Shown one piece after another: positions 1 through 64,000 of a stretch of 64,000 bases of DNA. How positions within the stretch are numbered: the stretch's first letter is position 1; every line of letters starts with the position of its first letter. The position numbers and the translations under genes were made by a program. Source of the DNA: Anaerotruncus massiliensis (ex Togo et al. 2026) (GTDB lineage: Bacteria > Bacillota > Clostridia > Oscillospirales > Ruminococcaceae); assembly GCF_900199635.1 (NCBI RefSeq), contig NZ_LT962687.1:1597501-1661500 (forward strand), written 5' to 3'. The notes beneath the pieces were generated by a model. It searched no databases, had not been told where the DNA came from, and saw only the letters and a program-made list of their open reading frames with translations.

Positions 1-436
1 CGCCCGTGACGGCGTCGACGCCCTCAAGGCTTTTGTCCTTGCCCGGGAACTGGCCGGTGAAGGCGTCCGCCCCCGTCTTGGAGCCGAGTCCCGGCGTCTC
101 GGAGTTGTCGAGCAGCTTCACGCCGGTGATCCTGCCGTCGTTGCCGATGCCGACCATGACGTTGTACACGCCGCCGAAGCCCTTGTCCTTAACCTTGAAG
201 GCGTAGCCGTTGCCGCTGTCGTCCTTCGCGGCGATGAGGACGTTTTCCATCCCCTCCAGGGCCAGCTCGGTAAAGGTGGTGGAGCCTGGGACCACCGCCT
301 GCATGGCGGCGTCGGAGGCCTCTTTCTCCGCCTGCGCGATGAGCGGGGCGGTCTTGTCGTAAGTGAGCCCCAGCAGCGCGGAGGCCACGACGCAGATCAC
401 GGTCAGTACGACGACCGGTTTCAAAAGTTCTTTCAT
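1..436 (-). CDS. rnfG: RnfG, electron transport complex FMN-binding subunit (partial)
   Basis: Rnf subunit that carries FMN covalently bound to a threonine and passes electrons within the membrane ion pump linking ferredoxin and NAD. About 145 N-terminal residues are present; the gene runs off the left edge. It begins MKELLKPVVVLTVICVVASA, one N-terminal membrane helix, followed by an extracytoplasmic FMN-binding domain with the family block ETPGLGSK. The edge cuts at DAVTG, which is where the flavinylation motif (S/T-G-A-T) begins, so the acceptor threonine itself is not visible. It starts 12 bases after rnfD ends, in the order rnfC-rnfD-rnfG; rnfE, rnfA and rnfB are expected beyond the edge. 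Confidence 0.93.
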   Translation of the reverse strand, partial: MKELLKPVVVLTVICVVASALLGLTYDKTAPLIAQAEKEASDAAMQAVVPGSTTFTELALEGMENVLIAAKDDSGNGYAFKVKDKGFGGVYNVMVGIGNDGRITGVKLLDNSETPGLGSKTGADAFTGQFPGKDKSLEGVDAVTG

Positions 437-448
437 GTTCGCGCCCCC

Positions 449-1432
449 CTACTGTTTTTTCTGCTCAAAGACAGCGCCGAACGGTTTGGTGATCGTGAGG
501 CTGTCGATGTGCGGGACGAGGATGTTCATCAGCAGGATGGCGAAGGACATGCCCTCCGGATAGTTGCAGAAGACGCGGATCACCATCGTGATAAAGCCGA
601 TGCCGATTGCGAAGATCACCTTGCCCTTGGTGGTGACCGGGCTGGTCGAGTAGTCGGTCGCCATGAAGAAGGCGCCGATCATCACGCCGCCCGAAAGCAC
701 GGCGTAGAAGGGGTCCTGGCCGAAGAGCAGCGCGAAGACGAAGACGCTGCCGATCAGCGTGACGGGGATCTGCCAGCCGATGACGCCGTTCCAGATGAGG
801 TAGAGCCCGCCCACGATGAGCGCGAGCGCGCAGGTCTCGCCGAGGGAGCCGCCGCGGTTGCCGATCAGCATGTTCCACAGCGACGGGAGCTGGTCGGTCT
901 GCCCGGCGGAAATCAGCTTGAGCGGGGTCGCGGTCGCGACCGCGTCGATCGCGGCGTGCGGGGCGATCCAGTGGGTCATCTGGTTGCCGAACGACACGAG
1001 CAGGAAGATGCGCGCGGTCGCGGCGGGGTTGGCGAAGTTGCAGCCGATGCCGCCGAAGAGGCATTTGACCACGACGATCGCGATGAACGACCCGAACACC
1101 GCCATCCAGAAGGGCAGCGTGACGGGGACGTTGAAGGCGAGGATGATTCCGGTGACCACCGCGCTGCAATCGCTGATCGTCACGGGCTTTTTGGTGACCT
1201 TCGCGAAGAGGTATTCAAACACCACGCAGGAGACGACGCAGACCGCCGTCAGCAGCAGCGCGCGGATCCCAAAGTAAAAGATCGACATGACCAGCGCGGG
1301 CAGCAGCGCCGTCGCGACGGTCAGCATGATCTTGCGGGTATTGATATCGTCCCGGAAGTGCGGGGAGGGGGTGATCATGAGCTTTGCCTTTTCCTCCGCC
1401 GGGGCCTGGGTTTCCACTGTATTCACAGCCAC
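449..1432 (-). CDS. rnfD: RnfD, membrane subunit of Rnf complex
   Basis: Integral membrane Rnf subunit, 327 residues, homologous to NqrB, with many hydrophobic helices. The segment DAVATATPLK near residue 165 matches the position of the covalent FMN threonine motif of RnfD/NqrB. The start is a GTG, with GGAGG eight bases upstream; the protein then reads MAVNTVETQAP. It lies 17 bases after rnfC and 12 before rnfG, so it is clearly in the same operon. The nearby apbE encodes the transferase expected to attach its FMN. The family assignment rests on the motif, the topology and the operon order. Confidence 0.95.
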   Translation of the reverse strand: MAVNTVETQAPAEEKAKLMITPSPHFRDDINTRKIMLTVATALLPALVMSIFYFGIRALLLTAVCVVSCVVFEYLFAKVTKKPVTISDCSAVVTGIILAFNVPVTLPFWMAVFGSFIAIVVVKCLFGGIGCNFANPAATARIFLLVSFGNQMTHWIAPHAAIDAVATATPLKLISAGQTDQLPSLWNMLIGNRGGSLGETCALALIVGGLYLIWNGVIGWQIPVTLIGSVFVFALLFGQDPFYAVLSGGVMIGAFFMATDYSTSPVTTKGKVIFAIGIGFITMVIRVFCNYPEGMSFAILLMNILVPHIDSLTITKPFGAVFEQKKQ

Positions 1433-1449
1433 AACAAATCCCTCCTATC

Positions 1450-2763
1450 CTATTTCTTCGCCGTCGCGGCCCGGAGCTTCTGCTTTGCCATTTTGTTGGT
1501 AAAGGTCAGATTGCGCTTCGCCGGACAGACAAACGAACAGCAGCCGCACTCCATGCAGAGAGAAACCTTCAGCTTCTGGAGCATCGGGATGTTGTCCGAT
1601 TCATAGGCCTTTTCGATCATACGGGGCATCAGGTGGTAGGGGCAGGCCTGGATGCACCGGCCGCAGCGGATGCAGGGCTGCTCCTCATAGACCGCCGTCT
1701 GGCTCTCGTCGAACGCGAGCAGGGCGTTGTTGTTCTTCAGGACGGGATATGTATCGTCGAAGACGAGCGTGCCCATCATCGGGCCGCCCATGATGAGCTT
1801 CTTGGGCGTGCATTTATAGCCGCCGCAGAAGTCGATCACGTCGGAAAAGTGCGCGCCGATGGGGGCGACGACGTTCTTCGGCTCCGCGACCGCGCCGCCG
1901 TCGACCGTGAGCGTCTTGGTGACGAGCGGCATGCCGGTGCGCAGGTACTGGCCGATGAACGCTGTGGTCGTCACGTTTTCGACGATGACGCCCACGTCCG
2001 CCGGGAGCATCCCCTCCTTGATGACGCGGCCGGTCGTCTCATAGGCGGTGACCTTTTCCGCGCCCTTGGGGTAGATCGCTTTCAGGCTGCACACCTCGAT
2101 CGACGGGTCGTCCCCGGTGAGGCGGCGCAGCATCTCGATCGCCTGGGGCTTGTTGTTCTCCACCGCGATCTTGACCTGGGTGATGCCGACGTATTTTTTG
2201 ATCGCCGCGATGCCGTCGAGGATGTCCTGCGGACGCTCGATGATCGTGCGGTAGTCGGAGGTGATGTAGGGCTCGCACTCGGCGGCGTTGACCACCAGCG
2301 TGTCCACCTCCGAGAGGTTTTTGGGGTTCATCTTGATGTGCGTCGGGAAGCCCGCGCCGCCGAGCCCCACCAGCCCGGAGGCCCGGATCGCCTTGACGAA
2401 TTCCGGGTGGTTTTCGATTTCGGGAGGCTTTATATGTTCATCGACCGCCTGCTCCCCATCGGTCTGGATGATCACGACCTGGCACCGGGAGCCGGTGGCC
2501 GTCACGATCTCCTCGACCGCCGAGACCGTCCCCGAGACGCTCGAATGGATCGGCGCGCTCAAAAAAGCCTCGCTGTCCCCGATCATCGTCCCGACCTTGA
2601 CGGCGTCCCCCTTCTTGACCAGGGGATTGCAGGGCGGGCCCATATGCTGCGACATCGAAATACAGACTTCTTTCGGCAGCGGCATAGGGGTGCTTTCGCA
2701 ATTTTCCGTGTTCTTGAAGTGCGCCACCTTGGCGCCCTTCAGTGTCTTTTGCAAAACACTCAT
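1450..2763 (-). CDS. rnfC: RnfC, NADH/FMN- and Fe-S-containing peripheral subunit
   Basis: Peripheral Rnf subunit, 437 residues, which exchanges electrons with NAD(H). The N-terminal part has the RnfC barrel (HMGPPCNPLVKKGD) and the glycine-rich flavoprotein-51K-like segment GLVGLGGAGFPTHIK near residue 130. Two C-terminal 4Fe-4S motifs are visible: CIRCGRCIQACP and CMECGCCSFVCP. The ATG is preceded by AGGAGG. It is the first rnf structural gene and lies 76 bases downstream of the Gx-type membrane protein. The length is typical of the compact RnfC of Clostridia, without the long alanine-rich C-terminal repeat of some Gammaproteobacteria. Confidence 0.96.
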   Translation of the reverse strand: MSVLQKTLKGAKVAHFKNTENCESTPMPLPKEVCISMSQHMGPPCNPLVKKGDAVKVGTMIGDSEAFLSAPIHSSVSGTVSAVEEIVTATGSRCQVVIIQTDGEQAVDEHIKPPEIENHPEFVKAIRASGLVGLGGAGFPTHIKMNPKNLSEVDTLVVNAAECEPYITSDYRTIIERPQDILDGIAAIKKYVGITQVKIAVENNKPQAIEMLRRLTGDDPSIEVCSLKAIYPKGAEKVTAYETTGRVIKEGMLPADVGVIVENVTTTAFIGQYLRTGMPLVTKTLTVDGGAVAEPKNVVAPIGAHFSDVIDFCGGYKCTPKKLIMGGPMMGTLVFDDTYPVLKNNNALLAFDESQTAVYEEQPCIRCGRCIQACPYHLMPRMIEKAYESDNIPMLQKLKVSLCMECGCCSFVCPAKRNLTFTNKMAKQKLRAATAKK

Positions 2764-2839
2764 GTTACCATTTCCTCCTCTGAGTTTTATGGTGGGAGTT
2801 GCAGTATCATCATCCGGCGTCCCGCCTCCGGGCGGGGCG

Positions 2840-3346
2840 TCAAAAGAAGATTCGGTTGAAATGCGGCCTGAGCAGCCGCAGGAGCAGCCCCGTGAGCGCG
2901 CCCATCGCGACGCCCCCCAGCGCGAGCACCGGAAAGTAATAGAGCACCGCGCCGTTTAATAGCAGCACCGCCATCACAAGCTGTCCGGCGTTATGCATGA
3001 GCCCGCCGCAGATGCTTGTGAAAAGCTCGCTCGGCTTTTTGGGCAGCGCGCGCAGCAGGAGCATCGCCGTCACCGACACCAGCCCCCCGGCGAAGCTCAT
3101 CGCCGCGCCGACCGGCCCGCGCGTCAGCAGCACGAACAGGCTTTTGAGCGCCGCCAGCGAGTACGCCTCCCGCCAGCCGAGGCAGAAAAGGCAGTACATC
3201 GTCACGATGTTGCTGAGTCCCAGCTTGATGCCGGGGACCGGCACCATCGGAGCGAGCGACGATTCCACGAGGCTCAGCACGACCGACAGCGCGAAGAGCA
3301 GCCCCAAAAAGGCGACCTTGGACGCGCGGTATTTCATCCGTTTCAT
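2840..3346 (-). CDS. Gx transporter / heptaprenyl diphosphate synthase component I-like membrane protein
   Basis: Small hydrophobic protein of 168 residues with about five membrane helices. It resembles the family variously named Gx transporter or heptaprenyl diphosphate synthase component I (ECF S-component-like); the block VPGIKLGLSNIVTMYCL is typical. The start ATG overlaps the apbE stop as ATGA, so the two are translationally coupled. This family is commonly found with apbE and rnfC in Clostridia. A role in flavin or other substrate supply to the Rnf assembly is possible but only inferred from position. The prenyl-synthase name is historical and no catalytic motif is visible. Confidence 0.8.
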   Translation of the reverse strand: MKRMKYRASKVAFLGLLFALSVVLSLVESSLAPMVPVPGIKLGLSNIVTMYCLFCLGWREAYSLAALKSLFVLLTRGPVGAAMSFAGGLVSVTAMLLLRALPKKPSELFTSICGGLMHNAGQLVMAVLLLNGAVLYYFPVLALGGVAMGALTGLLLRLLRPHFNRIFF

Positions 3347-4380
3347 GACGGCACCTCGAAGTGGTAGCTCCCGCCCGGGTCGGCGGGGGTGAACCGGTCC
3401 AGAAGGTCGTTGGACACGTAGACGTTGCGCTCCCGGTCGATGACGACCAGCCCGCAGCCGAGCGCGTTGAGGTTCTCCAGGACGTAGTCCCTGCCCTTGA
3501 TGAACAGCCAGGTCGACATACTGTCGGCAAGCGCCCCGTCGGGAGAGACGACCGACACGGACATCAGCCCGGTGTCGGCCGGGCGGCCGGTCGCGGGGTC
3601 GAGGATGTGGTGGTAGCGCACCCCGTCCCGCTCGAAATAACGTTCGTAGTCGCCCGAGGTCGCCATCGTCGTATCGGACAGCGTCACCACCGCGATGTAG
3701 TCGTTCCCGCCGCCGCGCGGGTCGCGCACCCCGAATTTCAGGGGCTCCCCGTCCGGCTTCGCCCCCATCGCCATGATGTTGCCGCCGATGGAAATGTAGC
3801 CCGAGTCGACGCCGTATTCCCGCGCGACCCTGCGCGCCGCGTCGCAGGCGTAACCCTTGGCCACGCCGCCGACGTCGACCGCCTGCCCCTCGCGGCGCAG
3901 CATGGCCGACCGGTCCGCGGGGTCAAGGAGGATGTCCCGGTATCCGACGAGGGTGCGCAGCTCATCGATGCGCGCGTCGGAGGGCACCTGCGGATGGCCT
4001 GAGGTGACCCCCCATTCGGCGGTGAGCGGGGCGATGGTCACGTCGAACGCGCCGCCCGACGCCTCCCCGAACGCCGCGCAGCGGGAGAGCAGCCCGTAGG
4101 TGTCCTCCGAGAGGGGGGCGTACCCCCTCCCCGCGTTTTCGTTGAGCCGCGCGACCTCCGAATCGGGCAGGTACATCGACATGCGCGACTCGATCCCCGC
4201 GAGCTCCGCCTCGATCGCGTCCCTGGCCGCCTGGGCGTTCTTCCCGTAGAGCTTGTATTCCACGATGGTATCCATGAGAAACGACGTGCCCGTCACCGGA
4301 GCCTCCCGCCCGCCGCAGCCGGCGAGCAGCAGGAGTCCGATGAGAAGCGCGGTCATCCGCATTCCCCTCGACAATGGCAT
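3343..4380 (-). CDS. apbE: FAD:protein FMN transferase (ApbE), lipoprotein
   Basis: Transfers FMN from FAD onto a threonine of target proteins, here presumably RnfG and RnfD. About 345 residues. The N-terminus is a lipoprotein signal with lipobox LLAGC, so the mature enzyme is anchored outside the membrane, where RnfG needs it. Family blocks are GTSFLMDTIVEYKLYG, VDVGGVAKGYACD and the C-terminal HHILDPATGRPA, followed by SVSVVSPDGALADSMSTWLF. The start is uncertain: ATG 4380 has GAGAGG just upstream, while ATG 4362 or 4356 would give a shorter signal peptide with AGGGG at better spacing. It heads the apbE-Gx-rnfCDG operon. Confidence 0.94.
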   Translation of the reverse strand: MPLSRGMRMTALLIGLLLLAGCGGREAPVTGTSFLMDTIVEYKLYGKNAQAARDAIEAELAGIESRMSMYLPDSEVARLNENAGRGYAPLSEDTYGLLSRCAAFGEASGGAFDVTIAPLTAEWGVTSGHPQVPSDARIDELRTLVGYRDILLDPADRSAMLRREGQAVDVGGVAKGYACDAARRVAREYGVDSGYISIGGNIMAMGAKPDGEPLKFGVRDPRGGGNDYIAVVTLSDTTMATSGDYERYFERDGVRYHHILDPATGRPADTGLMSVSVVSPDGALADSMSTWLFIKGRDYVLENLNALGCGLVVIDRERNVYVSNDLLDRFTPADPGGSYHFEVPS

Positions 4381-4413
4381 AAATCCTCTCGGCTGGTATC
4401 TTTTCGGTCGAAA

Positions 4414-4443
4414 ATCCTGCACAGATTGACAAAAAATCGTCAA
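4414..4443 (-). promoter_or_regulatory. Possible apbE-rnf promoter with small inverted repeat
   Basis: A TTGACG (4438-4443) and a weak CAGGAT (4414-4419) are 18 bases apart on the minus strand, ahead of apbE. The -35 sits in an inverted repeat, TTGAC-N8-GTCAA (4426-4443). This would be the promoter of the apbE-rnf operon and the repeat could be an operator. The -10 is poor and the upstream terminator's tail overlaps, so this is tentative. Confidence 0.35.
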
Positions 4444-4448
4444 CAGTG

Positions 4449-4474
4449 AAAACACCCCGCGGGAGGCGGGGTGT
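4449..4474 (-). terminator. Intrinsic terminator of the efp/zinc-ribbon unit
   Basis: A 9-bp perfect stem (ACACCCCGC / GCGGGGTGT, 4452-4474) is followed on the minus strand by a short T-run. It lies 30 bases after the acidic zinc-ribbon gene and separates it from the apbE-rnf operon. Confidence 0.8.
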
Positions 4475-4503
4475 CTTCCGACGGAATCCGTTCGGGAAAT
4501 CCT

Positions 4504-4941
4504 TTATTTGTCTTCGTTGTCGGAGTCTTCGGTCTCTTCCCCGTCGTCCTCAAGGTCGAACTCCAGCAGCTCGCCGCAGTTCGGGCAGGTGGTCTGTCCC
4601 TCTTCCAGCATGTCGGAATCGATGCAGACGATGTCGCCGCAGGTCGGGCAGCAGACCTCATAGATGTCGCCGTCCTCAAAGTCCTCCGCGCCGCACTCGT
4701 CGCAGTCGCACTCGTCGTCGAGGTCGTAGTAGTCCTCTTCGAGAGAACCGAGGTCCTCGTCGATCGTCTCGACCTGCTCGGTGAGCTCGTCGAGCTCCGC
4801 CTCGAGGTCGGACACGGTGAGCGCCATATCGTCAAACGCGTCGATCAGGGCCTTGATGACCTTGCCCTCCTTGGTGCTCTCGTCGATGCCGAGGCCCTCG
4901 GCCAGGCCTTTGATATAAGCGGCCCGTTCAGTAATCGTCAT
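4504..4941 (-). CDS. Acidic coiled-coil/zinc-ribbon protein, CD1247-like
   Basis: Protein of 145 residues resembling the clostridial family annotated as CD1247 N-terminal domain-containing; the function is unknown. Residues 1-70 form a helical segment with a possible coiled coil (DLEAELDELTEQVETIDEDL). Then come a very acidic stretch with CDCDECG and a zinc-ribbon-like pair, CCPTCGD and CPNCGE. The C-terminus is almost entirely D and E. The ATG has AAGGAGG upstream. It follows efp by 44 bases and ends at a terminator, so it is probably co-transcribed with efp. A regulatory or metal-binding role is conceivable, but nothing in the sequence proves it. Confidence 0.75.
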   Translation of the reverse strand: MTITERAAYIKGLAEGLGIDESTKEGKVIKALIDAFDDMALTVSDLEAELDELTEQVETIDEDLGSLEEDYYDLDDECDCDECGAEDFEDGDIYEVCCPTCGDIVCIDSDMLEEGQTTCPNCGELLEFDLEDDGEETEDSDNEDK

Positions 4942-4985
4942 GGTAACGCCTCCTTAAAAATCATAGAATCATGTGGTTCAGCAGG

Positions 4986-5543
4986 TTACGCGCGCTCCAT
5001 ATACTCCCCGGTGCGGGTGTCGACCTTGATGTGGTCGCCCTCGTTGATGAAGAGCGGGACGCGGATCTCGGCGCCCGTCTCGAGCACCGCGGGCTTGGTC
5101 GCGTTGGTGGCGGTGTCACCCTTGAAGCCCGGATCGGTCTGGGTGACTTCGAGCTCGATGAAGAAGGGCGGCTCGACGCCGAAGACCTTGCCCTTGTAGG
5201 AGAGCACCTTGCAGTCCATGTTCTCCTTGACGAACTTGAAGTTGTCGCCCAGCACGTCCTTGGAGATCGGGATGTTCTCGTAGGTCTCGTTGTCCATGAA
5301 ATAGTAAAGGTCGCCGTCGCTGTAGAGGTACTGCATGTCCTTCCTCTCCACGTAGGCGGTCGGGAACTTATCGGTCGGGTTGAAGGTCTTCTCAGTGACC
5401 GAACCGGAAATCACGTTCCTGATCTTGGTGCGGACGAACGCCGCGCCCTTTCCGGGCTTGACGTGCTGGAACTCAATGATCTGGACCACGTTGCCGTCCA
5501 TCTCAAAGGTCACGCCATTTCTAAAATCGCCGGCAGAAATCAT
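4986..5543 (-). CDS. efp: Elongation factor P
   Basis: EF-P binds stalled ribosomes and promotes peptide-bond formation at polyproline stretches. Its 185 residues match the family length, with three beta-barrel domains (KOW-like N-terminus, OB middle, C-terminal). The loop [14 protein letters not shown] places a lysine at residue 32, the position modified in other bacteria. The C-terminal domain has the usual [13 protein letters not shown] consensus promoter lies about 90 bases upstream. The M24 peptidase gene just upstream is the usual Bacillota neighbour of efp. Confidence 0.98.
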
Positions 5544-5628
5544 ATGTTACCCTCCAAATATTCTGATACGTCTGTCTCTTTCCCGTCCTAAGCACGGTCA
5601 GATCGGTACCATCCAGATTAACACTCTA

Positions 5629-5657
5629 ATTCTATATTATAATCACTCATTTTGCAA
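5629..5657 (-). promoter_or_regulatory. Sigma-A-type promoter of efp
   Basis: TTGCAA (5652-5657), a 17-base spacer and TAGAAT (5629-5634) on the minus strand, in an AT-rich island between the M24 peptidase gene and efp. The resulting leader is about 75 bases. This suggests efp can be transcribed independently of the aroQ-pepP unit. Confidence 0.7.
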
Positions 5658-5674
5658 GCCCTATTCGCAGAGAA

Positions 5675-6748
5675 TTATAGGATGATCAGCGACTTGTCGG
5701 AATGTGTGAGGTCCTCGCAGCCGTCCTTTGTGACAAGCACCATATCTTCGATGCGCACGCCGAACCGTCCCTCGAGGTAGATGCCCGGCTCCGCCGTCAT
5801 GACCATGCCCGGCTCGCACACCGTCTCGTCCCCCTTGCCGAAGCGCGGGTTCTCATGGATTTCCAGCCCGAGCGAGTGGCCGGTCGTATGGCCGAAGCAG
5901 GCGCCGTAGCCCGCGTCCGTGATGATGTCCCGCGCGGCGGCGTCCACCACATGGCAAATTCCCCCCGGCTTGACGGCCGCGATCGCGGCGAGCTGGGCGC
6001 GCAGCACCGTGTCGTAGATCATCCGCTGCTCGTCGGTGACCTCCCCCACCGCAACGGTGCGGGTCATGTCGGAGCAGTAGCCGTCCACGAGGCAGCCGAA
6101 GTCCATCGTGATAAAGTCGCCGCGCGCGACCACCTTGTCGGTCGGCACGCCGTGCGGCATCGAGGAGTTCCTGCCCGACACGACGATATAGTCGAAGGAG
6201 GGGCCCTCCGAGCCGTGGCGGAAGGCGTAGTCGAGCAGCTCGCCCGCGATCTCCCGGTCGGTGAGGCCCGGCCTGATGTAGCCGCAGATGTGGGAAAACG
6301 CCTCGTCGGTCACCTTCTGGGCAGCGCGGATCGCGTCGAGCTCGTCGGGCGATTTGATCATCCGCATGCGGCGGATGACGTCGTTCACCTTCCCGTTCAT
6401 CACGAATTCCACGCCCGGGACCTTTTCCTTCCAGGCGGTGAACTCCGACAGGGTCATGTATTCGCTCTCGACCGCGACGCGCCTGACGCCGTGGCGTTTG
6501 GCCAGCTCCCCGATCTGCTCATAGAGCTTATCCTGTAAAACCACCTCGGCGCCGCGCACGACCGCGCGCGCCTTTTCGATGTAGCGGAAGTCGATCACAA
6601 AGGTCGCGCCCGCGTTCTTCACCGCGAAGAGGGTGCCCGCGGTCGAGTGCATGCCGGTGAAGTACTGCCGCCCCACCTGCGAGGCGACCAGCACCGCGTC
6701 GATCCCTTCGGGAAGCAGCCCGAGCAGCCGTTCAATTCTGTTTTGCAT
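5675..6748 (-). CDS. M24 family aminopeptidase (Xaa-Pro peptidase-like)
   Basis: Metallopeptidase of the pita-bread fold, 357 residues, probably removing an N-terminal residue before proline. The N-terminal creatinase-like domain spans roughly residues 1-130. The catalytic domain shows the metal ligands in order: TMDFGCLVDGYCSDMTRT (two Asp), FGHTTGHSLGLEIHENP (His) and MTAEPGIY and GVRIED (two Glu). It starts 13 bases before the second aroQ stop-side end and is likely co-transcribed with the yqeG-nfo-aroQ unit. It lies next to efp, as often seen in Bacillota. The exact substrate cannot be read from sequence. Confidence 0.92.
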   Translation of the reverse strand: MQNRIERLLGLLPEGIDAVLVASQVGRQYFTGMHSTAGTLFAVKNAGATFVIDFRYIEKARAVVRGAEVVLQDKLYEQIGELAKRHGVRRVAVESEYMTLSEFTAWKEKVPGVEFVMNGKVNDVIRRMRMIKSPDELDAIRAAQKVTDEAFSHICGYIRPGLTDREIAGELLDYAFRHGSEGPSFDYIVVSGRNSSMPHGVPTDKVVARGDFITMDFGCLVDGYCSDMTRTVAVGEVTDEQRMIYDTVLRAQLAAIAAVKPGGICHVVDAAARDIITDAGYGACFGHTTGHSLGLEIHENPRFGKGDETVCEPGMVMTAEPGIYLEGRFGVRIEDMVLVTKDGCEDLTHSDKSLIIL

Positions 6749-6760
6749 GGATGTCTCCTC

Positions 6761-7192
6761 CTATTTCATTGCCGCCAGCGCGTCGAGCGCCAGCAGGTAG
6801 CTTTGCCTGCCAAACCCGTAAACGCCTCCCGCGCAGACGGGCGCGAGCACCGAATGGTGCCGGAACTCCTCGCGCGCGTAGACGTTGGAGAGGTGGACCT
6901 CCACCACCGGAATGCCGACCGCCGCGATCGCGTCCCGCAGGGCGATGCTCGTGAAGGTGTAGTCCCCCGCGTTGAACGCAACGCCGTCATAGGCTCCGCG
7001 CGCCGCGTGGAGCCTGTCGAGCAGCTCCCCCTCGTGGTTGGACTGGAAAAAGTCGCACGCGTACCCCCGCTTTTCGGCGTGGGCCGCGATCCGCCGGTTG
7101 ATATCCTCCAGCGTCTCGGTTCCGTAAACGCCCGGCTCCCGCACCCCCGTGAGGTTGAGGTTGGGGCCGTGCATGACCAGCATCCGCTTCAC
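6761..7192 (-). CDS. Type II 3-dehydroquinate dehydratase paralogue, diverged copy
   Basis: Second of two tandem AroQ-type proteins, 143 residues, which would dehydrate 3-dehydroquinate in the shikimate pathway. I chose GTG at 7192: it overlaps the previous stop as GTGA, and the protein then aligns residue for residue with the neighbour (MKRMLVMHGPNLNL against MKKILVIHGPNLNL). It keeps the REPGVYG loop with catalytic Tyr23, Asn74, His100 and Arg111. It has lost the His of the active-site block: NAGDYTFTS here against NAGAYTHYS in the neighbour (His80 to Phe, Ala77 to Asp). That histidine corresponds to His81 of the M. tuberculosis enzyme. Activity may therefore be reduced or the substrate changed. 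Confidence 0.88.
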   Translation of the reverse strand: MKRMLVMHGPNLNLTGVREPGVYGTETLEDINRRIAAHAEKRGYACDFFQSNHEGELLDRLHAARGAYDGVAFNAGDYTFTSIALRDAIAAVGIPVVEVHLSNVYAREEFRHHSVLAPVCAGGVYGFGRQSYLLALDALAAMK

Positions 7193-7620
7193 TGCATCGC
7201 CTCCAGCGCGTCGACCGCCAGCAGGTAGCCCTGCTTGCCGAAGCCGAAGATCCCGCCCGCGCAGACGGGCGCGATGACCGACTTGTGCCGGAACTCCTCG
7301 CGCGCGTGCACGTTGGAGAGGTGCACCTCCACCACCGGGATGCGGATCGCGGCGATCGCGTCCCGGATGGCGATGCTGTAGTGGGTGTAGGCGCCCGCGT
7401 TGAGCACCACGCCGTCGTATTCGGTGCGCGCCGCGTGGAGCCTGTCGATGATGGCGCCCTCGTGGTTGGACTGGAACACGTCGCACACAAGGCCCTTCGC
7501 CTCGGCGTGCGCCACGATCTGCCGGTTGATGTCGTCGATCCCCTCGGTCCCGTAGACACCCGGCTCCCGCACGCCCACCAGGTTGAGGTTCGGTCCGTGG
7601 ATGACCAGAATCTTTTTCAT
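7189..7620 (-). CDS. aroQ: 3-dehydroquinate dehydratase, type II
   Basis: Converts 3-dehydroquinate to 3-dehydroshikimate; 143 residues, the normal length for the dodecameric type II enzyme. Family blocks are HGPNLNLVG, REPGVYGTE (Arg18, Tyr23), FQSNHEG, NAGAYTHYS (Asn74, His80), EVHLSN (His100) and REEFRH (Arg111). All expected active-site residues are present, so this copy is the better candidate for the housekeeping enzyme. The start ATG overlaps the upstream nfo-like stop (ATGA) and the stop overlaps the next aroQ start, so all three are translationally coupled. No other shikimate gene is in the window. Confidence 0.96.
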   Translation of the reverse strand: MKKILVIHGPNLNLVGVREPGVYGTEGIDDINRQIVAHAEAKGLVCDVFQSNHEGAIIDRLHAARTEYDGVVLNAGAYTHYSIAIRDAIAAIRIPVVEVHLSNVHAREEFRHKSVIAPVCAGGIFGFGKQGYLLAVDALEAMQ

Positions 7621-8486
7621 GACTGTCCGCCTTTCGCTGTCAGATACATCCGTTTCATCGTCCCCGCGTCCTCCGCCTGCGTGCCCGCGGACTCGCAGAT
7701 GAAGGTGGGGGTGCCGTTTTTCTTTGCGACCAGTTCGGCCAGCGGCTCAAAATCCGGGCCGAACTCGGTATCCTCAAAGGTCAGATGGACCTTCTCTCCG
7801 CCGGGAACGGTGTAGGCGATCTTGCTGAAGTGGGAGTGGAAAAGCCGCGCCCGGTCGATACCGATCGCGTTTTCCATCTCGTCGAAGATCTTCGCGTAGG
7901 CTTCGGGGCCGTCGACGCCGCCGTAGGTGCGCGCGTTGAGGTGCCCGAAGTCGATGCAGGGAAGGATGCGGTCGTCGAGCTTACAGAGCGCGAGCACCTC
8001 CGTAAGGGTGCCGAGCTGGTTGAGCTTCCCCATCGTCTCGGGGCACATGCGGATGTGGGAAAGCCCCTCCGCGTCGAGCGCCGCGATGCACTTTTTCATC
8101 GTGTCGCACGCGAGCTCGAGCGCCGTCTCCCGGCTGATCTTGCCGCAGGAGCCGGTGTGGATCACGATGCGGTCCCCGCCCATCGCGCCGACCGCGCGGG
8201 CCGACTGGAGGACGTAGTCGACGCTCTTGAGGCGTTTTTCCTCCTCCACGCTCGACATCGAGATGTAATAGGGCGCGTGCAGGCTCAGCTGGATGTCCTT
8301 CGCCGCGCACAACTCCCCGAGCTGGCGGCAGTTCGCCTCGGAAATCTTGACCCCCCGCCCGCACTGGTACTCGAACGCGTCGAGCCCCATCTTTTCGAGG
8401 TATTCGGGCAGGTCGGTATTCTTTTTATAGCCCATCTCGGTGAAACTCCGCGAGTTCCCCGCCGGGCCGAACCGGATCTTCGCCAT
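7617..8486 (-). CDS. TIM-barrel protein, endonuclease IV (AP endonuclease family 2)-like
   Basis: Protein of 289 residues with the sugar-isomerase/AP-endonuclease TIM barrel. Likely metal ligands appear in the endonuclease IV order: SLHAPYY, VIHTGS, CPETMGK, CIDFGHLNA, HSHFSK and CESAGT. This supports a trinuclear-zinc enzyme acting on abasic DNA. The similarity is to the shorter, divergent Nfo-like group rather than to classical Nfo, so the DNA-repair role is inferred. It overlaps the yqeG stop by one base and aroQ by four, and belongs to the yqeG-nfo-aroQ-aroQ-pepP unit. Confidence 0.8.
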   Translation of the reverse strand: MAKIRFGPAGNSRSFTEMGYKKNTDLPEYLEKMGLDAFEYQCGRGVKISEANCRQLGELCAAKDIQLSLHAPYYISMSSVEEEKRLKSVDYVLQSARAVGAMGGDRIVIHTGSCGKISRETALELACDTMKKCIAALDAEGLSHIRMCPETMGKLNQLGTLTEVLALCKLDDRILPCIDFGHLNARTYGGVDGPEAYAKIFDEMENAIGIDRARLFHSHFSKIAYTVPGGEKVHLTFEDTEFGPDFEPLAELVAKKNGTPTFICESAGTQAEDAGTMKRMYLTAKGGQS

Positions 8487-8983
8487 CAGTGCGTTCCCTT
8501 CCGCCCGCCGCGCAGGACGAGCTTTTCCAATCTGCGCTTCAGCTTAAAAAACGGGAAAGGCTCCAGCTCGATCGGCTCCACCAGAATCGACACCGCGCCC
8601 GCGAGGTTGGCGCAGAGCACGTCGGTAAAAACCTGGTCGCCGACGATCGCGATCTCCCGCGCGCCCGCCCCGAGTTGTTCCCGCGCGCGGCGCACGCCGC
8701 CCCCGAGGGGTTTCGCCGCGTCCGCGATGCAGCCCACGCCGAGCTTTTCGGCGAACGGCTCCACCCGGTCCGGATGGTTGTTGGAGAGGATGAAGAGGCG
8801 GACGCCCGCCGCCCGCATCCTTGCGAGCCAGCCGTGCACGCCGTCCGCCACGTCGGGATTGTCGTGGGTGGTCAGGGTGTTGTCCACGTCGAGCAGCAGC
8901 ACCGTGATCCCCTTGTCCCGCAGCCACTCCGGCGGGATGTCCCACGCACGCCGGAACCGGTAGTCGGGCTGAAAGACCGCCAT
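8486..8983 (-). CDS. yqeG: YqeG family HAD-IIIA phosphatase
   Basis: HAD-superfamily phosphatase of 165 residues. Motif I is LLLDVDNTL, motif II FILSNN, the conserved lysine lies in AAKPLGGG, and motif III is VGDQVFTDVL. The C-terminal LVEPIELEPFPFFKLKRRLEK is characteristic of YqeG. The family is often described as a phosphatidylglycerophosphate-type phosphatase, but no substrate can be read here. I took ATG 8983, preceded by a GGGGGGA tract, because the homologous region starts there. It is the first gene after a consensus promoter and overlaps the next gene by one base. Confidence 0.9.
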   Translation of the reverse strand: MAVFQPDYRFRRAWDIPPEWLRDKGITVLLLDVDNTLTTHDNPDVADGVHGWLARMRAAGVRLFILSNNHPDRVEPFAEKLGVGCIADAAKPLGGGVRRAREQLGAGAREIAIVGDQVFTDVLCANLAGAVSILVEPIELEPFPFFKLKRRLEKLVLRGGRKGTH

Positions 8984-9059
8984 ATCCGGTCCCCCCGTTT
9001 CCTGAAGAATCCCCGCCGCGGGGGCGGGGCGCGGGCGCAAACGCCGCCCGTACCCGGAT

Positions 9060-9088
9060 ATTGTACCGCAAAGCGCCCCGATTTACAA
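9060..9088 (-). promoter_or_regulatory. Sigma-A-type promoter of the yqeG-aroQ unit
   Basis: TTGTAA (9083-9088), a 17-base spacer and TACAAT (9060-9065) on the minus strand, about 75 bases before the yqeG start and just beyond the rpsU terminator. It fits as the promoter for yqeG, the nfo-like gene, both aroQ copies and the M24 peptidase. Confidence 0.65.
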
Positions 9089-9114
9089 CCTCGGCGCCCG
9101 CCGGACGGCAAAAA

Positions 9115-9151
9115 AATGTGCAAAACGGGCGGGGATATTCCCCGCCCGTTT
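9115..9151 (-). terminator. Intrinsic terminator after rpsU
   Basis: A perfect 12-bp stem (AAACGGGCGGGG / CCCCGCCCGTTT, 9123-9151) with a 5-base loop begins 9 bases after the rpsU stop. On the minus strand it continues into T-rich sequence. Confidence 0.88.
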
Positions 9152-9159
9152 ATGGATGA

Positions 9160-9336
9160 TTATTTGAATTTACGCTTACGAGCCGCCTCAGATTTCTTCT
9201 TGCGCTTGACAGAAGGCTTTTCGTAGTGCTCTCTCTTGCGGACCTCGGCGAGAACGCCGGAGCGGGCGCAAGAACGTTTGAAGCGCCGCAGCGCGCTGTC
9301 CAAAGACTCATTGTCCTTGACTCTGATTTCTGACAT
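9160..9336 (-). CDS. rpsU: 30S ribosomal protein S21
   Basis: Small basic ribosomal protein of 58 residues, translated by hand from the minus strand. It starts [20 protein letters not shown], continues with [20 protein letters not shown] and ends in the lysine/arginine-rich tail typical of S21. It binds near the 3' end of 16S rRNA and helps initiation. The start ATG has GGGGAGGGAATAG upstream. It stands alone, between a consensus promoter and a strong terminator, so it is a monocistronic unit downstream of leuS. Confidence 0.97.
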
Positions 9337-9403
9337 TTACCTATTCCCTCCCCACGCCGTCCGGCAGGAGTTGATACCCGCAAAGATGTGGATAACAAAA
9401 TTT

Positions 9404-9433
9404 ATTATACTATGGAAACGCCTGTTTTGTCAA
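9404..9433 (-). promoter_or_regulatory. Consensus promoter of rpsU
   Basis: TTGACA (9428-9433), an 18-base spacer and TATAAT (9404-9409) on the minus strand, about 65 bases ahead of the rpsU start. Both hexamers are perfect, as expected for a ribosomal protein gene. Confidence 0.85.
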
Positions 9434-9487
9434 GCAGTTTGCCCCGCCTTTCGGCGCAAAGCCGCCGGACCGCATGAATACGGGCTT

Positions 9488-11893
9488 TTACCGGGCGACG
9501 ATGTTGACGAGCTTGCCCTTGACGACGATCTCCTTGACGATCGTCTTGCCCTCCAGCGCCGCCTGGACCTCGGGGCGGGCCTTGACGGCGGCGAGCAGCT
9601 CGGCGTCCGGGGCGTCCGCGTCCACCATGACGCGCGCCTTGATCTTGCCGCACACCTGCGCGGCGATCTCGACCTGCGCGTCCCTGCATTTTTCGGGATC
9701 AAAGACGGGCCACTTCTGGTCGGTGACCGTCCCGCCGAACCCGGCGCGCTCCCACATCTCCTCGGTCATGTGCGGCGCGAAGGGGTTGAGCAGCAGGATG
9801 AAGGTCCGCAGCTCCGCGTGGTTGACGCTGCCCTTCGCGCAGATGTCGTTGAGGAGGCTCATCATCGCAGCGATGGCGGTGTTGTACTTCATCGCCTCGA
9901 TGTCCTCGGACACCTTCCGGATCGTCTTGTGCAGGGCGCCTTCCAGCTCGGGGGTATACTCCCCGCCCGGCGCGAGGATGTCCAGCAGCCCGAACACCCG
10001 CTCCAGAAAGCGCTTGCAGCCCTTGATCGACGACTGGGACCAGGGCGCGCTCTTCTCGAAGTCGCCGATGAACATCTCATAGAGGCGCAGGGTGTCCGCG
10101 CCGTAGTCGCGAATGATGTCGTCGGGGTTGACGACGTTGCCGCGGGACTTGGACATCTTCTCGTTGTTTTCGCCAAGGATCATGCCGTGGCTGGTGCGCT
10201 TGGCGTACGGTTCGGGCGTGGGGACCACGCCGATGTCGTAGAGGAACTTGTGCCAGAAGCGGGAGTAGAGCAGGTGGAGCGTCGTGTGCTCCATGCCGCC
10301 GTTGTACCAGTCGACCGGCATCCAGTATTCGAGCGCCTCCCTGGAGGCGAGGGTCTTGTCGTTGTGCGGGTCGCAGTAGCGCAGAAAGTACCAGGACGAG
10401 CCCGCCCACTGGGGCATCGTGTCGGTCTCCCGCCTGGCGGGCGCGCCGCACTTGGGGCAGGGCACGTTCACCCAGTCGTCCATGGCCGCGAGCGGCGAAT
10501 CGCCGTTTTCGGTCGGCTCGTAGCTGTCCACCTCGGGCAGGCGCAGCGGCAGCTCGCTCTCGTCGAGCGGGACATAGCCGCAGTGGTCGCAGTGGATGAT
10601 CGGGATCGGCTCCCCCCAGTACCGCTGGCGGGAGAAGACCCAGTCGCGCAGCTTGAAGTTCACCTTCGGCTCGCCCTTTCCGTTTTCGGCGAGCCAGGCG
10701 GTGATCTTCTTCTTCGCCTCCTCGACCGAGAGGCCGTCGAGCATGCCGGAGTTGACCATCACGCCCGTCTCACAGTCTGTAAAGGCTTCTTCATTTACAT
10801 TCCCGCCCTTGACCACCTCGACGATGGGCAGGCCGAATTTCTTGGCGAATTCCCAGTCGCGCGTGTCGTGCGCCGGGACGGCCATGATCGCGCCGGTGCC
10901 GTAGGACATGAGGACGTAGTCGGAGATGAAGATGGGGATCTCGGCGTTGTTGACCGGGTTGATCCCCCGGACCCCCTCGAGCATGACGCCCGTCTTGTCC
11001 TTGACCAGCTCGGTGCGCTCGAAGTCGGACTTCTTCGCCGACTCCTCCTGGTAGGCGCGCACCGCGTCCATGTTGGAGATCTTGTCCGCCCACCGGTCGA
11101 CGTAGGGGTGCTCGGGCGAAATGACCATGTAGGTCGCGCCGAACAGGGTGTCGGGGCGGGTGGTAAAGACGGTCAGCTTGTCCCCCGCGGTGGTGTCGAA
11201 ATCCACCTGCGCGCCGGTCGAGCGGCCGATCCAATTGCGCTGGGAGACCTTGACGCGGTCGATGTAATCGACCGTGTCGAGGTCGTCGAGCAGCCGCTGG
11301 GCGTACTGGGTGATGCCGAGCATCCACTGGCTCTTGACCTTGTGGACCACCTCGCTCCCGCAGCGCTCGCAGACGCCGTTGACGACCTCTTCGTTCGCCA
11401 GTACGACTTTGCAGCCGGTGCACCAGTTGACCGACATCTCCTTCTTATAGGCGAGCCCCTTCTTGAAGAGCTGGAGGAAGATCCACTGGGTCCACCGGTA
11501 GTAATCGGGATCGGTGGTGTTGATCTCCCGGTTCCAGTCGAAGCTGAGCCCCAGGCTCTTGAGCTGGGACTTGAACCGCTGAACGTTGTCGTGGGTCACC
11601 TTTTCGGGGTGGATGTGGTTCTTGATGGCGTAGTTTTCGGTCGGCAGGCCGAAGGCGTCCCAACCCATCGGGTAGAGGACGTTGTAGCCCTCCAGGCGGC
11701 GCTTGCGCGCGACGATGTCCAGCGCGGTGTAGGAGCGCGGATGGCCGACGTGCAGCCCCTGCCCCGACGGGTAGGGGAACTCGACCAGCGCGTAATACTT
11801 CGGCTTGGAGTAGTCGTCGGTCGCCGCAAAGACGTTGCGCGCCTCCCAGCTCTTCTGCCATTTTTTCTCAATTGCTGCAAAATCGTACTTCAA
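9488..11893 (-). CDS. leuS: Leucyl-tRNA synthetase
   Basis: Charges tRNA-Leu; 801 residues, typical of the bacterial enzyme. The class I motif HVGH is in [16 protein letters not shown] near residue 45, the zinc-binding-type [13 protein letters not shown] follows, the editing domain lies in the middle ([14 protein letters not shown]), and KMSKS is in [15 protein letters not shown]. The start is TTG at 11893, with GGGAG nine bases upstream; [13 protein letters not shown] is the normal LeuRS N-terminus and no in-frame ATG fits. It lies 59 bases after rsfS, at the end of the long dprA-to-rsfS block. I saw no T-box in front. Confidence 0.98.
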
Positions 11894-11952
11894 TGCTGTA
11901 CACTCCCTGTTTGCCGTGTCCAGCGCGGCAAATGATGTTGGCTTCCTTTATT

Positions 11953-12303
11953 TTATTCCGCAAGCCCCAGGTCGACGCGCGGGGCGTCCGCCCACAGCCG
12001 CTCGAGCGAATAGAACTCGCGGGTTTTGTCATAGAAGATATGGACGATCACGTCGTAGTAATCGAGCACGACCCACATGGCCGACTGGTAGCCCTCGATG
12101 CGGCGCGGCTCGAAGCCCTGCTTGGAGAGCCCCTCCTCGACCGCGTCCGAAAGCGCCTTGACCTGCGCGTTGGACCCGCCAGACGCGATGACAAAATAAT
12201 CCCCGATCGTGGTCAGATCCCGGATCTCGATCGCGGTGATGTCCGTGCCCTTTTTTTCCGACAGGAGCCTCGCGGCCTCCTTTGCCATTTCAATCGATGT
12301 CAT
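11953..12303 (-). CDS. rsfS: Ribosome silencing factor RsfS
   Basis: Binds L14 on the 50S subunit and blocks subunit joining when nutrients are short. Its 116 residues match the family. Typical blocks are TDITAIEIRDLTTIGDYFVIASG, whose core IRDLTTIGDYFVI is the signature, and WVVLDYYDVIVHIF. It lies 22 bases downstream of yqeK in the standard Bacillota order nadD-yqeK-rsfS and is probably in the same transcript. Confidence 0.96.
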   Translation of the reverse strand: MTSIEMAKEAARLLSEKKGTDITAIEIRDLTTIGDYFVIASGGSNAQVKALSDAVEEGLSKQGFEPRRIEGYQSAMWVVLDYYDVIVHIFYDKTREFYSLERLWADAPRVDLGLAE

Positions 12304-12324
12304 TGCTTCACCTCCGGTAAAAAA

Positions 12325-12891
12325 TCAGTACGCCATATAGACATTATATGCCTGGAACGTATCAAAGCTGATTCCGAGCGACCGCTCCACGAGGTCGTTG
12401 ACCGCGTAGCGCATCGCTTCCTTCATCGCGGGCTTGAGGGCGGTTTCCGCGAGTTTCCGCATCGGCAGGATGTCGGGATAGACGCGGTCGACACTCGTCA
12501 AATCCGCCAGATAGACCACCTCGTCCAGCTCGGTCATATGCCCGCACGCCGTCGTGTGAAAACGGATGGCGTGCAGGATCCCGGGGTCGGTGATGCCGAG
12601 CTTCTCCGAAATGAAGCCGCACGCCGCCATGCCGTGCCACGTCTTGGGCTGGCTCTCCTGCACGCTGTCAAGAATGATACCACACTTTGTGAGCCATTGC
12701 AACTGCTCCTCCCTGGGCATCTCCTTGCAGATATCGTGCATCCAGCCGGCCACCATCGCCTTCTGCTCGTCGCAGCCGTAGAGCCGCGCAAGCTTCTGCG
12801 CCTGCTGCACCACGCACTGGGTGTGGTAGTACCGCTTGGCCGAGAGGGTCTTTTTCGCAAGTTTGTCCAGCTTCTTCAGATCATATTCCAT
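12325..12891 (-). CDS. yqeK: YqeK HD-domain diadenosine tetraphosphatase
   Basis: HD-superfamily hydrolase of 188 residues; the family cleaves diadenosine tetraphosphate symmetrically to two ADP. Metal-binding residues are visible as YYHTQCVVQQA, AGWMHDICKE (the HD pair), the histidine in TWHGM and IRFHTTAC. It sits between nadD and rsfS with small gaps, the conserved order in Bacillota. The function rests on the family and the position. Confidence 0.92.
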   Translation of the reverse strand: MEYDLKKLDKLAKKTLSAKRYYHTQCVVQQAQKLARLYGCDEQKAMVAGWMHDICKEMPREEQLQWLTKCGIILDSVQESQPKTWHGMAACGFISEKLGITDPGILHAIRFHTTACGHMTELDEVVYLADLTSVDRVYPDILPMRKLAETALKPAMKEAMRYAVNDLVERSLGISFDTFQAYNVYMAY

Positions 12892-12909
12892 CAGGAACGC
12901 CCCGCTTTC

Positions 12910-13512
12910 CTACAATGTCTGATAGAGCCCATGGCTGTCGATGTATGCGGCGACCTTTGGCGGGACCAGCCCGCCGAGCGGTTTTTTCTCCCGCGCGCGC
13001 CCGCGCACGAGCGTCGAGGAGATCGGAAGGGGGTTAAGCTCGACCAGCTCGCAGCGCGCCCCCTGCGCCTCGAGCGAGCGTTTGCAGTCGGCGAGCCGGC
13101 CGCGCAGCGCGGTGTCCCGCGCCCCGGCGCAGATGACCGCCAGCTCGCAGATGCGCCTCCACTCCCGCCACCCGGTCAGCGTCAGGAACATGTCGCTGCC
13201 CATGATGAGGTAGAAGCCGTCGTCCGGGTATTCCTTTGCAAGCTGCTCGAGGGTGTCCACCGTGTAGCTTTTCTGCCCGCGCCGCAGCTCGATGTCGCTC
13301 GCCTCGAAGCCGGGCAGGCCGTCGAAGGCGAGGCGGCACATCGCGAGCCGGTCCGCCCCGTCCGCGAGCTGCTCCCCCGGCTTGTGGGGCGGCAGGCAGG
13401 TGGGGATGACCAGCATCCGGTCGAGCCGGAGCGCGTCAAAATAGGTGCGCGCCAGGTGGATGTGGCCGTTGTGGACGGGATTGAAGGTCCCGCCGAAGAC
13501 TCCCGTGCGCAT
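12910..13512 (-). CDS. nadD: Nicotinate-nucleotide adenylyltransferase
   Basis: Makes deamido-NAD from nicotinate mononucleotide and ATP. Its 200 residues are normal for NadD. The nucleotidyltransferase motif GGTFNPVHNGH is at residues 6-16, PTCLPPHKP follows, and the C-terminal ISSTLVRGR is the ISSTxIR motif. Its ATG overlaps the last base of yhbY, and 18 bases separate it from yqeK. Confidence 0.97.
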   Translation of the reverse strand: MRTGVFGGTFNPVHNGHIHLARTYFDALRLDRMLVIPTCLPPHKPGEQLADGADRLAMCRLAFDGLPGFEASDIELRRGQKSYTVDTLEQLAKEYPDDGFYLIMGSDMFLTLTGWREWRRICELAVICAGARDTALRGRLADCKRSLEAQGARCELVELNPLPISSTLVRGRAREKKPLGGLVPPKVAAYIDSHGLYQTL

Positions 13513-13802
13513 CAGCCGAGGTCGATGACCGGCTTTTCAGGGTTGCGGCGGTAGAGCACCAGCTTCATGCCGATGACCTGCACCACCTCGGAGCCGGTCG
13601 CCTCGGCGAGCTGCTGCGCGACCTCGCGCACCGGCGCGGGGCTCGTCTCGAGCACCCGCAGCTTGATGAGCTCGCGCGCCGTCAGCGCGTCGTCCACCTG
13701 TTTGACGAGCGCTTCCGCCACGCCGCCCTTGCCCACCTGGAGGATGGTCTCCCCGGTGCTCGCGATGCCGCGGAGCTTCGCCCGCTGTTTGCTTGTCAGC
13801 AT
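13512..13802 (-). CDS. yhbY: YhbY family CRM-domain RNA-binding protein
   Basis: Single CRM-domain protein of 96 residues that associates with pre-50S particles. It begins MLTSKQRAKLRGIAS and has the GxxG loop as VGKGGV, both standard for the family (YqeI in Bacillus). It overlaps nadD by one base and follows rdgB by 18 bases. Its placement before nadD is conserved in Bacillota. Confidence 0.95.
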   Translation of the reverse strand: MLTSKQRAKLRGIASTGETILQVGKGGVAEALVKQVDDALTARELIKLRVLETSPAPVREVAQQLAEATGSEVVQVIGMKLVLYRRNPEKPVIDLG

Positions 13803-13820
13803 ATCCTTTTCTCCTCTATC

Positions 13821-14411
13821 TCATCCGTTTTGATGTTCGTTCAGCTTGCGCGCCAGTTCCCGCAGCGCCTTGCCGCGGTGGGATACCGCGTCCTTCTCCT
13901 CCGCGGAGAGCTCCGCGAAGCTGCGGTCCCCCACGTAGAAGATGGGGTCGTACCCGAAGCCGCCGTCCCCGCGCGGCTCCCAGCCGATCTTCCCTTCACA
14001 GGTCCCCTCCGCGTCGATGCGGGCGCCGTCCGCGCCGATGTAGCAGATGTGCGCCACGAAGCGCGCCGTGCGGCGCTCCTCCGGCACCCCCTCCAGCTCC
14101 CCGAGCAGGCGGGAAATCTTTTCGGGATAGGGGGTCTCCTCCCCCGCGTACCGCGCCGAGTAGACTCCCGGCGCGCCGTCCAGCGCGTCGACGCAGAGCC
14201 CCGAGTCGTCCGCGACGGCGGCCAGCCCGGTGCGCTCATGGACCGCGTCCGCCTTGAGGAAGGCGTTTTCCGCGAAGGTCGTCCCCGTCTCCTCGACCGA
14301 GAGGCCGGGGCAGACCTCCGACTGCGCGGCGGGCTCGATGCCCAGCGGCGCGAAGATGCGGGCAAATTCCCGGAGCTTGCCCATGTTCCCCGTCGCGGCG
14401 ATCACCTTCAT
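13821..14411 (-). CDS. rdgB: XTP/dITP diphosphatase (RdgB/Ham1)
   Basis: Hydrolyses non-canonical purine triphosphates to keep them out of DNA and RNA. 196 residues. Motifs are the N-terminal ATGNMGKLREF (Walker-like SxNxxK region), ADDSGLCVDALDGAPG, and the C-terminal GFGYDPIFY and VSHRGKAL. The ATG at 14411 overlaps the ftsY stop as TGATG; a GTG one codon earlier is possible. It is translationally coupled to ftsY. Confidence 0.96.
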   Translation of the reverse strand: MKVIAATGNMGKLREFARIFAPLGIEPAAQSEVCPGLSVEETGTTFAENAFLKADAVHERTGLAAVADDSGLCVDALDGAPGVYSARYAGEETPYPEKISRLLGELEGVPEERRTARFVAHICYIGADGARIDAEGTCEGKIGWEPRGDGGFGYDPIFYVGDRSFAELSAEEKDAVSHRGKALRELARKLNEHQNG

Positions 14412-15343
14412 CACGCGTCCTCCTCCGTTTCCTCCCGCCCGCCGAAGAGGGCGTCGACAAAGTCCTGCGCGTTAAAGGGCCGCAGATCGTCGATCTGCTC
14501 GCCCACGCCGATATATTTGATCGGGACCTGTAATTCCTGCTTGATGCCGATGACCACGCCGCCGCGCGCCGTGCCGTCGAGCTTGGTGAGGATGATGCCG
14601 GTGATGCCCGCGGCCTCCTTGAACTGGCGCGCCTGGTTGAGGGCGTTCTGCCCCGTCGTCGCGTCGAGCACGAGCAGCACCTCGGTGTCGCAGCCGGGAG
14701 CTTCCCGCTGGATGACGCGGGAGATTTTGCCCAGCTCGTCCATGAGGTTCTTCTTGTTGTGGAGGCGGCCCGCCGTGTCGCAGATGACCACGTCCACGCC
14801 GCGCGCCCTGCCCGCCGTGACCGCGTCGAAGACGACGGCCGCCGGGTCGGAGCCCTCCGACTGCCGGATCATGTCGACCCCCGAGCGTTCGGCCCACACG
14901 CCGAGCTGTTCGATCGCCGCCGCGCGGAAGGTGTCCGCCGCGCCGAGCAGCACCTTTTTGCCGTCCGCCTTGAGGTTGGCGGCGAGCTTGCCGATCGTGG
15001 TGGTCTTGCCCACCCCGTTCACGCCGATGACGAGGATGACCGACGGCCTGGTCGAGAGGTTCAGCTCCTCCCCGCCCGCAAGCATCCCCGCGATGATCTC
15101 CTTGAGCAGGCCCTTGACCTCCGACGCGTCGGTGACGCCCCGCCGTTTGACCTCCGCGCGCAGTTCATCGCAGATGGCCGCGGCGGTCACCGCGCCCACG
15201 TCGGACATGATGAGCGTCTCCTCGAGCTCCTCAAAGAGCTCCTCGTCGATCCTGGTGAAGGAATTGACCAGCTCGTCGACGGCGCGCGCCATCGACTCCC
15301 GCGTCTTTTTGAGCCCTTCCGCAAGTCTTCCGAAAAATCCCAT
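14411..15343 (-). CDS. ftsY: Signal recognition particle receptor FtsY
   Basis: SRP receptor GTPase that delivers ribosome-nascent chain complexes to the translocon. Its 310 residues are the short form without a long acidic A domain. The N-terminal helical N domain precedes the G domain: P-loop GVNGVGKTTTIGKLA, then DTFRAAA, DTAGRL, TKLDGTARGG and GVGEQIDDL. The start lies 11 bases after smc. The order smc-ftsY is the standard one in Bacillota. Confidence 0.98.
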   Translation of the reverse strand: MGFFGRLAEGLKKTRESMARAVDELVNSFTRIDEELFEELEETLIMSDVGAVTAAAICDELRAEVKRRGVTDASEVKGLLKEIIAGMLAGGEELNLSTRPSVILVIGVNGVGKTTTIGKLAANLKADGKKVLLGAADTFRAAAIEQLGVWAERSGVDMIRQSEGSDPAAVVFDAVTAGRARGVDVVICDTAGRLHNKKNLMDELGKISRVIQREAPGCDTEVLLVLDATTGQNALNQARQFKEAAGITGIILTKLDGTARGGVVIGIKQELQVPIKYIGVGEQIDDLRPFNAQDFVDALFGGREETEEDA

Positions 15344-15354
15344 TTGGTACCCCC

Positions 15355-18300
15355 CTACTTGATGCCCAGTTTGCTTTCGATCTCGCTGACGTGCAGTTCA
15401 AGCAGCTTGGACACGCCCTCCTCCTGCATCGTCACGCCGTAGAGCATGTCCGCTTCCTCCATCGTGCCGCGCCGGTGGGTGATCGTGATGAACTGGGTCC
15501 TGTCGCACATCGTGCGCAGATACTGCGCGTATTTGACGACGTTCACGTCGTCGAGCGCCGCCTCGATCTCGTCGAGCAGGCAAAAGGGCGACGGCCGCAC
15601 CTTGAGGATTGCGAAATAGATGGCGATCGCCACAAACGCCTGCTCGCCGCCCGAGAGGGCCGCGAGGTTCTTGATGATCTTGCCGGGCGGCTGGACGTAG
15701 ATTTCGATGCCCGATTCGAGCACGCTGCCCGGGTCGGTGAGGGTGAGCTCCGCCCGCCCGCCGTCGAAGAGCTCGGTGAAGATCCTGGAGAAATTTTCGG
15801 CGATCCTGCCGAAATTATCCGCGAAGATCGACTGCATGTCGCTCGTGAGCTGGGTGATCAGCTTCATGAGCTCGGCGCGGGACTTCTCCGCGTCGTCCGT
15901 CTGGGTCTTGAGGAAGCGGTACCGCTCCGACACCTCTTTGTATTCCTCGATCGCGCCAACGTTGACGTTGCCGAGCGCCCGGATCTTCCCCTTGAGCTCC
16001 CCGAGTCGCCGCTGCGCCTTCCCGGCGTCCTCCACCGGCCGCGCGATCTCGGAGGCCTGCGTGCGGGTGATCTCATATTCGTCCCACAGCCGCGAGATGA
16101 TGCCGTCGTACTCCGCCTGGAGCGACGCCTTCTTCTCCTCGAGCCGCGCAAGCTCCCGCCCGGCGGTCTCCCGCCGCGCCGTGATCTCCTTTTCGTCGGC
16201 GCGCAGGGCGGTGGTCTTCGCCTCGCAGGCGTTGCGCGCCTGCGTCTTCTGCTCGATCTCCGCGCCCAGCGCGGCGGCCTGCGCCGCGTAGTCCTCCCGC
16301 CGCCGCTCGGCCTGCGCGATCTTCTCCCGGATTTCCGCGTTCTCCCGCAGATAATCCGCCCGCTGCCGCTCGAGCCCGGCGACGTGCTCCTTCTGGTGCA
16401 GCTTCTGGTCGCGCAGCTGGTCGGCCATCTGCCGCAGGCCGTCGATCTCCTTGGTGATCGAGATGATCTCCACGTCCTGCCGGGACAGGCGCGCGGACAC
16501 CTCCGACGCCTGCGCCGCGCAGGTGTCCCGCTTGGAGGCGAGCACGCCGAGCTGCTGCGCCACCTCGTCAAGCTGGCGGTTCAAATCGTCGGTCAGCTCG
16601 GCGCTCGTGACGTTCTTTTCCTTCAGTTCCTCGAGCCGTTCGGCCAGCCGGCCGTATTCCTCCGCCGCCTGCTCGCGGGAACGGACCGCCTCGTCGCGGG
16701 CGGAAGCCAGCTGCTTCTGCTCGGCGGTATAGCGGATCTTATCCTCCTGCGCGGTGGCGAGCTCCCCGTCGATCCCCGCGAGCGACGCCTGCACGGCCGC
16801 GATCTCCTCGCGCAGCGACTTGATCTGCCCGTCGAGCCCCGCCATCTCCTTTTCGCACGCCGCGGCCCTGCCCTTGAGCTCCTCGATCTCCTTCGAGCGG
16901 CTGAGGATGCCCGCGCTGCGCGCGGCCCAGCCGCCCGTCATCGAGCCGCCCGCGTTGACGACCTGCCCGTCGAGGGTGACGACGCGGAAGCGGTAGCCGC
17001 CCTTTTTCGCGGCGGTGGCCGCGCAGTCGAGGTCCCGAACGATCACGATGCGGCCCAAAAGCTGGTTGATCACGCCCCGGTAGCGCTCGTCGCACCGGAC
17101 CAGGTCGGCGGCAACGCCAACAAAGCCGTCCGTTCCGGGCAGCCAGTTTTCGTTGAGCCGATTCCCCTTGACCGTGGAGACGGGCAGGAAGGTCGCCCGG
17201 CCCGACTTGCTCGATTTGAGCATGCCGATGGCGCGCTTGGCGACCGCCTCGTCCTTGACGACGATGTTCTGCATCGCCGCGCCGAGCGCGATCTCCACCG
17301 CGAGCGCGTAGTCGTCCTCCACCGAGATGAGCCGGGAGACGGGGCCGTAAACGTCCCCGATCGCGCCCCTGCGCGCCTGCTCCATGATGTATTTGACGCT
17401 CTGTGAAAAGCCCTCCAGGCTGTTCTCCATGTCGAAGAGCAGCTTGGCCCGCTGGGTGTGGGCGCGGGCCTTGTCCTCGAGGGCGCGCCGCTGCTCGAGC
17501 AGCGCGTCGAGCTTCTGCCGGCGGCCCTCCAGCTTCATCTGGCAGCCCCTGCGGGAATTTTGCAGCGAAAGCAGGTTCTCCTCGATCCCCTCGAGCAGCT
17601 CCCCGCAGTCGGAGAGCTCCCGCCGGATCTTCGCGATATTTTCGTCCTTGACGACCGCGCCCTCCTTGAGGGATTCGAGCCGCGCGATCGTCTCGTCGAT
17701 CAGCGAGCTGCTCGACGCGGAGGAGAGCTTGACCTCGTTGATGCTCTGGGTCAGGCCGAAGCGGCGCTCCTTGAGCGCGTCGATCTTCCCGCGGCAGTCC
17801 TCCTGCACTTCTCCCAGCGTCGTCAGTTCCCGCTGGACCTCCTCATGCCTGCGGTGCAGGTCGTCAAGGCCCTGCCGGCGTTTTGCGATCTGCGCCTCAA
17901 AGGTATGTATCCTTTCGTCGAGATCGCTGTCCGACGCGTCCGACTGCTCCAGCTCGGCCCGGATGCGCTCGACCGACGCGTCGTTGTGCGCCATATCGTT
18001 GCGCAGGACGGCGATCTCCGCCCCGCTCTGCGCCGTGAGCTCCTCGATCTCCCGGACGCGCCCGCGCCGCGAGTCGATCTCGACCGCGAGCGCCTGCATC
18101 TGCGCGAAGAACGCGTTGATCTGCCCCTCGATGCCGTCGAGCTCCGCCTGGACGCCGTCGTGCTCGTCGCGGCAGAGCAGGATCTTGTCCTCCTGCTCCC
18201 GCAGCACCGCCCTGGATTTGTCGAGCGTCAGCACCCAGAGGGAGATTTCCAGCGTCTTCTTCTCCCCCGCGTATTCGAGGAACTGCGCCGCCTTTTCCGA

Positions 18301-18930
18301 CTGCGCCCGCAGCGGTTCCACACGGCTTTCGAGCTCGTCGAGGATGTCCCGCAGGCGAAGGAGGTTTTCCTCCGCGGCCTCCAGGCGGCGCTGGGCCTCG
18401 AGCTTGCGGTAGCGGTACTTGGAGATCCCCGCCGCCTCCTCGAAGATTTCGCGGCGCTGGGTGCTCTTGGCGCTGACGATCTCGGCGATCTTGCCCTGCC
18501 CGATGATCGAGTAGCCGTCCCGCCCGAGCCCCGTGTCCATGAAGAGCTCGTAGACGTCCTTGAGGCGCACCGCCGCGCCGTTCAGCCGGTATTCGCTCTC
18601 CCCCGAGCGGTAGAGCTTGCGACCGACCGTGACCACGTCGCTGTCGCAGGCGAGCGCGCGGTCGGCGTTGTCGATCGTGAGCAGCACCTGCGCGTAGCCC
18701 TGCGGTTTGCGCGCCTGCGTGCCGCCGAAAATGACGTCCTCCATCTTGCCGCCGCGCAGCGTCTTCGTCGACTGCTCCCCCAGCACCCAGCGCACCGCGT
18801 CCGCGATGTTGCTCTTGCCCGAGCCGTTCGGCCCGACGACGGCCGTGATGCCGTCGTGGAAGCTGAGCTTTGTGCGGTCGGGGAAGGATTTGAACCCCTG
18901 TATCTCCAAGCTGCGAAGACGCAATGTCAC
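15355..18930 (-). CDS. smc: Chromosome segregation ATPase SMC
   Basis: Structural-maintenance-of-chromosomes protein, 1191 residues, full length. The N-terminal Walker A is GPNGSGKSNIADAVRW and the Q-loop region GKMEDVIFGG. Two long coiled coils flank a hinge near residues 510-680 (the block GDVYGPVSRLISVEDDYALA is at its start and SMTGGW at its end). The C-terminal head carries the signature LSGGEQAFVAIAIYF and Walker B CLLDEIEAALDD. It works with ScpA/ScpB, not in this window. Its start overlaps the stop of the radical SAM gene (ATGA). Confidence 0.98.
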   Translation of the reverse strand: MTLRLRSLEIQGFKSFPDRTKLSFHDGITAVVGPNGSGKSNIADAVRWVLGEQSTKTLRGGKMEDVIFGGTQARKPQGYAQVLLTIDNADRALACDSDVVTVGRKLYRSGESEYRLNGAAVRLKDVYELFMDTGLGRDGYSIIGQGKIAEIVSAKSTQRREIFEEAAGISKYRYRKLEAQRRLEAAEENLLRLRDILDELESRVEPLRAQSEKAAQFLEYAGEKKTLEISLWVLTLDKSRAVLREQEDKILLCRDEHDGVQAELDGIEGQINAFFAQMQALAVEIDSRRGRVREIEELTAQSGAEIAVLRNDMAHNDASVERIRAELEQSDASDSDLDERIHTFEAQIAKRRQGLDDLHRRHEEVQRELTTLGEVQEDCRGKIDALKERRFGLTQSINEVKLSSASSSSLIDETIARLESLKEGAVVKDENIAKIRRELSDCGELLEGIEENLLSLQNSRRGCQMKLEGRRQKLDALLEQRRALEDKARAHTQRAKLLFDMENSLEGFSQSVKYIMEQARRGAIGDVYGPVSRLISVEDDYALAVEIALGAAMQNIVVKDEAVAKRAIGMLKSSKSGRATFLPVSTVKGNRLNENWLPGTDGFVGVAADLVRCDERYRGVINQLLGRIVIVRDLDCAATAAKKGGYRFRVVTLDGQVVNAGGSMTGGWAARSAGILSRSKEIEELKGRAAACEKEMAGLDGQIKSLREEIAAVQASLAGIDGELATAQEDKIRYTAEQKQLASARDEAVRSREQAAEEYGRLAERLEELKEKNVTSAELTDDLNRQLDEVAQQLGVLASKRDTCAAQASEVSARLSRQDVEIISITKEIDGLRQMADQLRDQKLHQKEHVAGLERQRADYLRENAEIREKIAQAERRREDYAAQAAALGAEIEQKTQARNACEAKTTALRADEKEITARRETAGRELARLEEKKASLQAEYDGIISRLWDEYEITRTQASEIARPVEDAGKAQRRLGELKGKIRALGNVNVGAIEEYKEVSERYRFLKTQTDDAEKSRAELMKLITQLTSDMQSIFADNFGRIAENFSRIFTELFDGGRAELTLTDPGSVLESGIEIYVQPPGKIIKNLAALSGGEQAFVAIAIYFAILKVRPSPFCLLDEIEAALDDVNVVKYAQYLRTMCDRTQFITITHRRGTMEEADMLYGVTMQEEGVSKLLELHVSEIESKLGIK

Positions 18931-19928
18931 ACTTCCTTTATCTCGATCGCGAGGCCTGAGAGCCCCCCGTCCGGTTCTATCTTTACATGATACCCTAATT
19001 TCCCCAGTTTTTCAACGGTGCGCGCCCCGTGCCCCGTAATTTTTGAGAGGCTCCGGGGGCCGACCCGCAGGAGGTACTCCCCCTCCGGGCGTCCGGCGAG
19101 AAGCGCCTCGGCGCGCCGGCGCATCGCCTCCCCCTCGCAGAGCTCGCGGAACGCCGGGTGGTAGGGCCCGGCCAGCCGCTCCCGCTCGAGGGAGTCCTGC
19201 GCGTGCAGGCCCATGCGGATGACGCGGACGCCCTTCCCCTCGAAGAATTCGAGCAGCCGCGCCCCGAGCGAGACGGCCTCCTCGAGCGTCTGGGGGCGGT
19301 AGGCCCCCGCGCGCCAGAGCGCCGCGAGCCCCGTCCCCTCCATCACGACCGTCGGATAGACCCGCACCGTGTCGGGAGCGCACGCGGCCAGGCGCTCCGC
19401 GGTCATGAAGTCGCGCGCCTCGTCCGAGCCGTAAAGCCCCGTCATCATCTGGAGCCCCAGCTCGAAGCCCGCATCCCGCACGAGCCCTGCGGCGCGCTCC
19501 ACGTCGGCGGCGGTGTGGCCGCGCAGGTTCTGATCGAGCACCCCGTCGTCCATGCTCTGCGCGCCGAGCTCGACCGCGGTCACCCCGTACCGCCGCAGCA
19601 GGCCGAGCGTTTCCCCGTCCACCGCGTCGGGCCGGGTGGAAATGCGGATGCCCCGGAACGCGCCGCCCACAAAGGGGGCGGCAGCCTCGAGCAGCTCGAG
19701 CATGTAGTCCCGGCCGATGGCGGTGAAGCTGCCGCCGAAAAAGGCGATCTCCGCGTCGGTGTCCGTGCCCGCGAGCGAACGGGCCGATTCGGCGCAGAGC
19801 GCCGCGACCGATTTCCCCGTCGGGGCCTCCCGCGCGCCCGAGATGCTTTTCTGGTTGCAGAAGCTGCACTGCCTCGGGCAGCCGGCGTGGGGGACGAAGA
19901 TCGCGAGGTTCGCGTGCCTCACGGGCAC
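18927..19928 (-). CDS. Elp3-like radical SAM protein without acetyltransferase domain
   Basis: Radical SAM enzyme, 333 residues. The cluster motif is CPRQCSFCNQ (CxxxCxxC) near residue 18, followed by FFGGSFTAI and ISTRPD, as in Elongator protein 3. The GNAT domain of true Elp3 is absent. Proteins of this type are commonly annotated as elongator complex protein 3 in the rnc-smc interval of Clostridia. The substrate, possibly a tRNA wobble uridine, is unproven. It overlaps rnc by 10 bases and smc by 4. Confidence 0.9.
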   Translation of the reverse strand: MPVRHANLAIFVPHAGCPRQCSFCNQKSISGAREAPTGKSVAALCAESARSLAGTDTDAEIAFFGGSFTAIGRDYMLELLEAAAPFVGGAFRGIRISTRPDAVDGETLGLLRRYGVTAVELGAQSMDDGVLDQNLRGHTAADVERAAGLVRDAGFELGLQMMTGLYGSDEARDFMTAERLAACAPDTVRVYPTVVMEGTGLAALWRAGAYRPQTLEEAVSLGARLLEFFEGKGVRVIRMGLHAQDSLERERLAGPYHPAFRELCEGEAMRRRAEALLAGRPEGEYLLRVGPRSLSKITGHGARTVEKLGKLGYHVKIEPDGGLSGLAIEIKEV

Positions 19929-20617
19929 TCGCCCATCAGCCGCAGCGCCTCGCGGGCGGCCGCCTGCTCGGCGCTCTTCTTGCTGCCGCCGCGCCCGCTG
20001 CCGATCACGTTGCTGTTGAGGTGCACCTCGACCACAAAGGACTTGTTGTGGTCGGGACCGGACTCCTCGACAAGCACGTAGGAAAGCCGCTCCTCGGGGT
20101 TCTTCTGGATGATCTCCTGGAGCATCGTCTTGTAGTCGGTGAAGGCAAACTCGTCCCGGTGCTCGAGCGTGTCCACGACGAAGCCGAGCACGAATCTGCG
20201 CGCCGGTTCGATCCCCCCGTCGAGGTAGATCGCCGCGAGCAGCGCCTCAAACGCGTCGGCCAGAATCGATGGGCGGGTGCGCCCCCCCATCATCTCCTCG
20301 CCGCGTCCGAGTTTGAGGTAGTCCCCCAGCGAAAACTGCCGCGCGAACTCGCAGAGGGATTTTTCGCACACCATCGCCGCGCGCAGCTTGGTGAGGTCCC
20401 CCTCCGCGAGGTGGAAGGTGTGGAAGAGATAGTCGGAAACGATGATCGAGAGCACCGCGTCCCCCAAAAACTCCTGCCGCTCGTTGCTCGAGAGGTTCTT
20501 CTTCATCTCGTTGGCGTAGGAGGAGTGGGTCAGCGCGATGTCGAGGTATTTGCGGTTCTGGAAGGTGTATCCGATCCGCTCCTCAAGCGGGGCCGTATCC
20601 TTTACATGTGCTTCCAT
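19919..20617 (-). CDS. rnc: Ribonuclease III
   Basis: Double-strand-specific endoribonuclease that processes rRNA precursors; 232 residues. The signature NERQEFLGDAVLSII near residue 45 holds the catalytic acidic residues. The second acidic site is in LADAFEALLAAIYLDGG. A double-stranded RNA-binding domain occupies the C-terminal 70 residues (GSGRGGSKKSAEQAAAREAL). It starts one base after plsX, without an acpP gene between them. Confidence 0.98.
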   Translation of the reverse strand: MEAHVKDTAPLEERIGYTFQNRKYLDIALTHSSYANEMKKNLSSNERQEFLGDAVLSIIVSDYLFHTFHLAEGDLTKLRAAMVCEKSLCEFARQFSLGDYLKLGRGEEMMGGRTRPSILADAFEALLAAIYLDGGIEPARRFVLGFVVDTLEHRDEFAFTDYKTMLQEIIQKNPEERLSYVLVEESGPDHNKSFVVEVHLNSNVIGSGRGGSKKSAEQAAAREALRLMGECP

Positions 20618-20618
20618 C

Positions 20619-21641
20619 TCAGCCCTCCGTCCGGTTGTCCGCAGCGTTCGCCCGGAGCTGCGCGAGCGCGTCGCTGATCTCGCCGATCACGCCCCGCTCG
20701 GTGTACTCCTTCGCCTGCCGGATCGCGTTTTTGAACGCCTTTGCGTTCGAGCTGCCGTGCGCCTTGATGACCGGCTTGGAGATGCCCATCAGCGGCGCGC
20801 CGCCGTACTCGGTGTAGTCCATCTTCTTTTTGAAGGAGAGCACGCCCTTGCTCAGAAAGACCGCGCCGATCTTGGAGGCCGCGTTTTGGAAGAGGATGCC
20901 CTTGAGCTCCTTCGAAAACCAGGAGCCCAGCCCCTCGGTCAGCTTCAGCACGACGTTGCCGACGAACCCGTCCGCGATCGCCACGTCGCATTTGGTGAAG
21001 GGCAGGTCGCGCGGCTCGACGTTGCCGACGAAGTTGACCGGCGCGTGCTGCATCATCCGGTATGCGTCGATCTGTAACTCGAGGCCCTTATTCTCCTCCG
21101 CGCCGATGTTGATGATGCCGACGCGCGGGCGCTCGATCCCCAGGACATGCTCCATGTAGGCGCTGCCCATAATGCCGAACTGCACGAGCATCTCGGGACG
21201 GCACTCGGCGTTCGCGCCCATGTCGAGCAGCATGTAGCAGCCGTCCTGCGAGGGGATGACGGTCGCGAGCGCGGCGCGCTTGATCCCCTTGATCCGCTTG
21301 ACGAAGAGGGATGCGCCCACGACGATCGCGCCCGTGCTGCCCGCCGAGACGAAGGCGTCCCCCTCGCCCGAGGCAAGCATCTTCATGCCGACCGCCATCG
21401 TGCAGTCGTCGTACGACTTGACCACCTCGGTCGGGTCGACCTCCACCGGGATGACCTTCTCCACGTCAGTGATCGAGATGCGGTCGAGCGGGATCCGGTT
21501 CTTTTGGCACACCTCGCGGATGATTTTTTCGCTTCCGCAGGCGATGATGTCGACGCCGTACTCCTTCACGGCCATGGCGCAGCCCCTGAGGACCTCGAGC
21601 GGCGCGTTGTCTCCGCCGAAGGCGTCCACGATGATTCTCAT
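20619..21641 (-). CDS. plsX: Phosphate acyltransferase PlsX
   Basis: Converts acyl-ACP to acyl-phosphate, the first step of phosphatidic-acid synthesis in most Bacillota. 340 residues. Typical blocks are the N-terminal VDAFGGDNAP, FVSAGSTGA and the C-terminal EYGGAPLMGI. It lies 2 bases downstream of trmFO and directly before rnc. In many Bacillota it is followed by fabD/fabG or acpP; none is present here. Confidence 0.97.
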   Translation of the reverse strand: MRIIVDAFGGDNAPLEVLRGCAMAVKEYGVDIIACGSEKIIREVCQKNRIPLDRISITDVEKVIPVEVDPTEVVKSYDDCTMAVGMKMLASGEGDAFVSAGSTGAIVVGASLFVKRIKGIKRAALATVIPSQDGCYMLLDMGANAECRPEMLVQFGIMGSAYMEHVLGIERPRVGIINIGAEENKGLELQIDAYRMMQHAPVNFVGNVEPRDLPFTKCDVAIADGFVGNVVLKLTEGLGSWFSKELKGILFQNAASKIGAVFLSKGVLSFKKKMDYTEYGGAPLMGISKPVIKAHGSSNAKAFKNAIRQAKEYTERGVIGEISDALAQLRANAADNRTEG

Positions 21642-21643
21642 GA

Positions 21644-22963
21644 TTATAAGACCTCCTGTTCTTCCCGCAGGACCTCCCGCAGGTGGCCGAGCCCCCGCTC
21701 GGCGATCATCTGGTAACGCTGCTGCTTGTCCCGCACCCGTTCGCCGAGCGGGGGCAGCAGCCCCATATTACAGCCCATCGGCTGGAACCCGGCGACGCTT
21801 TCATCGCTGATGTAGGCGCACAGCGCCCCCGACATCGTGTCGCGCGGCAGCTCCAGAGCGGGCAGCCCGCGCAGCCTGCGCGCAAGCTGCTTCCCTGCTA
21901 GGATTCCCGACATGGCCGACTCAATATACCCCTCCACGCCGGTAATCTGCCCTGCAAAGCAGATTCTTTCCTCGCTTCGCAGCCGAAAGGCACCGTCCAG
22001 CAGGCGGGGCGAATCGAGGAAGGTGTTGCGGTGCATCACGCCGTACCGCGCGAATTCCGCGTGTTCGAGCCCCGGGATCATCGAAAAGACCCGCTTCTGC
22101 TCCCCAAATTTGAGGTTGGTCTGGAAGCCCACAAGGTTGTAGAGGCTCCCCTCCCGGTTCTCCCGCCGCAGCTGCACGACCGCCCACGGGCGGCGCCCGG
22201 TGCGCGGGTCGCGCAGGCCGACCGGCTTGAGCGGCCCGTAGCGGATGGTGTCCGGACCGCGCCGCGCCATGATCTCGATCGGCATGCAGCCCTCGTAGAC
22301 CTTCTCCTCCGGGCGGTCGAAGCTGTGCAGCGGCGCGCCCTCGGCGCTTAACAGCGCGTCGTAGAACCGTTCGTACTCCTCCTTCGTAAAGGGGCAGTTG
22401 ATGTAGTCGTCCTCCCCGCGGCCGTAGCGCGCCGCGAAAAAGACCCGCTCCCGGTCGAGCGAATCGAAGGTGACGATCGGCGCGGCCGCGTCGTAGAAGC
22501 TCAGCGACCCGCCGCAGCGCGCCTCGATGTCGGCCGCGAGCGCGTCGGAGGTGAGCGGCCCCGTCGCCACGATCACATTCCCCTCTTCGGGGATCTTCGC
22601 CACCTCGCCGGGGACGACCTCGATCAGCGCGTGCGCGCGCACGCGCGCCGTCACGAGCGCGGAAAACGCGTCCCGGTCCACGGCAAGCGCGCCGCCCGCC
22701 GCCACGCTCGTTTCATGAGCGCAGGCGACGACCAGCGAACCCATCATGCGCATCTCTTCCTTGAGCATCCCCGCCGCCGAGCCGATGCGCTGGGCCTTGA
22801 GCGAGTTGGAGCAGACAAGCTCCGCGAAATTTTCACTGTGGTGCGCGGGGGAAAACCTTTGCGGCTTCATTTCGTGGAGCCGCACCGGGATTCCCGCGTT
22901 TGCCAGCGCCCACGCGGCCTCGCAGCCGGCGAGCCCCGCGCCGATGACCGCGACCGGCGTCAT
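21644..22963 (-). CDS. trmFO: Methylenetetrahydrofolate-tRNA-(uracil-54-C5)-methyltransferase TrmFO
   Basis: Folate- and FAD-dependent enzyme that makes ribothymidine 54 in the T loop of tRNA. 439 residues. The N-terminal dinucleotide motif VIGAGLAGCEAAWALA is followed by the family block HHSENFAELVCSNSLK. The C-terminal part has QITGVEGYIESAMSGI and FQPMGCNMGLLPPL. The start ATG overlaps the topA stop as ATGA. The topA-trmFO order is common in Bacillota. Confidence 0.97.
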   Translation of the reverse strand: MTPVAVIGAGLAGCEAAWALANAGIPVRLHEMKPQRFSPAHHSENFAELVCSNSLKAQRIGSAAGMLKEEMRMMGSLVVACAHETSVAAGGALAVDRDAFSALVTARVRAHALIEVVPGEVAKIPEEGNVIVATGPLTSDALAADIEARCGGSLSFYDAAAPIVTFDSLDRERVFFAARYGRGEDDYINCPFTKEEYERFYDALLSAEGAPLHSFDRPEEKVYEGCMPIEIMARRGPDTIRYGPLKPVGLRDPRTGRRPWAVVQLRRENREGSLYNLVGFQTNLKFGEQKRVFSMIPGLEHAEFARYGVMHRNTFLDSPRLLDGAFRLRSEERICFAGQITGVEGYIESAMSGILAGKQLARRLRGLPALELPRDTMSGALCAYISDESVAGFQPMGCNMGLLPPLGERVRDKQQRYQMIAERGLGHLREVLREEQEVL

Positions 22964-25083
22964 TCCTCGTCCGCGTCCCCGGCAGAGGACTTCCCTTTCA
23001 CCGGCCGCGCGTAGTCGCAGCCCTCCTTGAGGCAGTGGATGAGCGCGCCGCGCCCCGTCTTCTGGAAGAGGGCCGCGCCGCATTTGGGACAGGGCTCCGA
23101 GAGCGGTTTGTCCCACGTCATGAACTTGCATTCGGGGAAGTGCTCGCAGCCGTAGTAGCCCTTGCCGTTCTTCGACTTTTTGGCGAGCACCTTGCCGCCG
23201 CACACGGGGCAGAGCCCACCCGTCTCCTTGACGATCTTCTTGGTGTTGCGGCACTCGGGGAAGCCCGGGCAGGCGAGGAATTTGCCGAACCGCCCGGTCT
23301 TGATGACCATCTTGCGCCCGCACAGCTCGCAGACCACGTCGGTCTCCTCGTCGGGGACCTTGACGCGGGTGCCCTCCATATTCTTTTCCGCCGTTTCAAG
23401 CGTCGTTATGAAATCCCCATAGAAGCCGTCGAGCACCTGGGTATAGCTCTCCTTGCCCTCCTCGACCTCGTCGAGGCTCTTCTCCATGTTGGCGGTGAAG
23501 TCGATGTCGACAATCTTGGAGAACTGCTCCTCCATCAGCTTGGTCGTCACCTCGCCCAGCGCGGTCGGCTTGAGGGCCTTGCCCTCCCGCTCGACGTAGC
23601 CGCGCGCCAGGATCGTCGTGATCGTCGGCGCGTAGGTGCTCGGGCGGCCGATGCCGTTTTCCTCGAGCGTCTTGATGAGGGATGCCTCGGTGTAGCGCGC
23701 GGGCGGCTGGGTGAAGTGCTGGTTGGGGGTGAGCTGCTTGAGGGCGAGGGCGCCGCCCGTCTCAAGCGGCGGGAGCGCCGCGGAATTCTCCTCGTCGGAG
23801 TCCTTGGCCTCCTCGTAAAGCACTGTAAAGCCGTCAAACTTTACCGTGAAGCCGGACGCCTTGAACAGGCAGTTCGCGGCGTTGATGTCGACCGCCACGG
23901 TGTCGAGCAGGGCGTTGGCCATCTGGCTGGCGATAAACCGCTCCCAGATGAGCTTGTAGAGCTTATACTGCTCGGCGCTGAGGTCCTTCTTGACCTTTTC
24001 GGGCGTGAGGGTCGGATCGGACGGGCGGATCGCCTCGTGCGCGTCCTGCGCGTTCTTCTTGGATTTGAAGACGCGGCGGGTCCCCGGCAGGTACTCCTTG
24101 CCGTAGGTCTCGGTGATGTAGGCCTTGGCGATGTCGGCGGCCTCGTCGGAGATGCGCAGGCTGTCGGTACGCATGTAGGTGATGAGGCCGGTCGCGCCGA
24201 TCCCCTCGATCTCGATGCCCTCATAGAGCTCCTGTGCGATCTTCATCGTGCGGCGGGACTGGTAGCCGAGCCGCCGGGAGGCCTCCTGCTGGAGGGTCGA
24301 GGTGATGAAGGGCGGCGCGGGGGATTTTTTGCGGACCCCCTTCTTGACGTTGCCGACGGTGTAGTCCGCCCCGTCGAGGGATTCGATGATCTTTTTCGCG
24401 CTCTCCTCGTCCGGAATGCCGGCGAGCTCGAGCTTTTTGCCGTCGATCGAATAGAGCTTGGCCGGGAAGGGCTTTTTCGCATAGCCCTTGGCGGCGAGCA
24501 GCGCGTCGATGGACCAGTATTCCTGCTGCTTGAAGGCGCGGATCTCCTCCTCGCGGTCGAGGATGATCCGCACCGCGACCGACTGCACCCGCCCGGCCGA
24601 CAGCCCCTTGCGCACCTTGCGCCAGAGGAAGGGGCTGATCTTGTAGCCGACGATGCGGTCGAGGATGCGGCGCGCCTGCTGCGCGTCCACGAGCTTTTCG
24701 TCGATTGTGCGCGGGTGCTCCATGCCGTAATGCACGCCGCTCTTGGTAATCTCGTTGAAGGTGACGCGGTTCTGCTCCTTCATGTCGACGCCGAGCATCT
24801 GCGCCAGGTGCCAGGAGATCGCCTCCCCCTCGCGGTCCGGGTCGGTCGCGAGATAGATGGCGTCGCTCTTCTTGGCGGCCTTTTTAAGGTCCTTGATAAG
24901 GTCCTCCTTACCCTTGATGTCGACGTACTGCGGCGCGAAGCCGTTGTCCACGTCGACCCCCAGCTTGCTCTTGGGCAGATCGCGGACATGTCCCATCGAC
25001 GCGACCACCTCAAACCCCTTCCCGAGGTATTTTTTTATCGTTTTCGCCTTTGCGGGCGACTCCACGATGACAAGATTGGACAA
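22960..25083 (-). CDS. topA: DNA topoisomerase I
   Basis: Relaxes negative supercoils by single-strand passage; 707 residues. The Toprim domain starts at VIVESPAKAKTIKKYL and contains TDPDREGEAISWHLA. The active-site tyrosine is in GLITYMRTDSLRIS. Three C-terminal zinc-ribbon modules are visible (CELCG, CPVCGG, CPKCGA, each with a downstream cysteine pair). I chose a TTG start at 25083: the conserved N-terminus begins exactly there, with GGAAAGG upstream. A GTG at 25137 would add 18 residues with no family support. Confidence 0.97.
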   Translation of the reverse strand: MSNLVIVESPAKAKTIKKYLGKGFEVVASMGHVRDLPKSKLGVDVDNGFAPQYVDIKGKEDLIKDLKKAAKKSDAIYLATDPDREGEAISWHLAQMLGVDMKEQNRVTFNEITKSGVHYGMEHPRTIDEKLVDAQQARRILDRIVGYKISPFLWRKVRKGLSAGRVQSVAVRIILDREEEIRAFKQQEYWSIDALLAAKGYAKKPFPAKLYSIDGKKLELAGIPDEESAKKIIESLDGADYTVGNVKKGVRKKSPAPPFITSTLQQEASRRLGYQSRRTMKIAQELYEGIEIEGIGATGLITYMRTDSLRISDEAADIAKAYITETYGKEYLPGTRRVFKSKKNAQDAHEAIRPSDPTLTPEKVKKDLSAEQYKLYKLIWERFIASQMANALLDTVAVDINAANCLFKASGFTVKFDGFTVLYEEAKDSDEENSAALPPLETGGALALKQLTPNQHFTQPPARYTEASLIKTLEENGIGRPSTYAPTITTILARGYVEREGKALKPTALGEVTTKLMEEQFSKIVDIDFTANMEKSLDEVEEGKESYTQVLDGFYGDFITTLETAEKNMEGTRVKVPDEETDVVCELCGRKMVIKTGRFGKFLACPGFPECRNTKKIVKETGGLCPVCGGKVLAKKSKNGKGYYGCEHFPECKFMTWDKPLSEPCPKCGAALFQKTGRGALIHCLKEGCDYARPVKGKSSAGDADEE

Positions 25084-25155
25084 CTTGTAACCATTCCTTT
25101 CCCGGGGAAGCTCCCCTCTATCAATAAACGCGCTCACGCGCAGTCAATTCCAGTT

Positions 25156-26406
25156 TCATTCCGGCGCCCCGGCCAGGTACCTGCCGCCCGGAAGCGCCCG
25201 CACCAGCCCGAAGAGCTCCAGCTCGGTCAGGGCCGCCAGCGCCTGCGCGGCGGTGAGCCCTGCGCGCCCGGCGAGCGGTTCCGCGCCCTCCGGCAGATCG
25301 CCGAGCGCGGCGTAGAGGCTCCTGGCCTCCTCCGAAACCCCCAGCTCCCCGAGCGCCGCCTCTCCGGGCCGTTCGGCCGGCGGGACGGCCTCCTGCGCCA
25401 CCATGAGCGGCAAAGCCTCCCCCATGGACGGGCGCGGCACCTTGCGCGGGCCGTTCAGGGGCTGCGGATTTACATCCTGTCCGGCAGCGCGGATCTTCCG
25501 CACCACCGTATGCGCGTCGATCCCGGCCGGGAACCGGCCGATATACTCCTCCAGGATGCTGTAGACGTTCAGAACGAGCTTGGCGCCGTCCTTGATGAGC
25601 CGGTTGCACCCGGTCATGCTCGGATCGAAAATCTCCCCCGGAACCGCGAAGACGTCCCGGTTCTGATCCAGTGCGTGGCGCGCGGTGTTGAGCGCGCCGC
25701 TCTGCTCGGGGGCCTGCACCACCACGACGCCCGCGGAGATGCCCGCGAGCAGCCGGTTGCGGATGTTGAAGTTGTAGCGCTGCGGGCGTTCCCCGAAGGG
25801 GAACTCGGTCATCAGCACGCCGCCCTCGTCGAGGATGCGCCGCTTGAGGCCGCGGCTTTCGCTCGGGTAGTCGATGTCGAGTCCGCAGGCGAGCAGGCCG
25901 ACCGAGCGCCCGTTGGCGGCGAGCGCCCCGTCGTGGGCGGCGTAGTCGACGCCCACCGCGAGCCCGCTGGCCACGGTGCAGCCCGCCGAGGCGAGGTCGT
26001 AGGCGAGGCGTCTCGCGCACTGCTCGCCGTAATCGGTCGAGGTCCGCGTCCCCACCAGCGTGAGGACCAGCTCCTCCCGCAGGCCGCGCAGGTCGCCCAG
26101 TACATATAATACACACGGCATACCGTCGATATTTGTCAAAGCCTCGGGATAATCGGGAGAATCCGGGGTGATCACGGCGCACCCGCACCGGCGGGAGAGG
26201 CGCAGGTTCTCCTCCGCCTTCCGAAGGTCGGCCGAGCGGATGCGCTCGATCTCCTTGGGCGCGAAGATCCCCGTGGCGCGCAGCTCCTCCTCGCTCATGC
26301 GGTAGAGCTTCTCGGGCGCGCCGATCTCCCGGATCACCCGGTCCGCCTTGATGCTGCCCGCGCCGAGCGCCTCCTGCAGCCAGATCCAATAGAGGCCGTC
26401 CGCCAT
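25156..26406 (-). CDS. dprA: DNA-processing protein DprA
   Basis: Single-strand DNA-binding RecA loader used in natural transformation; 416 residues. The Rossmann-like core shows LVGTRTSTDYGEQCARRLA and ASGLAVGVDYAAHDGAL, close to the family consensus. A C-terminal winged-helix region follows residue 340. ATG 26406 has GGGGGTG at proper spacing; a GTG at 26415 is an alternative. It lies next to topA, the common arrangement. Other competence genes are not in view, so active transformation cannot be claimed. Confidence 0.95.
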   Translation of the reverse strand: MADGLYWIWLQEALGAGSIKADRVIREIGAPEKLYRMSEEELRATGIFAPKEIERIRSADLRKAEENLRLSRRCGCAVITPDSPDYPEALTNIDGMPCVLYVLGDLRGLREELVLTLVGTRTSTDYGEQCARRLAYDLASAGCTVASGLAVGVDYAAHDGALAANGRSVGLLACGLDIDYPSESRGLKRRILDEGGVLMTEFPFGERPQRYNFNIRNRLLAGISAGVVVVQAPEQSGALNTARHALDQNRDVFAVPGEIFDPSMTGCNRLIKDGAKLVLNVYSILEEYIGRFPAGIDAHTVVRKIRAAGQDVNPQPLNGPRKVPRPSMGEALPLMVAQEAVPPAERPGEAALGELGVSEEARSLYAALGDLPEGAEPLAGRAGLTAAQALAALTELELFGLVRALPGGRYLAGAPE

Positions 26407-26428
26407 GCCGCGCACCCCCGAAATCAGT

Positions 26429-27226
26429 CTAACGGTACATTTCCCACAAAAAGACCCCCGCCGCCATCGCGGCGTTGAGCGATTCGCTGCCCGGCTCCAT
26501 CGGGATGACGAGGCTTCCGGTGCAGCGGCCGATCACGCCGTCCGCCAGCCCGCCGCCCTCGTTTCCGATCACGACCGCGCAGCCGCCCTTGCCGAGCGAG
26601 ACCTCCCGGAGGGTCTTCGCGTCCCGCCGCAGGGCGGCCGCCCACACGGGCACGCCCGCTTCTTTCAGCGCGTCAATCCAGCCCCCGAGGTCGTCCGTCA
26701 CCGCGGCGGGCACCCGAAAGACGCCGCCCATCGACGCGCGCAGCACCTTGGGGCTGTACAGGTCGGGGCAGTCGTCCGAAAGGAGGACGCCGCCGACCCC
26801 GAACGCCGCCGCCGTGCGCAGGATGGTGCCGAGATTTCCCGGGTCCTGCAGCGAGGAAAGCAGGAGATATTTGCCGTTACTGCTTATTTTAACAGGTTGC
26901 GACCCGTTGTCAAGCATACGGAAAACGCCGAAAACGCCCTGCGGGCTGACCGACTGGGCGAGCTTGTCCGCCACGGCCGGGGTAATGCGGCAGAAGGTTT
27001 CCGCCGCGAGCGCAATGGGCGAAAGGGTGTCGAAAGCGCTCTCGAACGCCTCCTCGGTGGCGAACAGCTCGACGGGAAAATACCCCGCCGCAAACGCTTC
27101 CCCGGTGAGCTTGGCCCCCTCGGTCACGAAGAGGCGCTCCTCATACCGCGCCCTGCGGGAGCCCGCGAGCCGGACATACCGCTTGACGGAAGGGCTCTGG
27201 CGCGAAGTGATCTCCTTTTCTGCCAC
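26429..27226 (-). CDS. TrmH (SpoU) family RNA 2'-O-methyltransferase
   Basis: SPOUT-class methyltransferase, 265 residues. An N-terminal substrate-binding region (EERLFVTEGAKLTGEAFAAG) precedes the catalytic domain. The three family motifs are LQDPGNLGTILRTAAAFG, VIGNEGGGL and IPMEPGSESLNAAMAAG. It probably methylates rRNA or tRNA on a 2'-hydroxyl. RlmB and TsnR-like relatives cannot be separated by eye. It lies between the rplT terminator and dprA, so it may use a promoter in the gap or read-through. Confidence 0.9.
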   Translation of the reverse strand: MAEKEITSRQSPSVKRYVRLAGSRRARYEERLFVTEGAKLTGEAFAAGYFPVELFATEEAFESAFDTLSPIALAAETFCRITPAVADKLAQSVSPQGVFGVFRMLDNGSQPVKISSNGKYLLLSSLQDPGNLGTILRTAAAFGVGGVLLSDDCPDLYSPKVLRASMGGVFRVPAAVTDDLGGWIDALKEAGVPVWAAALRRDAKTLREVSLGKGGCAVVIGNEGGGLADGVIGRCTGSLVIPMEPGSESLNAAMAAGVFLWEMYR

Positions 27227-27257
27227 GGCGGGTACCTCCTTCCCCTACATACAAAAG

Positions 27258-27287
27258 ATACGCCCGCGCGGATGCGCGCGGGCGTAT
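27258..27287 (-). terminator. Intrinsic terminator of infC-rpmI-rplT
   Basis: A stem of about 12 bp (core ACGCCCGCGC / GCGCGGGCGT, 27260-27285) starts 10 bases after the rplT stop. On the minus strand it is followed by TCTTTTG. Confidence 0.78.
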
Positions 27288-27297
27288 GCGGTTCCTA

Positions 27298-27651
27298 TTA
27301 AAGGGCGGCCTTCGCCTGTTCGACGAGCGCAGTGAACGCCGCGGCGTCGTTGATCGCGATCTCCGAGAGCATCTTGCGGTTGAGCTCCACGCCGGCCTTT
27401 TTGAGGCCGTTCATGAAGGTGCTGTAGTTGACGCCGTTCATGCGGCAGGCCGCGGAGATGCGGGTGATCCACAGCTGGCGGAAGTTGCGCTTTTTCTGCT
27501 TGCGGCCGATGAAGGCGTAGTTGCCCGACTTCATCACCTGCTGTTTGGCCATTTTAAAGAGCTTGCTCTTGGCGCCAAAGTAGCCTTTGGCAAGCTTCAG
27601 TGTCTTTTTCCTTCTCTTACGGGTCATCATTGCGCCCTTAACACGAGCCAT
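27298..27651 (-). CDS. rplT: 50S ribosomal protein L20
   Basis: Binds 23S rRNA early in 50S assembly and, in several bacteria, represses its own operon. 117 residues starting [20 protein letters not shown], with the conserved middle [17 protein letters not shown] and [20 protein letters not shown] region. It is last in infC-rpmI-rplT, 26 bases after rpmI. The leader upstream of infC is the likely target of L20 autoregulation. Confidence 0.99.
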
Positions 27652-27677
27652 ATCTATTTACCTCCGTCTTATTCCGA

Positions 27678-27881
27678 TTATTTGTAAGGAACGAGCAGCT
27701 TGATCGTCGCCACGTTGGTCTTGTCGGCGTAAGCGCCGCGGCGCAGGCGACGTTTGCTCTTGGCGGTCTTCCCGTGCCCGTTGAGCAGGTGGCTCTTGTA
27801 GGCGTGCGCACGTTTCACCTTTCCGTTCTTGGTAAGCTTAAAGCGCTTTTTGGCACCGGTGTGGGTCTTCAGCTTAGGCAT
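27678..27881 (-). CDS. rpmI: 50S ribosomal protein L35
   Basis: Small basic 50S protein of 67 residues, starting [20 protein letters not shown] and with the conserved [17 protein letters not shown]. Its start lies inside the last codons of infC (8-base overlap), with the GGAGG ribosome-binding site within infC, so translation is coupled. Confidence 0.99.
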
Positions 27882-28419
27882 TTTTGTTTCCTCCCTTAAT
27901 ATTGGTTGCGGGCTTCGGCGAAATAAACATCACCATGCTGCGGCCCTCGAGCTTCGGCTGTTTCTCGACGTTGCCGACCTCGGCCACCGCTTCGGTGAAA
28001 CGCTTCATGATGCTCGTCCCCAGCTCGGGATGTGCCATCTCGCGGCCGCGGAATCGCAGGGACGCCTTCACCTTATCCCCGTCCTCAAGGAACTTGATGG
28101 CGCGGTTCACCTTGGTGTTGAAATCGTTGGTGTCGATGTTCAGCGAGAGGCGGACCTCCTTGATTTCGATCACCTTCTGATTTTTCCTTGCTTCCTTCTC
28201 CCGCTTCGCCTGCTCGAACTTATACTTGCCGTAGTCCATGATCTTGCAGACGGGCGGCGTGGCCTGAGGAGCGATCTTCACGAGGTCAAGGTTCTTTTCG
28301 ATCGCCATGTTCTGGGCCGTCGCAAGCGGCACAACGCCGAGCTGTTCCCCCTCCGTGCCGACCAGACGCACTTCCTTGTCCCTGATCTCCTCATTGATGA
28401 GCAATTCCTTGCTGCTAAT
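27874..28419 (-). CDS. infC: Translation initiation factor IF-3, AUU start codon
   Basis: IF-3 checks initiator tRNA and start codon on the 30S subunit. I place the start at an ATT (28417-28419), giving 181 residues. Seven bases upstream is GGAGGTG, and the protein then begins [19 protein letters not shown], the normal IF-3 N-terminus. No ATG or GTG lies at the right place, and starting further upstream would run through the leader hairpin. A rare AUU start is the classic infC feature used for autoregulation in Escherichia coli. The N domain and C domain ([20 protein letters not shown] linker) are intact. Confidence 0.97.
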
Positions 28420-28584
28420 ACGAAACACCTCCAAAGCCTTTTTTGCATTGCATTGAAAACGAGCGTGGGCAGAAACCGCCCACGCTCGCAAAATCAACCA
28501 CAGTCTCCCCCGCAGGGGAAATCGCTATTGACCAGCCGCCCACCGGCGGCGAGGTGAGAACAGAAACTGCTCTACTTTGTTTAC
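28420..28584 (-). ncRNA. Structured 5' leader of infC-rpmI-rplT (L20-leader-like)
   Basis: About 165 bases lie between the expected transcription start and the infC start codon. On the minus strand they hold a GCCGCC-GGT-GGGCGGC-type hairpin (around 28536-28552), a CCCC-TGC-GGGG hairpin (around 28509-28526) and a strong terminator hairpin. This resembles the attenuation leaders of the Bacillota infC operon controlled by L20. The identity is inferred from position and structure, not from a covariance-model match. Confidence 0.65.
28455..28488 (-). terminator. Attenuator terminator in the infC leader
   Basis: A perfect 11-bp stem (CGAGCGTGGGC / GCCCACGCTCG, 28460-28488) with a 7-base loop is followed on the minus strand by TTTTC. 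It lies 36 bases before the infC ribosome-binding region, so it can stop transcription before the operon is read. It would also stop read-through from addA. Confidence 0.85.
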
Positions 28585-28590
28585 CGAATT

Positions 28591-28619
28591 ATGATACCAC
28601 GCGCATGCGCGGATGTCAA
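28591..28619 (-). promoter_or_regulatory. Consensus promoter of infC operon
   Basis: TTGACA (28614-28619), 17 bases and TATCAT (28591-28596) on the minus strand, beginning 4 bases after the addA stop. The spacer contains the self-complementary CGCGCATGCGCG, which might be an operator. Confidence 0.85.
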
Positions 28620-28622
28620 CCC

Positions 28623-31600
28623 CTAAATGATGATTTCCCTGGACAGCGCGAAGGAATAGAGCACGCACTCCCTGACCGGCATGCCCAACGCGCCGCCGAG
28701 CACCTTCCGGTAGAGCTCGAGCTGCACCCGGTAGCGTTCGACCAGCTCCGCGGGCGTCCTGACATGGTCGGTCTTGTAGTCGACGATCACCGCGCCGCCG
28801 TCTTCCGCGAAGACGCAGTCGGCCACGCCCTGGACCGCCGTTTTTCCGCCCGCGTCGAAGAGGTCGGTGTACGCCCCGAGCGTCTCCCTCCCCACCTCGG
28901 CCAGAAAGCGCAGCTCCCGCCACACCCTGTCCGCCCGGAAGATGCGCCCCGCCAGCGGCGAGCGGAAGAACGCCGCGAGCTTTCCCGCGTCGATGGCGTC
29001 CGCCTCCTGCCGGGAGAGGAAGCCCTCCCGCGCCATCCGTTCGAGCTCGGCGGCGACGTCCTTTGCCGCCGCGCGGTAGTCGGAAAACTGCATGAACTTG
29101 TGGAGCGCGCTGCCACGCTGCGCGGCGGTGAGTCCCCGCTCCTGCAAAAAGGCGGGCCGTCCCGCGAAGCGGTAGCTTTTGGCGAGCTCCCCCTTGGAGA
29201 TCTGCGAAACCGCCATCTTGGTGGGGATCCGCGTCTCGGGCGCGAAGGGATAGCGCCAGGCGAGCCGCCGCTCCAGCGCCCCGGTGAGCGCCGGGTCGGG
29301 CGGGGGCGGCGTCTCCTCCGTCGTCTCCCCCGCCGCGAGCGGGTCGCCCCCAACGGGCAGGACGGCGGCCGAAAACGCGGCCTGCGCCGGAACGGCGCCG
29401 GCCTCGACGCCGTACTGCGCCAGCAGTCCTGCCGCGCCGGGGTGGTGGACCGCCGCCATCAGGACCCAGTCGAGATAGCTCGCCGCGCCGCGCACCTGGT
29501 AGGGCGGCAGTTTGCCATTCCCCTCCGGCGCGCAGGCCAGCCCCGCGAGCTTCTCCCCCGGCCTGGTGAGCGTCCCGGTCAGGATGAGCCGCTGCTTGGC
29601 GCGGGTGAGCGCCACATAGAGCACCCGCAGCTCCTCCGAGAGCATCGACCGCTCGATCGCCAGCCGCAGCGCCTGCATCGGCACGGTGGAAAACTGCGTC
29701 TGCAATTTGGGGTCGCGGCGCACGCAGGCAAAGCCCAGCTCGGTGTGCAGCAGGGTCGTGCCGTTCAAATCCTGACGGTTGAACTGCTTGGCGCAGTCGC
29801 AGAGGAAGACGACGGGGAATTCCAGCCCCTTCGAGCGGTGGATGCTCATGATCCGCACGACGTCCGCCTGCTCAGACAGACTCGCCGCGGGCGCGAAGTC
29901 GCCTCCCCGCTCGATCAGCCGGTCGACGAACCCGACGAACCCCGAAAGCCCCCGGTAGCCGCTCGCGTGGTAGTCGCAGGCGTACTGCACGAGCAGCAGC
30001 AGGTTCGCGCGGCGGGAAGCGCCCATCCGCATGACCTGCGCCTTGGCAAGGCAGCCGCACTCGTCGTAGACGCGGCGGATGACCGCGTCGGCGGTCGCGC
30101 CCGCCGCGAACCGCCGCAGCCGCGCGAGCGTCCCGCAGAATTCCAGGCAGTGCGCGTCCCCCTCCCCGGCGCGCCTCTGCACCGCCGTGTAGAGGGGCGC
30201 GCGCCGGTCGGCAAGGCGGATATGCGCCATCTCGTCGGCGGTAAAGTCGAAGAGGGCGGACATCATCGCCGCCGCGAGGTCGACGTCGAGCAGGGGGTTG
30301 TCGATCACCCGCAGCAGCGCGACGACCGGCGCGACCTCCTTCGAGGTGAGAAAGCCGCTCTTCGGCTCCGCCCAGACGGGCACGCCCCTCTTTTGCAGCG
30401 CCTCCAGATAGGTCTGCGCCCGTCCGGAGGGGGAGCGCAGCAGGATGCAGACGTCCGACGGGCGGATCTTCCGCAGGGCGTCCCCCTCCGCGACGAGCTC
30501 CCCGCGCCCGAGCATCCCGGCGATCTCATCGGCGACGTAGTCCGCTTCGACCTGCGCGCGGGTCCGCTCCCCCGCGTAGCCCGTGAGGTCCAGAAGGCGC
30601 AGCCCGCATCCGGCGGGCGTCCCCTCGGGGAAGCTCCCGCCGGGGATGAGCGCCTCCTCCTCGTTGTAGTCGATCTCCCCGATCTCTTCGCTCATGAGCA
30701 GCGAAAACAAAAAGTTGACGCTCCCCGTCACCTCCGGCGCGCTGCGGAAGTTCTTCCCGAGCGTGATCTTCGCCGGGAACTGTTTGCCGTCGTAGGGGGC
30801 GTAGCGTTTTTTCTTCTCCATGAAGAGCTCGGGGCAGGCCTGGCGGAAGCGGTAGATGCTCTGCTTGACGTCCCCGACGAGGAAGAGGTTCCGCTCCTTC
30901 TGCGAGACGGCCCGGAAGATGATCTCCTGCGCCGCGTTGGTGTCCTGGAACTCGTCGACGAGCACCTCGTCGTAGCGCTCCGACACCGCCCGGGCAAGCG
31001 GGGTCTTGACGTACCCCTCCCCCGCGGGCCGCACGAGCAGCGCGATCGCGTACTGCTCCATATCGGAAAAATCCATCAGGTTTTTCTGCCGCTTCTGTTC
31101 GGTGAACGCCCGGTCGAACGCCTCCACCAGCTCGAAGAGGGTCTCCACCATCGGGCGCAGGTCGGCGACGTCCTCGGAGAACTCGGCCGCCGTGGCGCAG
31201 AACTGCCGGTCCCGCAGCGTCTCGACGATTCCCCGGACGCTCTTGCGCAGCGCCTGCGCCGCCCCCTTGCGGGGGTCGTCTCCCCGGACGGGGCGCAGCT
31301 TCTCAAAGACGAAGCTCCCCAGCCGCTTGCAGGTCCCGTCCCAGTCGCGCGCCGCGACCGATTCCCGCACCCGTTCGAGCTGCCGCAGGTCGGCACGCAG
31401 CGCGCCGCCGTAGGCGTTCGAGAGCGTCTCGTCCTCCTCCACGAGGGACAGCGCGCGCCCGCAGAGCGCGCAGGCGTGCCCGAGCGCGTCGGCGGCGTAG
31501 CCGAGGATGCACTTGCCCCAGATCGAATCGGCGACCGGCACCCCCTCATTATAATAGGAGAGCTTCGCCTCCATCCAGCCGTGGTAGAAGGGATGGGAGC

Positions 31601-32153
31601 GCACGAAGTCGTAGAGGGAGAAGAGGGTGGTAAAGACGCGGCTGTCGTCCCGCCCGGTGCTGAGCAGCTCGACGAGCCGGGCAAACCGCCCGCCGTCCTC
31701 CCGCGCAAAGAACTCCTCCACCACGCCGCGCGCGCAGTCCCGCCGCAGGACCTCAAGCTCCTTCTCGTCCCCCGTGCGGATGTTGGAGGCGATGCCGAGA
31801 AGCTGGAAATTCTGCCGGATGAGCTCGCTGCAAAAGGCATGGATCGTGCTGATCTGCGCCCGCCCGAGCAGCAGCTGCTGGCGGCGCAGGCGGGCGTTTT
31901 CGGGGTGTTCGGCGGCCAGCGCCGCCACCCGCGCCATGATCCGCTGCTTCATTTCGAGCGCCGCCGCGTTGGAAAAGGTCACGACGAGCAGCCGGTCGGC
32001 GTCGACCGGTTGCCCGGGGTCGAGGATGCGCCCTACCGCCCGTTCGACGAGCACCGCCGTCTTGCCCGAGCCCGCCGCCGCCGAGACGAGCACCGTCCCG
32101 CCGCGCGCCTCGATCGCGTCCCGCTGCCGGGGGGTCCACTGACGCTCAGCCAT
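28623..32153 (-). CDS. addA: Helicase-nuclease AddA
   Basis: Helicase and nuclease subunit of the AddAB complex, which resects double-strand breaks; about 1176 residues. UvrD-type motifs: Walker A VSAAAGSGKTAVLVERA near residue 30, the DEXX box VLVDEFQDTNAAQE, GDVKQSIYRFRQACP and the late helicase motif VALTRAKQRLILTG. The C-terminal RecB-like nuclease shows AVIVDYKTDHV. ATG 32153 has AAGGGG about nine bases upstream; ATG 32162 is an alternative. It overlaps addB by 8 bases. Confidence 0.97.
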   Translation of the reverse strand: MAERQWTPRQRDAIEARGGTVLVSAAAGSGKTAVLVERAVGRILDPGQPVDADRLLVVTFSNAAALEMKQRIMARVAALAAEHPENARLRRQQLLLGRAQISTIHAFCSELIRQNFQLLGIASNIRTGDEKELEVLRRDCARGVVEEFFAREDGGRFARLVELLSTGRDDSRVFTTLFSLYDFVRSHPFYHGWMEAKLSYYNEGVPVADSIWGKCILGYAADALGHACALCGRALSLVEEDETLSNAYGGALRADLRQLERVRESVAARDWDGTCKRLGSFVFEKLRPVRGDDPRKGAAQALRKSVRGIVETLRDRQFCATAAEFSEDVADLRPMVETLFELVEAFDRAFTEQKRQKNLMDFSDMEQYAIALLVRPAGEGYVKTPLARAVSERYDEVLVDEFQDTNAAQEIIFRAVSQKERNLFLVGDVKQSIYRFRQACPELFMEKKKRYAPYDGKQFPAKITLGKNFRSAPEVTGSVNFLFSLLMSEEIGEIDYNEEEALIPGGSFPEGTPAGCGLRLLDLTGYAGERTRAQVEADYVADEIAGMLGRGELVAEGDALRKIRPSDVCILLRSPSGRAQTYLEALQKRGVPVWAEPKSGFLTSKEVAPVVALLRVIDNPLLDVDLAAAMMSALFDFTADEMAHIRLADRRAPLYTAVQRRAGEGDAHCLEFCGTLARLRRFAAGATADAVIRRVYDECGCLAKAQVMRMGASRRANLLLLVQYACDYHASGYRGLSGFVGFVDRLIERGGDFAPAASLSEQADVVRIMSIHRSKGLEFPVVFLCDCAKQFNRQDLNGTTLLHTELGFACVRRDPKLQTQFSTVPMQALRLAIERSMLSEELRVLYVALTRAKQRLILTGTLTRPGEKLAGLACAPEGNGKLPPYQVRGAASYLDWVLMAAVHHPGAAGLLAQYGVEAGAVPAQAAFSAAVLPVGGDPLAAGETTEETPPPPDPALTGALERRLAWRYPFAPETRIPTKMAVSQISKGELAKSYRFAGRPAFLQERGLTAAQRGSALHKFMQFSDYRAAAKDVAAELERMAREGFLSRQEADAIDAGKLAAFFRSPLAGRIFRADRVWRELRFLAEVGRETLGAYTDLFDAGGKTAVQGVADCVFAEDGGAVIVDYKTDHVRTPAELVERYRVQLELYRKVLGGALGMPVRECVLYSFALSREIII

Positions 32154-35100
32154 CCGCCTCATCCCCTTCCATCGCCTTGAGCGCGGCCGCGCGGTCCAGC
32201 TCCGCGAGCTTTCTCACCGCGTCGGAATCCTCATGCCCGCAGACCGCGTGGTAGTCGCACCAGTCGCACGGCCGGTAGTCGCTCAGCCCGTCGACCGGCG
32301 CCGCGTCGATCTTCCCGCCCGCGAGGCTGTCCGCCAGCTCAATGAGCAGCCGCTCGACCTGCCGCCGGATGGTCCCCATCTGTTCGAGGGTGGCGAGCTG
32401 GCTGTGCGCGTCGAAGGAGCCGTCCTTTTTCGTCCTGACGGGAATATAGAGCCCCGCGAGGCCCGGCTCCATCGCCGAGAGGACCTCCCGGTCCTCGAGC
32501 AGGATGCCGTTCATCCGCAGGCGTTTCTGCTGTTCCGCGCGCACCTCGCCCTCCGTGGCGCCCCGCTCCGCCGAAACGACGCTGTCGCGCGCGGGCATGT
32601 AGAGCACGCCCGCCGGGACCGCGCCGCCCCCGGGCGCGTTCTCGCAGATCGAAAAGAGGTAGATGAGCATCTGCATGTTGAGCCCGTAACAGACGTCCGA
32701 GAGGTTGAAGCTCTTGTGTCCCGATTTGTAGTCGACGACCCGCACATAGCGGACCCCCTCCCGCTCGAGGACGTCCATCCGGTCAACGATCCCCTCGACG
32801 ATCACCCGCGTGCCGTCCGGGGCGCACAGGTCGAGGGGCTTCATCTCCGCTTCGAGATTGATCGGCAGCTCGAAGGCCGCCGGCTCAAACTCGCTCTGGG
32901 CGAATTCCATCGCCAGCCGCCGCAGCAGCCGCACAAGGGTGCCCACCAGCCGCCGGAAGAGGTACCGGAAGCGCGCGGGCATCTCGTCTAGGTTTGCGAT
33001 CTTGGCGGAGAGGTCCGTCTCGATGATCTCGGTGACCTCCCGCTCCAGCCGCGCGTCGTCGAGCGCGGAAAGCCCCCGCCCGCCGTATTTTCTCACCATC
33101 TTTTCGAGCACGAGGTGAATGAGGGAGCCCGACTCGATCGGGTTGAACTCCACCCTGCGGCGGGGGCTGATCCGCAGGCCCGCCTTGCAGAAATAGGAAA
33201 ACGGGCACTGGTAATACTGCTCGGCGCGCGACGGGGAGATGCGCACCTGCGCGCCGAAGAGGGCGCGCGCCGCCGCGCGGTCGTTCAGGGAAAATCCCCT
33301 CGTCCCGGCGCACCGCGCGAGCGCCTCCATCCGCGCGGGCTCCCGCGCGGAAAACCACGCGCGCAGGGACGCCTCGGCGGGCGTCCGTTCCCGCCAGCCG
33401 CGCGCCAGCTCGTCAAAGGCGGTGCGCTCGTTGGCCACCCGCCCGAGCGGCCCCTCAAGAGAGGACTCCACCGGGCATCCGGTCAGCGCGCGCACCCGGT
33501 CAAGCGCGGACGAAGGGGCGAGCGCCGCCCCCGCCGTATCCCGCAGCGGCCAGCTGACGCACAGCCGCTCGGACGCCTGCGTGAGCGCGAAATAGACATA
33601 ATACCGCTCGAAGAGCGCCGTCTGTCCCGGCGTGCGCAGCAGGTCGACCCCGCGCGCCTTGAGCAGGTCGCGCTCGGCGGCGGAAAAGATGCCCGCCGAC
33701 GTCTCCCAGCGCGGGAAGACCCCCTCGTTGAAGCCGATCACAAAGGCGGCGCGCGGACTGTCCGGCCGGATGCGGTCGGCCGCGCCGACGATCACCTGGT
33801 CGATCGTCTGGGGGATGAGCCCGATGTCGGCGGCGGAAATCCCCATGCGCAGCAGATCGATCAGCCGCCCAAGCGGCAGGCGCACGTCGGCGAGCGCCCC
33901 GCCGAACACGTCGAGCAGCCCGAGCAGCGCCTCCCACACCTGCGCGGACATCTCGAGGAAGCGTTTCTGCTCCCCCTCCTCCATCCCGGTTGCGGCCTCC
34001 TGAAGGTGCTCCGCCGCCTTCACCCGCTCGAGCCACCCGAACGCCGCCGCGGCAAAACCGCGCCCGTCGCAGTCGGCAAGCTCGCGCCGCAGCGTCACGA
34101 GCGGGCCGGCCAGCTTTCGGCGGGTCTCGTTGATCCGCCCCAGCCGTTCCGCCTGCTCCTCGGTGAAGCCCTCCGACATCCCGTCGGGGTTGTTGGTGAA
34201 GTCCGCCCGCCACGCCGCGCCCGAGGCCCCCCAGACGAAGCAGTAGTTCTCCAGTTCCCCCGCTTCGGCCGGGCCGATGCCGGTGACGCAGTTTTTGGCG
34301 AGCGCGAGCAGGTGTTCGGAATCGAACCCGCTGCGCGCCGCGTCGAGCGCGGCCAGCAGCCCCGCCGCGAACGGGTGCACCTGGATATCTGCCCGCAGAT
34401 CGGCGAAGAAGGGGATCTCATAGCGCGTGAAGACCGTCTCGAGCGGCACGAGGTAGCGGTCGAGGTCCCGCCCGATCACCGCGATGTCGCGGTAGCGGCA
34501 GCCCTCCTCCCGCACGAGCGCGCAGATGCGCGAGGCGACGAACTCCAGCTCGTCGTAGAGGTCCTCGCACGCGGCGAGCTTCACCCCCTCATGCGTTTCG
34601 CACCCCTCGGGCGCGGCGTCGGAAAAGGCTACGGCGATGTGCGCGAGCGCCGGCCGCGCGAACCGCCGGGGCTCCCGCAGGACGACCGGCGCCGCGACGG
34701 GGACCCCCGCCGCCTTCGCGTCGCGCACCAGCCGGTTGGCGGTCTGCGCGGCCGCGGCGAACGCGCCCGTCTCGTCGGCGCAGGAAAGGCCGTCGCAGGG
34801 CAGCGCCGCCCACACCGCCGGGCTCCCCTCCAGAATCCGTCCGAGCAGCTTCCACTCCGCGCCCATGAACGCCATGAACCCGTCGATAAAGACGCTGTAC
34901 TCCGCGAAGAACCCCCGCCCCTCGAGCTTCCGGCAGGCGCGGCGCAGGCTGTCGTCCGGGTCGCAGTAGCCGCGCTCGATCAGCGCCTGGTAGGCGTCGA
35001 AGATGAGCGCCACGTCGGAGAGCTTGTCCCGCAGGTCCTCCGACGCGTCCGCCGCCGCGGCGCGCAGTGTTTCGGGGTCCGCGCCCGCGGTCTTGAGCTC

Positions 35101-35472
35101 GCCGACCGCCTCGCACATCGTGGCGGCGAACGCCGCGCCCGAGACGTTTTTGCGGTAGGCGCGCAGCTCCCCGCCGATCTCGCCGAGCGCGACGCTCATG
35201 AGCAGCACCTTGGCCGTCTCGTCGAGGTGCACCCCCGCCAGCCCTCCGTACTCCCGGAAAATCCGGTCGCAGAGGCGTGTAAAGCTCAGCACCTCCACAG
35301 ACAGCGCGTCCTTCGCGCCGAGCCTCCGGTAGAGGGCCTTCTCGCTCTCGAACGAATACTGCTCGGGCACCAGCAGGACCGCCTTTCCGCCGCCGCGCAC
35401 GCACTCCGCGATCTTCTCGTGCAGCAGCGCCGTCTTGCCGGTGCCGGCCGCGCCCAGGATCAGATGCAGCAT
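32146..35472 (-). CDS. addB: Helicase-nuclease AddB
   Basis: Second AddAB subunit, 1108 residues, recognising Chi-like sites and cutting one strand. The N-terminal P-loop is LGAAGTGKTALLHEKI. The C-terminal nuclease has VRVVDYKSGHKSF, and the cysteines that hold an Fe-S cluster in AddB are visible: CPFSYFC and later CDWCDYHAVC. I chose ATG 35472 (MLHLILG) because GGAGGTGGAG lies eight bases before it; ATG 35487 lacks such a site. It is first in the addB-addA operon. Confidence 0.96.
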   Translation of the reverse strand: MLHLILGAAGTGKTALLHEKIAECVRGGGKAVLLVPEQYSFESEKALYRRLGAKDALSVEVLSFTRLCDRIFREYGGLAGVHLDETAKVLLMSVALGEIGGELRAYRKNVSGAAFAATMCEAVGELKTAGADPETLRAAAADASEDLRDKLSDVALIFDAYQALIERGYCDPDDSLRRACRKLEGRGFFAEYSVFIDGFMAFMGAEWKLLGRILEGSPAVWAALPCDGLSCADETGAFAAAAQTANRLVRDAKAAGVPVAAPVVLREPRRFARPALAHIAVAFSDAAPEGCETHEGVKLAACEDLYDELEFVASRICALVREEGCRYRDIAVIGRDLDRYLVPLETVFTRYEIPFFADLRADIQVHPFAAGLLAALDAARSGFDSEHLLALAKNCVTGIGPAEAGELENYCFVWGASGAAWRADFTNNPDGMSEGFTEEQAERLGRINETRRKLAGPLVTLRRELADCDGRGFAAAAFGWLERVKAAEHLQEAATGMEEGEQKRFLEMSAQVWEALLGLLDVFGGALADVRLPLGRLIDLLRMGISAADIGLIPQTIDQVIVGAADRIRPDSPRAAFVIGFNEGVFPRWETSAGIFSAAERDLLKARGVDLLRTPGQTALFERYYVYFALTQASERLCVSWPLRDTAGAALAPSSALDRVRALTGCPVESSLEGPLGRVANERTAFDELARGWRERTPAEASLRAWFSAREPARMEALARCAGTRGFSLNDRAAARALFGAQVRISPSRAEQYYQCPFSYFCKAGLRISPRRRVEFNPIESGSLIHLVLEKMVRKYGGRGLSALDDARLEREVTEIIETDLSAKIANLDEMPARFRYLFRRLVGTLVRLLRRLAMEFAQSEFEPAAFELPINLEAEMKPLDLCAPDGTRVIVEGIVDRMDVLEREGVRYVRVVDYKSGHKSFNLSDVCYGLNMQMLIYLFSICENAPGGGAVPAGVLYMPARDSVVSAERGATEGEVRAEQQKRLRMNGILLEDREVLSAMEPGLAGLYIPVRTKKDGSFDAHSQLATLEQMGTIRRQVERLLIELADSLAGGKIDAAPVDGLSDYRPCDWCDYHAVCGHEDSDAVRKLAELDRAAALKAMEGDEADG

Positions 35473-35498
35473 CCGCTCCACCTCCATTCATGCTTCCT

Positions 35499-35528
35499 AT
35501 TCTACCACAATCCCCGCCCGGCGGACAA
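35499..35528 (-). promoter_or_regulatory. Promoter of addBA inside an inverted repeat
   Basis: TTGTCC (35523-35528), 18 bases and TAGAAT (35499-35504) on the minus strand, about 25 bases ahead of addB. The spacer and -35 lie within a 12-bp inverted repeat (35509-35541, AATCCCCGCCCG / CGGGCGGGGATT) that could also serve as a terminator for genes to the right. Confidence 0.55.
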
Positions 35529-35589
35529 GCGGGCGGGGATTTTTCCCGCCCGCGCCTTTTCCCCGGAAATGCCGTGCCCGGCGGGCATG

Positions 35590-35622
35590 GAAACGGCCCG
35601 GAAGGAAATTCCTTCCGGGCCG
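35590..35622 (-). terminator. Intrinsic terminator of the 2-oxoacid oxidoreductase operon
   Basis: A perfect 12-bp stem (CGGCCCGGAAGG / CCTTCCGGGCCG, 35594-35622) lies 17 bases after the gamma-subunit stop, followed on the minus strand by TTTCC. The T-run is short, but a second GC-rich inverted repeat follows at 35509-35541. Confidence 0.7.
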
Positions 35623-35639
35623 CGAGTCCGGGCCGCCTC

Positions 35640-36166
35640 TCAGAGGCTCATGCCCAGCTTGATGGCGCGCATGTTCGGCTCGAGCAGGTGCTGCTTTTTG
35701 GGCGGCACGCACTTGGCCACGGCCGCCTCGACCGTCTCCAGCGACGCGAATTTCGCCTCCTGTAGGACCTTGCCGAGCAGGATGTTGTTGGAGAGCCCCT
35801 TGAGGCCCTCGGAATCCGCCTTTTCGGTGGCGGGGACGTAGAAGCAGCTGATGTCGGTGCGGTCGCTCTTCTTGGCGATGAGCGAGCTGTCCACCACGGC
35901 GATGCCGCCCGGGGCGACCTTGTCGATGAACTTGTCGTAGGAGGGCAGGTTCATCGCGACGAGCACGTCGGGGTTGAGCACCAGCGGGGAACCGATCGGC
36001 TCGTCGGAGATGCACACCGAGCAGTTGGCGGTGCCGCCGCGCATCTCGGGCCCATAGGAGGGCAGCCAAGAGACGTATTGATCCTCGATGAGCCCGGAAT
36101 AGGCCATGATCTTTCCGGCGAACAGGACGCCCTGGCCGCCGAAGCCTGCGAGCAGGATACTCAGCA

Positions 36167-36167
<1 letters not shown>
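35640..36167 (-). CDS. 2-oxoacid:ferredoxin oxidoreductase, gamma subunit (VorC/KorC-type)
   Basis: Gamma subunit of a thiamine-diphosphate-dependent oxidoreductase that decarboxylates a 2-oxoacid to acyl-CoA and reduces ferredoxin. 175 residues, beginning with the family motif [21 protein letters not shown]. It shares one base with the beta-subunit gene and is the last of four subunits. Whether the substrate is branched-chain 2-oxoacid (VOR) or 2-oxoglutarate (KOR) cannot be settled from the sequence. Confidence 0.9.
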
Positions 36168-36921
<754 letters not shown>

Positions 36922-36922
<1 letters not shown>

Positions 36923-37995
36923 TACCGGTCACCTCCTGCCATTTTTTCGATTTCGGAGAGCACCTCGGCGGGGGTCGGGATGACGCCGCCGGTGCGTCCG
37001 AAGAAGGACACGGGCGCCCTGCCGTTCACGGCGATGCGCACGTCGTCCACCATCTGGCCCATGCTCATCTCGACGCTCAAAAACGCCTTTGCGCCGCGCT
37101 CGGCCGCCTTTTCGATCGGCGCGTACGGATACGGCCAGAGGGTCAGCGGGCGGATGAGACCGACCTTGATCCCCTTTTCCCGCGCGGAGTTGACCGAGCT
37201 GCGGACGATGCGGGAGGTCGCGCCGTAGGCGACGACGACGTATTCCGCGTCCTCCATGAGGTACTCCTCGCAGCGGGTGTGCTTCGCCTTGACCTCCTCA
37301 TAGCGCTGGAAGCGCTCGAGGATTTTGGCTTCCAGCTCCTCCGGCTGGAGGTAGAGGGAGTTGACGATGTGGTGGGCGCGCTTGTGCTGGTGGCCGCTGG
37401 TCGACCAGCCGCTCTTGTCGTAGGTCTTGACCTGCTTTTCGGGGAAGGAGATCGGCTCCATCATCTGGCCGAGCATCCCGTCCGCAAGGATCATCGCGGG
37501 CATGCGGTAGCAGTCGGCGAGGTCGAACGCGTCAAACACCATGTCGACCATCTCCTGGATGGAGGAGGGGGCGAAGACGAGCACATGCAGGTCGCCGTGG
37601 CCGGGGGCGCGGGTGGCCTGCCAGTAGTCGGCCTGGGAGGGCTGGATGCCGCCGAGCCCCGGGCTTCCGCGCTGGACGTTGACGATCAGGCAGGGCAGGT
37701 CGGAGCCCGCCAGGTAGGAGATCCCCTCCGATTTGAGGGAGATGCCCGGGGAGGAGGAGGAGGTCATGGCGCGCACGCCCGCGGAGGCCGCGCCGTAGAC
37801 CATGTTGATTGCGGCGATCTCCGACTCCGCCTGCATATATGTACCGCCGATCTTGGGCATCTTTTTGGCCATATACGCCGCGACTTCCGTCTGCGGGGTG
37901 ATGGGGTAGCCGAAGAAATGGTGGCAGCCCGCCTGGATCGCCGCTTCCGCGAGCGCCTCATTCCCCTTCATTAACATTTTTTGCGTGGATGACAT
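36922..37995 (-). CDS. vorB: 2-oxoacid:ferredoxin oxidoreductase, alpha subunit (VorB-like)
   Basis: Alpha subunit, 357 residues, containing the pyrimidine-binding domain and the C-terminal domain II. Blocks are [49 protein letters not shown] and [18 protein letters not shown]. These match the group usually called 3-methyl-2-oxobutanoate dehydrogenase subunit VorB. The ribosome-binding site is weak. It lies 40 bases after the ferredoxin-subunit gene. The symbol is given by family resemblance; the true substrate is untested. Confidence 0.88.
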
Positions 37996-38035
37996 AACTT
38001 CACTGCCTTTCGTGGATCAATTCTGTTTGAGGCCG

Positions 38036-38242
38036 CTATTTCTCAACGGTAATTGCACAGTCGGGGCACATCGTCGCGCACATCGCGCAGCCGATGCAGC
38101 TCTCCATATCCGTCACGGTAGCGGGATGGTACCCTTTTCCGTTCAGTACCGATTTATCCAGAAAAACGATCTTCTTCGGGCAGACTTCCACACACAGGCC
38201 GCAGCCTTTACAGATGTCACGGTTCACCGTCATCTTTGCCAT
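38036..38242 (-). CDS. 2-oxoacid:ferredoxin oxidoreductase, delta (2x[4Fe-4S]) subunit
   Basis: Ferredoxin-like subunit of 68 residues with two cluster motifs, CKGCGLCVEVCP and CIGCAMCATMCP. It carries electrons from the TPP site to free ferredoxin. The ATG at 38242 has AAGGAGG upstream; the longer reading frame upstream has no support. It is the second gene of the operon, before the alpha subunit. Confidence 0.93.
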   Translation of the reverse strand: MAKMTVNRDICKGCGLCVEVCPKKIVFLDKSVLNGKGYHPATVTDMESCIGCAMCATMCPDCAITVEK

Positions 38243-38280
38243 TGAAAACACCTCCTTAACTCTATACCGCCGTGGGGCCT

Positions 38281-38961
38281 CTAGACTTCCCACGGTTTTT
38301 TTACATAAATATCCACCGGATAGATCTCCCGGCCGGGCAGCTTCTCCCCCACCCCGGCGGCGAGCTTTTTCCACGCCGTCGTGCAGAGCACGGGGATGCC
38401 GTACCGACGCGCCGTCTCCTCAGCGTATCCCGCCGACGAAACGATGTCGTCCGCCGTCGTGATGTCCGCGAGGTTGGAGTTGTTGACCACCGCCGTCACC
38501 TCCAGCCGGGCCTTCCGCTCGATCTCCCCGAGGATCTCGGCGGCCTCCTCGCTCGTCCGGGTGAGATAGCGGTAGGCGTTCACGACGTAGAGCACGTCGC
38601 ATCCGCCCGCCTCTCTGATCATGGCGCTGTAGCGGCCGAGCGCGGCCGCGCCCGCGTCGTCGCCGCCCACGTCGATCACCAGCGTCTTATCCGATTCGAT
38701 GACGGCGTCCAGGCGCCCGTCAAGGGCGGGCACGTCGAGGTTGGACCGCGCGTAGACGGGCGCGATCAGCCCGATCCCCTTCTCCTCCAGCAGCGCGCCG
38801 AAATCGGCGCTGCGGAAATAGGGGTTTACAATGTCGAGGTCGACGAGGATTACGTCCCGGCCGGCGGCCTTCAGGTCCACCGCGAGGTTGACCGAAAAAT
38901 TGGTCTTCCCGCTGCCGTAGTGGCCGACGACCACGACGATCCGTTTGAGATTGGTCAGCAT
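38281..38961 (-). CDS. P-loop ATPase (ParA/MinD-like) heading the oxidoreductase operon
   Basis: Nucleotide-binding protein of 226 residues. The P-loop is VGHYGSGKTNFSVNLA, with switch-like DLDIVNPYFRSADFG and VIDVGGDDAGAAALGRY. It belongs to the SIMIBI class but shows no membrane-targeting helix or DNA-binding part. It is the first gene after a consensus promoter and lies 38 bases before the ferredoxin subunit, so it is co-transcribed with the oxidoreductase. A role in assembly or cluster/cofactor loading is plausible, but only by association. Confidence 0.8.
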   Translation of the reverse strand: MLTNLKRIVVVVGHYGSGKTNFSVNLAVDLKAAGRDVILVDLDIVNPYFRSADFGALLEEKGIGLIAPVYARSNLDVPALDGRLDAVIESDKTLVIDVGGDDAGAAALGRYSAMIREAGGCDVLYVVNAYRYLTRTSEEAAEILGEIERKARLEVTAVVNNSNLADITTADDIVSSAGYAEETARRYGIPVLCTTAWKKLAAGVGEKLPGREIYPVDIYVKKPWEV

Positions 38962-38993
38962 AGGCGCTCCCTTCTGCGAAAGCGTTAAGTTTG

Positions 38994-39022
38994 ATTATAG
39001 CATTCTGCATGATTATTCACAA
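38994..39022 (-). promoter_or_regulatory. Promoter of the ATPase-oxidoreductase operon
   Basis: TTGTGA (39017-39022), 17 bases and TATAAT (38994-38999) on the minus strand, 33 bases before the P-loop ATPase start. The perfect -10 in an AT-rich island supports it. Confidence 0.75.
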
Positions 39023-39131
39023 GGCAACGAAAGAATTTCCAGCTTTTCCACAAATGCGCTTTAAAATACTGCATCAATAAAGTATGAAATGTACAAAACC
39101 GGTTCATGCAAAAGCAACTGGAAAAAGTATA

Positions 39132-39161
39132 TAAAAAAACCTTCCCGCAATCCGGGAAGGT
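39132..39161 (-). terminator. Intrinsic terminator of the small membrane-protein gene
   Basis: A 9-bp stem (ACCTTCCCG / CGGGAAGGT, 39139-39161) is followed on the minus strand by a run of seven T. It lies 22 bases after the stop of the 67-residue gene. Confidence 0.9.
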
Positions 39162-39183
39162 CGTGAAAATCGTCCCTAAATTG

Positions 39184-39387
39184 CTACTTTTTCTTCTTTG
39201 CGGACAGTACGACATAGATAATAATAAGGATTACGGATACCACAAGAAGCCCGCCCATAATCGGCAGGAGCATCCCGGAACCGTCGCCCGTATTCGGAAT
39301 GAGCGCGAAAGAAGGGGTAGCGAGGCAGACCGCACAGCAAAGCGCGGCCAGCATCGAAGCGATTCTCTTGGAAATCCGGTTGAACAT
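39184..39387 (-). CDS. Small secreted/membrane protein with IPNTG-hydrophobic-KKKK end
   Basis: Unrecognised 67-residue protein. Residues 1-28 are a signal peptide (MFNRISKRIASMLAALCCAV, ending PSFA). Then comes IPNTGDGSG, then a hydrophobic helix and a final KKKK. The IPNTG-helix-positive-tail arrangement looks like a sortase sorting signal of LPXTG type, but almost nothing would be left between signal peptide and anchor. It may simply be a two-helix membrane peptide. GGAGG lies 11 bases upstream of the ATG, and a consensus promoter and strong terminator flank it, so expression as a single gene is likely. Confidence 0.75.
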   Translation of the reverse strand: MFNRISKRIASMLAALCCAVCLATPSFALIPNTGDGSGMLLPIMGGLLVVSVILIIIYVVLSAKKKK

Positions 39388-39441
39388 ATGCCAAAAGCCT
39401 CCGAAAAGGTAGTAAAGACTGCATTGCCCTGATAGATTCTA

Positions 39442-39469
39442 ATTATACGCATATTTTCCCCGCTGTCAA
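39442..39469 (-). promoter_or_regulatory. Consensus promoter of the small membrane-protein gene
   Basis: Perfect TTGACA (39464-39469) and TATAAT (39442-39447) hexamers with a 16-base spacer, on the minus strand, about 55 bases ahead of the 67-residue gene. They lie 30 bases from the divergent putP promoter. Confidence 0.85.
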
Positions 39470-39499
39470 CAGAAATTCTGCAACTTTTGAAATCCGCCC

Positions 39500-39528
39500 T
39501 TGCATTGGATTGGGGAATTTTGTATAAT
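39500..39528 (+). promoter_or_regulatory. Promoter of putP
   Basis: TTGCAT (39500-39505), 17 bases and TATAAT (39523-39528). The leader to putP is about 80 bases. It is arranged divergently from the small membrane-protein promoter. Confidence 0.8.
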
Positions 39529-39615
39529 AATGGGTAAGTTTTGCAGCTCATCACTGCGGCAATGAGCAAAAGCGCCCCATCCGACATCCAAGCACGAAAA
39601 TGAGGAGGAACCGCC

Positions 39616-41106
39616 ATGCAGCTTGACATCGGCATCCTGATCGCATTCATCATCTATTTCGCCCTGATGGTGTGGATCGGCTTCTATTTCTACCGCAAGT
39701 CCAACAACATCTCCGACTATTTCCTCGGAGGCCGGAGCCTCGGGAGCTGGGTCACCGCGCTGAGCGCGCAGGCCTCCGACATGTCCGGCTGGCTGCTGCT
39801 CGGGCTTCCCGCCGCGGCCTTCTGGTCGGGGCTCTCCGCCGCGTGGATCGCCATCGGCCTCGCGCTCGGCACCTATTTCAACTGGAAGCTCGTCGCCGTG
39901 CGCCTGCGCAAGTTCACCTACGTCGCCGACGACTCGATCACCATCCCGCAGTATCTGCAAAACCGCTTTTGCAGCAAGTCCACCGCGATCCGCAGCGTCT
40001 GCGCGGTGATCATCTTCGTCTTTTTCCTCGTCTACACCGCCTCCGCCTTCAGCACCGGCGCGAAACTCTTCCAGTATGTCTTCCACTTCGACTACGTCGT
40101 GGCGCTGACCGTCGGCGCGGTCATCATCATCTCCTACACCTTCCTCGGCGGCTTTTTGGCCGCCTGCTGGACCGACTTCATCCAGGGGATGCTGATGTTC
40201 GCCGCGCTCATCATCGTGCCGGTCGCCGCCGCCTTCACCACCTCGGGCATCTCCCCCGAGCTGATCGCGGGCTTCGGAGGCTCCAACTACCTCAACCTCT
40301 TCGCCGACGCGTCCGGCAGGGTCGCGCTCGTCACGATCGTCTCCGGCCTCGTCTGGGGCCTCGGGTACTTCGGCATGCCGCACATCCTTGTGCGCTTCAT
40401 GGCGATCAAGGACAGCTCGATGATCAAAAAGAGCCGCATCATCGCGATGGTCTGGGTGCTCATCTCCCTTTGCGCGGCCGTCTTCGTCGGCATCGTGGGC
40501 ATCGCCTTCCTCGGCGGGCGGGGCGTCTACGCCGACGTGGGCGCGGCGGAGGTCATCTTCATGGACCTCGTCACCCGCCTCTTCCCCGGCTTCATCGCGG
40601 GCATCCTGCTCTCCGCCATCCTCGCCGCCGCGATGAGCACCGCCGATTCCCAGCTGCTTGTCGCCGCCTCCGCGGTCTCCAACGACTTCTACAAGGCGCT
40701 CTTCCGCAAGAACGCCTCCGACAGGGAACTCATGTGGGTCTCCCGCACCGCCGTCATGGTGATCGCCGTCGTCGCCTACCTGCTCGCGCTCGATCCGAAC
40801 AGCTCGGTCATGGGGCTCGTCTCCTATGCGTGGGCGGGCTTTGGCTCCTCCTTCGGGCCGGTCATCCTGCTCTCCCTCTTCTGGAAGCGGCTGACCATGA
40901 AGGGCGCGGTCGCCGGCATGGTGGTCGGCGGGCTGACCGTCGTGCTGTGGGAAAACGTCCCCGTGCTGGCGGGCACCGGGCTCTACTCCCTCGCCCCCGG
41001 CTTCGCCCTCGCGCTCGCCGTGATCGTGGCCGTCTCCCTCCTCGACAGGGAGCCCTCCAAAGAGGTCCAGGACCTCTTCGAGCGCGCGAAGGCCGCGCGG
41101 ATCTGA
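39616..41106 (+). CDS. putP: Sodium/proline symporter
   Basis: Sodium:solute symporter of the SSS family, 496 residues with about 13 membrane helices. The N-terminal FYFYRKSNNISDYFLGGRSLGSW-type region (core NNISDYFLGGR) and SAQASDMSGWLLLGLPAA are typical of PutP. ILAAAMSTADSQLLVAASA is the sodium-site helix. The ATG is preceded by GAGGAGGA. It is monocistronic, with its own promoter and terminator. Proline is the expected substrate; related solutes cannot be excluded. Confidence 0.94.
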   Translation: MQLDIGILIAFIIYFALMVWIGFYFYRKSNNISDYFLGGRSLGSWVTALSAQASDMSGWLLLGLPAAAFWSGLSAAWIAIGLALGTYFNWKLVAVRLRKFTYVADDSITIPQYLQNRFCSKSTAIRSVCAVIIFVFFLVYTASAFSTGAKLFQYVFHFDYVVALTVGAVIIISYTFLGGFLAACWTDFIQGMLMFAALIIVPVAAAFTTSGISPELIAGFGGSNYLNLFADASGRVALVTIVSGLVWGLGYFGMPHILVRFMAIKDSSMIKKSRIIAMVWVLISLCAAVFVGIVGIAFLGGRGVYADVGAAEVIFMDLVTRLFPGFIAGILLSAILAAAMSTADSQLLVAASAVSNDFYKALFRKNASDRELMWVSRTAVMVIAVVAYLLALDPNSSVMGLVSYAWAGFGSSFGPVILLSLFWKRLTMKGAVAGMVVGGLTVVLWENVPVLAGTGLYSLAPGFALALAVIVAVSLLDREPSKEVQDLFERAKAARI

Positions 41107-41112
41107 CTTCAC

Positions 41113-41154
41113 AAAAGCCCCGGGAACGCGGCGCGTTCCCGGGGCTTTTTCTCT
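41113..41154. terminator. Bidirectional terminator between putP and the LUD gene
   Basis: A perfect 18-bp inverted repeat (AAAAGCCCCGGGAACGCG and its complement, 41113-41149) with T-runs on both strands. It serves putP on the plus strand and the LUD gene on the minus strand. Confidence 0.9.
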
Positions 41155-41164
41155 GTTTTTCCGC

Positions 41165-41797
41165 TCAGTAGCCGAGCTGCTCGCCGACGATAATCACCTT
41201 GACGCGGCCCTTCACCTTCTGCTGGGACATCACGACATAGTCGCAGCAGATGCGGTCGTCGCTGTGGCAGTCGCGGCAGATGCCGAGCACCTTGCAGGGG
41301 GTGCGCCGGTCGAGGCGGGTCGCGTTGGCGGGCGCGGCGGTGTCCCGCATGCGCACCCGCGCCGCCTCGAGGTCGGGCACGATCTTGTTGTAGCCCACGA
41401 CGACAATCACGCTTTTGGGGCCGTAGATCATCGCGGCCACGCGGTTGCCGATGCCGTCGACGTTATAGAGCTCCCCCGCCTCGGTGACGGCGTTGCTGCT
41501 GCAAAAATAGGTGTCGCAGGAGAACGCCTCCCGCTGGATCTTTTCGGGGTCCGCGCCCTTCGCCTCCCGGTCGAGGCAGCGGTAGGCCCCCGAGCGCAGC
41601 AGCTCCTTGATCCCGCTCTCCGCGAGGGTCATCGAGCCGCCCCATGAGACCGACTGTCCCTCGGGGCAGAGCTCCTTCACGAGCGCGACCGCCTCCGCGC
41701 AGGTCTTGACATAGTAGGCGTCCATCTTGTTGTTTTGCAGATTGCCGATCGTCCGGTTGATCTTCTTTTCGAGTACCGCGCTGACATTTGCGTCCAT
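41165..41797 (-). CDS. LUD-domain (DUF162) protein
   Basis: 210-residue protein of the LutC/YkgG-type LUD superfamily. Characteristic parts are GQSVSWGGSMTLAESGI, the strand-loop AMIYGPKSVIVVVGYNKIV, and a cysteine-containing segment GICRDCHSDDRICCDY. LutC relatives take part in lactate oxidation, but lutA and lutB are not here, so this standalone form has no assigned role. Start ATG 41797. It ends at a shared terminator and follows the HAD gene by 32 bases, probably in one transcript. Confidence 0.88.
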   Translation of the reverse strand: MDANVSAVLEKKINRTIGNLQNNKMDAYYVKTCAEAVALVKELCPEGQSVSWGGSMTLAESGIKELLRSGAYRCLDREAKGADPEKIQREAFSCDTYFCSSNAVTEAGELYNVDGIGNRVAAMIYGPKSVIVVVGYNKIVPDLEAARVRMRDTAAPANATRLDRRTPCKVLGICRDCHSDDRICCDYVVMSQQKVKGRVKVIIVGEQLGY

Positions 41798-41829
41798 GCT
41801 ACCCCTCCGTCCAGCTTGTTGGTCCACTT

Positions 41830-42522
41830 TTATTTTACCGCGCCCGCCGCCGCATTGCAATCGCCGGGGCCAAAGAAAAAGGGCTCGAGGTCGGCCGGGG
41901 ACTCCGCCACGTAGCAGCAGCCCAGCTCCTCCGCCTGTTCCGGAAGGAGCCCGAAGCCGTAGGCCGCCCCGACAAAATCGATCCCCGCCGTGATCGCGCC
42001 GTCCGCGTCGTAGACCGAGTCCCCGATGAGCACGACGCGGGACTTGTCCGTCCAACCGAGCCGGTCGAGCGCGGTTTCGATGATGTCCTTCTTGGTGATC
42101 GCGCCCTTCTCGTCGTTACGGTTGCCGATGCAGGTGTCGATCAGGTGGTCGATCCCGAGGTATTCCAGCAGGTGCCGGGCGGTCTTTTCGGGCTTGAGGG
42201 TCGCGACGCCCGTTTTGATTCCCCGCTCCCGCAGACGGCCGAGCAGTTCGGGCAGCCCGTCGTACACCTTCGAGAGGTAGCAGCCCCCCGCCTCGTAGTC
42301 CTCCCGGAAGAGCCACACCGCCTTTTCCGCGTCCTCGTCCGACATGCCGGTGTAGGTCTTGAGGGAGTAGACGATCGGCGGGCCGATAAACTTGCGCAGG
42401 ACCTCTTCGCCGGGCACCGGGCGGCCCATCCGCTCGAACATCCGGCCAAGCGACCGGAAGAGGCCGGGCGAGCTGTCCACGAGCGTCCCGTCAAAGTCCC
42501 AGAGCACCACCTGATATTTCAT
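41830..42522 (-). CDS. HAD family phosphatase (Gph/PpaX-like)
   Basis: HAD hydrolase of 230 residues with cap domain C1. Motif I is VVLWDFDGTLVDS, motif II VATLKPEK, and motif III VLIGDSVYDADGAITAG. It resembles phosphoglycolate phosphatase and PpaX; the substrate is unknown. ATG 42522 has TAGGA eight bases upstream, while ATG 42531 is an alternative with poor spacing. A promoter lies 44 bases upstream. Confidence 0.88.
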   Translation of the reverse strand: MKYQVVLWDFDGTLVDSSPGLFRSLGRMFERMGRPVPGEEVLRKFIGPPIVYSLKTYTGMSDEDAEKAVWLFREDYEAGGCYLSKVYDGLPELLGRLRERGIKTGVATLKPEKTARHLLEYLGIDHLIDTCIGNRNDEKGAITKKDIIETALDRLGWTDKSRVVLIGDSVYDADGAITAGIDFVGAAYGFGLLPEQAEELGCCYVAESPADLEPFFFGPGDCNAAAGAVK

Positions 42523-42565
42523 CCGCTTCATCCTATCTGCTGCCGCAATATTTTTGATCAGCACC

Positions 42566-42595
42566 AGTATACCATACGCGCCCCGCCGAAATCAA
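42566..42595 (-). promoter_or_regulatory. Promoter of HAD-LUD genes
   Basis: TTGATT (42590-42595), 18 bases and TATACT (42566-42571) on the minus strand, directly after the TPM-gene terminator. Confidence 0.65.
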
Positions 42596-42606
42596 TCGGG
42601 GGCGGC

Positions 42607-42644
42607 GCGCAAAACCGGCCCCGGCATAAGCCGGGGCCGGTTTT
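42607..42644 (-). terminator. Intrinsic terminator of the lemA-TPM unit
   Basis: A perfect 15-bp inverted repeat (core ACCGGCCCCGGC / GCCGGGGCCGGT, 42611-42644), followed on the minus strand by TTTT. It lies 23 bases after the TPM gene. Confidence 0.88.
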
Positions 42645-42667
42645 CGCATTCTCTTTTTCCGGGCGTT

Positions 42668-43465
42668 TCAGAAGCTGCGGCCGGAGCCGCCGCCGCCGAA
42701 GCCGCCTCCACCGCCGGAGAAGCCGCCCCCGCCGCCGAAGCCGCCGCCTCCGGAAAACCCGCCTCCGCCGCCGAACCCGCCGCCGAAGAAGCCCCCGATG
42801 AACGGCCCGCCGTGGAAGTCGTCGTCGTCCCAATGCCGGCGCCCGCGGTGACGGCCGCCGCGCATGAAGAGCATCACGACCGCGATCATGACAAAGAAGA
42901 CCACGAGCGCCCCGGCGAAGTTTCCCTCGCGGGAATCCTCCCCATAGTCGCGCGGCTCGTAACCGGGCAGCGCCTCGAGACCGTACTCCACCATCGTCTC
43001 GGAGAGCAGGGCGCTGTAGAGCTCGCGGGTCCCCGCGTCAAAGTCGCCCGCCTTGTAGCTCTCGAGCGCGTAGGCGTCGATCATGCGGCCGACCTTCGCG
43101 TCGTTGAGCGCGCCCTCCAGACCCCGCCCCACCTCGACGCGGATCTCCCCGTCGTCGGGCGCGAGCAGAAGGAGCAGGCCGTTGTCCTTCTCCCCGTCGC
43201 CGATGCCCCACTGGCGGCCCACGTTCAGCGCGTAGGACGCCGGGTCCTCGCCGTCGAGCGACCGCACCGTCAGCACGACGATCTGCGCGCCCGTCTCCTG
43301 CGCAAGGGAGGCGGACTGCTCCATGATATACGCTTTGGTATCCGGCGAAAGCACGCCGGCATAGTCGTTTACAAAGAAGTCGCTGGTCGGGCTCGGATAG
43401 GCGGCGCCGCAGAGCGCCGCCGCCACAAGCAGGAGCGCCGCGAGAATGGCTGCTGTCTTTTTCAT
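42668..43465 (-). CDS. TPM-domain membrane protein with glycine-rich tail
   Basis: 265-residue protein. A signal peptide (MKKTAAILAALLLVAAALCG) is followed by a TPM domain at about residues 30-155 (VNDYAGVLSPDTKAYI, NGLLLLLAPDDGEIRVEVG). A single membrane helix lies near residues 185-205. The last 50 residues are low-complexity Gly/Phe/Ser repeats ending GGGGSGRSF. The layout matches YgcG-type proteins, which are regularly paired with LemA. The TPM domain was named for proposed phosphatase activity, but the role is unclear. It follows lemA by 16 bases. Confidence 0.9.
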   Translation of the reverse strand: MKKTAAILAALLLVAAALCGAAYPSPTSDFFVNDYAGVLSPDTKAYIMEQSASLAQETGAQIVVLTVRSLDGEDPASYALNVGRQWGIGDGEKDNGLLLLLAPDDGEIRVEVGRGLEGALNDAKVGRMIDAYALESYKAGDFDAGTRELYSALLSETMVEYGLEALPGYEPRDYGEDSREGNFAGALVVFFVMIAVVMLFMRGGRHRGRRHWDDDDFHGGPFIGGFFGGGFGGGGGFSGGGGFGGGGGFSGGGGGFGGGGSGRSF

Positions 43466-43481
43466 GCCCGTCCCTCTCCGC

Positions 43482-44066
43482 TTACGCGTCGAAATTCACG
43501 TCCGGCGCAGACTGCGCCGACTCGGGCGCGGTGAAGTACTCCGCCTTCTCGAATCCGAACATGCCGGCGACCAGGCGGTTCGGGAAGGTGATGATCCTGC
43601 TGTTGTAGCTCTTGACCGCGTCGTTGTAGTCGTTGCGCGCGACCGAGATGCGGTTCTCGGTGCCCGCGAGCTCATCCATCAGCGAGATATACCCCTGGCT
43701 CGACTGGATCTCCGGATAGTTCTCCACGACCATCAGCAGCCGGGAGAGCGCGCTGGAGAGATTGTCGTTGGCCGCGGCCAGCTCCTCCATCCCCATGCCC
43801 TGCGCGCCCGCCAGCTGCGCGCGCGCCTCGGTGACGCTGTCGATGACCGACTGCTCCTGCGCCGCCAGCCCCTTGACCGTGTTGACGAGGTTGGGGATCA
43901 GGTCGGCCCTGCGCTGAAGCTGGGTCTGGATCGCCGCCTGCTGGGTGTCGACGTTTTCGCGCGCCGCGGCGATGCCGTTATACCCCCCGACAAGGGAGAC
44001 GCCGATGATCACGATGATCGCGAGGACCGCGATCAGGACGACCACGCCGGTAGACATTTTTTTCAT
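43482..44066 (-). CDS. lemA: LemA family protein
   Basis: 194-residue protein with one N-terminal membrane helix (VVLIAVLAIIVIIGVSLVGG) and a long helical domain. Family blocks are RRADLIPNLVNTVKG, NLSSALSRLLMVVENYP and LAGTENRISVARNDYN, ending FPNRLVAGMFGF. The function is unknown; a membrane-associated scaffold with the TPM protein encoded next to it is the usual suggestion. Its own promoter lies 31 bases upstream. Confidence 0.94.
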   Translation of the reverse strand: MKKMSTGVVVLIAVLAIIVIIGVSLVGGYNGIAAARENVDTQQAAIQTQLQRRADLIPNLVNTVKGLAAQEQSVIDSVTEARAQLAGAQGMGMEELAAANDNLSSALSRLLMVVENYPEIQSSQGYISLMDELAGTENRISVARNDYNDAVKSYNSRIITFPNRLVAGMFGFEKAEYFTAPESAQSAPDVNFDA

Positions 44067-44096
44067 CTTATCGTTCCTTTCTTTTGGCCTGCCACC

Positions 44097-44125
44097 ATCC
44101 TAGCACAACCCGGCGTCCCGTACAA
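44097..44125 (-). promoter_or_regulatory. Promoter of lemA-TPM genes
   Basis: TTGTAC (44120-44125), 17 bases and TAGGAT (44097-44102) on the minus strand, 31 bases before lemA. Confidence 0.6.
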
Positions 44126-44164
44126 GCGGGCCGCCCGTGAATTCACGAATCCGTCACAGACCGT

Positions 44165-44620
44165 TCATTTTCCCAGTTCGCGGACCATCTGGACATAGGG
44201 CAGCTCTTCGTAGCCGAGGCGGCCGTAGAGCCTGCGCGCGCCTTCGTTATCCGGCTCCACCTCGAGGCGGAAGCGCGCCGCCCTCCCCGCATAGTATTCG
44301 CTGACAAAGGAAAAATACGCGCTGCCGAGTCCCTTCCCCTGGAATTCGGGACGCAGGTAGAGCTCCTCGAGCAGCACGACCATGCCGCCCGCCTCGGTCG
44401 ACCAGGTGAGGGACACCTGCCCGTAGCCGGCGAGCTTCCCATCCTGCTCGAGGAGGAAGACGTCCACATAGGGGCTGTCCGAGACTGCCTGCTCGTAGGT
44501 GCGTTCAAAAAAATGCGCCGGGACGGGGTGCAGCACGGCCGGCGAATGGTAAAATTCATCGAGCAGCGTGAGAAAATCCGTTTTGTCCTGCGGGGTCAGC
44601 TTCCTGATCATGTTATCCAT
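44165..44620 (-). CDS. GNAT family N-acetyltransferase
   Basis: Acyl-CoA-dependent N-acetyltransferase of 151 residues. The acetyl-CoA-binding motif A is visible as LYLRPEFQGKGLGSAYFSFV (Q/RxxGxG/A), followed by LEVEPDNEGARRLYGRLGY. The substrate is unknown. ATG 44620 has AAGGA upstream; ATG 44611 is an alternative. It is transcribed alone, divergently from the hydrogenase-maturation operon. Confidence 0.9.
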   Translation of the reverse strand: MDNMIRKLTPQDKTDFLTLLDEFYHSPAVLHPVPAHFFERTYEQAVSDSPYVDVFLLEQDGKLAGYGQVSLTWSTEAGGMVVLLEELYLRPEFQGKGLGSAYFSFVSEYYAGRAARFRLEVEPDNEGARRLYGRLGYEELPYVQMVRELGK

Positions 44621-44646
44621 GCTCCTGTTCCTTGATGTTTGGCAAC

Positions 44647-44675
44647 AGTATACCCAATTCCGTCCCGTTTTGCAA
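44647..44675 (-). promoter_or_regulatory. Promoter of the GNAT gene
   Basis: TTGCAA (44670-44675), 17 bases and TATACT (44647-44652) on the minus strand, 27 bases before the gene and back to back with the hydrogenase-maturation promoter. Confidence 0.7.
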
Positions 44676-44701
44676 CTCCGCCCGGACGTCCCCGGCCTCC
44701 C

Positions 44702-44730
44702 TTGCCAATTCCGCCCACCCGTGCTATAAT
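44702..44730 (+). promoter_or_regulatory. Promoter of the [FeFe]-hydrogenase maturation operon
   Basis: TTGCCA (44702-44707), 17 bases and a perfect TATAAT (44725-44730). The first gene starts 220 bases further on, leaving a long untranslated leader. Confidence 0.78.
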
Positions 44731-44736
44731 GTTGCC

Positions 44737-44949
44737 AACGGGAAATATCCGGTACAATTTCATCGCCTGCGTCCAAGGGGGCTCCCGCGGATCAAGGCTT
44801 TTCAGGCAAATCGTTCTAAAGCGCGCGGGTTCGGCCCGGCGGAGAAGGCGGTGGTATTTTTGTGCTGCAAACGCGGCGCCGCGCCTTTGGGGACGCGGCG
44901 CTTTTTTTGGCGGCGGAGACGCGGCCGCTTCGGAAAGGAAGGCTGACGG
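44737..44949 (+). ncRNA. Structured leader with terminator before the hyd maturation genes
   Basis: The 329 bases between the GNAT and TM1266-like genes contain no convincing coding region. About 213 of them would be transcribed as a leader ending in an intrinsic terminator. Upstream of that are shorter hairpins such as CGGG-TTCGG-CCCG (around 44827-44839) and segments complementary to one terminator arm, as needed for an antiterminator. I could not match it to any riboswitch or T-box consensus that I know. It is a candidate ligand- or protein-controlled attenuator. Confidence 0.55.
44876..44908 (+). terminator. Leader terminator (attenuator) of the hyd maturation operon
   Basis: An 8-bp GC stem (GCGCCGCG / CGCGGCGC, 44876-44901) with a 10-base loop is followed by seven T (44902-44908). 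It ends 41 bases before the first start codon and lies between promoter and genes, so it should act as an attenuator. Confidence 0.8.
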
Positions 44950-45219
44950 ATGGAAACAAGAATCGCCCTGATCGGCATCATCGTGGAGGACATGCGGGCG
45001 GCGGACCGGCTCAACGCCATCCTGCACGAATTCGCGGGCTGCATCGTCGGACGGATGGGCATCCCCTACCACGCGAAAGACGTCAGCATCATCAGCGTGG
45101 TCGTCGACGCGCCGAACAACGTGATCAGCTCCCTTTCGGGCAAGCTCGGGATGCTCCCCGGCGTCAGCATCAAGACGGTCTATTCCAAGGCAGGAGGTCC
45201 CCCGCATGACGCTGAATGA
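44950..45219 (+). CDS. TM1266-like iron-only hydrogenase system regulator
   Basis: 89-residue ACT/NikR-C-like small protein of the family named after TM1266 and annotated as an iron-only hydrogenase system putative regulator. It begins METRIALIGIIVEDMRAADR and has the family stretch IPYHAKDVSIISVVVDAP and GKLGMLPGVSIKTVYSK. There is no DNA-binding domain visible. It overlaps hydE by 14 bases. Its constant partnership with hydE/hydG suggests a sensory or regulatory role in H-cluster synthesis, but this is unproven. Confidence 0.92.
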   Translation: METRIALIGIIVEDMRAADRLNAILHEFAGCIVGRMGIPYHAKDVSIISVVVDAPNNVISSLSGKLGMLPGVSIKTVYSKAGGPPHDAE

Positions 45220-46171
45220 CACGGTTTCCGGGCTGGCAGGGCTTCTCACTTTACAGGACTTCTCCCCCGTCTACCGCGAGGCCGACCGGGTCCGTCGGGA
45301 GGCGGTCGGGGACGTGGTGCACATCCGCGCCATCCTCGAATTCTCCAACCACTGCAGGCGGCAGTGCCGCTATTGCGGGCTCAACAGCAGGAACGCGGCC
45401 TGCGACCGCTACCGCATGACGCCGGAGGAGATGGTTGATTCCGCCCGCGCCGCCTGGGAGGCGGGCTACAAAACGATCGTGCTCCAGTCGGGCGAGGACC
45501 CGTTTTTTACCTCCGCGCTGCTCGGGGAGATCGTCCGGGAGATCAAGCGGACGGGACTGGCGGTGACGGTGAGCTGCGGCGAGATGCCGCGGGAGGACTA
45601 CGCGCACCTGCGGGCGTGCGGGGCCGACCGCTACCTGCTCAAGCACGAGACCGCCGACCCCGTCCTCTATGATTCGCTGCACCCCTGCGGCACCCTCTCC
45701 GAGCGGGTCGCCTGCCTGAAAACCCTCAAGGCCCTCGGGTTCGAGACGGGCAGCGGGTTCATGATCGGGCTGCCCGGCCAGACGAACGAGACGGTCGCGC
45801 GCGACCTGCTGCTGCTGCGCGAGATCGGCTGCGACATGGCGGGCATCGGGCCCTTCATCCCCCACCCGGACACGCCGCTGCGGGACCTGCCGCACGGGAG
45901 CACCGAGCTCACCAAGCGGGCGGTCGCGCTCGCGCGGCTGCTGCTGCCGAAGGCGAACCTGCCCGCCACCACCTCCCTCGGGGTGATCGACGGGAAGGAA
46001 AAAAACGACGTCTTCTCCTGCGGGGCGAACGTCATCATGCGCAAGGTGACGCCCGACGCCTACAAGCAGAAATATGAAATCTATCCCGCCGCGCTCGGAC
46101 ATACCGATATCAAGGCCGAGCGCGCCGAGCTGGAAAATATGATCCGCGGTCTGGGAAAAATACCGCAGTAA
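45206..46171 (+). CDS. hydE: [FeFe]-hydrogenase H-cluster maturase HydE
   Basis: Radical SAM enzyme acting with HydG and HydF to build the diiron subcluster. 321 residues, slightly shorter than the best-known HydE. The cluster motif is CRRQCRYCG near residue 50, within LEFSNHCRRQCRYCGLN. GEDPFFT and GSGFMIGLPGQTNE are typical of the HydE/BioB-like barrel. It overlaps the TM1266-like gene and lies 11 bases before hydG. Confidence 0.96.
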   Translation: MTLNDTVSGLAGLLTLQDFSPVYREADRVRREAVGDVVHIRAILEFSNHCRRQCRYCGLNSRNAACDRYRMTPEEMVDSARAAWEAGYKTIVLQSGEDPFFTSALLGEIVREIKRTGLAVTVSCGEMPREDYAHLRACGADRYLLKHETADPVLYDSLHPCGTLSERVACLKTLKALGFETGSGFMIGLPGQTNETVARDLLLLREIGCDMAGIGPFIPHPDTPLRDLPHGSTELTKRAVALARLLLPKANLPATTSLGVIDGKEKNDVFSCGANVIMRKVTPDAYKQKYEIYPAALGHTDIKAERAELENMIRGLGKIPQ

Positions 46172-46182
46172 AGAAAGGTTGA

Positions 46183-47601
46183 ATGAAAATGTACAATCCG
46201 AAGTCGAAGGTCGCAACCGAATTTATCGACGACGCTGAGATCAGGGAGACGCTCGAGTACGCCGAACAGAACAAGGCGAATTTCCCCCTCATCGATCAGA
46301 TCCTGGAGAAGGCCGCGACGCTGAAGGGCCTCTCCCACCGCGAGGCGGCGGTGCTGCTCGAATGTGAAGACCCCGCCTACATAGAAAAAATCTACGCGCT
46401 CGCGATGGACATCAAGAAGAAAAACTACGGCAACCGCATCGTCATGTTCGCCCCCCTCTACCTCTCCAACTACTGCGTCAACGAGTGCCGCTACTGCCCC
46501 TACCACCACCACAACAAGCACATCGCCCGCAAGCAGCTCTCCCAGGAGGACATCGTGCGGGAGGTCGTCGCGCTCCAGGACATGGGCCACAAGCGCCTCG
46601 CGCTCGAGACGGGCGAGGACCCCGTCAACTGCCCGATCGAATACGTGCTCGAGAGCATCAGGACGATCTACGGCATCAAGCACAAAAACGGCGCGATCCG
46701 CCGCGTGAACGTCAACATCGCCGCCACGACGGTCGAAAACTACCGCCGCCTCAAGGAGGCGGGCATCGGGACGTATATCCTCTTCCAGGAGACCTATAAT
46801 AAAGAGTCCTACGAATACCTGCACCCGGCGGGGCCGAAGAGCAACTACGCCTACCACACCGAGGCGATGGACCGCGCGATGGAGGGCGGCATCGACGACG
46901 TGGGCTGCGGCGTGCTCTTTGGGCTCAACCTCTATAAATACGACTTTGTCGGCCTGCTCATGCACGCCGAGCACCTCGAGGCGGTCTTCGGCGTCGGCCC
47001 GCACACGATCAGCGTGCCCCGCGTGCGCACCGCCGACGACATCGACCCCGACGAGTTCAACAACGCCATCTCGGACGAGATCTTCCAGAAGATCGTCGCC
47101 GTGCTGCGCGTCGCCGTCCCCTACACCGGCATGATCATCTCGACGCGCGAATCGCAGAGGACCCGCGAAAAGGTGCTCCACCTGGGCATCTCGCAGATCT
47201 CCGGCGCCTCCCGGACGAGCGTCGGCGGCTACGCCGAGGCCGAGGAGGAGAACTCCGCCCAGTTCGACGTCAGCGACAACCGCACCCTCGACGAGGTGGT
47301 TGGCTGGCTGCTCGACCTCGGCCACATCCCGAGCTTCTGCACCGCCTGCTACCGTGAGGGACGCACCGGCGACCGGTTCATGACCCTTGTCAAAAATCAG
47401 CAGATCGGCAACTGCTGCGACCCCAACGCGCTCATGACCCTCAAGGAGTACCTCGAGGACTATGCCTCCCCCGAGACGAAGGCCAAGGGCGAAAAGATGA
47501 TCGCGGACACGATCCCCCTCATCCCCAACGAGAAGGTCCGCCGCCTCACCGTGGAGCACCTGGCGGACATCGCCGCGGGCAAGCGCGATTTTCGGTTCTG
47601 A
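46183..47601 (+). CDS. hydG: [FeFe]-hydrogenase maturase HydG (tyrosine lyase)
   Basis: Radical SAM tyrosine lyase that makes CO, cyanide and an Fe(CO)2CN synthon. 472 residues, normal length. The N-terminal cluster motif is CVNECRYCPY in LSNYCVNECRYCPYHHHN. The C-terminal auxiliary cluster motif CTACYREGRTGDRFM, with the downstream GNCCDPNA, is present. Start at ATG 46183 behind AAAGG. It lies between hydE and hydF. Confidence 0.97.
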   Translation: MKMYNPKSKVATEFIDDAEIRETLEYAEQNKANFPLIDQILEKAATLKGLSHREAAVLLECEDPAYIEKIYALAMDIKKKNYGNRIVMFAPLYLSNYCVNECRYCPYHHHNKHIARKQLSQEDIVREVVALQDMGHKRLALETGEDPVNCPIEYVLESIRTIYGIKHKNGAIRRVNVNIAATTVENYRRLKEAGIGTYILFQETYNKESYEYLHPAGPKSNYAYHTEAMDRAMEGGIDDVGCGVLFGLNLYKYDFVGLLMHAEHLEAVFGVGPHTISVPRVRTADDIDPDEFNNAISDEIFQKIVAVLRVAVPYTGMIISTRESQRTREKVLHLGISQISGASRTSVGGYAEAEEENSAQFDVSDNRTLDEVVGWLLDLGHIPSFCTACYREGRTGDRFMTLVKNQQIGNCCDPNALMTLKEYLEDYASPETKAKGEKMIADTIPLIPNEKVRRLTVEHLADIAAGKRDFRF

Positions 47602-47674
47602 CCGGGCCGCCCGCCCCCGCCAATGCCGCCGGAGGCGGGCGCGATACCGCATCATATAAAAGGAGTGCCATTCC

Positions 47675-48868
47675 ATGAGCCTGACAACAACCCCCAGCGC
47701 CAACCGGCTGCACATCGGCATCTTCGGCAAGCGCAACAGCGGCAAATCCTCCCTCGTCAACGCGATCACCAACCAGGACACCGCCCTCACCTCCGAGGTC
47801 GCGGGCACGACGACCGACCCCGTCTACAAGGCGATGGAGATCCACGGCATCGGGCCCTGCATGCTGATCGACACCGCCGGCTTCGACGACGAGGGGGAGC
47901 TCGGCGCGCTGCGCGTCCGGCGCACGCGCGACGCGCTCGAAAAGACCGACGTGGCGATCGTCGTCTTCTGCGAGGCGGACGTCTCGCTGGAGGCCGACTG
48001 GATCGGGGCTCTGCAGGAACGCGGCACACCGGTCGTCGCCGTCATCAACAAGGCCGATCTGCTCGGCAACGTCTCCGAGATCGCCAGGGCGATCCATGAC
48101 GCGTTCTCCCTCTTCCCCATCGTCGTCTCCGCAAAGGAGCGCACCGGCGTCAAGGACGTGATCGAGGCGGTCATCCGCCAGCTGCCCGAGGATTACGAAA
48201 AAAAGAGCATCACCGCCGGACTCGTCGGCGAGGGGGACGTCGTCCTGCTCGTCATGCCGCAGGACATCCAGGCGCCCAAGGGCCGCCTCATCCTGCCGCA
48301 GGTGCAGACGATCCGCGACCTGCTCGACAACCGCTGCGTCGTGCTGTCGGTCACGGCCGACAAGCTCGACGAGGGCCTCGCGGCCCTGCGGGTGCCGCCC
48401 CGCCTCATCATCACCGACTCGCAGGTCTTCCCCGCCGTCTACCAGAAAAAGCCGCCCGAAAGCCTGCTCACCTCCTTTTCGGTGCTGATGGCGGCCGTCA
48501 AGGGGGACATCGCCTCCTTCGTCGAGGGGGCCGCCGCGATCGACGCGCTCACCCCCGATTCCCGCGTGCTCATCGCCGAGGCCTGCACCCACGCCCCCCT
48601 CGAAGAGGACATCGGGCGCGTCAAGCTCCCCCGCCTGCTGCGCAGGCGGGTGGGCGAAGCCTTGGAAGTCGACGTGGTCAGCGGCCCCGACTTTCCGGAG
48701 GATCTCAGCGGCTACAATCTGATCATCCACTGCGGCGCCTGCATGTTCAACCGCCGCTACGTCCTCTCCCGCATCGAACGGGCCCGCGCGGCGGGGGTCC
48801 CGATCACCAACTACGGGGTCGCGCTCGCCAAGCTCGGCGGCATCCTCGACAAGATCAGCTACCGCTGA
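47675..48868 (+). CDS. hydF: [FeFe]-hydrogenase maturation GTPase HydF
   Basis: Scaffold GTPase that carries the diiron precursor and delivers it to the hydrogenase. 397 residues. The G domain shows GKRNSGKSSLVNAI, TSEVAGTTTDPV, DTAGFDDEG and NKAD. The C-terminal Fe-S cluster motif is CTHAPLEEDIGR with IIHCGACMFNRR (CxHx~45HCxxC). It lies 73 bases after hydG, and a strong terminator follows. No hydrogenase structural gene is in the window. Confidence 0.96.
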   Translation: MSLTTTPSANRLHIGIFGKRNSGKSSLVNAITNQDTALTSEVAGTTTDPVYKAMEIHGIGPCMLIDTAGFDDEGELGALRVRRTRDALEKTDVAIVVFCEADVSLEADWIGALQERGTPVVAVINKADLLGNVSEIARAIHDAFSLFPIVVSAKERTGVKDVIEAVIRQLPEDYEKKSITAGLVGEGDVVLLVMPQDIQAPKGRLILPQVQTIRDLLDNRCVVLSVTADKLDEGLAALRVPPRLIITDSQVFPAVYQKKPPESLLTSFSVLMAAVKGDIASFVEGAAAIDALTPDSRVLIAEACTHAPLEEDIGRVKLPRLLRRRVGEALEVDVVSGPDFPEDLSGYNLIIHCGACMFNRRYVLSRIERARAAGVPITNYGVALAKLGGILDKISYR

Positions 48869-48891
48869 ATCGCAACCGTGCAGCATCCTGC

Positions 48892-48918
48892 AAAAAGGCC
48901 GCCGAAGGCGGCCTTTTT
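48892..48918 (+). terminator. Terminator of the hyd maturation operon
   Basis: A 12-bp stem (AAAAAGGCCGCC / GGCGGCCTTTTT) with GAA loop and a T-run, 23 bases after hydF. Confidence 0.93.
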
Positions 48919-49015
48919 CTGCACGGATATTTGCATTTTTCCCCTCCGCAGCCGGTAAATTTGGGCGGATTCTGCAAGACTTTCCTGGAAAAGATGCAAA
49001 TGGGCCCAAATCCCC

Positions 49016-49044
49016 TTGACTTTACCGCTCTGATTGCATAAACT
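49016..49044 (+). promoter_or_regulatory. Promoter of the amino-acid ABC transporter operon
   Basis: TTGACT (49016-49021), 17 bases and TAAACT (49039-49044). The leader of about 60 bases contains small hairpins (AAAGGC...GCCTTT near 49053 and CTTGTGCTGCAAG near 49070), without a clear terminator. Confidence 0.65.
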
Positions 49045-49108
49045 GTATCTCAAAGGCTTAGCGCCTTTTCTTGTGCTGCAAGAATGTTTAATATGGGAGA
49101 GGATTAAA

Positions 49109-49918
49109 ATGAAAAGAGTACTTGCTCTCGTTTTGGCGACCCTGATGCTGCTCGCGGCCGCGGGCTGCGGCTCCAAGCCCGCCGAGGAGAAGACCTTCAC
49201 GATCGGCATGGAGTGCGCCTACGCCCCCTTCAACTGGACCCAGCTCGAAAAGACCGACACCGCCGTCGACATCGGCAACGCCTCCTACGCGGACGGCTAC
49301 GACGTCGTCATGGGCAAATACATCGCCGAGAAGCTCGGCCGCACCCTGGTCGTCAAGCCGATCGCCTGGGAGGGCCTCGAGCCCGCCGTCAACAACGGCG
49401 AGATCGACGCGATCATCGCGGGCATGACCGCCACCCCCGAGCGGAAACAGAACGTCGACTTCACCACCCCCTACTATGAGAGCAAGATGGTCGTCATCGT
49501 CCGCAAGGACAGCGACCTGGCCGGCATCACCGACATCCAACAGCTCTCCGGCCGCAAGGTCCAGGGCCAGCTCAACACCATCTACGACGACGTCATCGAT
49601 CAGATCGACGGGGTCGACCACGTCACCCCGCTCGCGACCTACCCGCTGATGGTCGTCGCGCTCCAGAACGGCGAGGTCGACGCGCTGACCGCCGAGCTGC
49701 CCGTGGCGGTCGGCGTCACCAGCAGCAACTCCGACTTGACCTACGTCGAGTTCGACGCGGACAAGGGCTTTGAGGCCGACACCTCCGTTTCAATCGCGGT
49801 CAAGAAGGGCAACACCGAGCTGCTCGACGAGATCCAGAAGGCGCTCGACAGCATCACCGAGGAGACCCGCCAGCAGTGGATGATCGAAGCGACCGGGCGC
49901 CAGCCTGCGCAGGAATGA
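49109..49918 (+). CDS. Amino-acid ABC transporter substrate-binding lipoprotein
   Basis: Extracellular solute-binding protein family 3, 269 residues. The lipoprotein signal MKRVLALVLATLMLLAAAGC precedes the binding domain, which shows FTIGMECAYAPFNWTQ, GLEPAVNNGEIDAIIAGMTATPERKQ (core EIDAIIAGMT) and FTTPYYESKMVVIV. GAGAGG lies just before the ATG at 49109. It is first in a binding protein-permease-ATPase operon. A polar amino acid or a related amine is the expected ligand; which one is unknown. Confidence 0.93.
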   Translation: MKRVLALVLATLMLLAAAGCGSKPAEEKTFTIGMECAYAPFNWTQLEKTDTAVDIGNASYADGYDVVMGKYIAEKLGRTLVVKPIAWEGLEPAVNNGEIDAIIAGMTATPERKQNVDFTTPYYESKMVVIVRKDSDLAGITDIQQLSGRKVQGQLNTIYDDVIDQIDGVDHVTPLATYPLMVVALQNGEVDALTAELPVAVGVTSSNSDLTYVEFDADKGFEADTSVSIAVKKGNTELLDEIQKALDSITEETRQQWMIEATGRQPAQE

Positions 49919-49966
49919 TCCACGGCGCACGCCGTCCGAAAGTACGAAAGATAGGATTGTGTGACC

Positions 49967-50728
49967 ATGTTTGCATCTGCAATTGATATCGCCGTCAAAT
50001 ACTGGCCGATGTTCTGGGCCGGCATCAAGACGACCCTGCTTCTGTCCATCACCGGCACCGTCATCGGCCTGCTGATCGGCCTGGTCGTCGGCAGCGTGCG
50101 GTCGGTCTGCTCCAAAAGCGAGTCGCGGGATTCCGGCGTCGCCAAGGCGGTCAAAAAGATCGTCTATTTCATCACCTGCGTCTATGTGGAGTTCTTCCGC
50201 GGCACCCCGATGATGGTGCAGGCGGTCTTCCTCTACTACGGCCTCAAGCCGGTCTTCAACTGGGACACCACCGTCGCCGGCATCTGCATCATCTCGATCA
50301 ATACCGGCGCCTACATGGCGGAGATCCTGCGCTCCGGGCTCCAGTCGGTCGACGTCGGCCAGACCGAGGCCGCGCGCAGCATCGGCATGACCCCCGCGCA
50401 GACGATGTTCCACGTCGTGCTGCCGCAGGGCGTCAAAAACGCCTTCCCCGCCATCGGCAACGAGTTCGTCGTCAACATCAAGGACTCCTCGGTGCTCAAC
50501 GCCATCTCGGTGACCGAGCTGTTCTTCCAGTCCAACAAGATCGCGGGCAGCATCTTCAAGTTCACCGACACCTTCCTCGTGACCGCGCTGGTCTATCTGG
50601 TGCTCACCTTTACGACCACCCGCATCCTGCGCGCGATCGAAATCCGCATGCACCGCCCGCCCTCCAGCTATCCGACCTCGCAAACGGTGCCCGAGGCGCG
50701 CATCAAACCGGAAGGAGGGGCGCAGTGA
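49967..50728 (+). CDS. Amino-acid ABC transporter permease
   Basis: His/Glu/Gln/Arg/opine-type permease, 253 residues, with about five helices. [39 protein letters not shown] (core [10 protein letters not shown]) and the EAA loop [22 protein letters not shown] are diagnostic. I chose ATG 49967; a GTG at 49961 is an alternative, as AGGA spacing does not decide. Its stop overlaps the ATPase start (TGATG). Confidence 0.94.
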
Positions 50729-51462
50729 TGGAACACATCGTGGAGATCAAAAACCTCAAAAAGCACTTTGGCGAGTTGCGCGTCCTCGACGACATCAACT
50801 TCCACATCGACAAGGGGGACGTGATCACCGTTATCGGCTCGTCCGGCAGCGGCAAGTCCACCCTGCTCCGGTGCATCAACCTGCTTGAGATCCCCGACGA
50901 CGGCGAGATCCTCCTCCACGGCAAGGATATCCTCAAGGGGGAGCTCGACGTCAACAAGCACCGCGCCAAGGTCGGCATGGTCTTCCAGTCCTTCAACCTC
51001 TTCAACAACATGAGCGTGCTGAAGAACTGCATGATCGGCCAGATGACCGTGCTGAAGCGCAGCAAGGAGGAGAGCCAGAAGAAGGCGGAGCAGCTGCTCG
51101 CCACGGTGGGCATGTCCAGCTTCATCGGCGCCTCCCCCGCCCAGCTCTCGGGCGGCCAGCGGCAGCGCGTCGCGATCGCGCGGGCGCTCTGCATGGACCC
51201 GGAGGTCCTCCTCTTCGACGAGCCGACCTCCGCGCTCGACCCCGAGATGGTCGGCGGCGTGCTCGCGGTCATGAAGGATCTGGCCAAGTCGGGCCTCACG
51301 ATGATCGTCGTCACCCACGAGATGGGCTTCGCCCGCGAGGTCTCCTCCCGCGTCGTCTTCATGGACAGCGGCATCATCCTCGAGGAGGGCCCGCCCGAGC
51401 AGATTTTCACCGCCCCCAAAAACGAGCGCACGCGGGAGTTCCTCTCGCGCTACCTCGCATAA
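50728..51462 (+). CDS. Amino-acid ABC transporter ATP-binding protein
   Basis: ABC ATPase of the GlnQ/HisP group, 244 residues. Walker [20 protein letters not shown]-loop FQSFNLF, signature [16 protein letters not shown], Walker [15 protein letters not shown] and the H-loop [11 protein letters not shown] are all intact. GGAGGGG precedes the ATG at 50728. It is last in the operon, before a strong bidirectional terminator. Confidence 0.96.
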
Positions 51463-51473
51463 AAAAACGGATC

Positions 51474-51507
51474 AAAAAGGCCGCCGGCAATGCCGGCGGC
51501 CTTTTTT
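51474..51507. terminator. Bidirectional terminator
   Basis: A 15-bp stem (core AAGGCCGCCGGC / GCCGGCGGCCTT) with AAT loop, with T-runs on both strands. It serves the ABC transporter operon (plus) and the DUF1846 gene (minus), which ends 4 bases away. Confidence 0.92.
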
Positions 51508-51510
51508 CGT

Positions 51511-52992
51511 TTATTTGTGATAGAGCTTTTTGGTCTGGTACTGCGGTTCGCAGGTGAGGTTGAGCCCCAGCTTGCGGAAGGTGTCCCCGTCCACGTGGGA
51601 GAGGATGACCGTCGAGTGCGCCTCGCAGCCGCGCAGCTTCTGGAGCTGGCGCATCGCGAGCTCCGCCGTCGGGTTGGTCGCCGCGCAGATCGACAGCGCG
51701 ACGAGGATCTCGTCGGTGTGGAGCCGCGGGTTGTGGTTGCCGAGGTGCTTGGTCTTGAGGTTCTGGATCGGCTCGATGATGATCGGCGAAATCAGGTGGA
51801 TGTCGTGCTGGATGCCGCCGAGCGCCTTGAGGGCGTTGAGCAGCACCGCCGCCGACGCGCCGAGCAGGGCCGAGGTCTTGCCCGTGACGATGCGGCCGTC
51901 CGCGAGCTGGATGGAGGCGGCGGGCATCCCCGTCTCCTCCGCCTTTTTCAGCGCCGGAGCGATCACCGGGCGGTCGGAGGTCGACACCCCCGCCTGGTTC
52001 ATGAGCAGCTCCACCTTGTAGACCATGTCCGCGTCGGCGAGGCCCTGGCGCTGCTCGCAGAGCACGCTGTAATAGCGGCGGATGATCTCCTGCCGGGCGG
52101 CCGCGCAGACCACCCCGTCGTCGGTGATGCAGCTACCCACCATGTTGACGCCCATGTCCGTCGGGGATTTGTAGGGGGAGACGCCCGCGAGCTTCTCGAA
52201 GATCGACCGGAGGACGGGGAACACCTCCACGTCGCGGTTGTAGTTGACCGTGGTGACCCCGTAAGCCTCGAGGTGGAAGGGGTCGATCATATTGACGTCG
52301 TTGAGGTCGGCGGTCGCCGCCTCGTAGGCGAGGTTGACCGGATGCTTGAGCGGCAGGTTCCAGATCGGGAAGGTCTCAAACTTCGCGTAACCGGCCTTCA
52401 CGCCGCGCTTGTATTCGTGGTAGAGCTGGGAGAGGCAGGTCGCCATTTTCCCGCTGCCCGGGCCGGGCGCGGTGACGACCACGAGCGAACGGCTCGTTTC
52501 GATGTATTCGTTTTTGCCGTAGCCCTCGTCGCTGACGATGAGGGGCACGTTGGAGGGATAGCCCGCGATCGGATAGTGTCGGTAGACCTTGACGCCGAGG
52601 CTCTCCATCCGCTTCTGGAAGGCGTCGGCCGCGGGCTGGGCGCTGTACTGGGAGATCACCACGCTGCCCACGTAGAGTCCGATGCTGCGGAACGCGTCGA
52701 TCAGGCGGAGCACGTCGAGGTCGTAGGTGATGCCCAGGTCACCGCGCAGCTTGTTCTTTTCGATGTCCGAGGCGTTGATGACGATGACGATCTCCACCTC
52801 GTCCTTGAGCTCGAGCAGCATTTTCACCTTGCTGTCCGGCCGGAAGCCCGGCAGCACGCGGGACGCGTGGTAGTCGTCGAACAGCTTGCCGCCGAATTCG
52901 AGGTACAGCTTGCCGCCGAACTGCGCGATCCGTTCGAGGATGCGCTCCGACTGTGTGCGCAGGTATTTTTCGTTGTCAAAACCCAGCTCCAT
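51511..52992 (-). CDS. DUF1846 (UPF0371) family protein
   Basis: 493-residue protein of the conserved family DUF1846, whose biochemical role is unknown to me. It begins MELGFDNEKYLRTQSERILE. The middle has a P-loop-like VVTAPGPGSGKMATCLSQ near residue 180 and the block VNMVGSCITDDGVVCAA. The family start and GGAG before ATG 52992 fix the N-terminus. It is transcribed alone, divergently from the fused oxidoreductase genes, and has its own promoter and terminator. Confidence 0.9.
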   Translation of the reverse strand: MELGFDNEKYLRTQSERILERIAQFGGKLYLEFGGKLFDDYHASRVLPGFRPDSKVKMLLELKDEVEIVIVINASDIEKNKLRGDLGITYDLDVLRLIDAFRSIGLYVGSVVISQYSAQPAADAFQKRMESLGVKVYRHYPIAGYPSNVPLIVSDEGYGKNEYIETSRSLVVVTAPGPGSGKMATCLSQLYHEYKRGVKAGYAKFETFPIWNLPLKHPVNLAYEAATADLNDVNMIDPFHLEAYGVTTVNYNRDVEVFPVLRSIFEKLAGVSPYKSPTDMGVNMVGSCITDDGVVCAAARQEIIRRYYSVLCEQRQGLADADMVYKVELLMNQAGVSTSDRPVIAPALKKAEETGMPAASIQLADGRIVTGKTSALLGASAAVLLNALKALGGIQHDIHLISPIIIEPIQNLKTKHLGNHNPRLHTDEILVALSICAATNPTAELAMRQLQKLRGCEAHSTVILSHVDGDTFRKLGLNLTCEPQYQTKKLYHK

Positions 52993-53026
52993 AAATCTCC
53001 AACCTCCACAAAACTTACCGCTCTCC

Positions 53027-53055
53027 ATTATACTCAATTCCCGGGGATTTTACAA
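53027..53055 (-). promoter_or_regulatory. Promoter of the DUF1846 gene
   Basis: TTGTAA (53050-53055), 17 bases and a perfect TATAAT (53027-53032) on the minus strand, 35 bases before the gene. I could not find a convincing promoter for the divergent oxidoreductase in the rest of this gap. Confidence 0.75.
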
Positions 53056-53175
53056 GAAAGTTCGCCAATTTTTCTGTATTTTCATCCCGCGGCGGGGATT
53101 CCTTCCCCACCGATACATACTTTCGGGAAAGAGGCAAATAATGTAACCATCCCTGCAAACGAATGGAGTGAGCAA

Positions 53176-54270
53176 ATGAACGAAAAGACGGTTCTTCCAG
53201 TCAAAAACGACTACGGCTATTACGAGATCCGGCTGGAAAGCATCGGCGGGCTGGGCGCCAACCTCTGCGGAAAGATGCTCGGCGAGCTCGGCGCGGTCTA
53301 TCTGGGGCTCAATTCCGCGTCCTTTTCGAGCTACGGCTCGGAAAAACGCGGTTCCCCCGTCAAGGCCTTCATCCGCTGGTGCGAGCAGGACATGGACCTG
53401 CGCGTCAACAGCCCCATCGAATCCCCCCACATCCTCGGGCTCTTCCACGAGGCGATGGCGGGCAAGCTGCCGGTGACGGCGGGCGTCACCGAGGAGACGC
53501 GCGTGATCGTCAATACCGGCGCCTCCCCCGACGAAATGCGCGAGCGGCTCAAGCTGCACGCCGGCGAGCTCACCTGCGTCGACGCGCAGAAGATCGCCAT
53601 GGACTGCAAGTCGCGCGTCAACATGGTCATGCTCGGCGCGATCGTCAGGGCCTCCGGCTTCATCCCGCTCGACGCGGCGCTCTCCCTCGCGCGCGAGACG
53701 ATCGGCAAAAAGTACCCCGCCCTCTGCGAGCAGAACCTCGAGGGCATCCGCCGCGGCTACGCCGAGGGCGTCTCCCGCCAGTTCTCCGACGACGGCCGCT
53801 TCCCCGCCGTCCCCTACACCGAGGCACGAGACAAATGGGGCTACCGGAACGCGCCGCTCGGCGGCGTGAACCCCCGGTTCGGCAGTTCCGTGTCCAACGA
53901 CCTGTCCGCCTCCCGCGAGGGGTATATCCCCCTCTTCATCCAGGAGAAGTGCATCAACTGCGGGCTGTGCGACACCACCTGCCCCGACATGGTCTTCCAG
54001 TTCCGGCCCGGCGAGTACAAGGGCCGCAAGGCGATGGTCAACACTGGGCTCGACTACCACCACTGCAAGGGCTGCCTGCGGTGCGTCGACGTCTGCCCGA
54101 CCGAGGCGCTCGTCGCCGGGCTCGAGCGCGAGCATCCGGACAAGAAGTGGTTCGTCCGCAACAAGGACCTCATCGTCGACCAGATGGAGTTCGAGGACGC
54201 GGGGCCCAACTCGTGGGTGACGAGCGAGAGCTTCCTCAATGAAAAACGTGTGGACGGAGGGGTTGTGTGA
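53176..54270 (+). CDS. 2-oxoacid:acceptor oxidoreductase, fused gamma-delta (ferredoxin) subunit
   Basis: 364-residue fusion. Residues 1-190 are the gamma domain (IRLESIGGLGANLCGKMLGE, SFSSYGSEKRGSPVKAFIRW). A linker leads to a ferredoxin-like delta domain at about 265-335 with two motifs, CINCGLCDTTCP and CKGCLRCVDVCP. It ends with its stop overlapping the alpha-beta fusion start (TGATG). The two genes together encode all four domains of a pyruvate-synthase-like enzyme. GGAGTGA precedes ATG 53176. Pyruvate is the likely substrate, but this is inferred. Confidence 0.9.
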   Translation: MNEKTVLPVKNDYGYYEIRLESIGGLGANLCGKMLGELGAVYLGLNSASFSSYGSEKRGSPVKAFIRWCEQDMDLRVNSPIESPHILGLFHEAMAGKLPVTAGVTEETRVIVNTGASPDEMRERLKLHAGELTCVDAQKIAMDCKSRVNMVMLGAIVRASGFIPLDAALSLARETIGKKYPALCEQNLEGIRRGYAEGVSRQFSDDGRFPAVPYTEARDKWGYRNAPLGGVNPRFGSSVSNDLSASREGYIPLFIQEKCINCGLCDTTCPDMVFQFRPGEYKGRKAMVNTGLDYHHCKGCLRCVDVCPTEALVAGLEREHPDKKWFVRNKDLIVDQMEFEDAGPNSWVTSESFLNEKRVDGGVV

Positions 54271-56489
54271 TGAAAAAACAGCGGGTGCTTTTCGACAGCG
54301 GTAACGAACTGGCGGCCTACGCCGCCAAGCAGATCAACTACCATGTGATGGGCTACTACCCCATCACCCCCTCCACCCAGATCGCCGAATTCCTCGACCA
54401 GATGAAGGCGGACGGCGAGCACGACATCTCGCTGATCGCCGCCGAGGGCGAGCACAGCGCCGCCGGCATCTGCTACGGCGCGTCGACGGGCGGCGGGCGC
54501 GTCTTCAACGCGACCTCCGCCAACGGCCTGCTCTACGCGCTCGAGGAGCTGCCCGTCCAGTCGGGCACGCGCTTCCCGATGGTCATGAACGTCGCCTGCC
54601 GCACCGTCTCGGGGCCGTTGTCGATCAAGGGGGACCACAGCGACATCATGTATACCCTCAACACCGGCTGGGTCATCCTCTTCGCCAACTCCCCGCAGGC
54701 GGTCTACGACTTCAACATCTGCGCGCTGAAGCTCGCCGAGCGGGTGAAGCTGCCCGTCATCGTCGCGTTCGACGGGTTCTTCACGAGCCACCAGAAGCGC
54801 CGCTGCGAGGTGTTCGAGGAGGATTCCGACGTGCAGGCGTTCGTCGGGAAATACGACGCGCCCTACAGCGCCCTCGACCTCGCGCATCCCGTCTCGATCG
54901 GCTCCTATATGAACGAGCCGGACATCATCAACAACAAGTTCCAGCTCCACCTCGCGATGGAGCAGGCGCGCGAGGCGATTCCCGAGATCTTCGCGGAATA
55001 TGAAAAGCTCTCCGGCCGTGCCTATTGCCGAACCGAAAGCTACCTCGCGGACGACGCGGAGGTGCTGCTCTTCCTGCTCGGCTCGAGCTACCACACCGCC
55101 AAGGTCGCGGCCGACCGCTTCCGCGCGCAGGGCAAAAAGGTGGGCGTCTTCACGACCAACGTGCTGCGCCCCTTCCCCGGCGAGGAGCTCGCCGCGATCT
55201 GTAAAAACGCCAAAACCGTGCTCGTCGGCGACCGGCAGGACAGCTACGGCGCAGAAGGCGGCAACATGAGCCTCGAAATCCGCGCCGCGCTCCAGCGCGC
55301 GGGCGTTTCCGCGCGGGTGCTCAGCCGCGTCTACGGCCTCGGGGGGCTCGACTTCTACGTCGAGGACGCCGAGCGGATGATCGAAAGCTGCTATGATGCG
55401 AAAGCCCCCGCCTTCGACTATCTCGGCAGCTATCCGGGCGAGCAGGTGGACAACCAGCAGTATTTCGCGCCGATCACCGGGGAGGCCGCCTCCCCCGGGC
55501 TCACCACCTGCGTCTTTGAGGACGGCAAGGCCGTCGTCAGGGGCGGCCGCGTCAACGAGACGACCGCCATGCCCAAGCGCCTCGCCCCCGGCCACGGCGC
55601 CTGCCCCGGCTGCGGCATCCCCGTCAACGTGAACCTCCTGCTGCGCGGCATCGAGGGCAACGTCGTGCTGCTCTTCCAGACCGGCTGCGGCATGGTCGTC
55701 ACGACCGCCTACCCCAAGACCTCCTTCCGCGTCCCCTACGTGCACAACCTCTTCCAGAACGGCGCGGCGACCCTCGCCGGGCTCGTCGAGATGTGCCGCC
55801 AGCGGCAGAAGCGGGGCGAGCTGCCCGAGGGGGAGATCACCTTCGTCATGGTGAGCGGCGACGGCGGCATGGACATCGGCATGGGCTCCGCCATCGGCAC
55901 CGCGCTGCGCAACAATCACCTCATCCTCTTCGAGTACGACAACGGCGGCTATATGAATACCGGCTATCAGCTCTCCTACTCGACGCCGATGGGCGCAAAG
56001 AGCTCGACCTCCCACGTCGGCCCCAACCAGTACGGCAAAAACTTCTTCCACAAGGACACGCCGATGATCATGGCGGCCACCAACATCCCCTATGTCGCGA
56101 CGGTCGCCGAATGCAACCCGGCCGACTTCCTCAAGAAGGCCGCGAAGGCGAAGGCCTACGCCGCCGAGCACGGCATGGCCTACCTCAAGGCGCTCTCCGC
56201 CTGCCCGCTCAACTGGGGCGACAAGCCGAACACCGAACGCCGTGTCATCCAGGCGGGCGTCGACTGCTGTTATTTCCCCCTCTACGAGGTCGAGCGCGGC
56301 ATCACCAAAATCACCTACGACCCCGAGGCGGCCGGCAAGAAGCTCCCCGCCGCCGACTGGCTGGGGATGATGGGGCGCACCAAACACCTCATGAACGAGC
56401 GGTACGCCGACGTCGTGCAGGCCATCCAGAACGAGATCGACCACCGCTGGCTGCGCCTCAAGGCGCGCAACGACTGTGAACTGCTCTAG
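54270..56489 (+). CDS. 2-oxoacid:acceptor oxidoreductase, fused alpha-beta subunit
   Basis: 739-residue fusion. Residues 1-400 are the alpha part (YYPITPSTQIAEFLDQMK, AEGEHSAAGICYGASTGGG, TTNVLRPFPGEEL). Residues 440-739 are the TPP-binding beta part (GHGACPGCGIPVNVNLLL, SGDGGMDIGMGSAIGTAL, YDNGGYMNTGYQLSYSTP). All four Fe-S/TPP modules needed for CoA-dependent oxidative decarboxylation exist across this gene and its partner. The beta part resembles PorB, so pyruvate synthase is the best guess. ATG 54270 is preceded by GGAGGGG. Confidence 0.9.
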   Translation: MKKQRVLFDSGNELAAYAAKQINYHVMGYYPITPSTQIAEFLDQMKADGEHDISLIAAEGEHSAAGICYGASTGGGRVFNATSANGLLYALEELPVQSGTRFPMVMNVACRTVSGPLSIKGDHSDIMYTLNTGWVILFANSPQAVYDFNICALKLAERVKLPVIVAFDGFFTSHQKRRCEVFEEDSDVQAFVGKYDAPYSALDLAHPVSIGSYMNEPDIINNKFQLHLAMEQAREAIPEIFAEYEKLSGRAYCRTESYLADDAEVLLFLLGSSYHTAKVAADRFRAQGKKVGVFTTNVLRPFPGEELAAICKNAKTVLVGDRQDSYGAEGGNMSLEIRAALQRAGVSARVLSRVYGLGGLDFYVEDAERMIESCYDAKAPAFDYLGSYPGEQVDNQQYFAPITGEAASPGLTTCVFEDGKAVVRGGRVNETTAMPKRLAPGHGACPGCGIPVNVNLLLRGIEGNVVLLFQTGCGMVVTTAYPKTSFRVPYVHNLFQNGAATLAGLVEMCRQRQKRGELPEGEITFVMVSGDGGMDIGMGSAIGTALRNNHLILFEYDNGGYMNTGYQLSYSTPMGAKSSTSHVGPNQYGKNFFHKDTPMIMAATNIPYVATVAECNPADFLKKAAKAKAYAAEHGMAYLKALSACPLNWGDKPNTERRVIQAGVDCCYFPLYEVERGITKITYDPEAAGKKLPAADWLGMMGRTKHLMNERYADVVQAIQNEIDHRWLRLKARNDCELL

Positions 56490-56506
56490 TTTCTACCAAT
56501 CGCACG

Positions 56507-56536
56507 AAGGGCGGCGGGTTTCCCGCCGCCCTTTTT
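56507..56536 (+). terminator. Terminator of the fused oxidoreductase genes
   Basis: A 12-bp stem (AAGGGCGGCGGG / CCCGCCGCCCTT) with TTT loop and a T-run, 18 bases after the alpha-beta gene. Confidence 0.92.
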
Positions 56537-56733
56537 GTGCAGTTTTGCCATGCCGCTTTCCGGGTGCGGCCGCGGCGTCTGAATTCCCGTGAGATTCCAC
56601 AAATTTGTCATATATGAACACGCCGAAGAAGTGCGGTTTTCACAGTCCCGCCGGGACGGCGCGGCATTGCCGCGCCGTTTCCCTTTTGCGGCAGCCTGCG
56701 GTATGATGGAACCAGTGAATAGGAGGCGGAGGC

Positions 56734-57582
56734 ATGGCGGTTCCAAAGGTGGCGGCGATCCACGATCTTTCCGGGCTGGGGAAATGCTCGCTGACGGCGG
56801 CGGTCCCCGTTTTATCCGCGATGGGGGTGCAGGCGTGTCCCCTGCCCACGGCGGTGCTCAGCAACCAGACGGGCTTTCCCAGCTACGCATGCGTCGACCT
56901 GTCGCGGCACCTCGACGCCTTCACCCGGGAGTGGGAAAAGCGCGGCGTCCGTTTCGACGGCGTCTACACCGGCTTTCTCTGCGGAGCGCGGCAGGTCCGG
57001 ATGGTCGAGCGGTTTCTCGACCGGTTCTACCTGTCCGGGACGCTGCTGCTCGTCGACCCGGTGCTCGGCGACAACGGCAAGCTCTACCCCGTCTTCGGCA
57101 GGACGATGTGCGACTCCCTCAAATCCCTTGTCGCGCGCGCCGACGTCATCACCCCCAACCTCACCGAGGCCTGCATCCTGGCGGACGGCGACTATGCGTC
57201 CGTCGCGCGGGCGCAAAGCCTCGAGCCGGTGTGGGAGCTGGCCGAGCGGCTCGCCGGCATGGGGCCGCGCACGGTGATCGTCACCGGCGTGCACCGGGGG
57301 GATTTGATCTGCAACGCGGGCTTCGACGCGCGGACGGGCAGGCGCTTCTCGGTGGGCAACCGCAGCGTCGGCAGCGGACGCAGCTTTTCGGGCACCGGGG
57401 ACCTGCTTGCCTCGGTTCTCTGCGGCGGGCTGGTGCGCGGCGAAACGGCGGAGGCCGCGCTGGAAAAGGCGGCCCGCCTGCTCGAGGCCGCGATCTCCGA
57501 CGCGGAGGCCGACGGCACCGATCCCAACGAAGGCGTCCCCTTTGAAAACCATCTCGACCTGCTGATCGGAAAGGAAGGATAA
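56734..57582 (+). CDS. Pyridoxamine/pyridoxal kinase, ribokinase family
   Basis: Phosphorylates B6 vitamers to the 5'-phosphates. 282 residues with the PdxK/PdxY-type N-terminus AAIHDLSGLGKCSLTAAVPV and LPTAVLSNQTGFPS. The anion-hole/catalytic motif is FSGTGDLLASVLCGG. VDPVLGDNGKLYPVF is characteristic. AGGAGG lies before the ATG. It is first in a three-gene cluster with an ECF S component and a radical SAM gene, 3 bases apart. I saw no convincing promoter in the 190-base gap upstream. Confidence 0.93.
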   Translation: MAVPKVAAIHDLSGLGKCSLTAAVPVLSAMGVQACPLPTAVLSNQTGFPSYACVDLSRHLDAFTREWEKRGVRFDGVYTGFLCGARQVRMVERFLDRFYLSGTLLLVDPVLGDNGKLYPVFGRTMCDSLKSLVARADVITPNLTEACILADGDYASVARAQSLEPVWELAERLAGMGPRTVIVTGVHRGDLICNAGFDARTGRRFSVGNRSVGSGRSFSGTGDLLASVLCGGLVRGETAEAALEKAARLLEAAISDAEADGTDPNEGVPFENHLDLLIGKEG

Positions 57583-57585
57583 ACG

Positions 57586-58134
57586 ATGACAAGTCCGAAT
57601 TCGGCGGCCCTGAGCCGCAGATCCTATAAGCTGCTGACAGCCAGCGCGATGTTCGCGGCGATGATCACGCTGACCACTGCCTACCTCTTCCACATTCCCG
57701 TCGGCGTCAACGGCGGCTACATCCACTTCGGCGACGCCTTCATCTATCTGGCGGCCGGCCTGCTCCCGATGCCCTACGCCTGCGCGGCGGCGGCGATCGG
57801 CGGGGGGCTCGCGGATTTCGTCTCGGGCGTCCCGGTCTGGATGATCCCCACGATGATCATCAAGCCCCTCACCGCCGTCTGGTTCACGGCGAAATCCCCA
57901 AAGCTCCTCTGCGGGCGCAACCTGCTCGCCCTGCTGCTCGCGGGGATCGTCTCCAACGCCGGCTATTACGTCGCCGAGGCCCTCTTCTCGGGCAACTGGC
58001 TCGCGCCGCTCGTCACCCTGTGGGGGGGCGTCGTCCAGTCGGGCGGAAGCGCGGTCGTCTTCCTGCTCGCGGCGTTCGCGCTCGACAGGTTGAATGTGAA
58101 AGAACAGCTTGGGCTTTACAGGGGGAACGAGTGA
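57586..58134 (+). CDS. ECF transporter S component, probably for a B6 vitamer
   Basis: 182-residue membrane protein with about six helices, of the ECF S-component type (TIGR04002-like). Characteristic are the N-terminal ITLTTAYLFHIPVGVNGGYI, IHFGDAFIYLAAGLLP and GGGLADFVSG. Such proteins bind a vitamin and use a shared energising module. The pyridoxamine kinase 3 bases upstream suggests a pyridoxine-type substrate, but that is inference from context. Its stop overlaps the radical SAM start. Confidence 0.85.
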   Translation: MTSPNSAALSRRSYKLLTASAMFAAMITLTTAYLFHIPVGVNGGYIHFGDAFIYLAAGLLPMPYACAAAAIGGGLADFVSGVPVWMIPTMIIKPLTAVWFTAKSPKLLCGRNLLALLLAGIVSNAGYYVAEALFSGNWLAPLVTLWGGVVQSGGSAVVFLLAAFALDRLNVKEQLGLYRGNE

Positions 58135-58736
58135 TGGAAGATATCCTTTATGTATACGGCGACAGCCTCTACGTCAACCTGACCAACAAATGCCCCTGCC
58201 GCTGCACCTTCTGCATCCGCTCCCAAAAGGAGGGGCTCGGCACGGCCGAAAGCCTCTGGCTCGACCACGACCCCACCGCCGAAGAGGTCCTCGCGGCCTT
58301 TGGGGATTACGACCTCTCCGCCTATCAGGAGGTCATCTTCTGCGGGTACGGCGAGCCGATGTGCGCGCTCGACACCCTGCTCGCCGTCTGCCGGTACCTG
58401 CGCGGCGTGGGCGGCGTGAAGATCCGCGTCAACACGAACGGCCTGGGCGACCTCATCCACGGCAAACCCACCGCCCCCCTGCTTGAGGGGCTCGTGGACG
58501 CCGTATCGGTCAGCCTCAACACCTCCGACGCGGAAAAATACAACGCCGTCTGCCGCCCCTCCTTCGGGCCCGCGGCCTACGACGCGATGCTACAGTTCGC
58601 CGTGGACTGCAAGCGGTACGTCCCAGCCGTCAAATTTTCGATCGTCGACGTCATCCCCCCCGACGAGATCGAAATCTGCAAGCAGACGGCCGCGCGGCTG
58701 GGCATCCCGCTGCGCATCCGGCATTTTTCCGACTAG
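58134..58736 (+). CDS. TatD-associated-type small radical SAM protein
   Basis: 200-residue minimal radical SAM protein. The cluster motif is CPCRCTFC near residue 20, in LYVNLTNKCPCRCTFCIRSQ, followed by EVIFCGYGEPMCALD and VSVSLNTSDAEKYN. It resembles the family named tatD-linked radical SAM, although no tatD gene is here. The length and lack of extra domains suggest an activase-like or small-molecule enzyme. ATG overlaps the upstream stop (TGATG), so it is in the B6 cluster operon. The function is unknown. Confidence 0.85.
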   Translation: MEDILYVYGDSLYVNLTNKCPCRCTFCIRSQKEGLGTAESLWLDHDPTAEEVLAAFGDYDLSAYQEVIFCGYGEPMCALDTLLAVCRYLRGVGGVKIRVNTNGLGDLIHGKPTAPLLEGLVDAVSVSLNTSDAEKYNAVCRPSFGPAAYDAMLQFAVDCKRYVPAVKFSIVDVIPPDEIEICKQTAARLGIPLRIRHFSD

Positions 58737-58744
58737 AAACGCAG

Positions 58745-58782
58745 AAAAAGGCGGCCTCCGGGAACCGGAGGCCGCCTTTTTT
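58745..58782. terminator. Terminator shared by the radical SAM gene and the 61-residue gene
   Basis: A 17-bp stem (core AGGCGGCCTCCGG / CCGGAGGCCGCCT) with GAA loop and T-runs on both strands. It serves the radical SAM gene (plus) and touches the stop of the small minus-strand gene. Confidence 0.93.
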
Positions 58783-58967
58783 CAGCGCCGGGTGTTCGGT
58801 CCGAGCGCTTCCTTCTTGACGTTGTGATGCTGGTTCTGGTTGGCCGCGTGATGGTTGCTCTCCGGCCGGATTCCTTCGTTCTGCGCCTCGACCCGCTCGG
58901 CGGGGCCGTCGGGCAGCTTTGCCTTCTTTGCCAACGGAGATTCCTCCCTCTCAGGATTTCTTTCCAT
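58782..58967 (-). CDS. Small hydrophilic protein ending KKEALGPNTRR
   Basis: 61-residue, strongly hydrophilic protein, rich in Asn, His, Glu and Lys and without hydrophobic core. The C-terminal KKEALGPNTRR recalls small clostridial proteins annotated CPC_1213 family; this is from memory and needs a search. GGAGG with 7-base spacing precedes the ATG, a strong translation signal. It lies downstream of the rubrerythrin gene, behind that gene's terminator. Unstructured proteins of this sort are sometimes spore-associated, but nothing here shows it. Confidence 0.65.
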   Translation of the reverse strand: MERNPEREESPLAKKAKLPDGPAERVEAQNEGIRPESNHHAANQNQHHNVKKEALGPNTRR

Positions 58968-58999
58968 TAGGATTCCTCCGCCGGCCCCGGATATACGAA

Positions 59000-59028
59000 T
59001 AAAAGCGGCGGGAATCCCGCCGCTTTTA
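59000..59028 (-). terminator. Terminator of the rubrerythrin gene
   Basis: A 13-bp stem (TAAAAGCGGCGGG / CCCGCCGCTTTTA) with a 3-base loop, 12 bases after the rubrerythrin stop, with TTTTATT on the minus strand. Confidence 0.9.
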
Positions 59029-59039
59029 TGTTTATGCCG

Positions 59040-59585
59040 TTACTTGAAATAGCGGTTGAGCAGGCCCTGGAAGCCGCAGCCGTGGCGCGCCTCGTCCTTG
59101 CACATCTCGTGGACGGTGTCGTGGATCGCGTCGAGACCGAGTTCCTTGGCGCGGGTGGCGAGCTTCTTCTTGCCCTCACAGGCGCCGTTCTCGGCGGCCA
59201 CGCGCAGCTCGAGGTTCTTCTTGGTGTCCGCGAAGACGACCTCGCCGAGCAGCTCGGCGAATTTCGCGGCGTGCTCCGCCTCTTCGTAGGCGGCCTTCTC
59301 ATAGTAGAGGCCGATCTCGGGGTAGCCCTCGCGGTGCGCCTGACGCGCCATCGCCAGATACATGCCGACCTCGGAGCACTCGCCGGTGAAGTTCATGCGC
59401 AGGCCCTCAACGATCTCCGGGTCCACGCCGGCCGCGACGCCGACACGGTGCTCATCGGCCCAAGTCAGGGAATCGGCCTTCTGCTCCTCGAACTTGGAAG
59501 CGGGCGCCTTGCACTGCGGGCAGAACTCCGGCGGGGTGTCCCCCTCATGAACATATCCACAAATGGTGCAAACAAACTTTTTCAT
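59040..59585 (-). CDS. Reverse rubrerythrin (N-terminal rubredoxin, C-terminal diiron)
   Basis: Peroxide-reducing enzyme of anaerobes, 181 residues. The rubredoxin-like iron site comes first: [10 protein letters not shown] and CPQCKAP. The diiron ferritin-like domain follows with [25 protein letters not shown] and [13 protein letters not shown]. This swapped order defines reverse rubrerythrin, known in Clostridium acetobutylicum as an oxygen/peroxide-detoxifying NADH-linked protein. ATG 59585 has AGGAGG eight bases upstream; ATG 59591 is too close to it. It has its own promoter overlapped by a palindrome. Confidence 0.95.
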
Positions 59586-59627
59586 CGTCATATCCTCCTG
59601 TCAATTTCGATTTCAAGTGCGGTTTTC

Positions 59628-59669
59628 TTAACCCTGGTTAACTATACCACAACAGTATAGTTAAGTCAA
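59628..59669 (-). promoter_or_regulatory. Rubrerythrin promoter overlapped by two palindromes
   Basis: On the minus strand TTGACT (59664-59669), 17 bases and TATAGT (59641-59646). A perfect inverted repeat TTAACTATAC-N7-GTATAGTTAA (59638-59664) covers the spacer and -10. A second one, TTAACC-CT-GGTTAA (59628-59641), covers the probable start point. A repressor bound here would block RNA polymerase. The sequence does not match the PerR or Rex consensus that I know. Confidence 0.85.
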
Positions 59670-59848
59670 GCCCTTTTGGAAAATTCCAGAGAAAATGATA
59701 ACAAATCTTTCTGAATATCTTTCCGTTTCCGTGTAAACTTTTTTCCAACCCGCCGGGGATTTTCTGCCATTGCCGATCATTGCATGGAATAAACCGTCCG
59801 AATTTCCGAATAATAAGAGTACACTAATTGAAAAGAGGTGAAATGACC

Positions 59849-60067
59849 ATGGCGAAGAACAACAACCGTTCCGAACAGAACAGCCTGAGAAACGAGCAGA
59901 ATAATTCTTCCAATCGTTTCAGCAACGAGCAGAACAATTCTTCCAACCGTTTCAGCAACGAGCAGAATAACTCCTCCAACCGTTTCAGCAACGAGCAGAA
60001 CAGCTCCTCCAACAACAACCAGAAATCCTCCCAGGCGAAGAAGAACCGTAACGAGCTGTCCGACTAA
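59849..60067 (+). CDS. Asn/Ser-rich repeat protein, 72 residues
   Basis: Small, very polar protein: 72 residues with three full 11-residue repeats of NEQNNSSNRFS and a partial fourth, then KKNRNELSD. No hydrophobic segment or cysteine. GAGGTGA lies eight bases before ATG 59849, and a terminator follows, so it is likely a real gene. The composition (Asn, Gln, Ser, with aromatic Phe at each repeat) recalls gamma-type small acid-soluble spore proteins. A GGAATA/GAATAATA pair upstream (59784-59816) could be a forespore promoter. Both points are suggestions only. Confidence 0.75.
   Translation: MAKNNNRSEQNSLRNEQNNSSNRFSNEQNNSSNRFSNEQNNSSNRFSNEQNSSSNNNQKSSQAKKNRNELSD
59891..60010 (+). repeat. 33-bp tandem coding repeat
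   Basis: Three copies of a 33-base unit begin at 59891, 59924 and 59957, with a partial fourth at 59990-60010. They encode NEQNNSSNRFS. Copies differ mostly at third codon positions (aat/aac, tct/tcc), which suggests selection on the protein. Confidence 0.9.
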
Positions 60068-60091
60068 GGCCATTTCGTCTGATAGAGCGCC

Positions 60092-60137
60092 GAAAGCCCC
60101 CGGATATCCCGCCGCGCGCGGCAGATCCGGGGGCTTT
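60092..60137 (+). terminator. Hairpin after the repeat-protein gene
   Basis: A 14-bp stem (GAAAGCCCCCGGAT / ATCCGGGGGCTTTC) with a long GC-rich loop that can itself fold, 24 bases after the stop. A T-run is absent directly after it; a second strong terminator follows at 60153. Confidence 0.6.
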
Positions 60138-60152
60138 CCCTCGCTGTTTTTC

Positions 60153-60190
60153 AAAGAGGGCCGGCCGCGCGTGCGGCCGGCCCTCTTTTT
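60153..60190. terminator. Bidirectional terminator
   Basis: A 16-bp perfect stem (core GAGGGCCGGCCGC / GCGGCCGGCCCTC, 60153-60188) with a 4-base loop and T-runs on both sides. It ends the repeat-protein transcript (plus) and the yitT-side operon (minus). Confidence 0.92.
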
Positions 60191-61061
60191 ATCCGGTGAT
60201 CGGCTTGAAGCCCAGCCCGATCACCTCGGTGGAATCGGTCACGATGATGAAGGCCGCGGGGTCGACCTCGTGGATGATCTTCTTGAGCGGATGGTACTGC
60301 TGGCGGCGCACCGCCACGAGCAGGACCTGCGCGTCGCTCTGTGTGAACGCCCCGGTCGACTTGAGAAGGGTGCAGCCGCGTTCCAGCTCCGCCATCACCC
60401 GCTTGGCGATCGTCTGGGAGTCCCGCGACATGACGTAGATGAGCTTCCCGGTATCCATGCCGTAGAGGATGCCGTCGATCACCTTGGAGGCGGTAAAGAC
60501 CGCCACCATGCCGTAGAGGGCCGTTTCGATGCGCCCGAAGACCGCCGCCGAAATGAGGATGACCACCACGTCGATCGACATCAGGATTCTGCCGAGCGGG
60601 ATATAGGGATACCGGAGCTGGAGCACCCGGGAGACGATATCGCTGCCGCCCGTCGTGGAGCCGCGCAGGAAGACGACCGCCATCCCCGCGCCCATGAGCA
60701 CGCCGCCGAAGAGCGCGGCAAGCAGCGGGTCGCCCGTGTAGGCGGGCAGCGGCGCGGCGGCGTAGTCGATCATGACGGACAGGACGACCACCGTCTTGAG
60801 GGTGCGCAGGGCGAACCGCCTGCCGAGGAACCGGAGCCCGACCAGCAGCAGCGGGATATTGATGAAGAAGGACCAGACGCCGATCGGGACCTGCGTCAGG
60901 TAGTTGAGCACCACCGCAAGGCCGCTCACGCCGCCCGGCGCGATCTGGTTGGGGGCGATAAACATCTGCATCCCCACGGCGAAGGCAAAGCTGCCCACCC
61001 CGTCGAAGGCAAGCTCCACCAGCAGTTCCCACAGCGTTTTGCGCAGTCCCGCTCTCTCCAA
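60189..61061 (-). CDS. YitT family membrane protein
   Basis: 290-residue protein with about five membrane helices and a C-terminal cytoplasmic DUF2179 domain. Blocks are FAVGMQMFIAPNQIAPGGVSG, INIPLLLVGLRFLGRRFALR and RGSTTGGSDIVSRVLQLRYP, in each case within the first 180 residues. The C-terminal part has VMSRDSQTIAKRVMAELERG and ends VIGLGFKPITG. Function unknown. It lies 10 bases after mrnC and ends at a strong terminator, probably the last gene of the obgE operon. Confidence 0.9.
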   Translation of the reverse strand: MERAGLRKTLWELLVELAFDGVGSFAFAVGMQMFIAPNQIAPGGVSGLAVVLNYLTQVPIGVWSFFINIPLLLVGLRFLGRRFALRTLKTVVVLSVMIDYAAAPLPAYTGDPLLAALFGGVLMGAGMAVVFLRGSTTGGSDIVSRVLQLRYPYIPLGRILMSIDVVVILISAAVFGRIETALYGMVAVFTASKVIDGILYGMDTGKLIYVMSRDSQTIAKRVMAELERGCTLLKSTGAFTQSDAQVLLVAVRRQQYHPLKKIIHEVDPAAFIIVTDSTEVIGLGFKPITG

Positions 61062-61071
61062 CGCGATCCCC

Positions 61072-61473
61072 CTACCCTTCCGCCGCGGCGCAGGCCAGGT
61101 CGAAAAGCTCCCCGATGCGCTCCGTCTCGCCCTTGAGATAGAGATAGCCGAAGAGCGCCTCCACGCCGGTGGCGCGGCGGTAATCGGCGAGCGCCGCGTG
61201 CTTGGGGGAGCTGGTGGCGTTGGCGTTGCGCCCGCGCTTGTAGACGGCGAGCTCCTCCTCGGTGAGCGCGCCTGAGATGCGCTCGAACGCGTCCGACTGG
61301 GCCGCCGCGTTGACGAGCTTCACCGCCTTGCGGTGCATGTCGTTGACGGGGCGGTTGCCCTCCGCCACGACCCGCTGGCGCACGCACAGCTCATAGACCG
61401 CGTCCCCCAGAAAGGCGAGGGTCAGCGGGCTTAAGAGCTTCGGATTCTGTTCCTGCGGTTTCATATCGAGCAT
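61072..61473 (-). CDS. mrnC: Mini-ribonuclease 3
   Basis: RNase III catalytic domain without RNA-binding domain, used for 23S rRNA maturation in Bacillota. 133 residues. The active-site region is LAFLGDAVYELCVRQRVV and the second acidic patch is GVEALFGYLYL. NANATSSPKHAALADYRRAT is typical. It lies 12 bases after obgE. The organism thus has both rnc and mrnC. Confidence 0.95.
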   Translation of the reverse strand: MLDMKPQEQNPKLLSPLTLAFLGDAVYELCVRQRVVAEGNRPVNDMHRKAVKLVNAAAQSDAFERISGALTEEELAVYKRGRNANATSSPKHAALADYRRATGVEALFGYLYLKGETERIGELFDLACAAAEG

Positions 61474-61485
61474 AAAAGCCGTCCT

Positions 61486-62793
<1,308 letters not shown>

Positions 62794-62814
62794 TTAGGAT
62801 GCCCCAATAAAGAA

Positions 62815-62842
62815 CAAAAATCCCGAGTGTTTCCACTCGGGA
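62815..62842 (-). terminator. Terminator between rpmA and obgE
   Basis: A 9-bp stem (TCCCGAGTG / CACTCGGGA, 62821-62842) with a 4-base loop, followed on the minus strand by TTTTTG. It lies 16 bases after rpmA, so only part of the transcription from the rplU promoter should reach obgE. Confidence 0.88.
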
Positions 62843-62858
62843 CTTGCTGCAAAAATGA

Positions 62859-63116
62859 TTACTGGACAGGAACGATCGAGACCTTCTTGCGGTCGCGACC
62901 GAGGCGCTCGAATTTCACTTTCCCGTCGCTCAGGGCGAAGAGGGTGTCGTCGGAGCCCCTGCCGACGTTGGTGCCCGGATGGATATGAGTGCCCCTCTGG
63001 CGGACGAGGATGTTGCCGGCAAGCACGAACTGGCCATCAGCACGCTTCACGCCAAGGCGTTTGGATTCGGAATCGCGTCCGTTCTTGGTAGAACCTACAC
63101 CTTTTTTATGTGCCAT
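62859..63116 (-). CDS. rpmA: 50S ribosomal protein L27, without N-terminal extension
   Basis: L27 at the peptidyl-transferase centre, 85 residues, starting [20 protein letters not shown]. Most Bacillota L27 has an extra N-terminal peptide (ending in an FF/A-like cut site) removed by the protease Prp. Here the protein starts directly at the mature sequence. Prp is normally encoded between rplU and rpmA; here only 29 bases separate them. So neither precursor nor protease is present at this locus. Confidence 0.98.
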
Positions 63117-63145
63117 TTAAAACACCTCTGCTTTCCTTTCTACGA

Positions 63146-63457
63146 TTAAGCCTTGATCGACTGGATTTCGACCTTCGTATACGGCTGGCGGTGGCCCAGC
63201 TTGCGGGCGGAGCCCTTCTTCGGACGGTAGGTGAAGACGGTGATCTTCTTGGCCTTGCCGTTCCTGAGCACCTTGCCGGTCACGGTCGCGCCCGCCACGG
63301 TGGGGGCTCCGACGACCACGCCGTCGTCCTTGCCGACTGCGAGGACCTGGTCGAAATTCACGGTTGCGTCAACCTCGGCGTCGAGCTTCTCGATAAAAAC
63401 AACATCGCCTTCAGAAACGCGATACTGCTTTCCGCCTGTGCAAATGACTGCGTACAT
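63146..63457 (-). CDS. rplU: 50S ribosomal protein L21
   Basis: L21, 103 residues starting [20 protein letters not shown], with the conserved C-terminal [19 protein letters not shown]. First gene of the rplU-rpmA unit behind a consensus promoter. The leader of about 75 bases holds a GC-rich stretch that might form an L21-type control element, but no clear structure stood out. Confidence 0.99.
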
Positions 63458-63538
63458 TCTGTTTCCTCATTTCAATAGACTCGCTGCGGTCAGGCGGCGT
63501 ATGGGCGCACTTATAGCCTGAAACATGCGGCAAGTGAT

Positions 63539-63567
63539 ATTTTAGCATACCGGGGCTCCCATGTCAA
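63539..63567 (-). promoter_or_regulatory. Consensus promoter of rplU-rpmA
   Basis: TTGACA (63562-63567), 17 bases and TAAAAT (63539-63544) on the minus strand, about 82 bases before rplU. It lies 30 bases after the folD stop. Confidence 0.85.
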
Positions 63568-63596
63568 GGGACGAGAGGTATTTTCAGGCGTTTCTC

Positions 63597-64000
63597 TCAC
63601 TTTTTGGCGGCGGTGATGGTATTCCTCATCAGCATCGTGATCGTCATGGGGCCGACGCCGCCGGGCACCGGCGTGATCGCGCCCGCGACCTCGGAGACCT
63701 CCGCAAAGTCGACGTCGCCGCACAGCTTGCCGTTCTCGTCGCGGTTCATTCCCACGTCGATGACGACCGCGCCGGGCTTCACCATGTCGGCGGTGACGAA
63801 CTTCGCCCTGCCGACCGCGACGACGAGGATGTCGGCGCGCCGGGTGACGGAGGGCAGGTCGGCGGTGCGGCTGTGGCAGATCGTGACGGTGCCGTGCTGG
63901 TGGAGCAGGAGCATGGCCATCGGCTTGCCGACGATGTTGCTGCGCCCCACGACGACGCACTCCCTGCCCTTCACCTCGATGCCGGTCGATTTGATCAGCT
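63597..64000 (-). CDS. folD: FolD, methylenetetrahydrofolate dehydrogenase/cyclohydrolase (partial)
   Basis: C-terminal part (about 134 residues) of the bifunctional folate enzyme; the rest lies beyond the right edge. Visible are [18 protein letters not shown], the NADP-binding Rossmann region ([14 protein letters not shown]), [15 protein letters not shown] and the signature [14 protein letters not shown]. The partial codon at the edge means the true start is not seen. It supplies 5,10-methylene-THF, the donor used by TrmFO and thymidylate synthase. Confidence 0.95.

What the first reader, a model, noticed from the sequence alone, without database searches (positions are those of the whole stretch)
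44731..44949. Long structured leader with an attenuator ahead of TM1266-hydE-hydG-hydF
Seen: a clean promoter (44702-44730), then 219 bases without a gene, ending in a GC stem with seven T (44876-44908) just 41 bases before the first start codon. A terminator between promoter and operon means expression is conditional. I compared it by eye with the SAM, THF, cobalamin, TPP, glycine, fluoride and T-box consensus and found no match. Inference: a riboswitch or protein-controlled attenuator for H-cluster synthesis, perhaps sensing an H-cluster precursor, iron or tyrosine/SAM status, possibly via the small TM1266-like protein.
Basis: partly seen in the sequence, partly recalled or inferred. Interest (0 to 1): 0.75.

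Follow-up and report, generated by a model that had tools for sequence, protein, structure and literature searches.

The report
RNA switch for hydrogenase cofactor genes
The stretch of RNA ahead of the genes that build the metal core of an iron hydrogenase carries a previously unlisted folded element that seems to decide whether transcription continues; it recurs in many anaerobic bacteria, also ahead of an importer found mostly in species that have the hydrogenase but lack the builder genes we tested.

Summary
In detail: promoter 44702-44730, gene-free leader, GC terminator plus seven T (44875-44908), 41 nt before TM1266-hydE-hydG-hydF.

The leader belongs to a widespread RNA family without an Rfam match: a hairpin with two symmetric 2x2 GA internal loops around a ~4-bp helix (strand CUGA-N4-RAAGG, used twice). 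All 7 modelled pairs show compensatory changes in 67 units. The window's copy is 44765-44798 (21.6 bits). The unit's 3' strand also complements its own terminator's 5' arm; so hairpin = OFF, antiterminator = ON (polarity inferred).

Units also precede hydE or hydG without TM1266, an SsuA/NMT1-type ABC importer, and FecCD and ECF genes. All 75 accepted RNA-bearing genomes encode TM1266; 10 lack HydE. TM1266 folds like the NikR sensor domain.

Unexpected: HydA without HydE and HydG is common here, and the importer is in 35 of 40 such genomes against 6 of 29 with HydE. Boldest reading: import of an H-cluster precursor. Sensor and ligand are not shown.

The parts
44702..44730 (+). sigma-70-type promoter, TTGCCA-17-TATAAT, extended -10
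44765..44798 (+). unit 1: hairpin GCCU[GC]GUCC[AA]GGG..CCC[GC]GGAU[CA]AGGC with two 2x2 internal loops
   Evidence: R2 match 44767-44798, 21.6 bits, next best in 7 kb 10.1 bits; 44762-44800 folds alone as the consensus, -16.9 kcal/mol
44816..44848 (+). unit 2, degenerate (CUAA...GGGuucggCCC...AAGG)
   Evidence: by eye; not matched by the model; corresponds to the second copy seen by eye in L006, L039, L118. Weak
44845..44855 (+). switch strand AAGGCGGUGGU: unit 2 3' side or antiterminator 5' strand
   Evidence: 10-bp duplex with 44878-44887, -13.8 kcal/mol; 2 of 64 terminator arms of other leaders pair better with it
44875..44908 (+). intrinsic terminator; 44878-44887 is also the antiterminator 3' strand
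44950..45219 (+). TM1266 family protein (PF21699, TIGR03959), NikR-sensor-like fold
45206..46171 (+). hydE
   Evidence: TIGR03956 298.7 bits
46183..47601 (+). hydG
   Evidence: TIGR03955 925.9 bits
47675..48868 (+). hydF
   Evidence: TIGR03918 540.5 bits

Best explanation
The leader is a transcription attenuator of a new RNA family. Shown by comparison: a conserved hairpin ('twin-GA hairpin') with two symmetric GA internal loops lies upstream of an intrinsic terminator, and the hairpin's 3' strand (AAGG plus variable bases) is complementary to that leader's own terminator arm. Inferred: when the hairpin is stabilised the AAGG strand is occupied, the terminator forms and TM1266-hydEGF is switched off; otherwise AAGG captures the terminator arm and the operon is read. 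Inferred, less sure: the hairpin is stabilised by the TM1266 protein, acting in cis and in trans, loaded with a signal of H-cluster cofactor supply, so that biosynthesis (hydEGF) and import (ABC, perhaps ECF or FecCD) answer to the same cofactor.
For: Covariation: 96.6% of cells paired against 68.6% shuffled, 7 of 7 pairs with double changes (67 of 500 shuffles reach 7 of 7), score 0.754 against 0.217 and at most 0.145 when slid (alignment fitted to the model); in the 11-sequence seed 6 of 7 pairs, 0.722 against 0.221. Terminators: 60 of 66 unit leaders at score 20 or more against 7 of 330 shuffles; own antiterminator pairing -10.02 against -7.53 (sd 0.28) for swapped terminators, 0 of 10000; 34 dissimilar leaders -9.88 against -7.47 (sd 0.41), 0 of 10000. 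TM1266 link: 75 of 75 accepted RNA-bearing genomes encode TM1266 and 65 encode HydE; without HydE, RNA in 10 of 29 TM1266+ against 0 of 191 TM1266- genomes (raw, false positives kept: 6 of 191). In the order set the 12 fetched regions with a unit before hydE, hydG or the importer and no TM1266 gene in front are all from genomes with a TM1266 match elsewhere (G162 only at E 2.4e-15). Of 40 importer-bearing TM1266- genomes 39 have no R2 match at E 0.1 and G165 has one at E 0.08 on another contig; several have a Crp/Fnr-like gene before the importer.
Against: No binding data. R1 and R2 were built from TM1266 leaders, which biases them towards TM1266 genomes, and I dropped 10 genomes as false positives after the fact. 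R2 is not sensitive: the window's genome gives no match at E 0.1 genome-wide, and 102 of 167 TM1266+ HydE+ genomes have no accepted match. TM1266 proteins are not consistently basic (pI 5.7-9.5). Unit 2 of the window is degenerate. For the whole window leader the MFE prefers another inter-unit pairing. OFF polarity is read from geometry only.
Confidence: 0.5

Rival explanations
1. A true riboswitch: the twin-GA hairpin, alone or in tandem, binds a small molecule or metal directly, and TM1266 is only a regulated gene in the same cofactor system.
For: A regulon of biosynthesis plus transport genes is the usual riboswitch pattern. Some leaders carry two copies, which recalls tandem aptamers. Units lie before genes that are not next to TM1266 (L280, L281, L284, L286, L300, L302, L282, L288).
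Against: Few conserved bases beyond the two loops; the co-occurrence with TM1266, also where HydE is missing, is unexplained; the same importer without TM1266 shows no R2 match at it.
Confidence: 0.3
2. A fixed attenuator: a terminator that merely lowers operon expression, the hairpin serving RNA stability or pausing, with no signal.
For: Terminators are very frequent behind the units (60 of 66).
Against: A fixed terminator needs neither conserved loop bases nor matching of the unit's 3' strand to each terminator.
Confidence: 0.1
3. Leader-peptide (ribosome) attenuation, or control by a tRNA (T-box).
For: The arrangement promoter-leader-terminator-biosynthetic operon is compatible.
Against: No Rfam T-box match. 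I saw no conserved short ORF in the printed leaders (by eye, some output was cut, no formal scan). The conserved part is a hairpin with paired covariation.
Confidence: 0.04

Closest known systems
RAT antiterminators of BglG/LicT/SacY (recalled, no call)
   Same: About 30-nt hairpin with two similar internal loops, next to an intrinsic terminator; a small dimeric protein is the expected partner.
   Different: There the protein-bound hairpin prevents termination by overlapping the terminator; here the hairpin is predicted to permit it. The genes read downstream are hyd and transport genes, not PTS genes.
Guanidine-II riboswitch (passages read in PMC9481103)
   Same: Simple, pseudo-symmetric; two hairpin copies, which some of our leaders also have.
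   Different: Guanidine-II pockets form between the tetraloops of two hairpins; here the conserved bases are in internal loops. No Rfam match.
Moco/Wco riboswitches (passage in PMC9481103: tandem Wco RNAs upstream of hydrogenase genes)
   Same: Metal-cofactor control near hydrogenase genes.
   Different: No Rfam match.
NikR C-terminal sensor domain
   Same: The TM1266 model and 2nzc share its fold.
   Different: No DNA-binding domain (89 aa) and no conserved Cys in the family alignment.
PqqT, TauA, SsuA-type binding proteins
   Same: Fold of the co-regulated binding protein; PqqT binds a redox cofactor.
   Different: 14-20% identity among the best matches, ligand unknown; below the curated SsuA_fam cut-off.

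Membership tests
Any Rfam 15 family | score at or above the gathering threshold | tested here: not met
   window 0 matches; 32 loci holding relatives: only a 5S rRNA in L112
Twin-GA hairpin family (this work) | match to model R2 built from 67 units | tested here: met
   44767-44798, 21.6 bits, E 1.1e-4 in 7 kb, next best 10.1 bits; but no match genome-wide at E 0.1
Twin-GA hairpin family (this work) | downstream terminator whose 5' arm complements the unit's 3' strand | tested here: met
   -13.8 kcal/mol, 2 of 64 foreign arms pair better; the strand is that of the degenerate unit 2, not of unit 1
Riboswitch | direct binding of a ligand by the RNA | not testable with these tools
   needs in-line probing or in vitro transcription
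Protein-controlled (RAT-like) attenuator | a protein binds the hairpin | not testable with these tools
   only co-occurrence
TM1266 family (TIGR03959, PF21699) | score above curated cut-off | tested here: met
   113.9 against 60.8 bits; 110.8 against 27
NikR | ribbon-helix-helix DNA-binding domain with nickel site | tested here: not met
   89-aa protein, single sensor-like domain; no conserved Cys in A1; nickel binding not tested
T-box leader | Rfam T-box match | tested here: not met

The most novel reading that the evidence does not exclude
H-cluster cofactor economy: many bacteria of this order make [FeFe]-hydrogenase but not its cofactor, and import an H-cluster precursor (a [2Fe] or mono-iron carbonyl-cyanide complex) made by neighbours, through an SsuA/PqqT-like ABC importer. 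The twin-GA RNA with TM1266 as sensor regulates both supply routes, synthesis by HydEGF and import, as cobalamin riboswitches do for B12.
Probability: 0.3. Interest if true: 0.95.

Novelty: new variant of a known kind. Interest (0 to 1): 0.82.

Why it matters
It gives [FeFe]-hydrogenase maturation a concrete, testable genetic control, proposes a role for the TM1266 protein (deposited as uncharacterized), and offers an RNA handle for finding other genes of H-cluster supply. That handle already led to an importer that is largely exclusive with HydE, which makes the question 'how do bacteria with HydA but without HydE and HydG fill the enzyme?' directly testable. Hydrogen production matters in gut communities (PMC12578642, abstract start seen; it names the group B enzyme, not the group A enzyme counted here, as the main source).

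Tried and rejected
Known riboswitches and T-box by Rfam: no match. Free-form descriptor of the unit: too loose at low scores (at score 20, 55.7% of leaders against 4.6% of shuffles), replaced by covariance models. Two units as the defining form: only 16 of the 228 leaders have two units at score 20, so this is described, not required; some leaders (L007, L013, L014, L070, L101, L106) look circularly permuted by eye. 'HydA without HydE marks TM1266 scavengers': rejected as first put, because 69 of 80 HydE- TM1266- genomes also have HydA. The Ser variant TSCSPGW in HydA as a sign of dead enzymes: rejected, since the window's genome, which has HydEFG, has it too. TM1266-HydE fusion in G053/G073: not supported on checking open frames. 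Accepted RNA set: I dropped 10 of the 85 genomes with R2 matches at E 0.1 (G320, G415, G039, G372, G396, G113, G349, G165, G225, G070) as coding or unsupported; G349, G165 and G225 were dropped without reading the region; six of the ten lack TM1266. G422 and G423 were kept although their downstream genes were not read. Raw figures are given as well. Literature: ten searches; judged by titles and abstract starts, none of the listed papers is on this RNA or on HydA without maturases. Word look-ups only: PMC12578642 and PMC6776011 (no mention of maturation or HydE), PMC8924675, PMC9481103. The 2017 list of 224 RNA motifs (recalled) is not held and was not checked.

Full report
Check of the observation. 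TTGCCA-17-TATAAT at 44702-44730 matches 11 of 12 consensus bases. The terminator is a 44875-44902 stem followed by T7, -22.0 kcal/mol. The ATG of the TM1266 gene is at 44950; TM1266, HydE, HydG and HydF all pass their curated cut-offs. The window lies in an unnamed 3.1-Mb genome; the same-genus genome G004 has the contig length of the Anaerotruncus colihominis DSM 17241 chromosome and the same 200 nt upstream of TM1266 (L006 and L033).

A conserved RNA unit. Leaders upstream of TM1266 relatives were collected from close relatives, named genomes and the order: 228 distinct entries, of which some show no leader element. Comparison by eye showed a repeated pattern, strand 5'-CUGA-N4-RAAGG-3' used twice in one hairpin: outer helix, 2x2 loop (GA facing RA), about 4 bp, 2x2 loop (RA facing GA), inner helix, variable apical loop. 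A model from 11 hairpins (R1) gave 78 matches at E below 0.05 in three searches, seed sequences included; 73 lie on the coding strand within about 370 nt of TM1266, and five do not (L005 some 850 nt upstream; L079, L083, L090 and a second match in L110, not followed up). On the 67-sequence alignment A7 all 7 pairs show compensatory changes, covariation score 0.754 against 0.217 for shuffles and at most 0.145 for slid partners; this alignment was fitted to the model. The seed, aligned by MAFFT, gives 6 of 7 pairs and 0.722 against 0.221; its sequences were chosen with a structural descriptor. In the window the model R2 matches 44767-44798 with 21.6 bits, 11 bits above anything else in 7 kb, and 44765-44798 folds alone into the consensus. 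The second unit (44816-44848) is degenerate.

The switch. In 66 unit-bearing leaders, 60 have a terminator of score 20 or more between unit and start codon, against 7 of 330 shuffles. The 3' strand of the unit (AAGG and the next bases) pairs better with its own terminator arm than with those of other leaders: -10.02 against -7.53 (sd 0.28) in 64 leaders, and -9.88 against -7.47 (sd 0.41) in 34 mutually dissimilar ones, no permutation of 10000 as good. In the window AAGGCGGUGGU (44845-44855) forms 10 bp with 44878-44887 inside the terminator arm, -13.8 kcal/mol. So hairpin and antiterminator compete for AAGG, antiterminator and terminator compete for the arm, and a stabilised hairpin should mean OFF. 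Polarity is inferred.

Regulon. R2 was searched in 394 genomes of the order (85 with a match at E 0.1) and 328 of the phylum (16 at E 0.01; three matching sites there look coding or are undecided in other ways, see below). Of 40 fetched regions not obviously at a known TM1266 gene, 14 precede TM1266, 7 precede hydE (L297 with a small ORF between; positions agree), 2 a GNAT gene followed by hydG (L272, L277; hydG by eye), 1 hydG-hydF (L275; HydG 619 bits; hydF by eye), 2 the ABC importer alone (L282, L288), 1 an iron-type binding protein (L278, doubtful), 2 are at contig ends, and 11 are coding or unsupported matches. In the phylum set 17 of 19 matching sites were read (the other two, in G066 and G049, are TM1266 leaders): besides TM1266 they include hydE (L313-L315, by eye), hydG (L318, by eye), a FecCD permease (L310), an ECF S component after TM1266 (L320, L321; L321 slightly under the Pfam cut-off) and without it (L324, just over); L323 and L327 look coding, L322 and L326 are undecided.

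TM1266. All 75 accepted RNA-bearing genomes encode TM1266; 10 of them lack HydE. Among genomes without HydE, RNA is in 10 of 29 with TM1266 and 0 of 191 without (raw 6 of 191, Fisher 1.6e-6). Among HydE+ genomes it is 65 of 167 with and 0 of 7 without TM1266 (p 0.047). Part of this is by construction, since the models come from TM1266 leaders, and the exclusion of ten genomes was my judgement. The window's TM1266 is predicted with pLDDT 91.5 and matches 2nzc and then NikR sensor domains. I therefore favour TM1266 as the trans-acting reader of the hairpin, with a riboswitch as the main rival.

Import hypothesis. HydE was counted at E 1e-60. Of the 29 TM1266+ HydE- genomes 26 were tested: 17 have HydA above cut-off, none has HydG above cut-off, and none of the 24 tested has HydF; the three HydE+ controls have all. 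In 16 of 19 such TM1266 loci read the next gene is an SsuA/NMT1-like binding protein (mostly by eye, with examples). The control changed the picture: 69 of 80 HydE- TM1266- genomes (of 191; taken alternately by handle) also have HydA, and 0 of those 69 has HydG above cut-off (3 of 4 HydE+ controls do, G066 does not, so HydG can be missing or missed in a HydE+ genome). HydF was not tested in them. The binding protein (profile A8, E 1e-25) is in 35 of 40 of these HydA+ HydE- TM1266- genomes (40 of the 69; G144 and G221 only as fragments), in 5 of 11 HydA- HydE- TM1266- and in 6 of 29 HydE+ TM1266+ genomes (Fisher 2e-8; stratified by family CMH chi-square 19.0, though family f14 shows no clear difference, 4 of 5 against 4 of 6). 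That 5 of 11 genomes without HydA also have it shows that the importer is not tied to this hydrogenase alone. The importer operon lies beside or within about 3 kb of the HydA operon in G392 (L380), G254 (L367), G327 (L369) and G246 (L368); in others, such as G192 and G334, it does not. In 18 of 18 HydA loci read from HydE- genomes the three H-cluster motifs are present, with a TSCSPGW variant in some that the window's genome shares. Several of these genomes are nearly closed (G192 one contig, G334 and G347 two, G254 three; G347 lacks the importer). The binding protein's nearest solved folds include TauA, SsuA, thiamin and PQQ binders. Import of an H-cluster precursor fits all this, but other substrates, unknown maturases or correlated lifestyle could too.

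Known or new. No Rfam family matches. Ten literature searches listed nothing on this RNA or on HydA without maturases (see Tried and rejected); the library lacks most subscription papers. Verdict: a real, new attenuator RNA family for H-cluster supply; sensor and ligand open.

Noticed in passing
G handles of the order set; L367-L393: [FeFe]-hydrogenase HydA without HydE and HydG is common in this order (69 of 80 HydE- TM1266- genomes tested have HydA). How it is matured is unknown.
   Followed up: partly
window 49106-50728: An amino-acid-type ABC binding protein (SBP_bac_3) and a permease-like ORF follow hydF directly; possibly cysteine or tyrosine supply.
   Followed up: no
L348, L349, L351, L352, L364, L366, L367, L369: In TM1266- genomes the importer is often preceded by a Crp/Fnr-like regulator gene (L348 and L367 by Pfam; the others by eye).
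   Followed up: partly
L298, L299 (G070): Two near-identical unit-like elements followed by terminators in a genome without TM1266, not next to recognised hyd genes; perhaps a mobile element.
   Followed up: no
L328, L329: TM1266 followed by a D-lactate-dehydrogenase-like gene (by eye) instead of hyd or transport genes.
   Followed up: no
L083:1407-1451, L090:3237-3267, L110:4246-4278, L079:4246-4278 (-): R1 matches away from the TM1266 leader; downstream genes not read.
   Followed up: no
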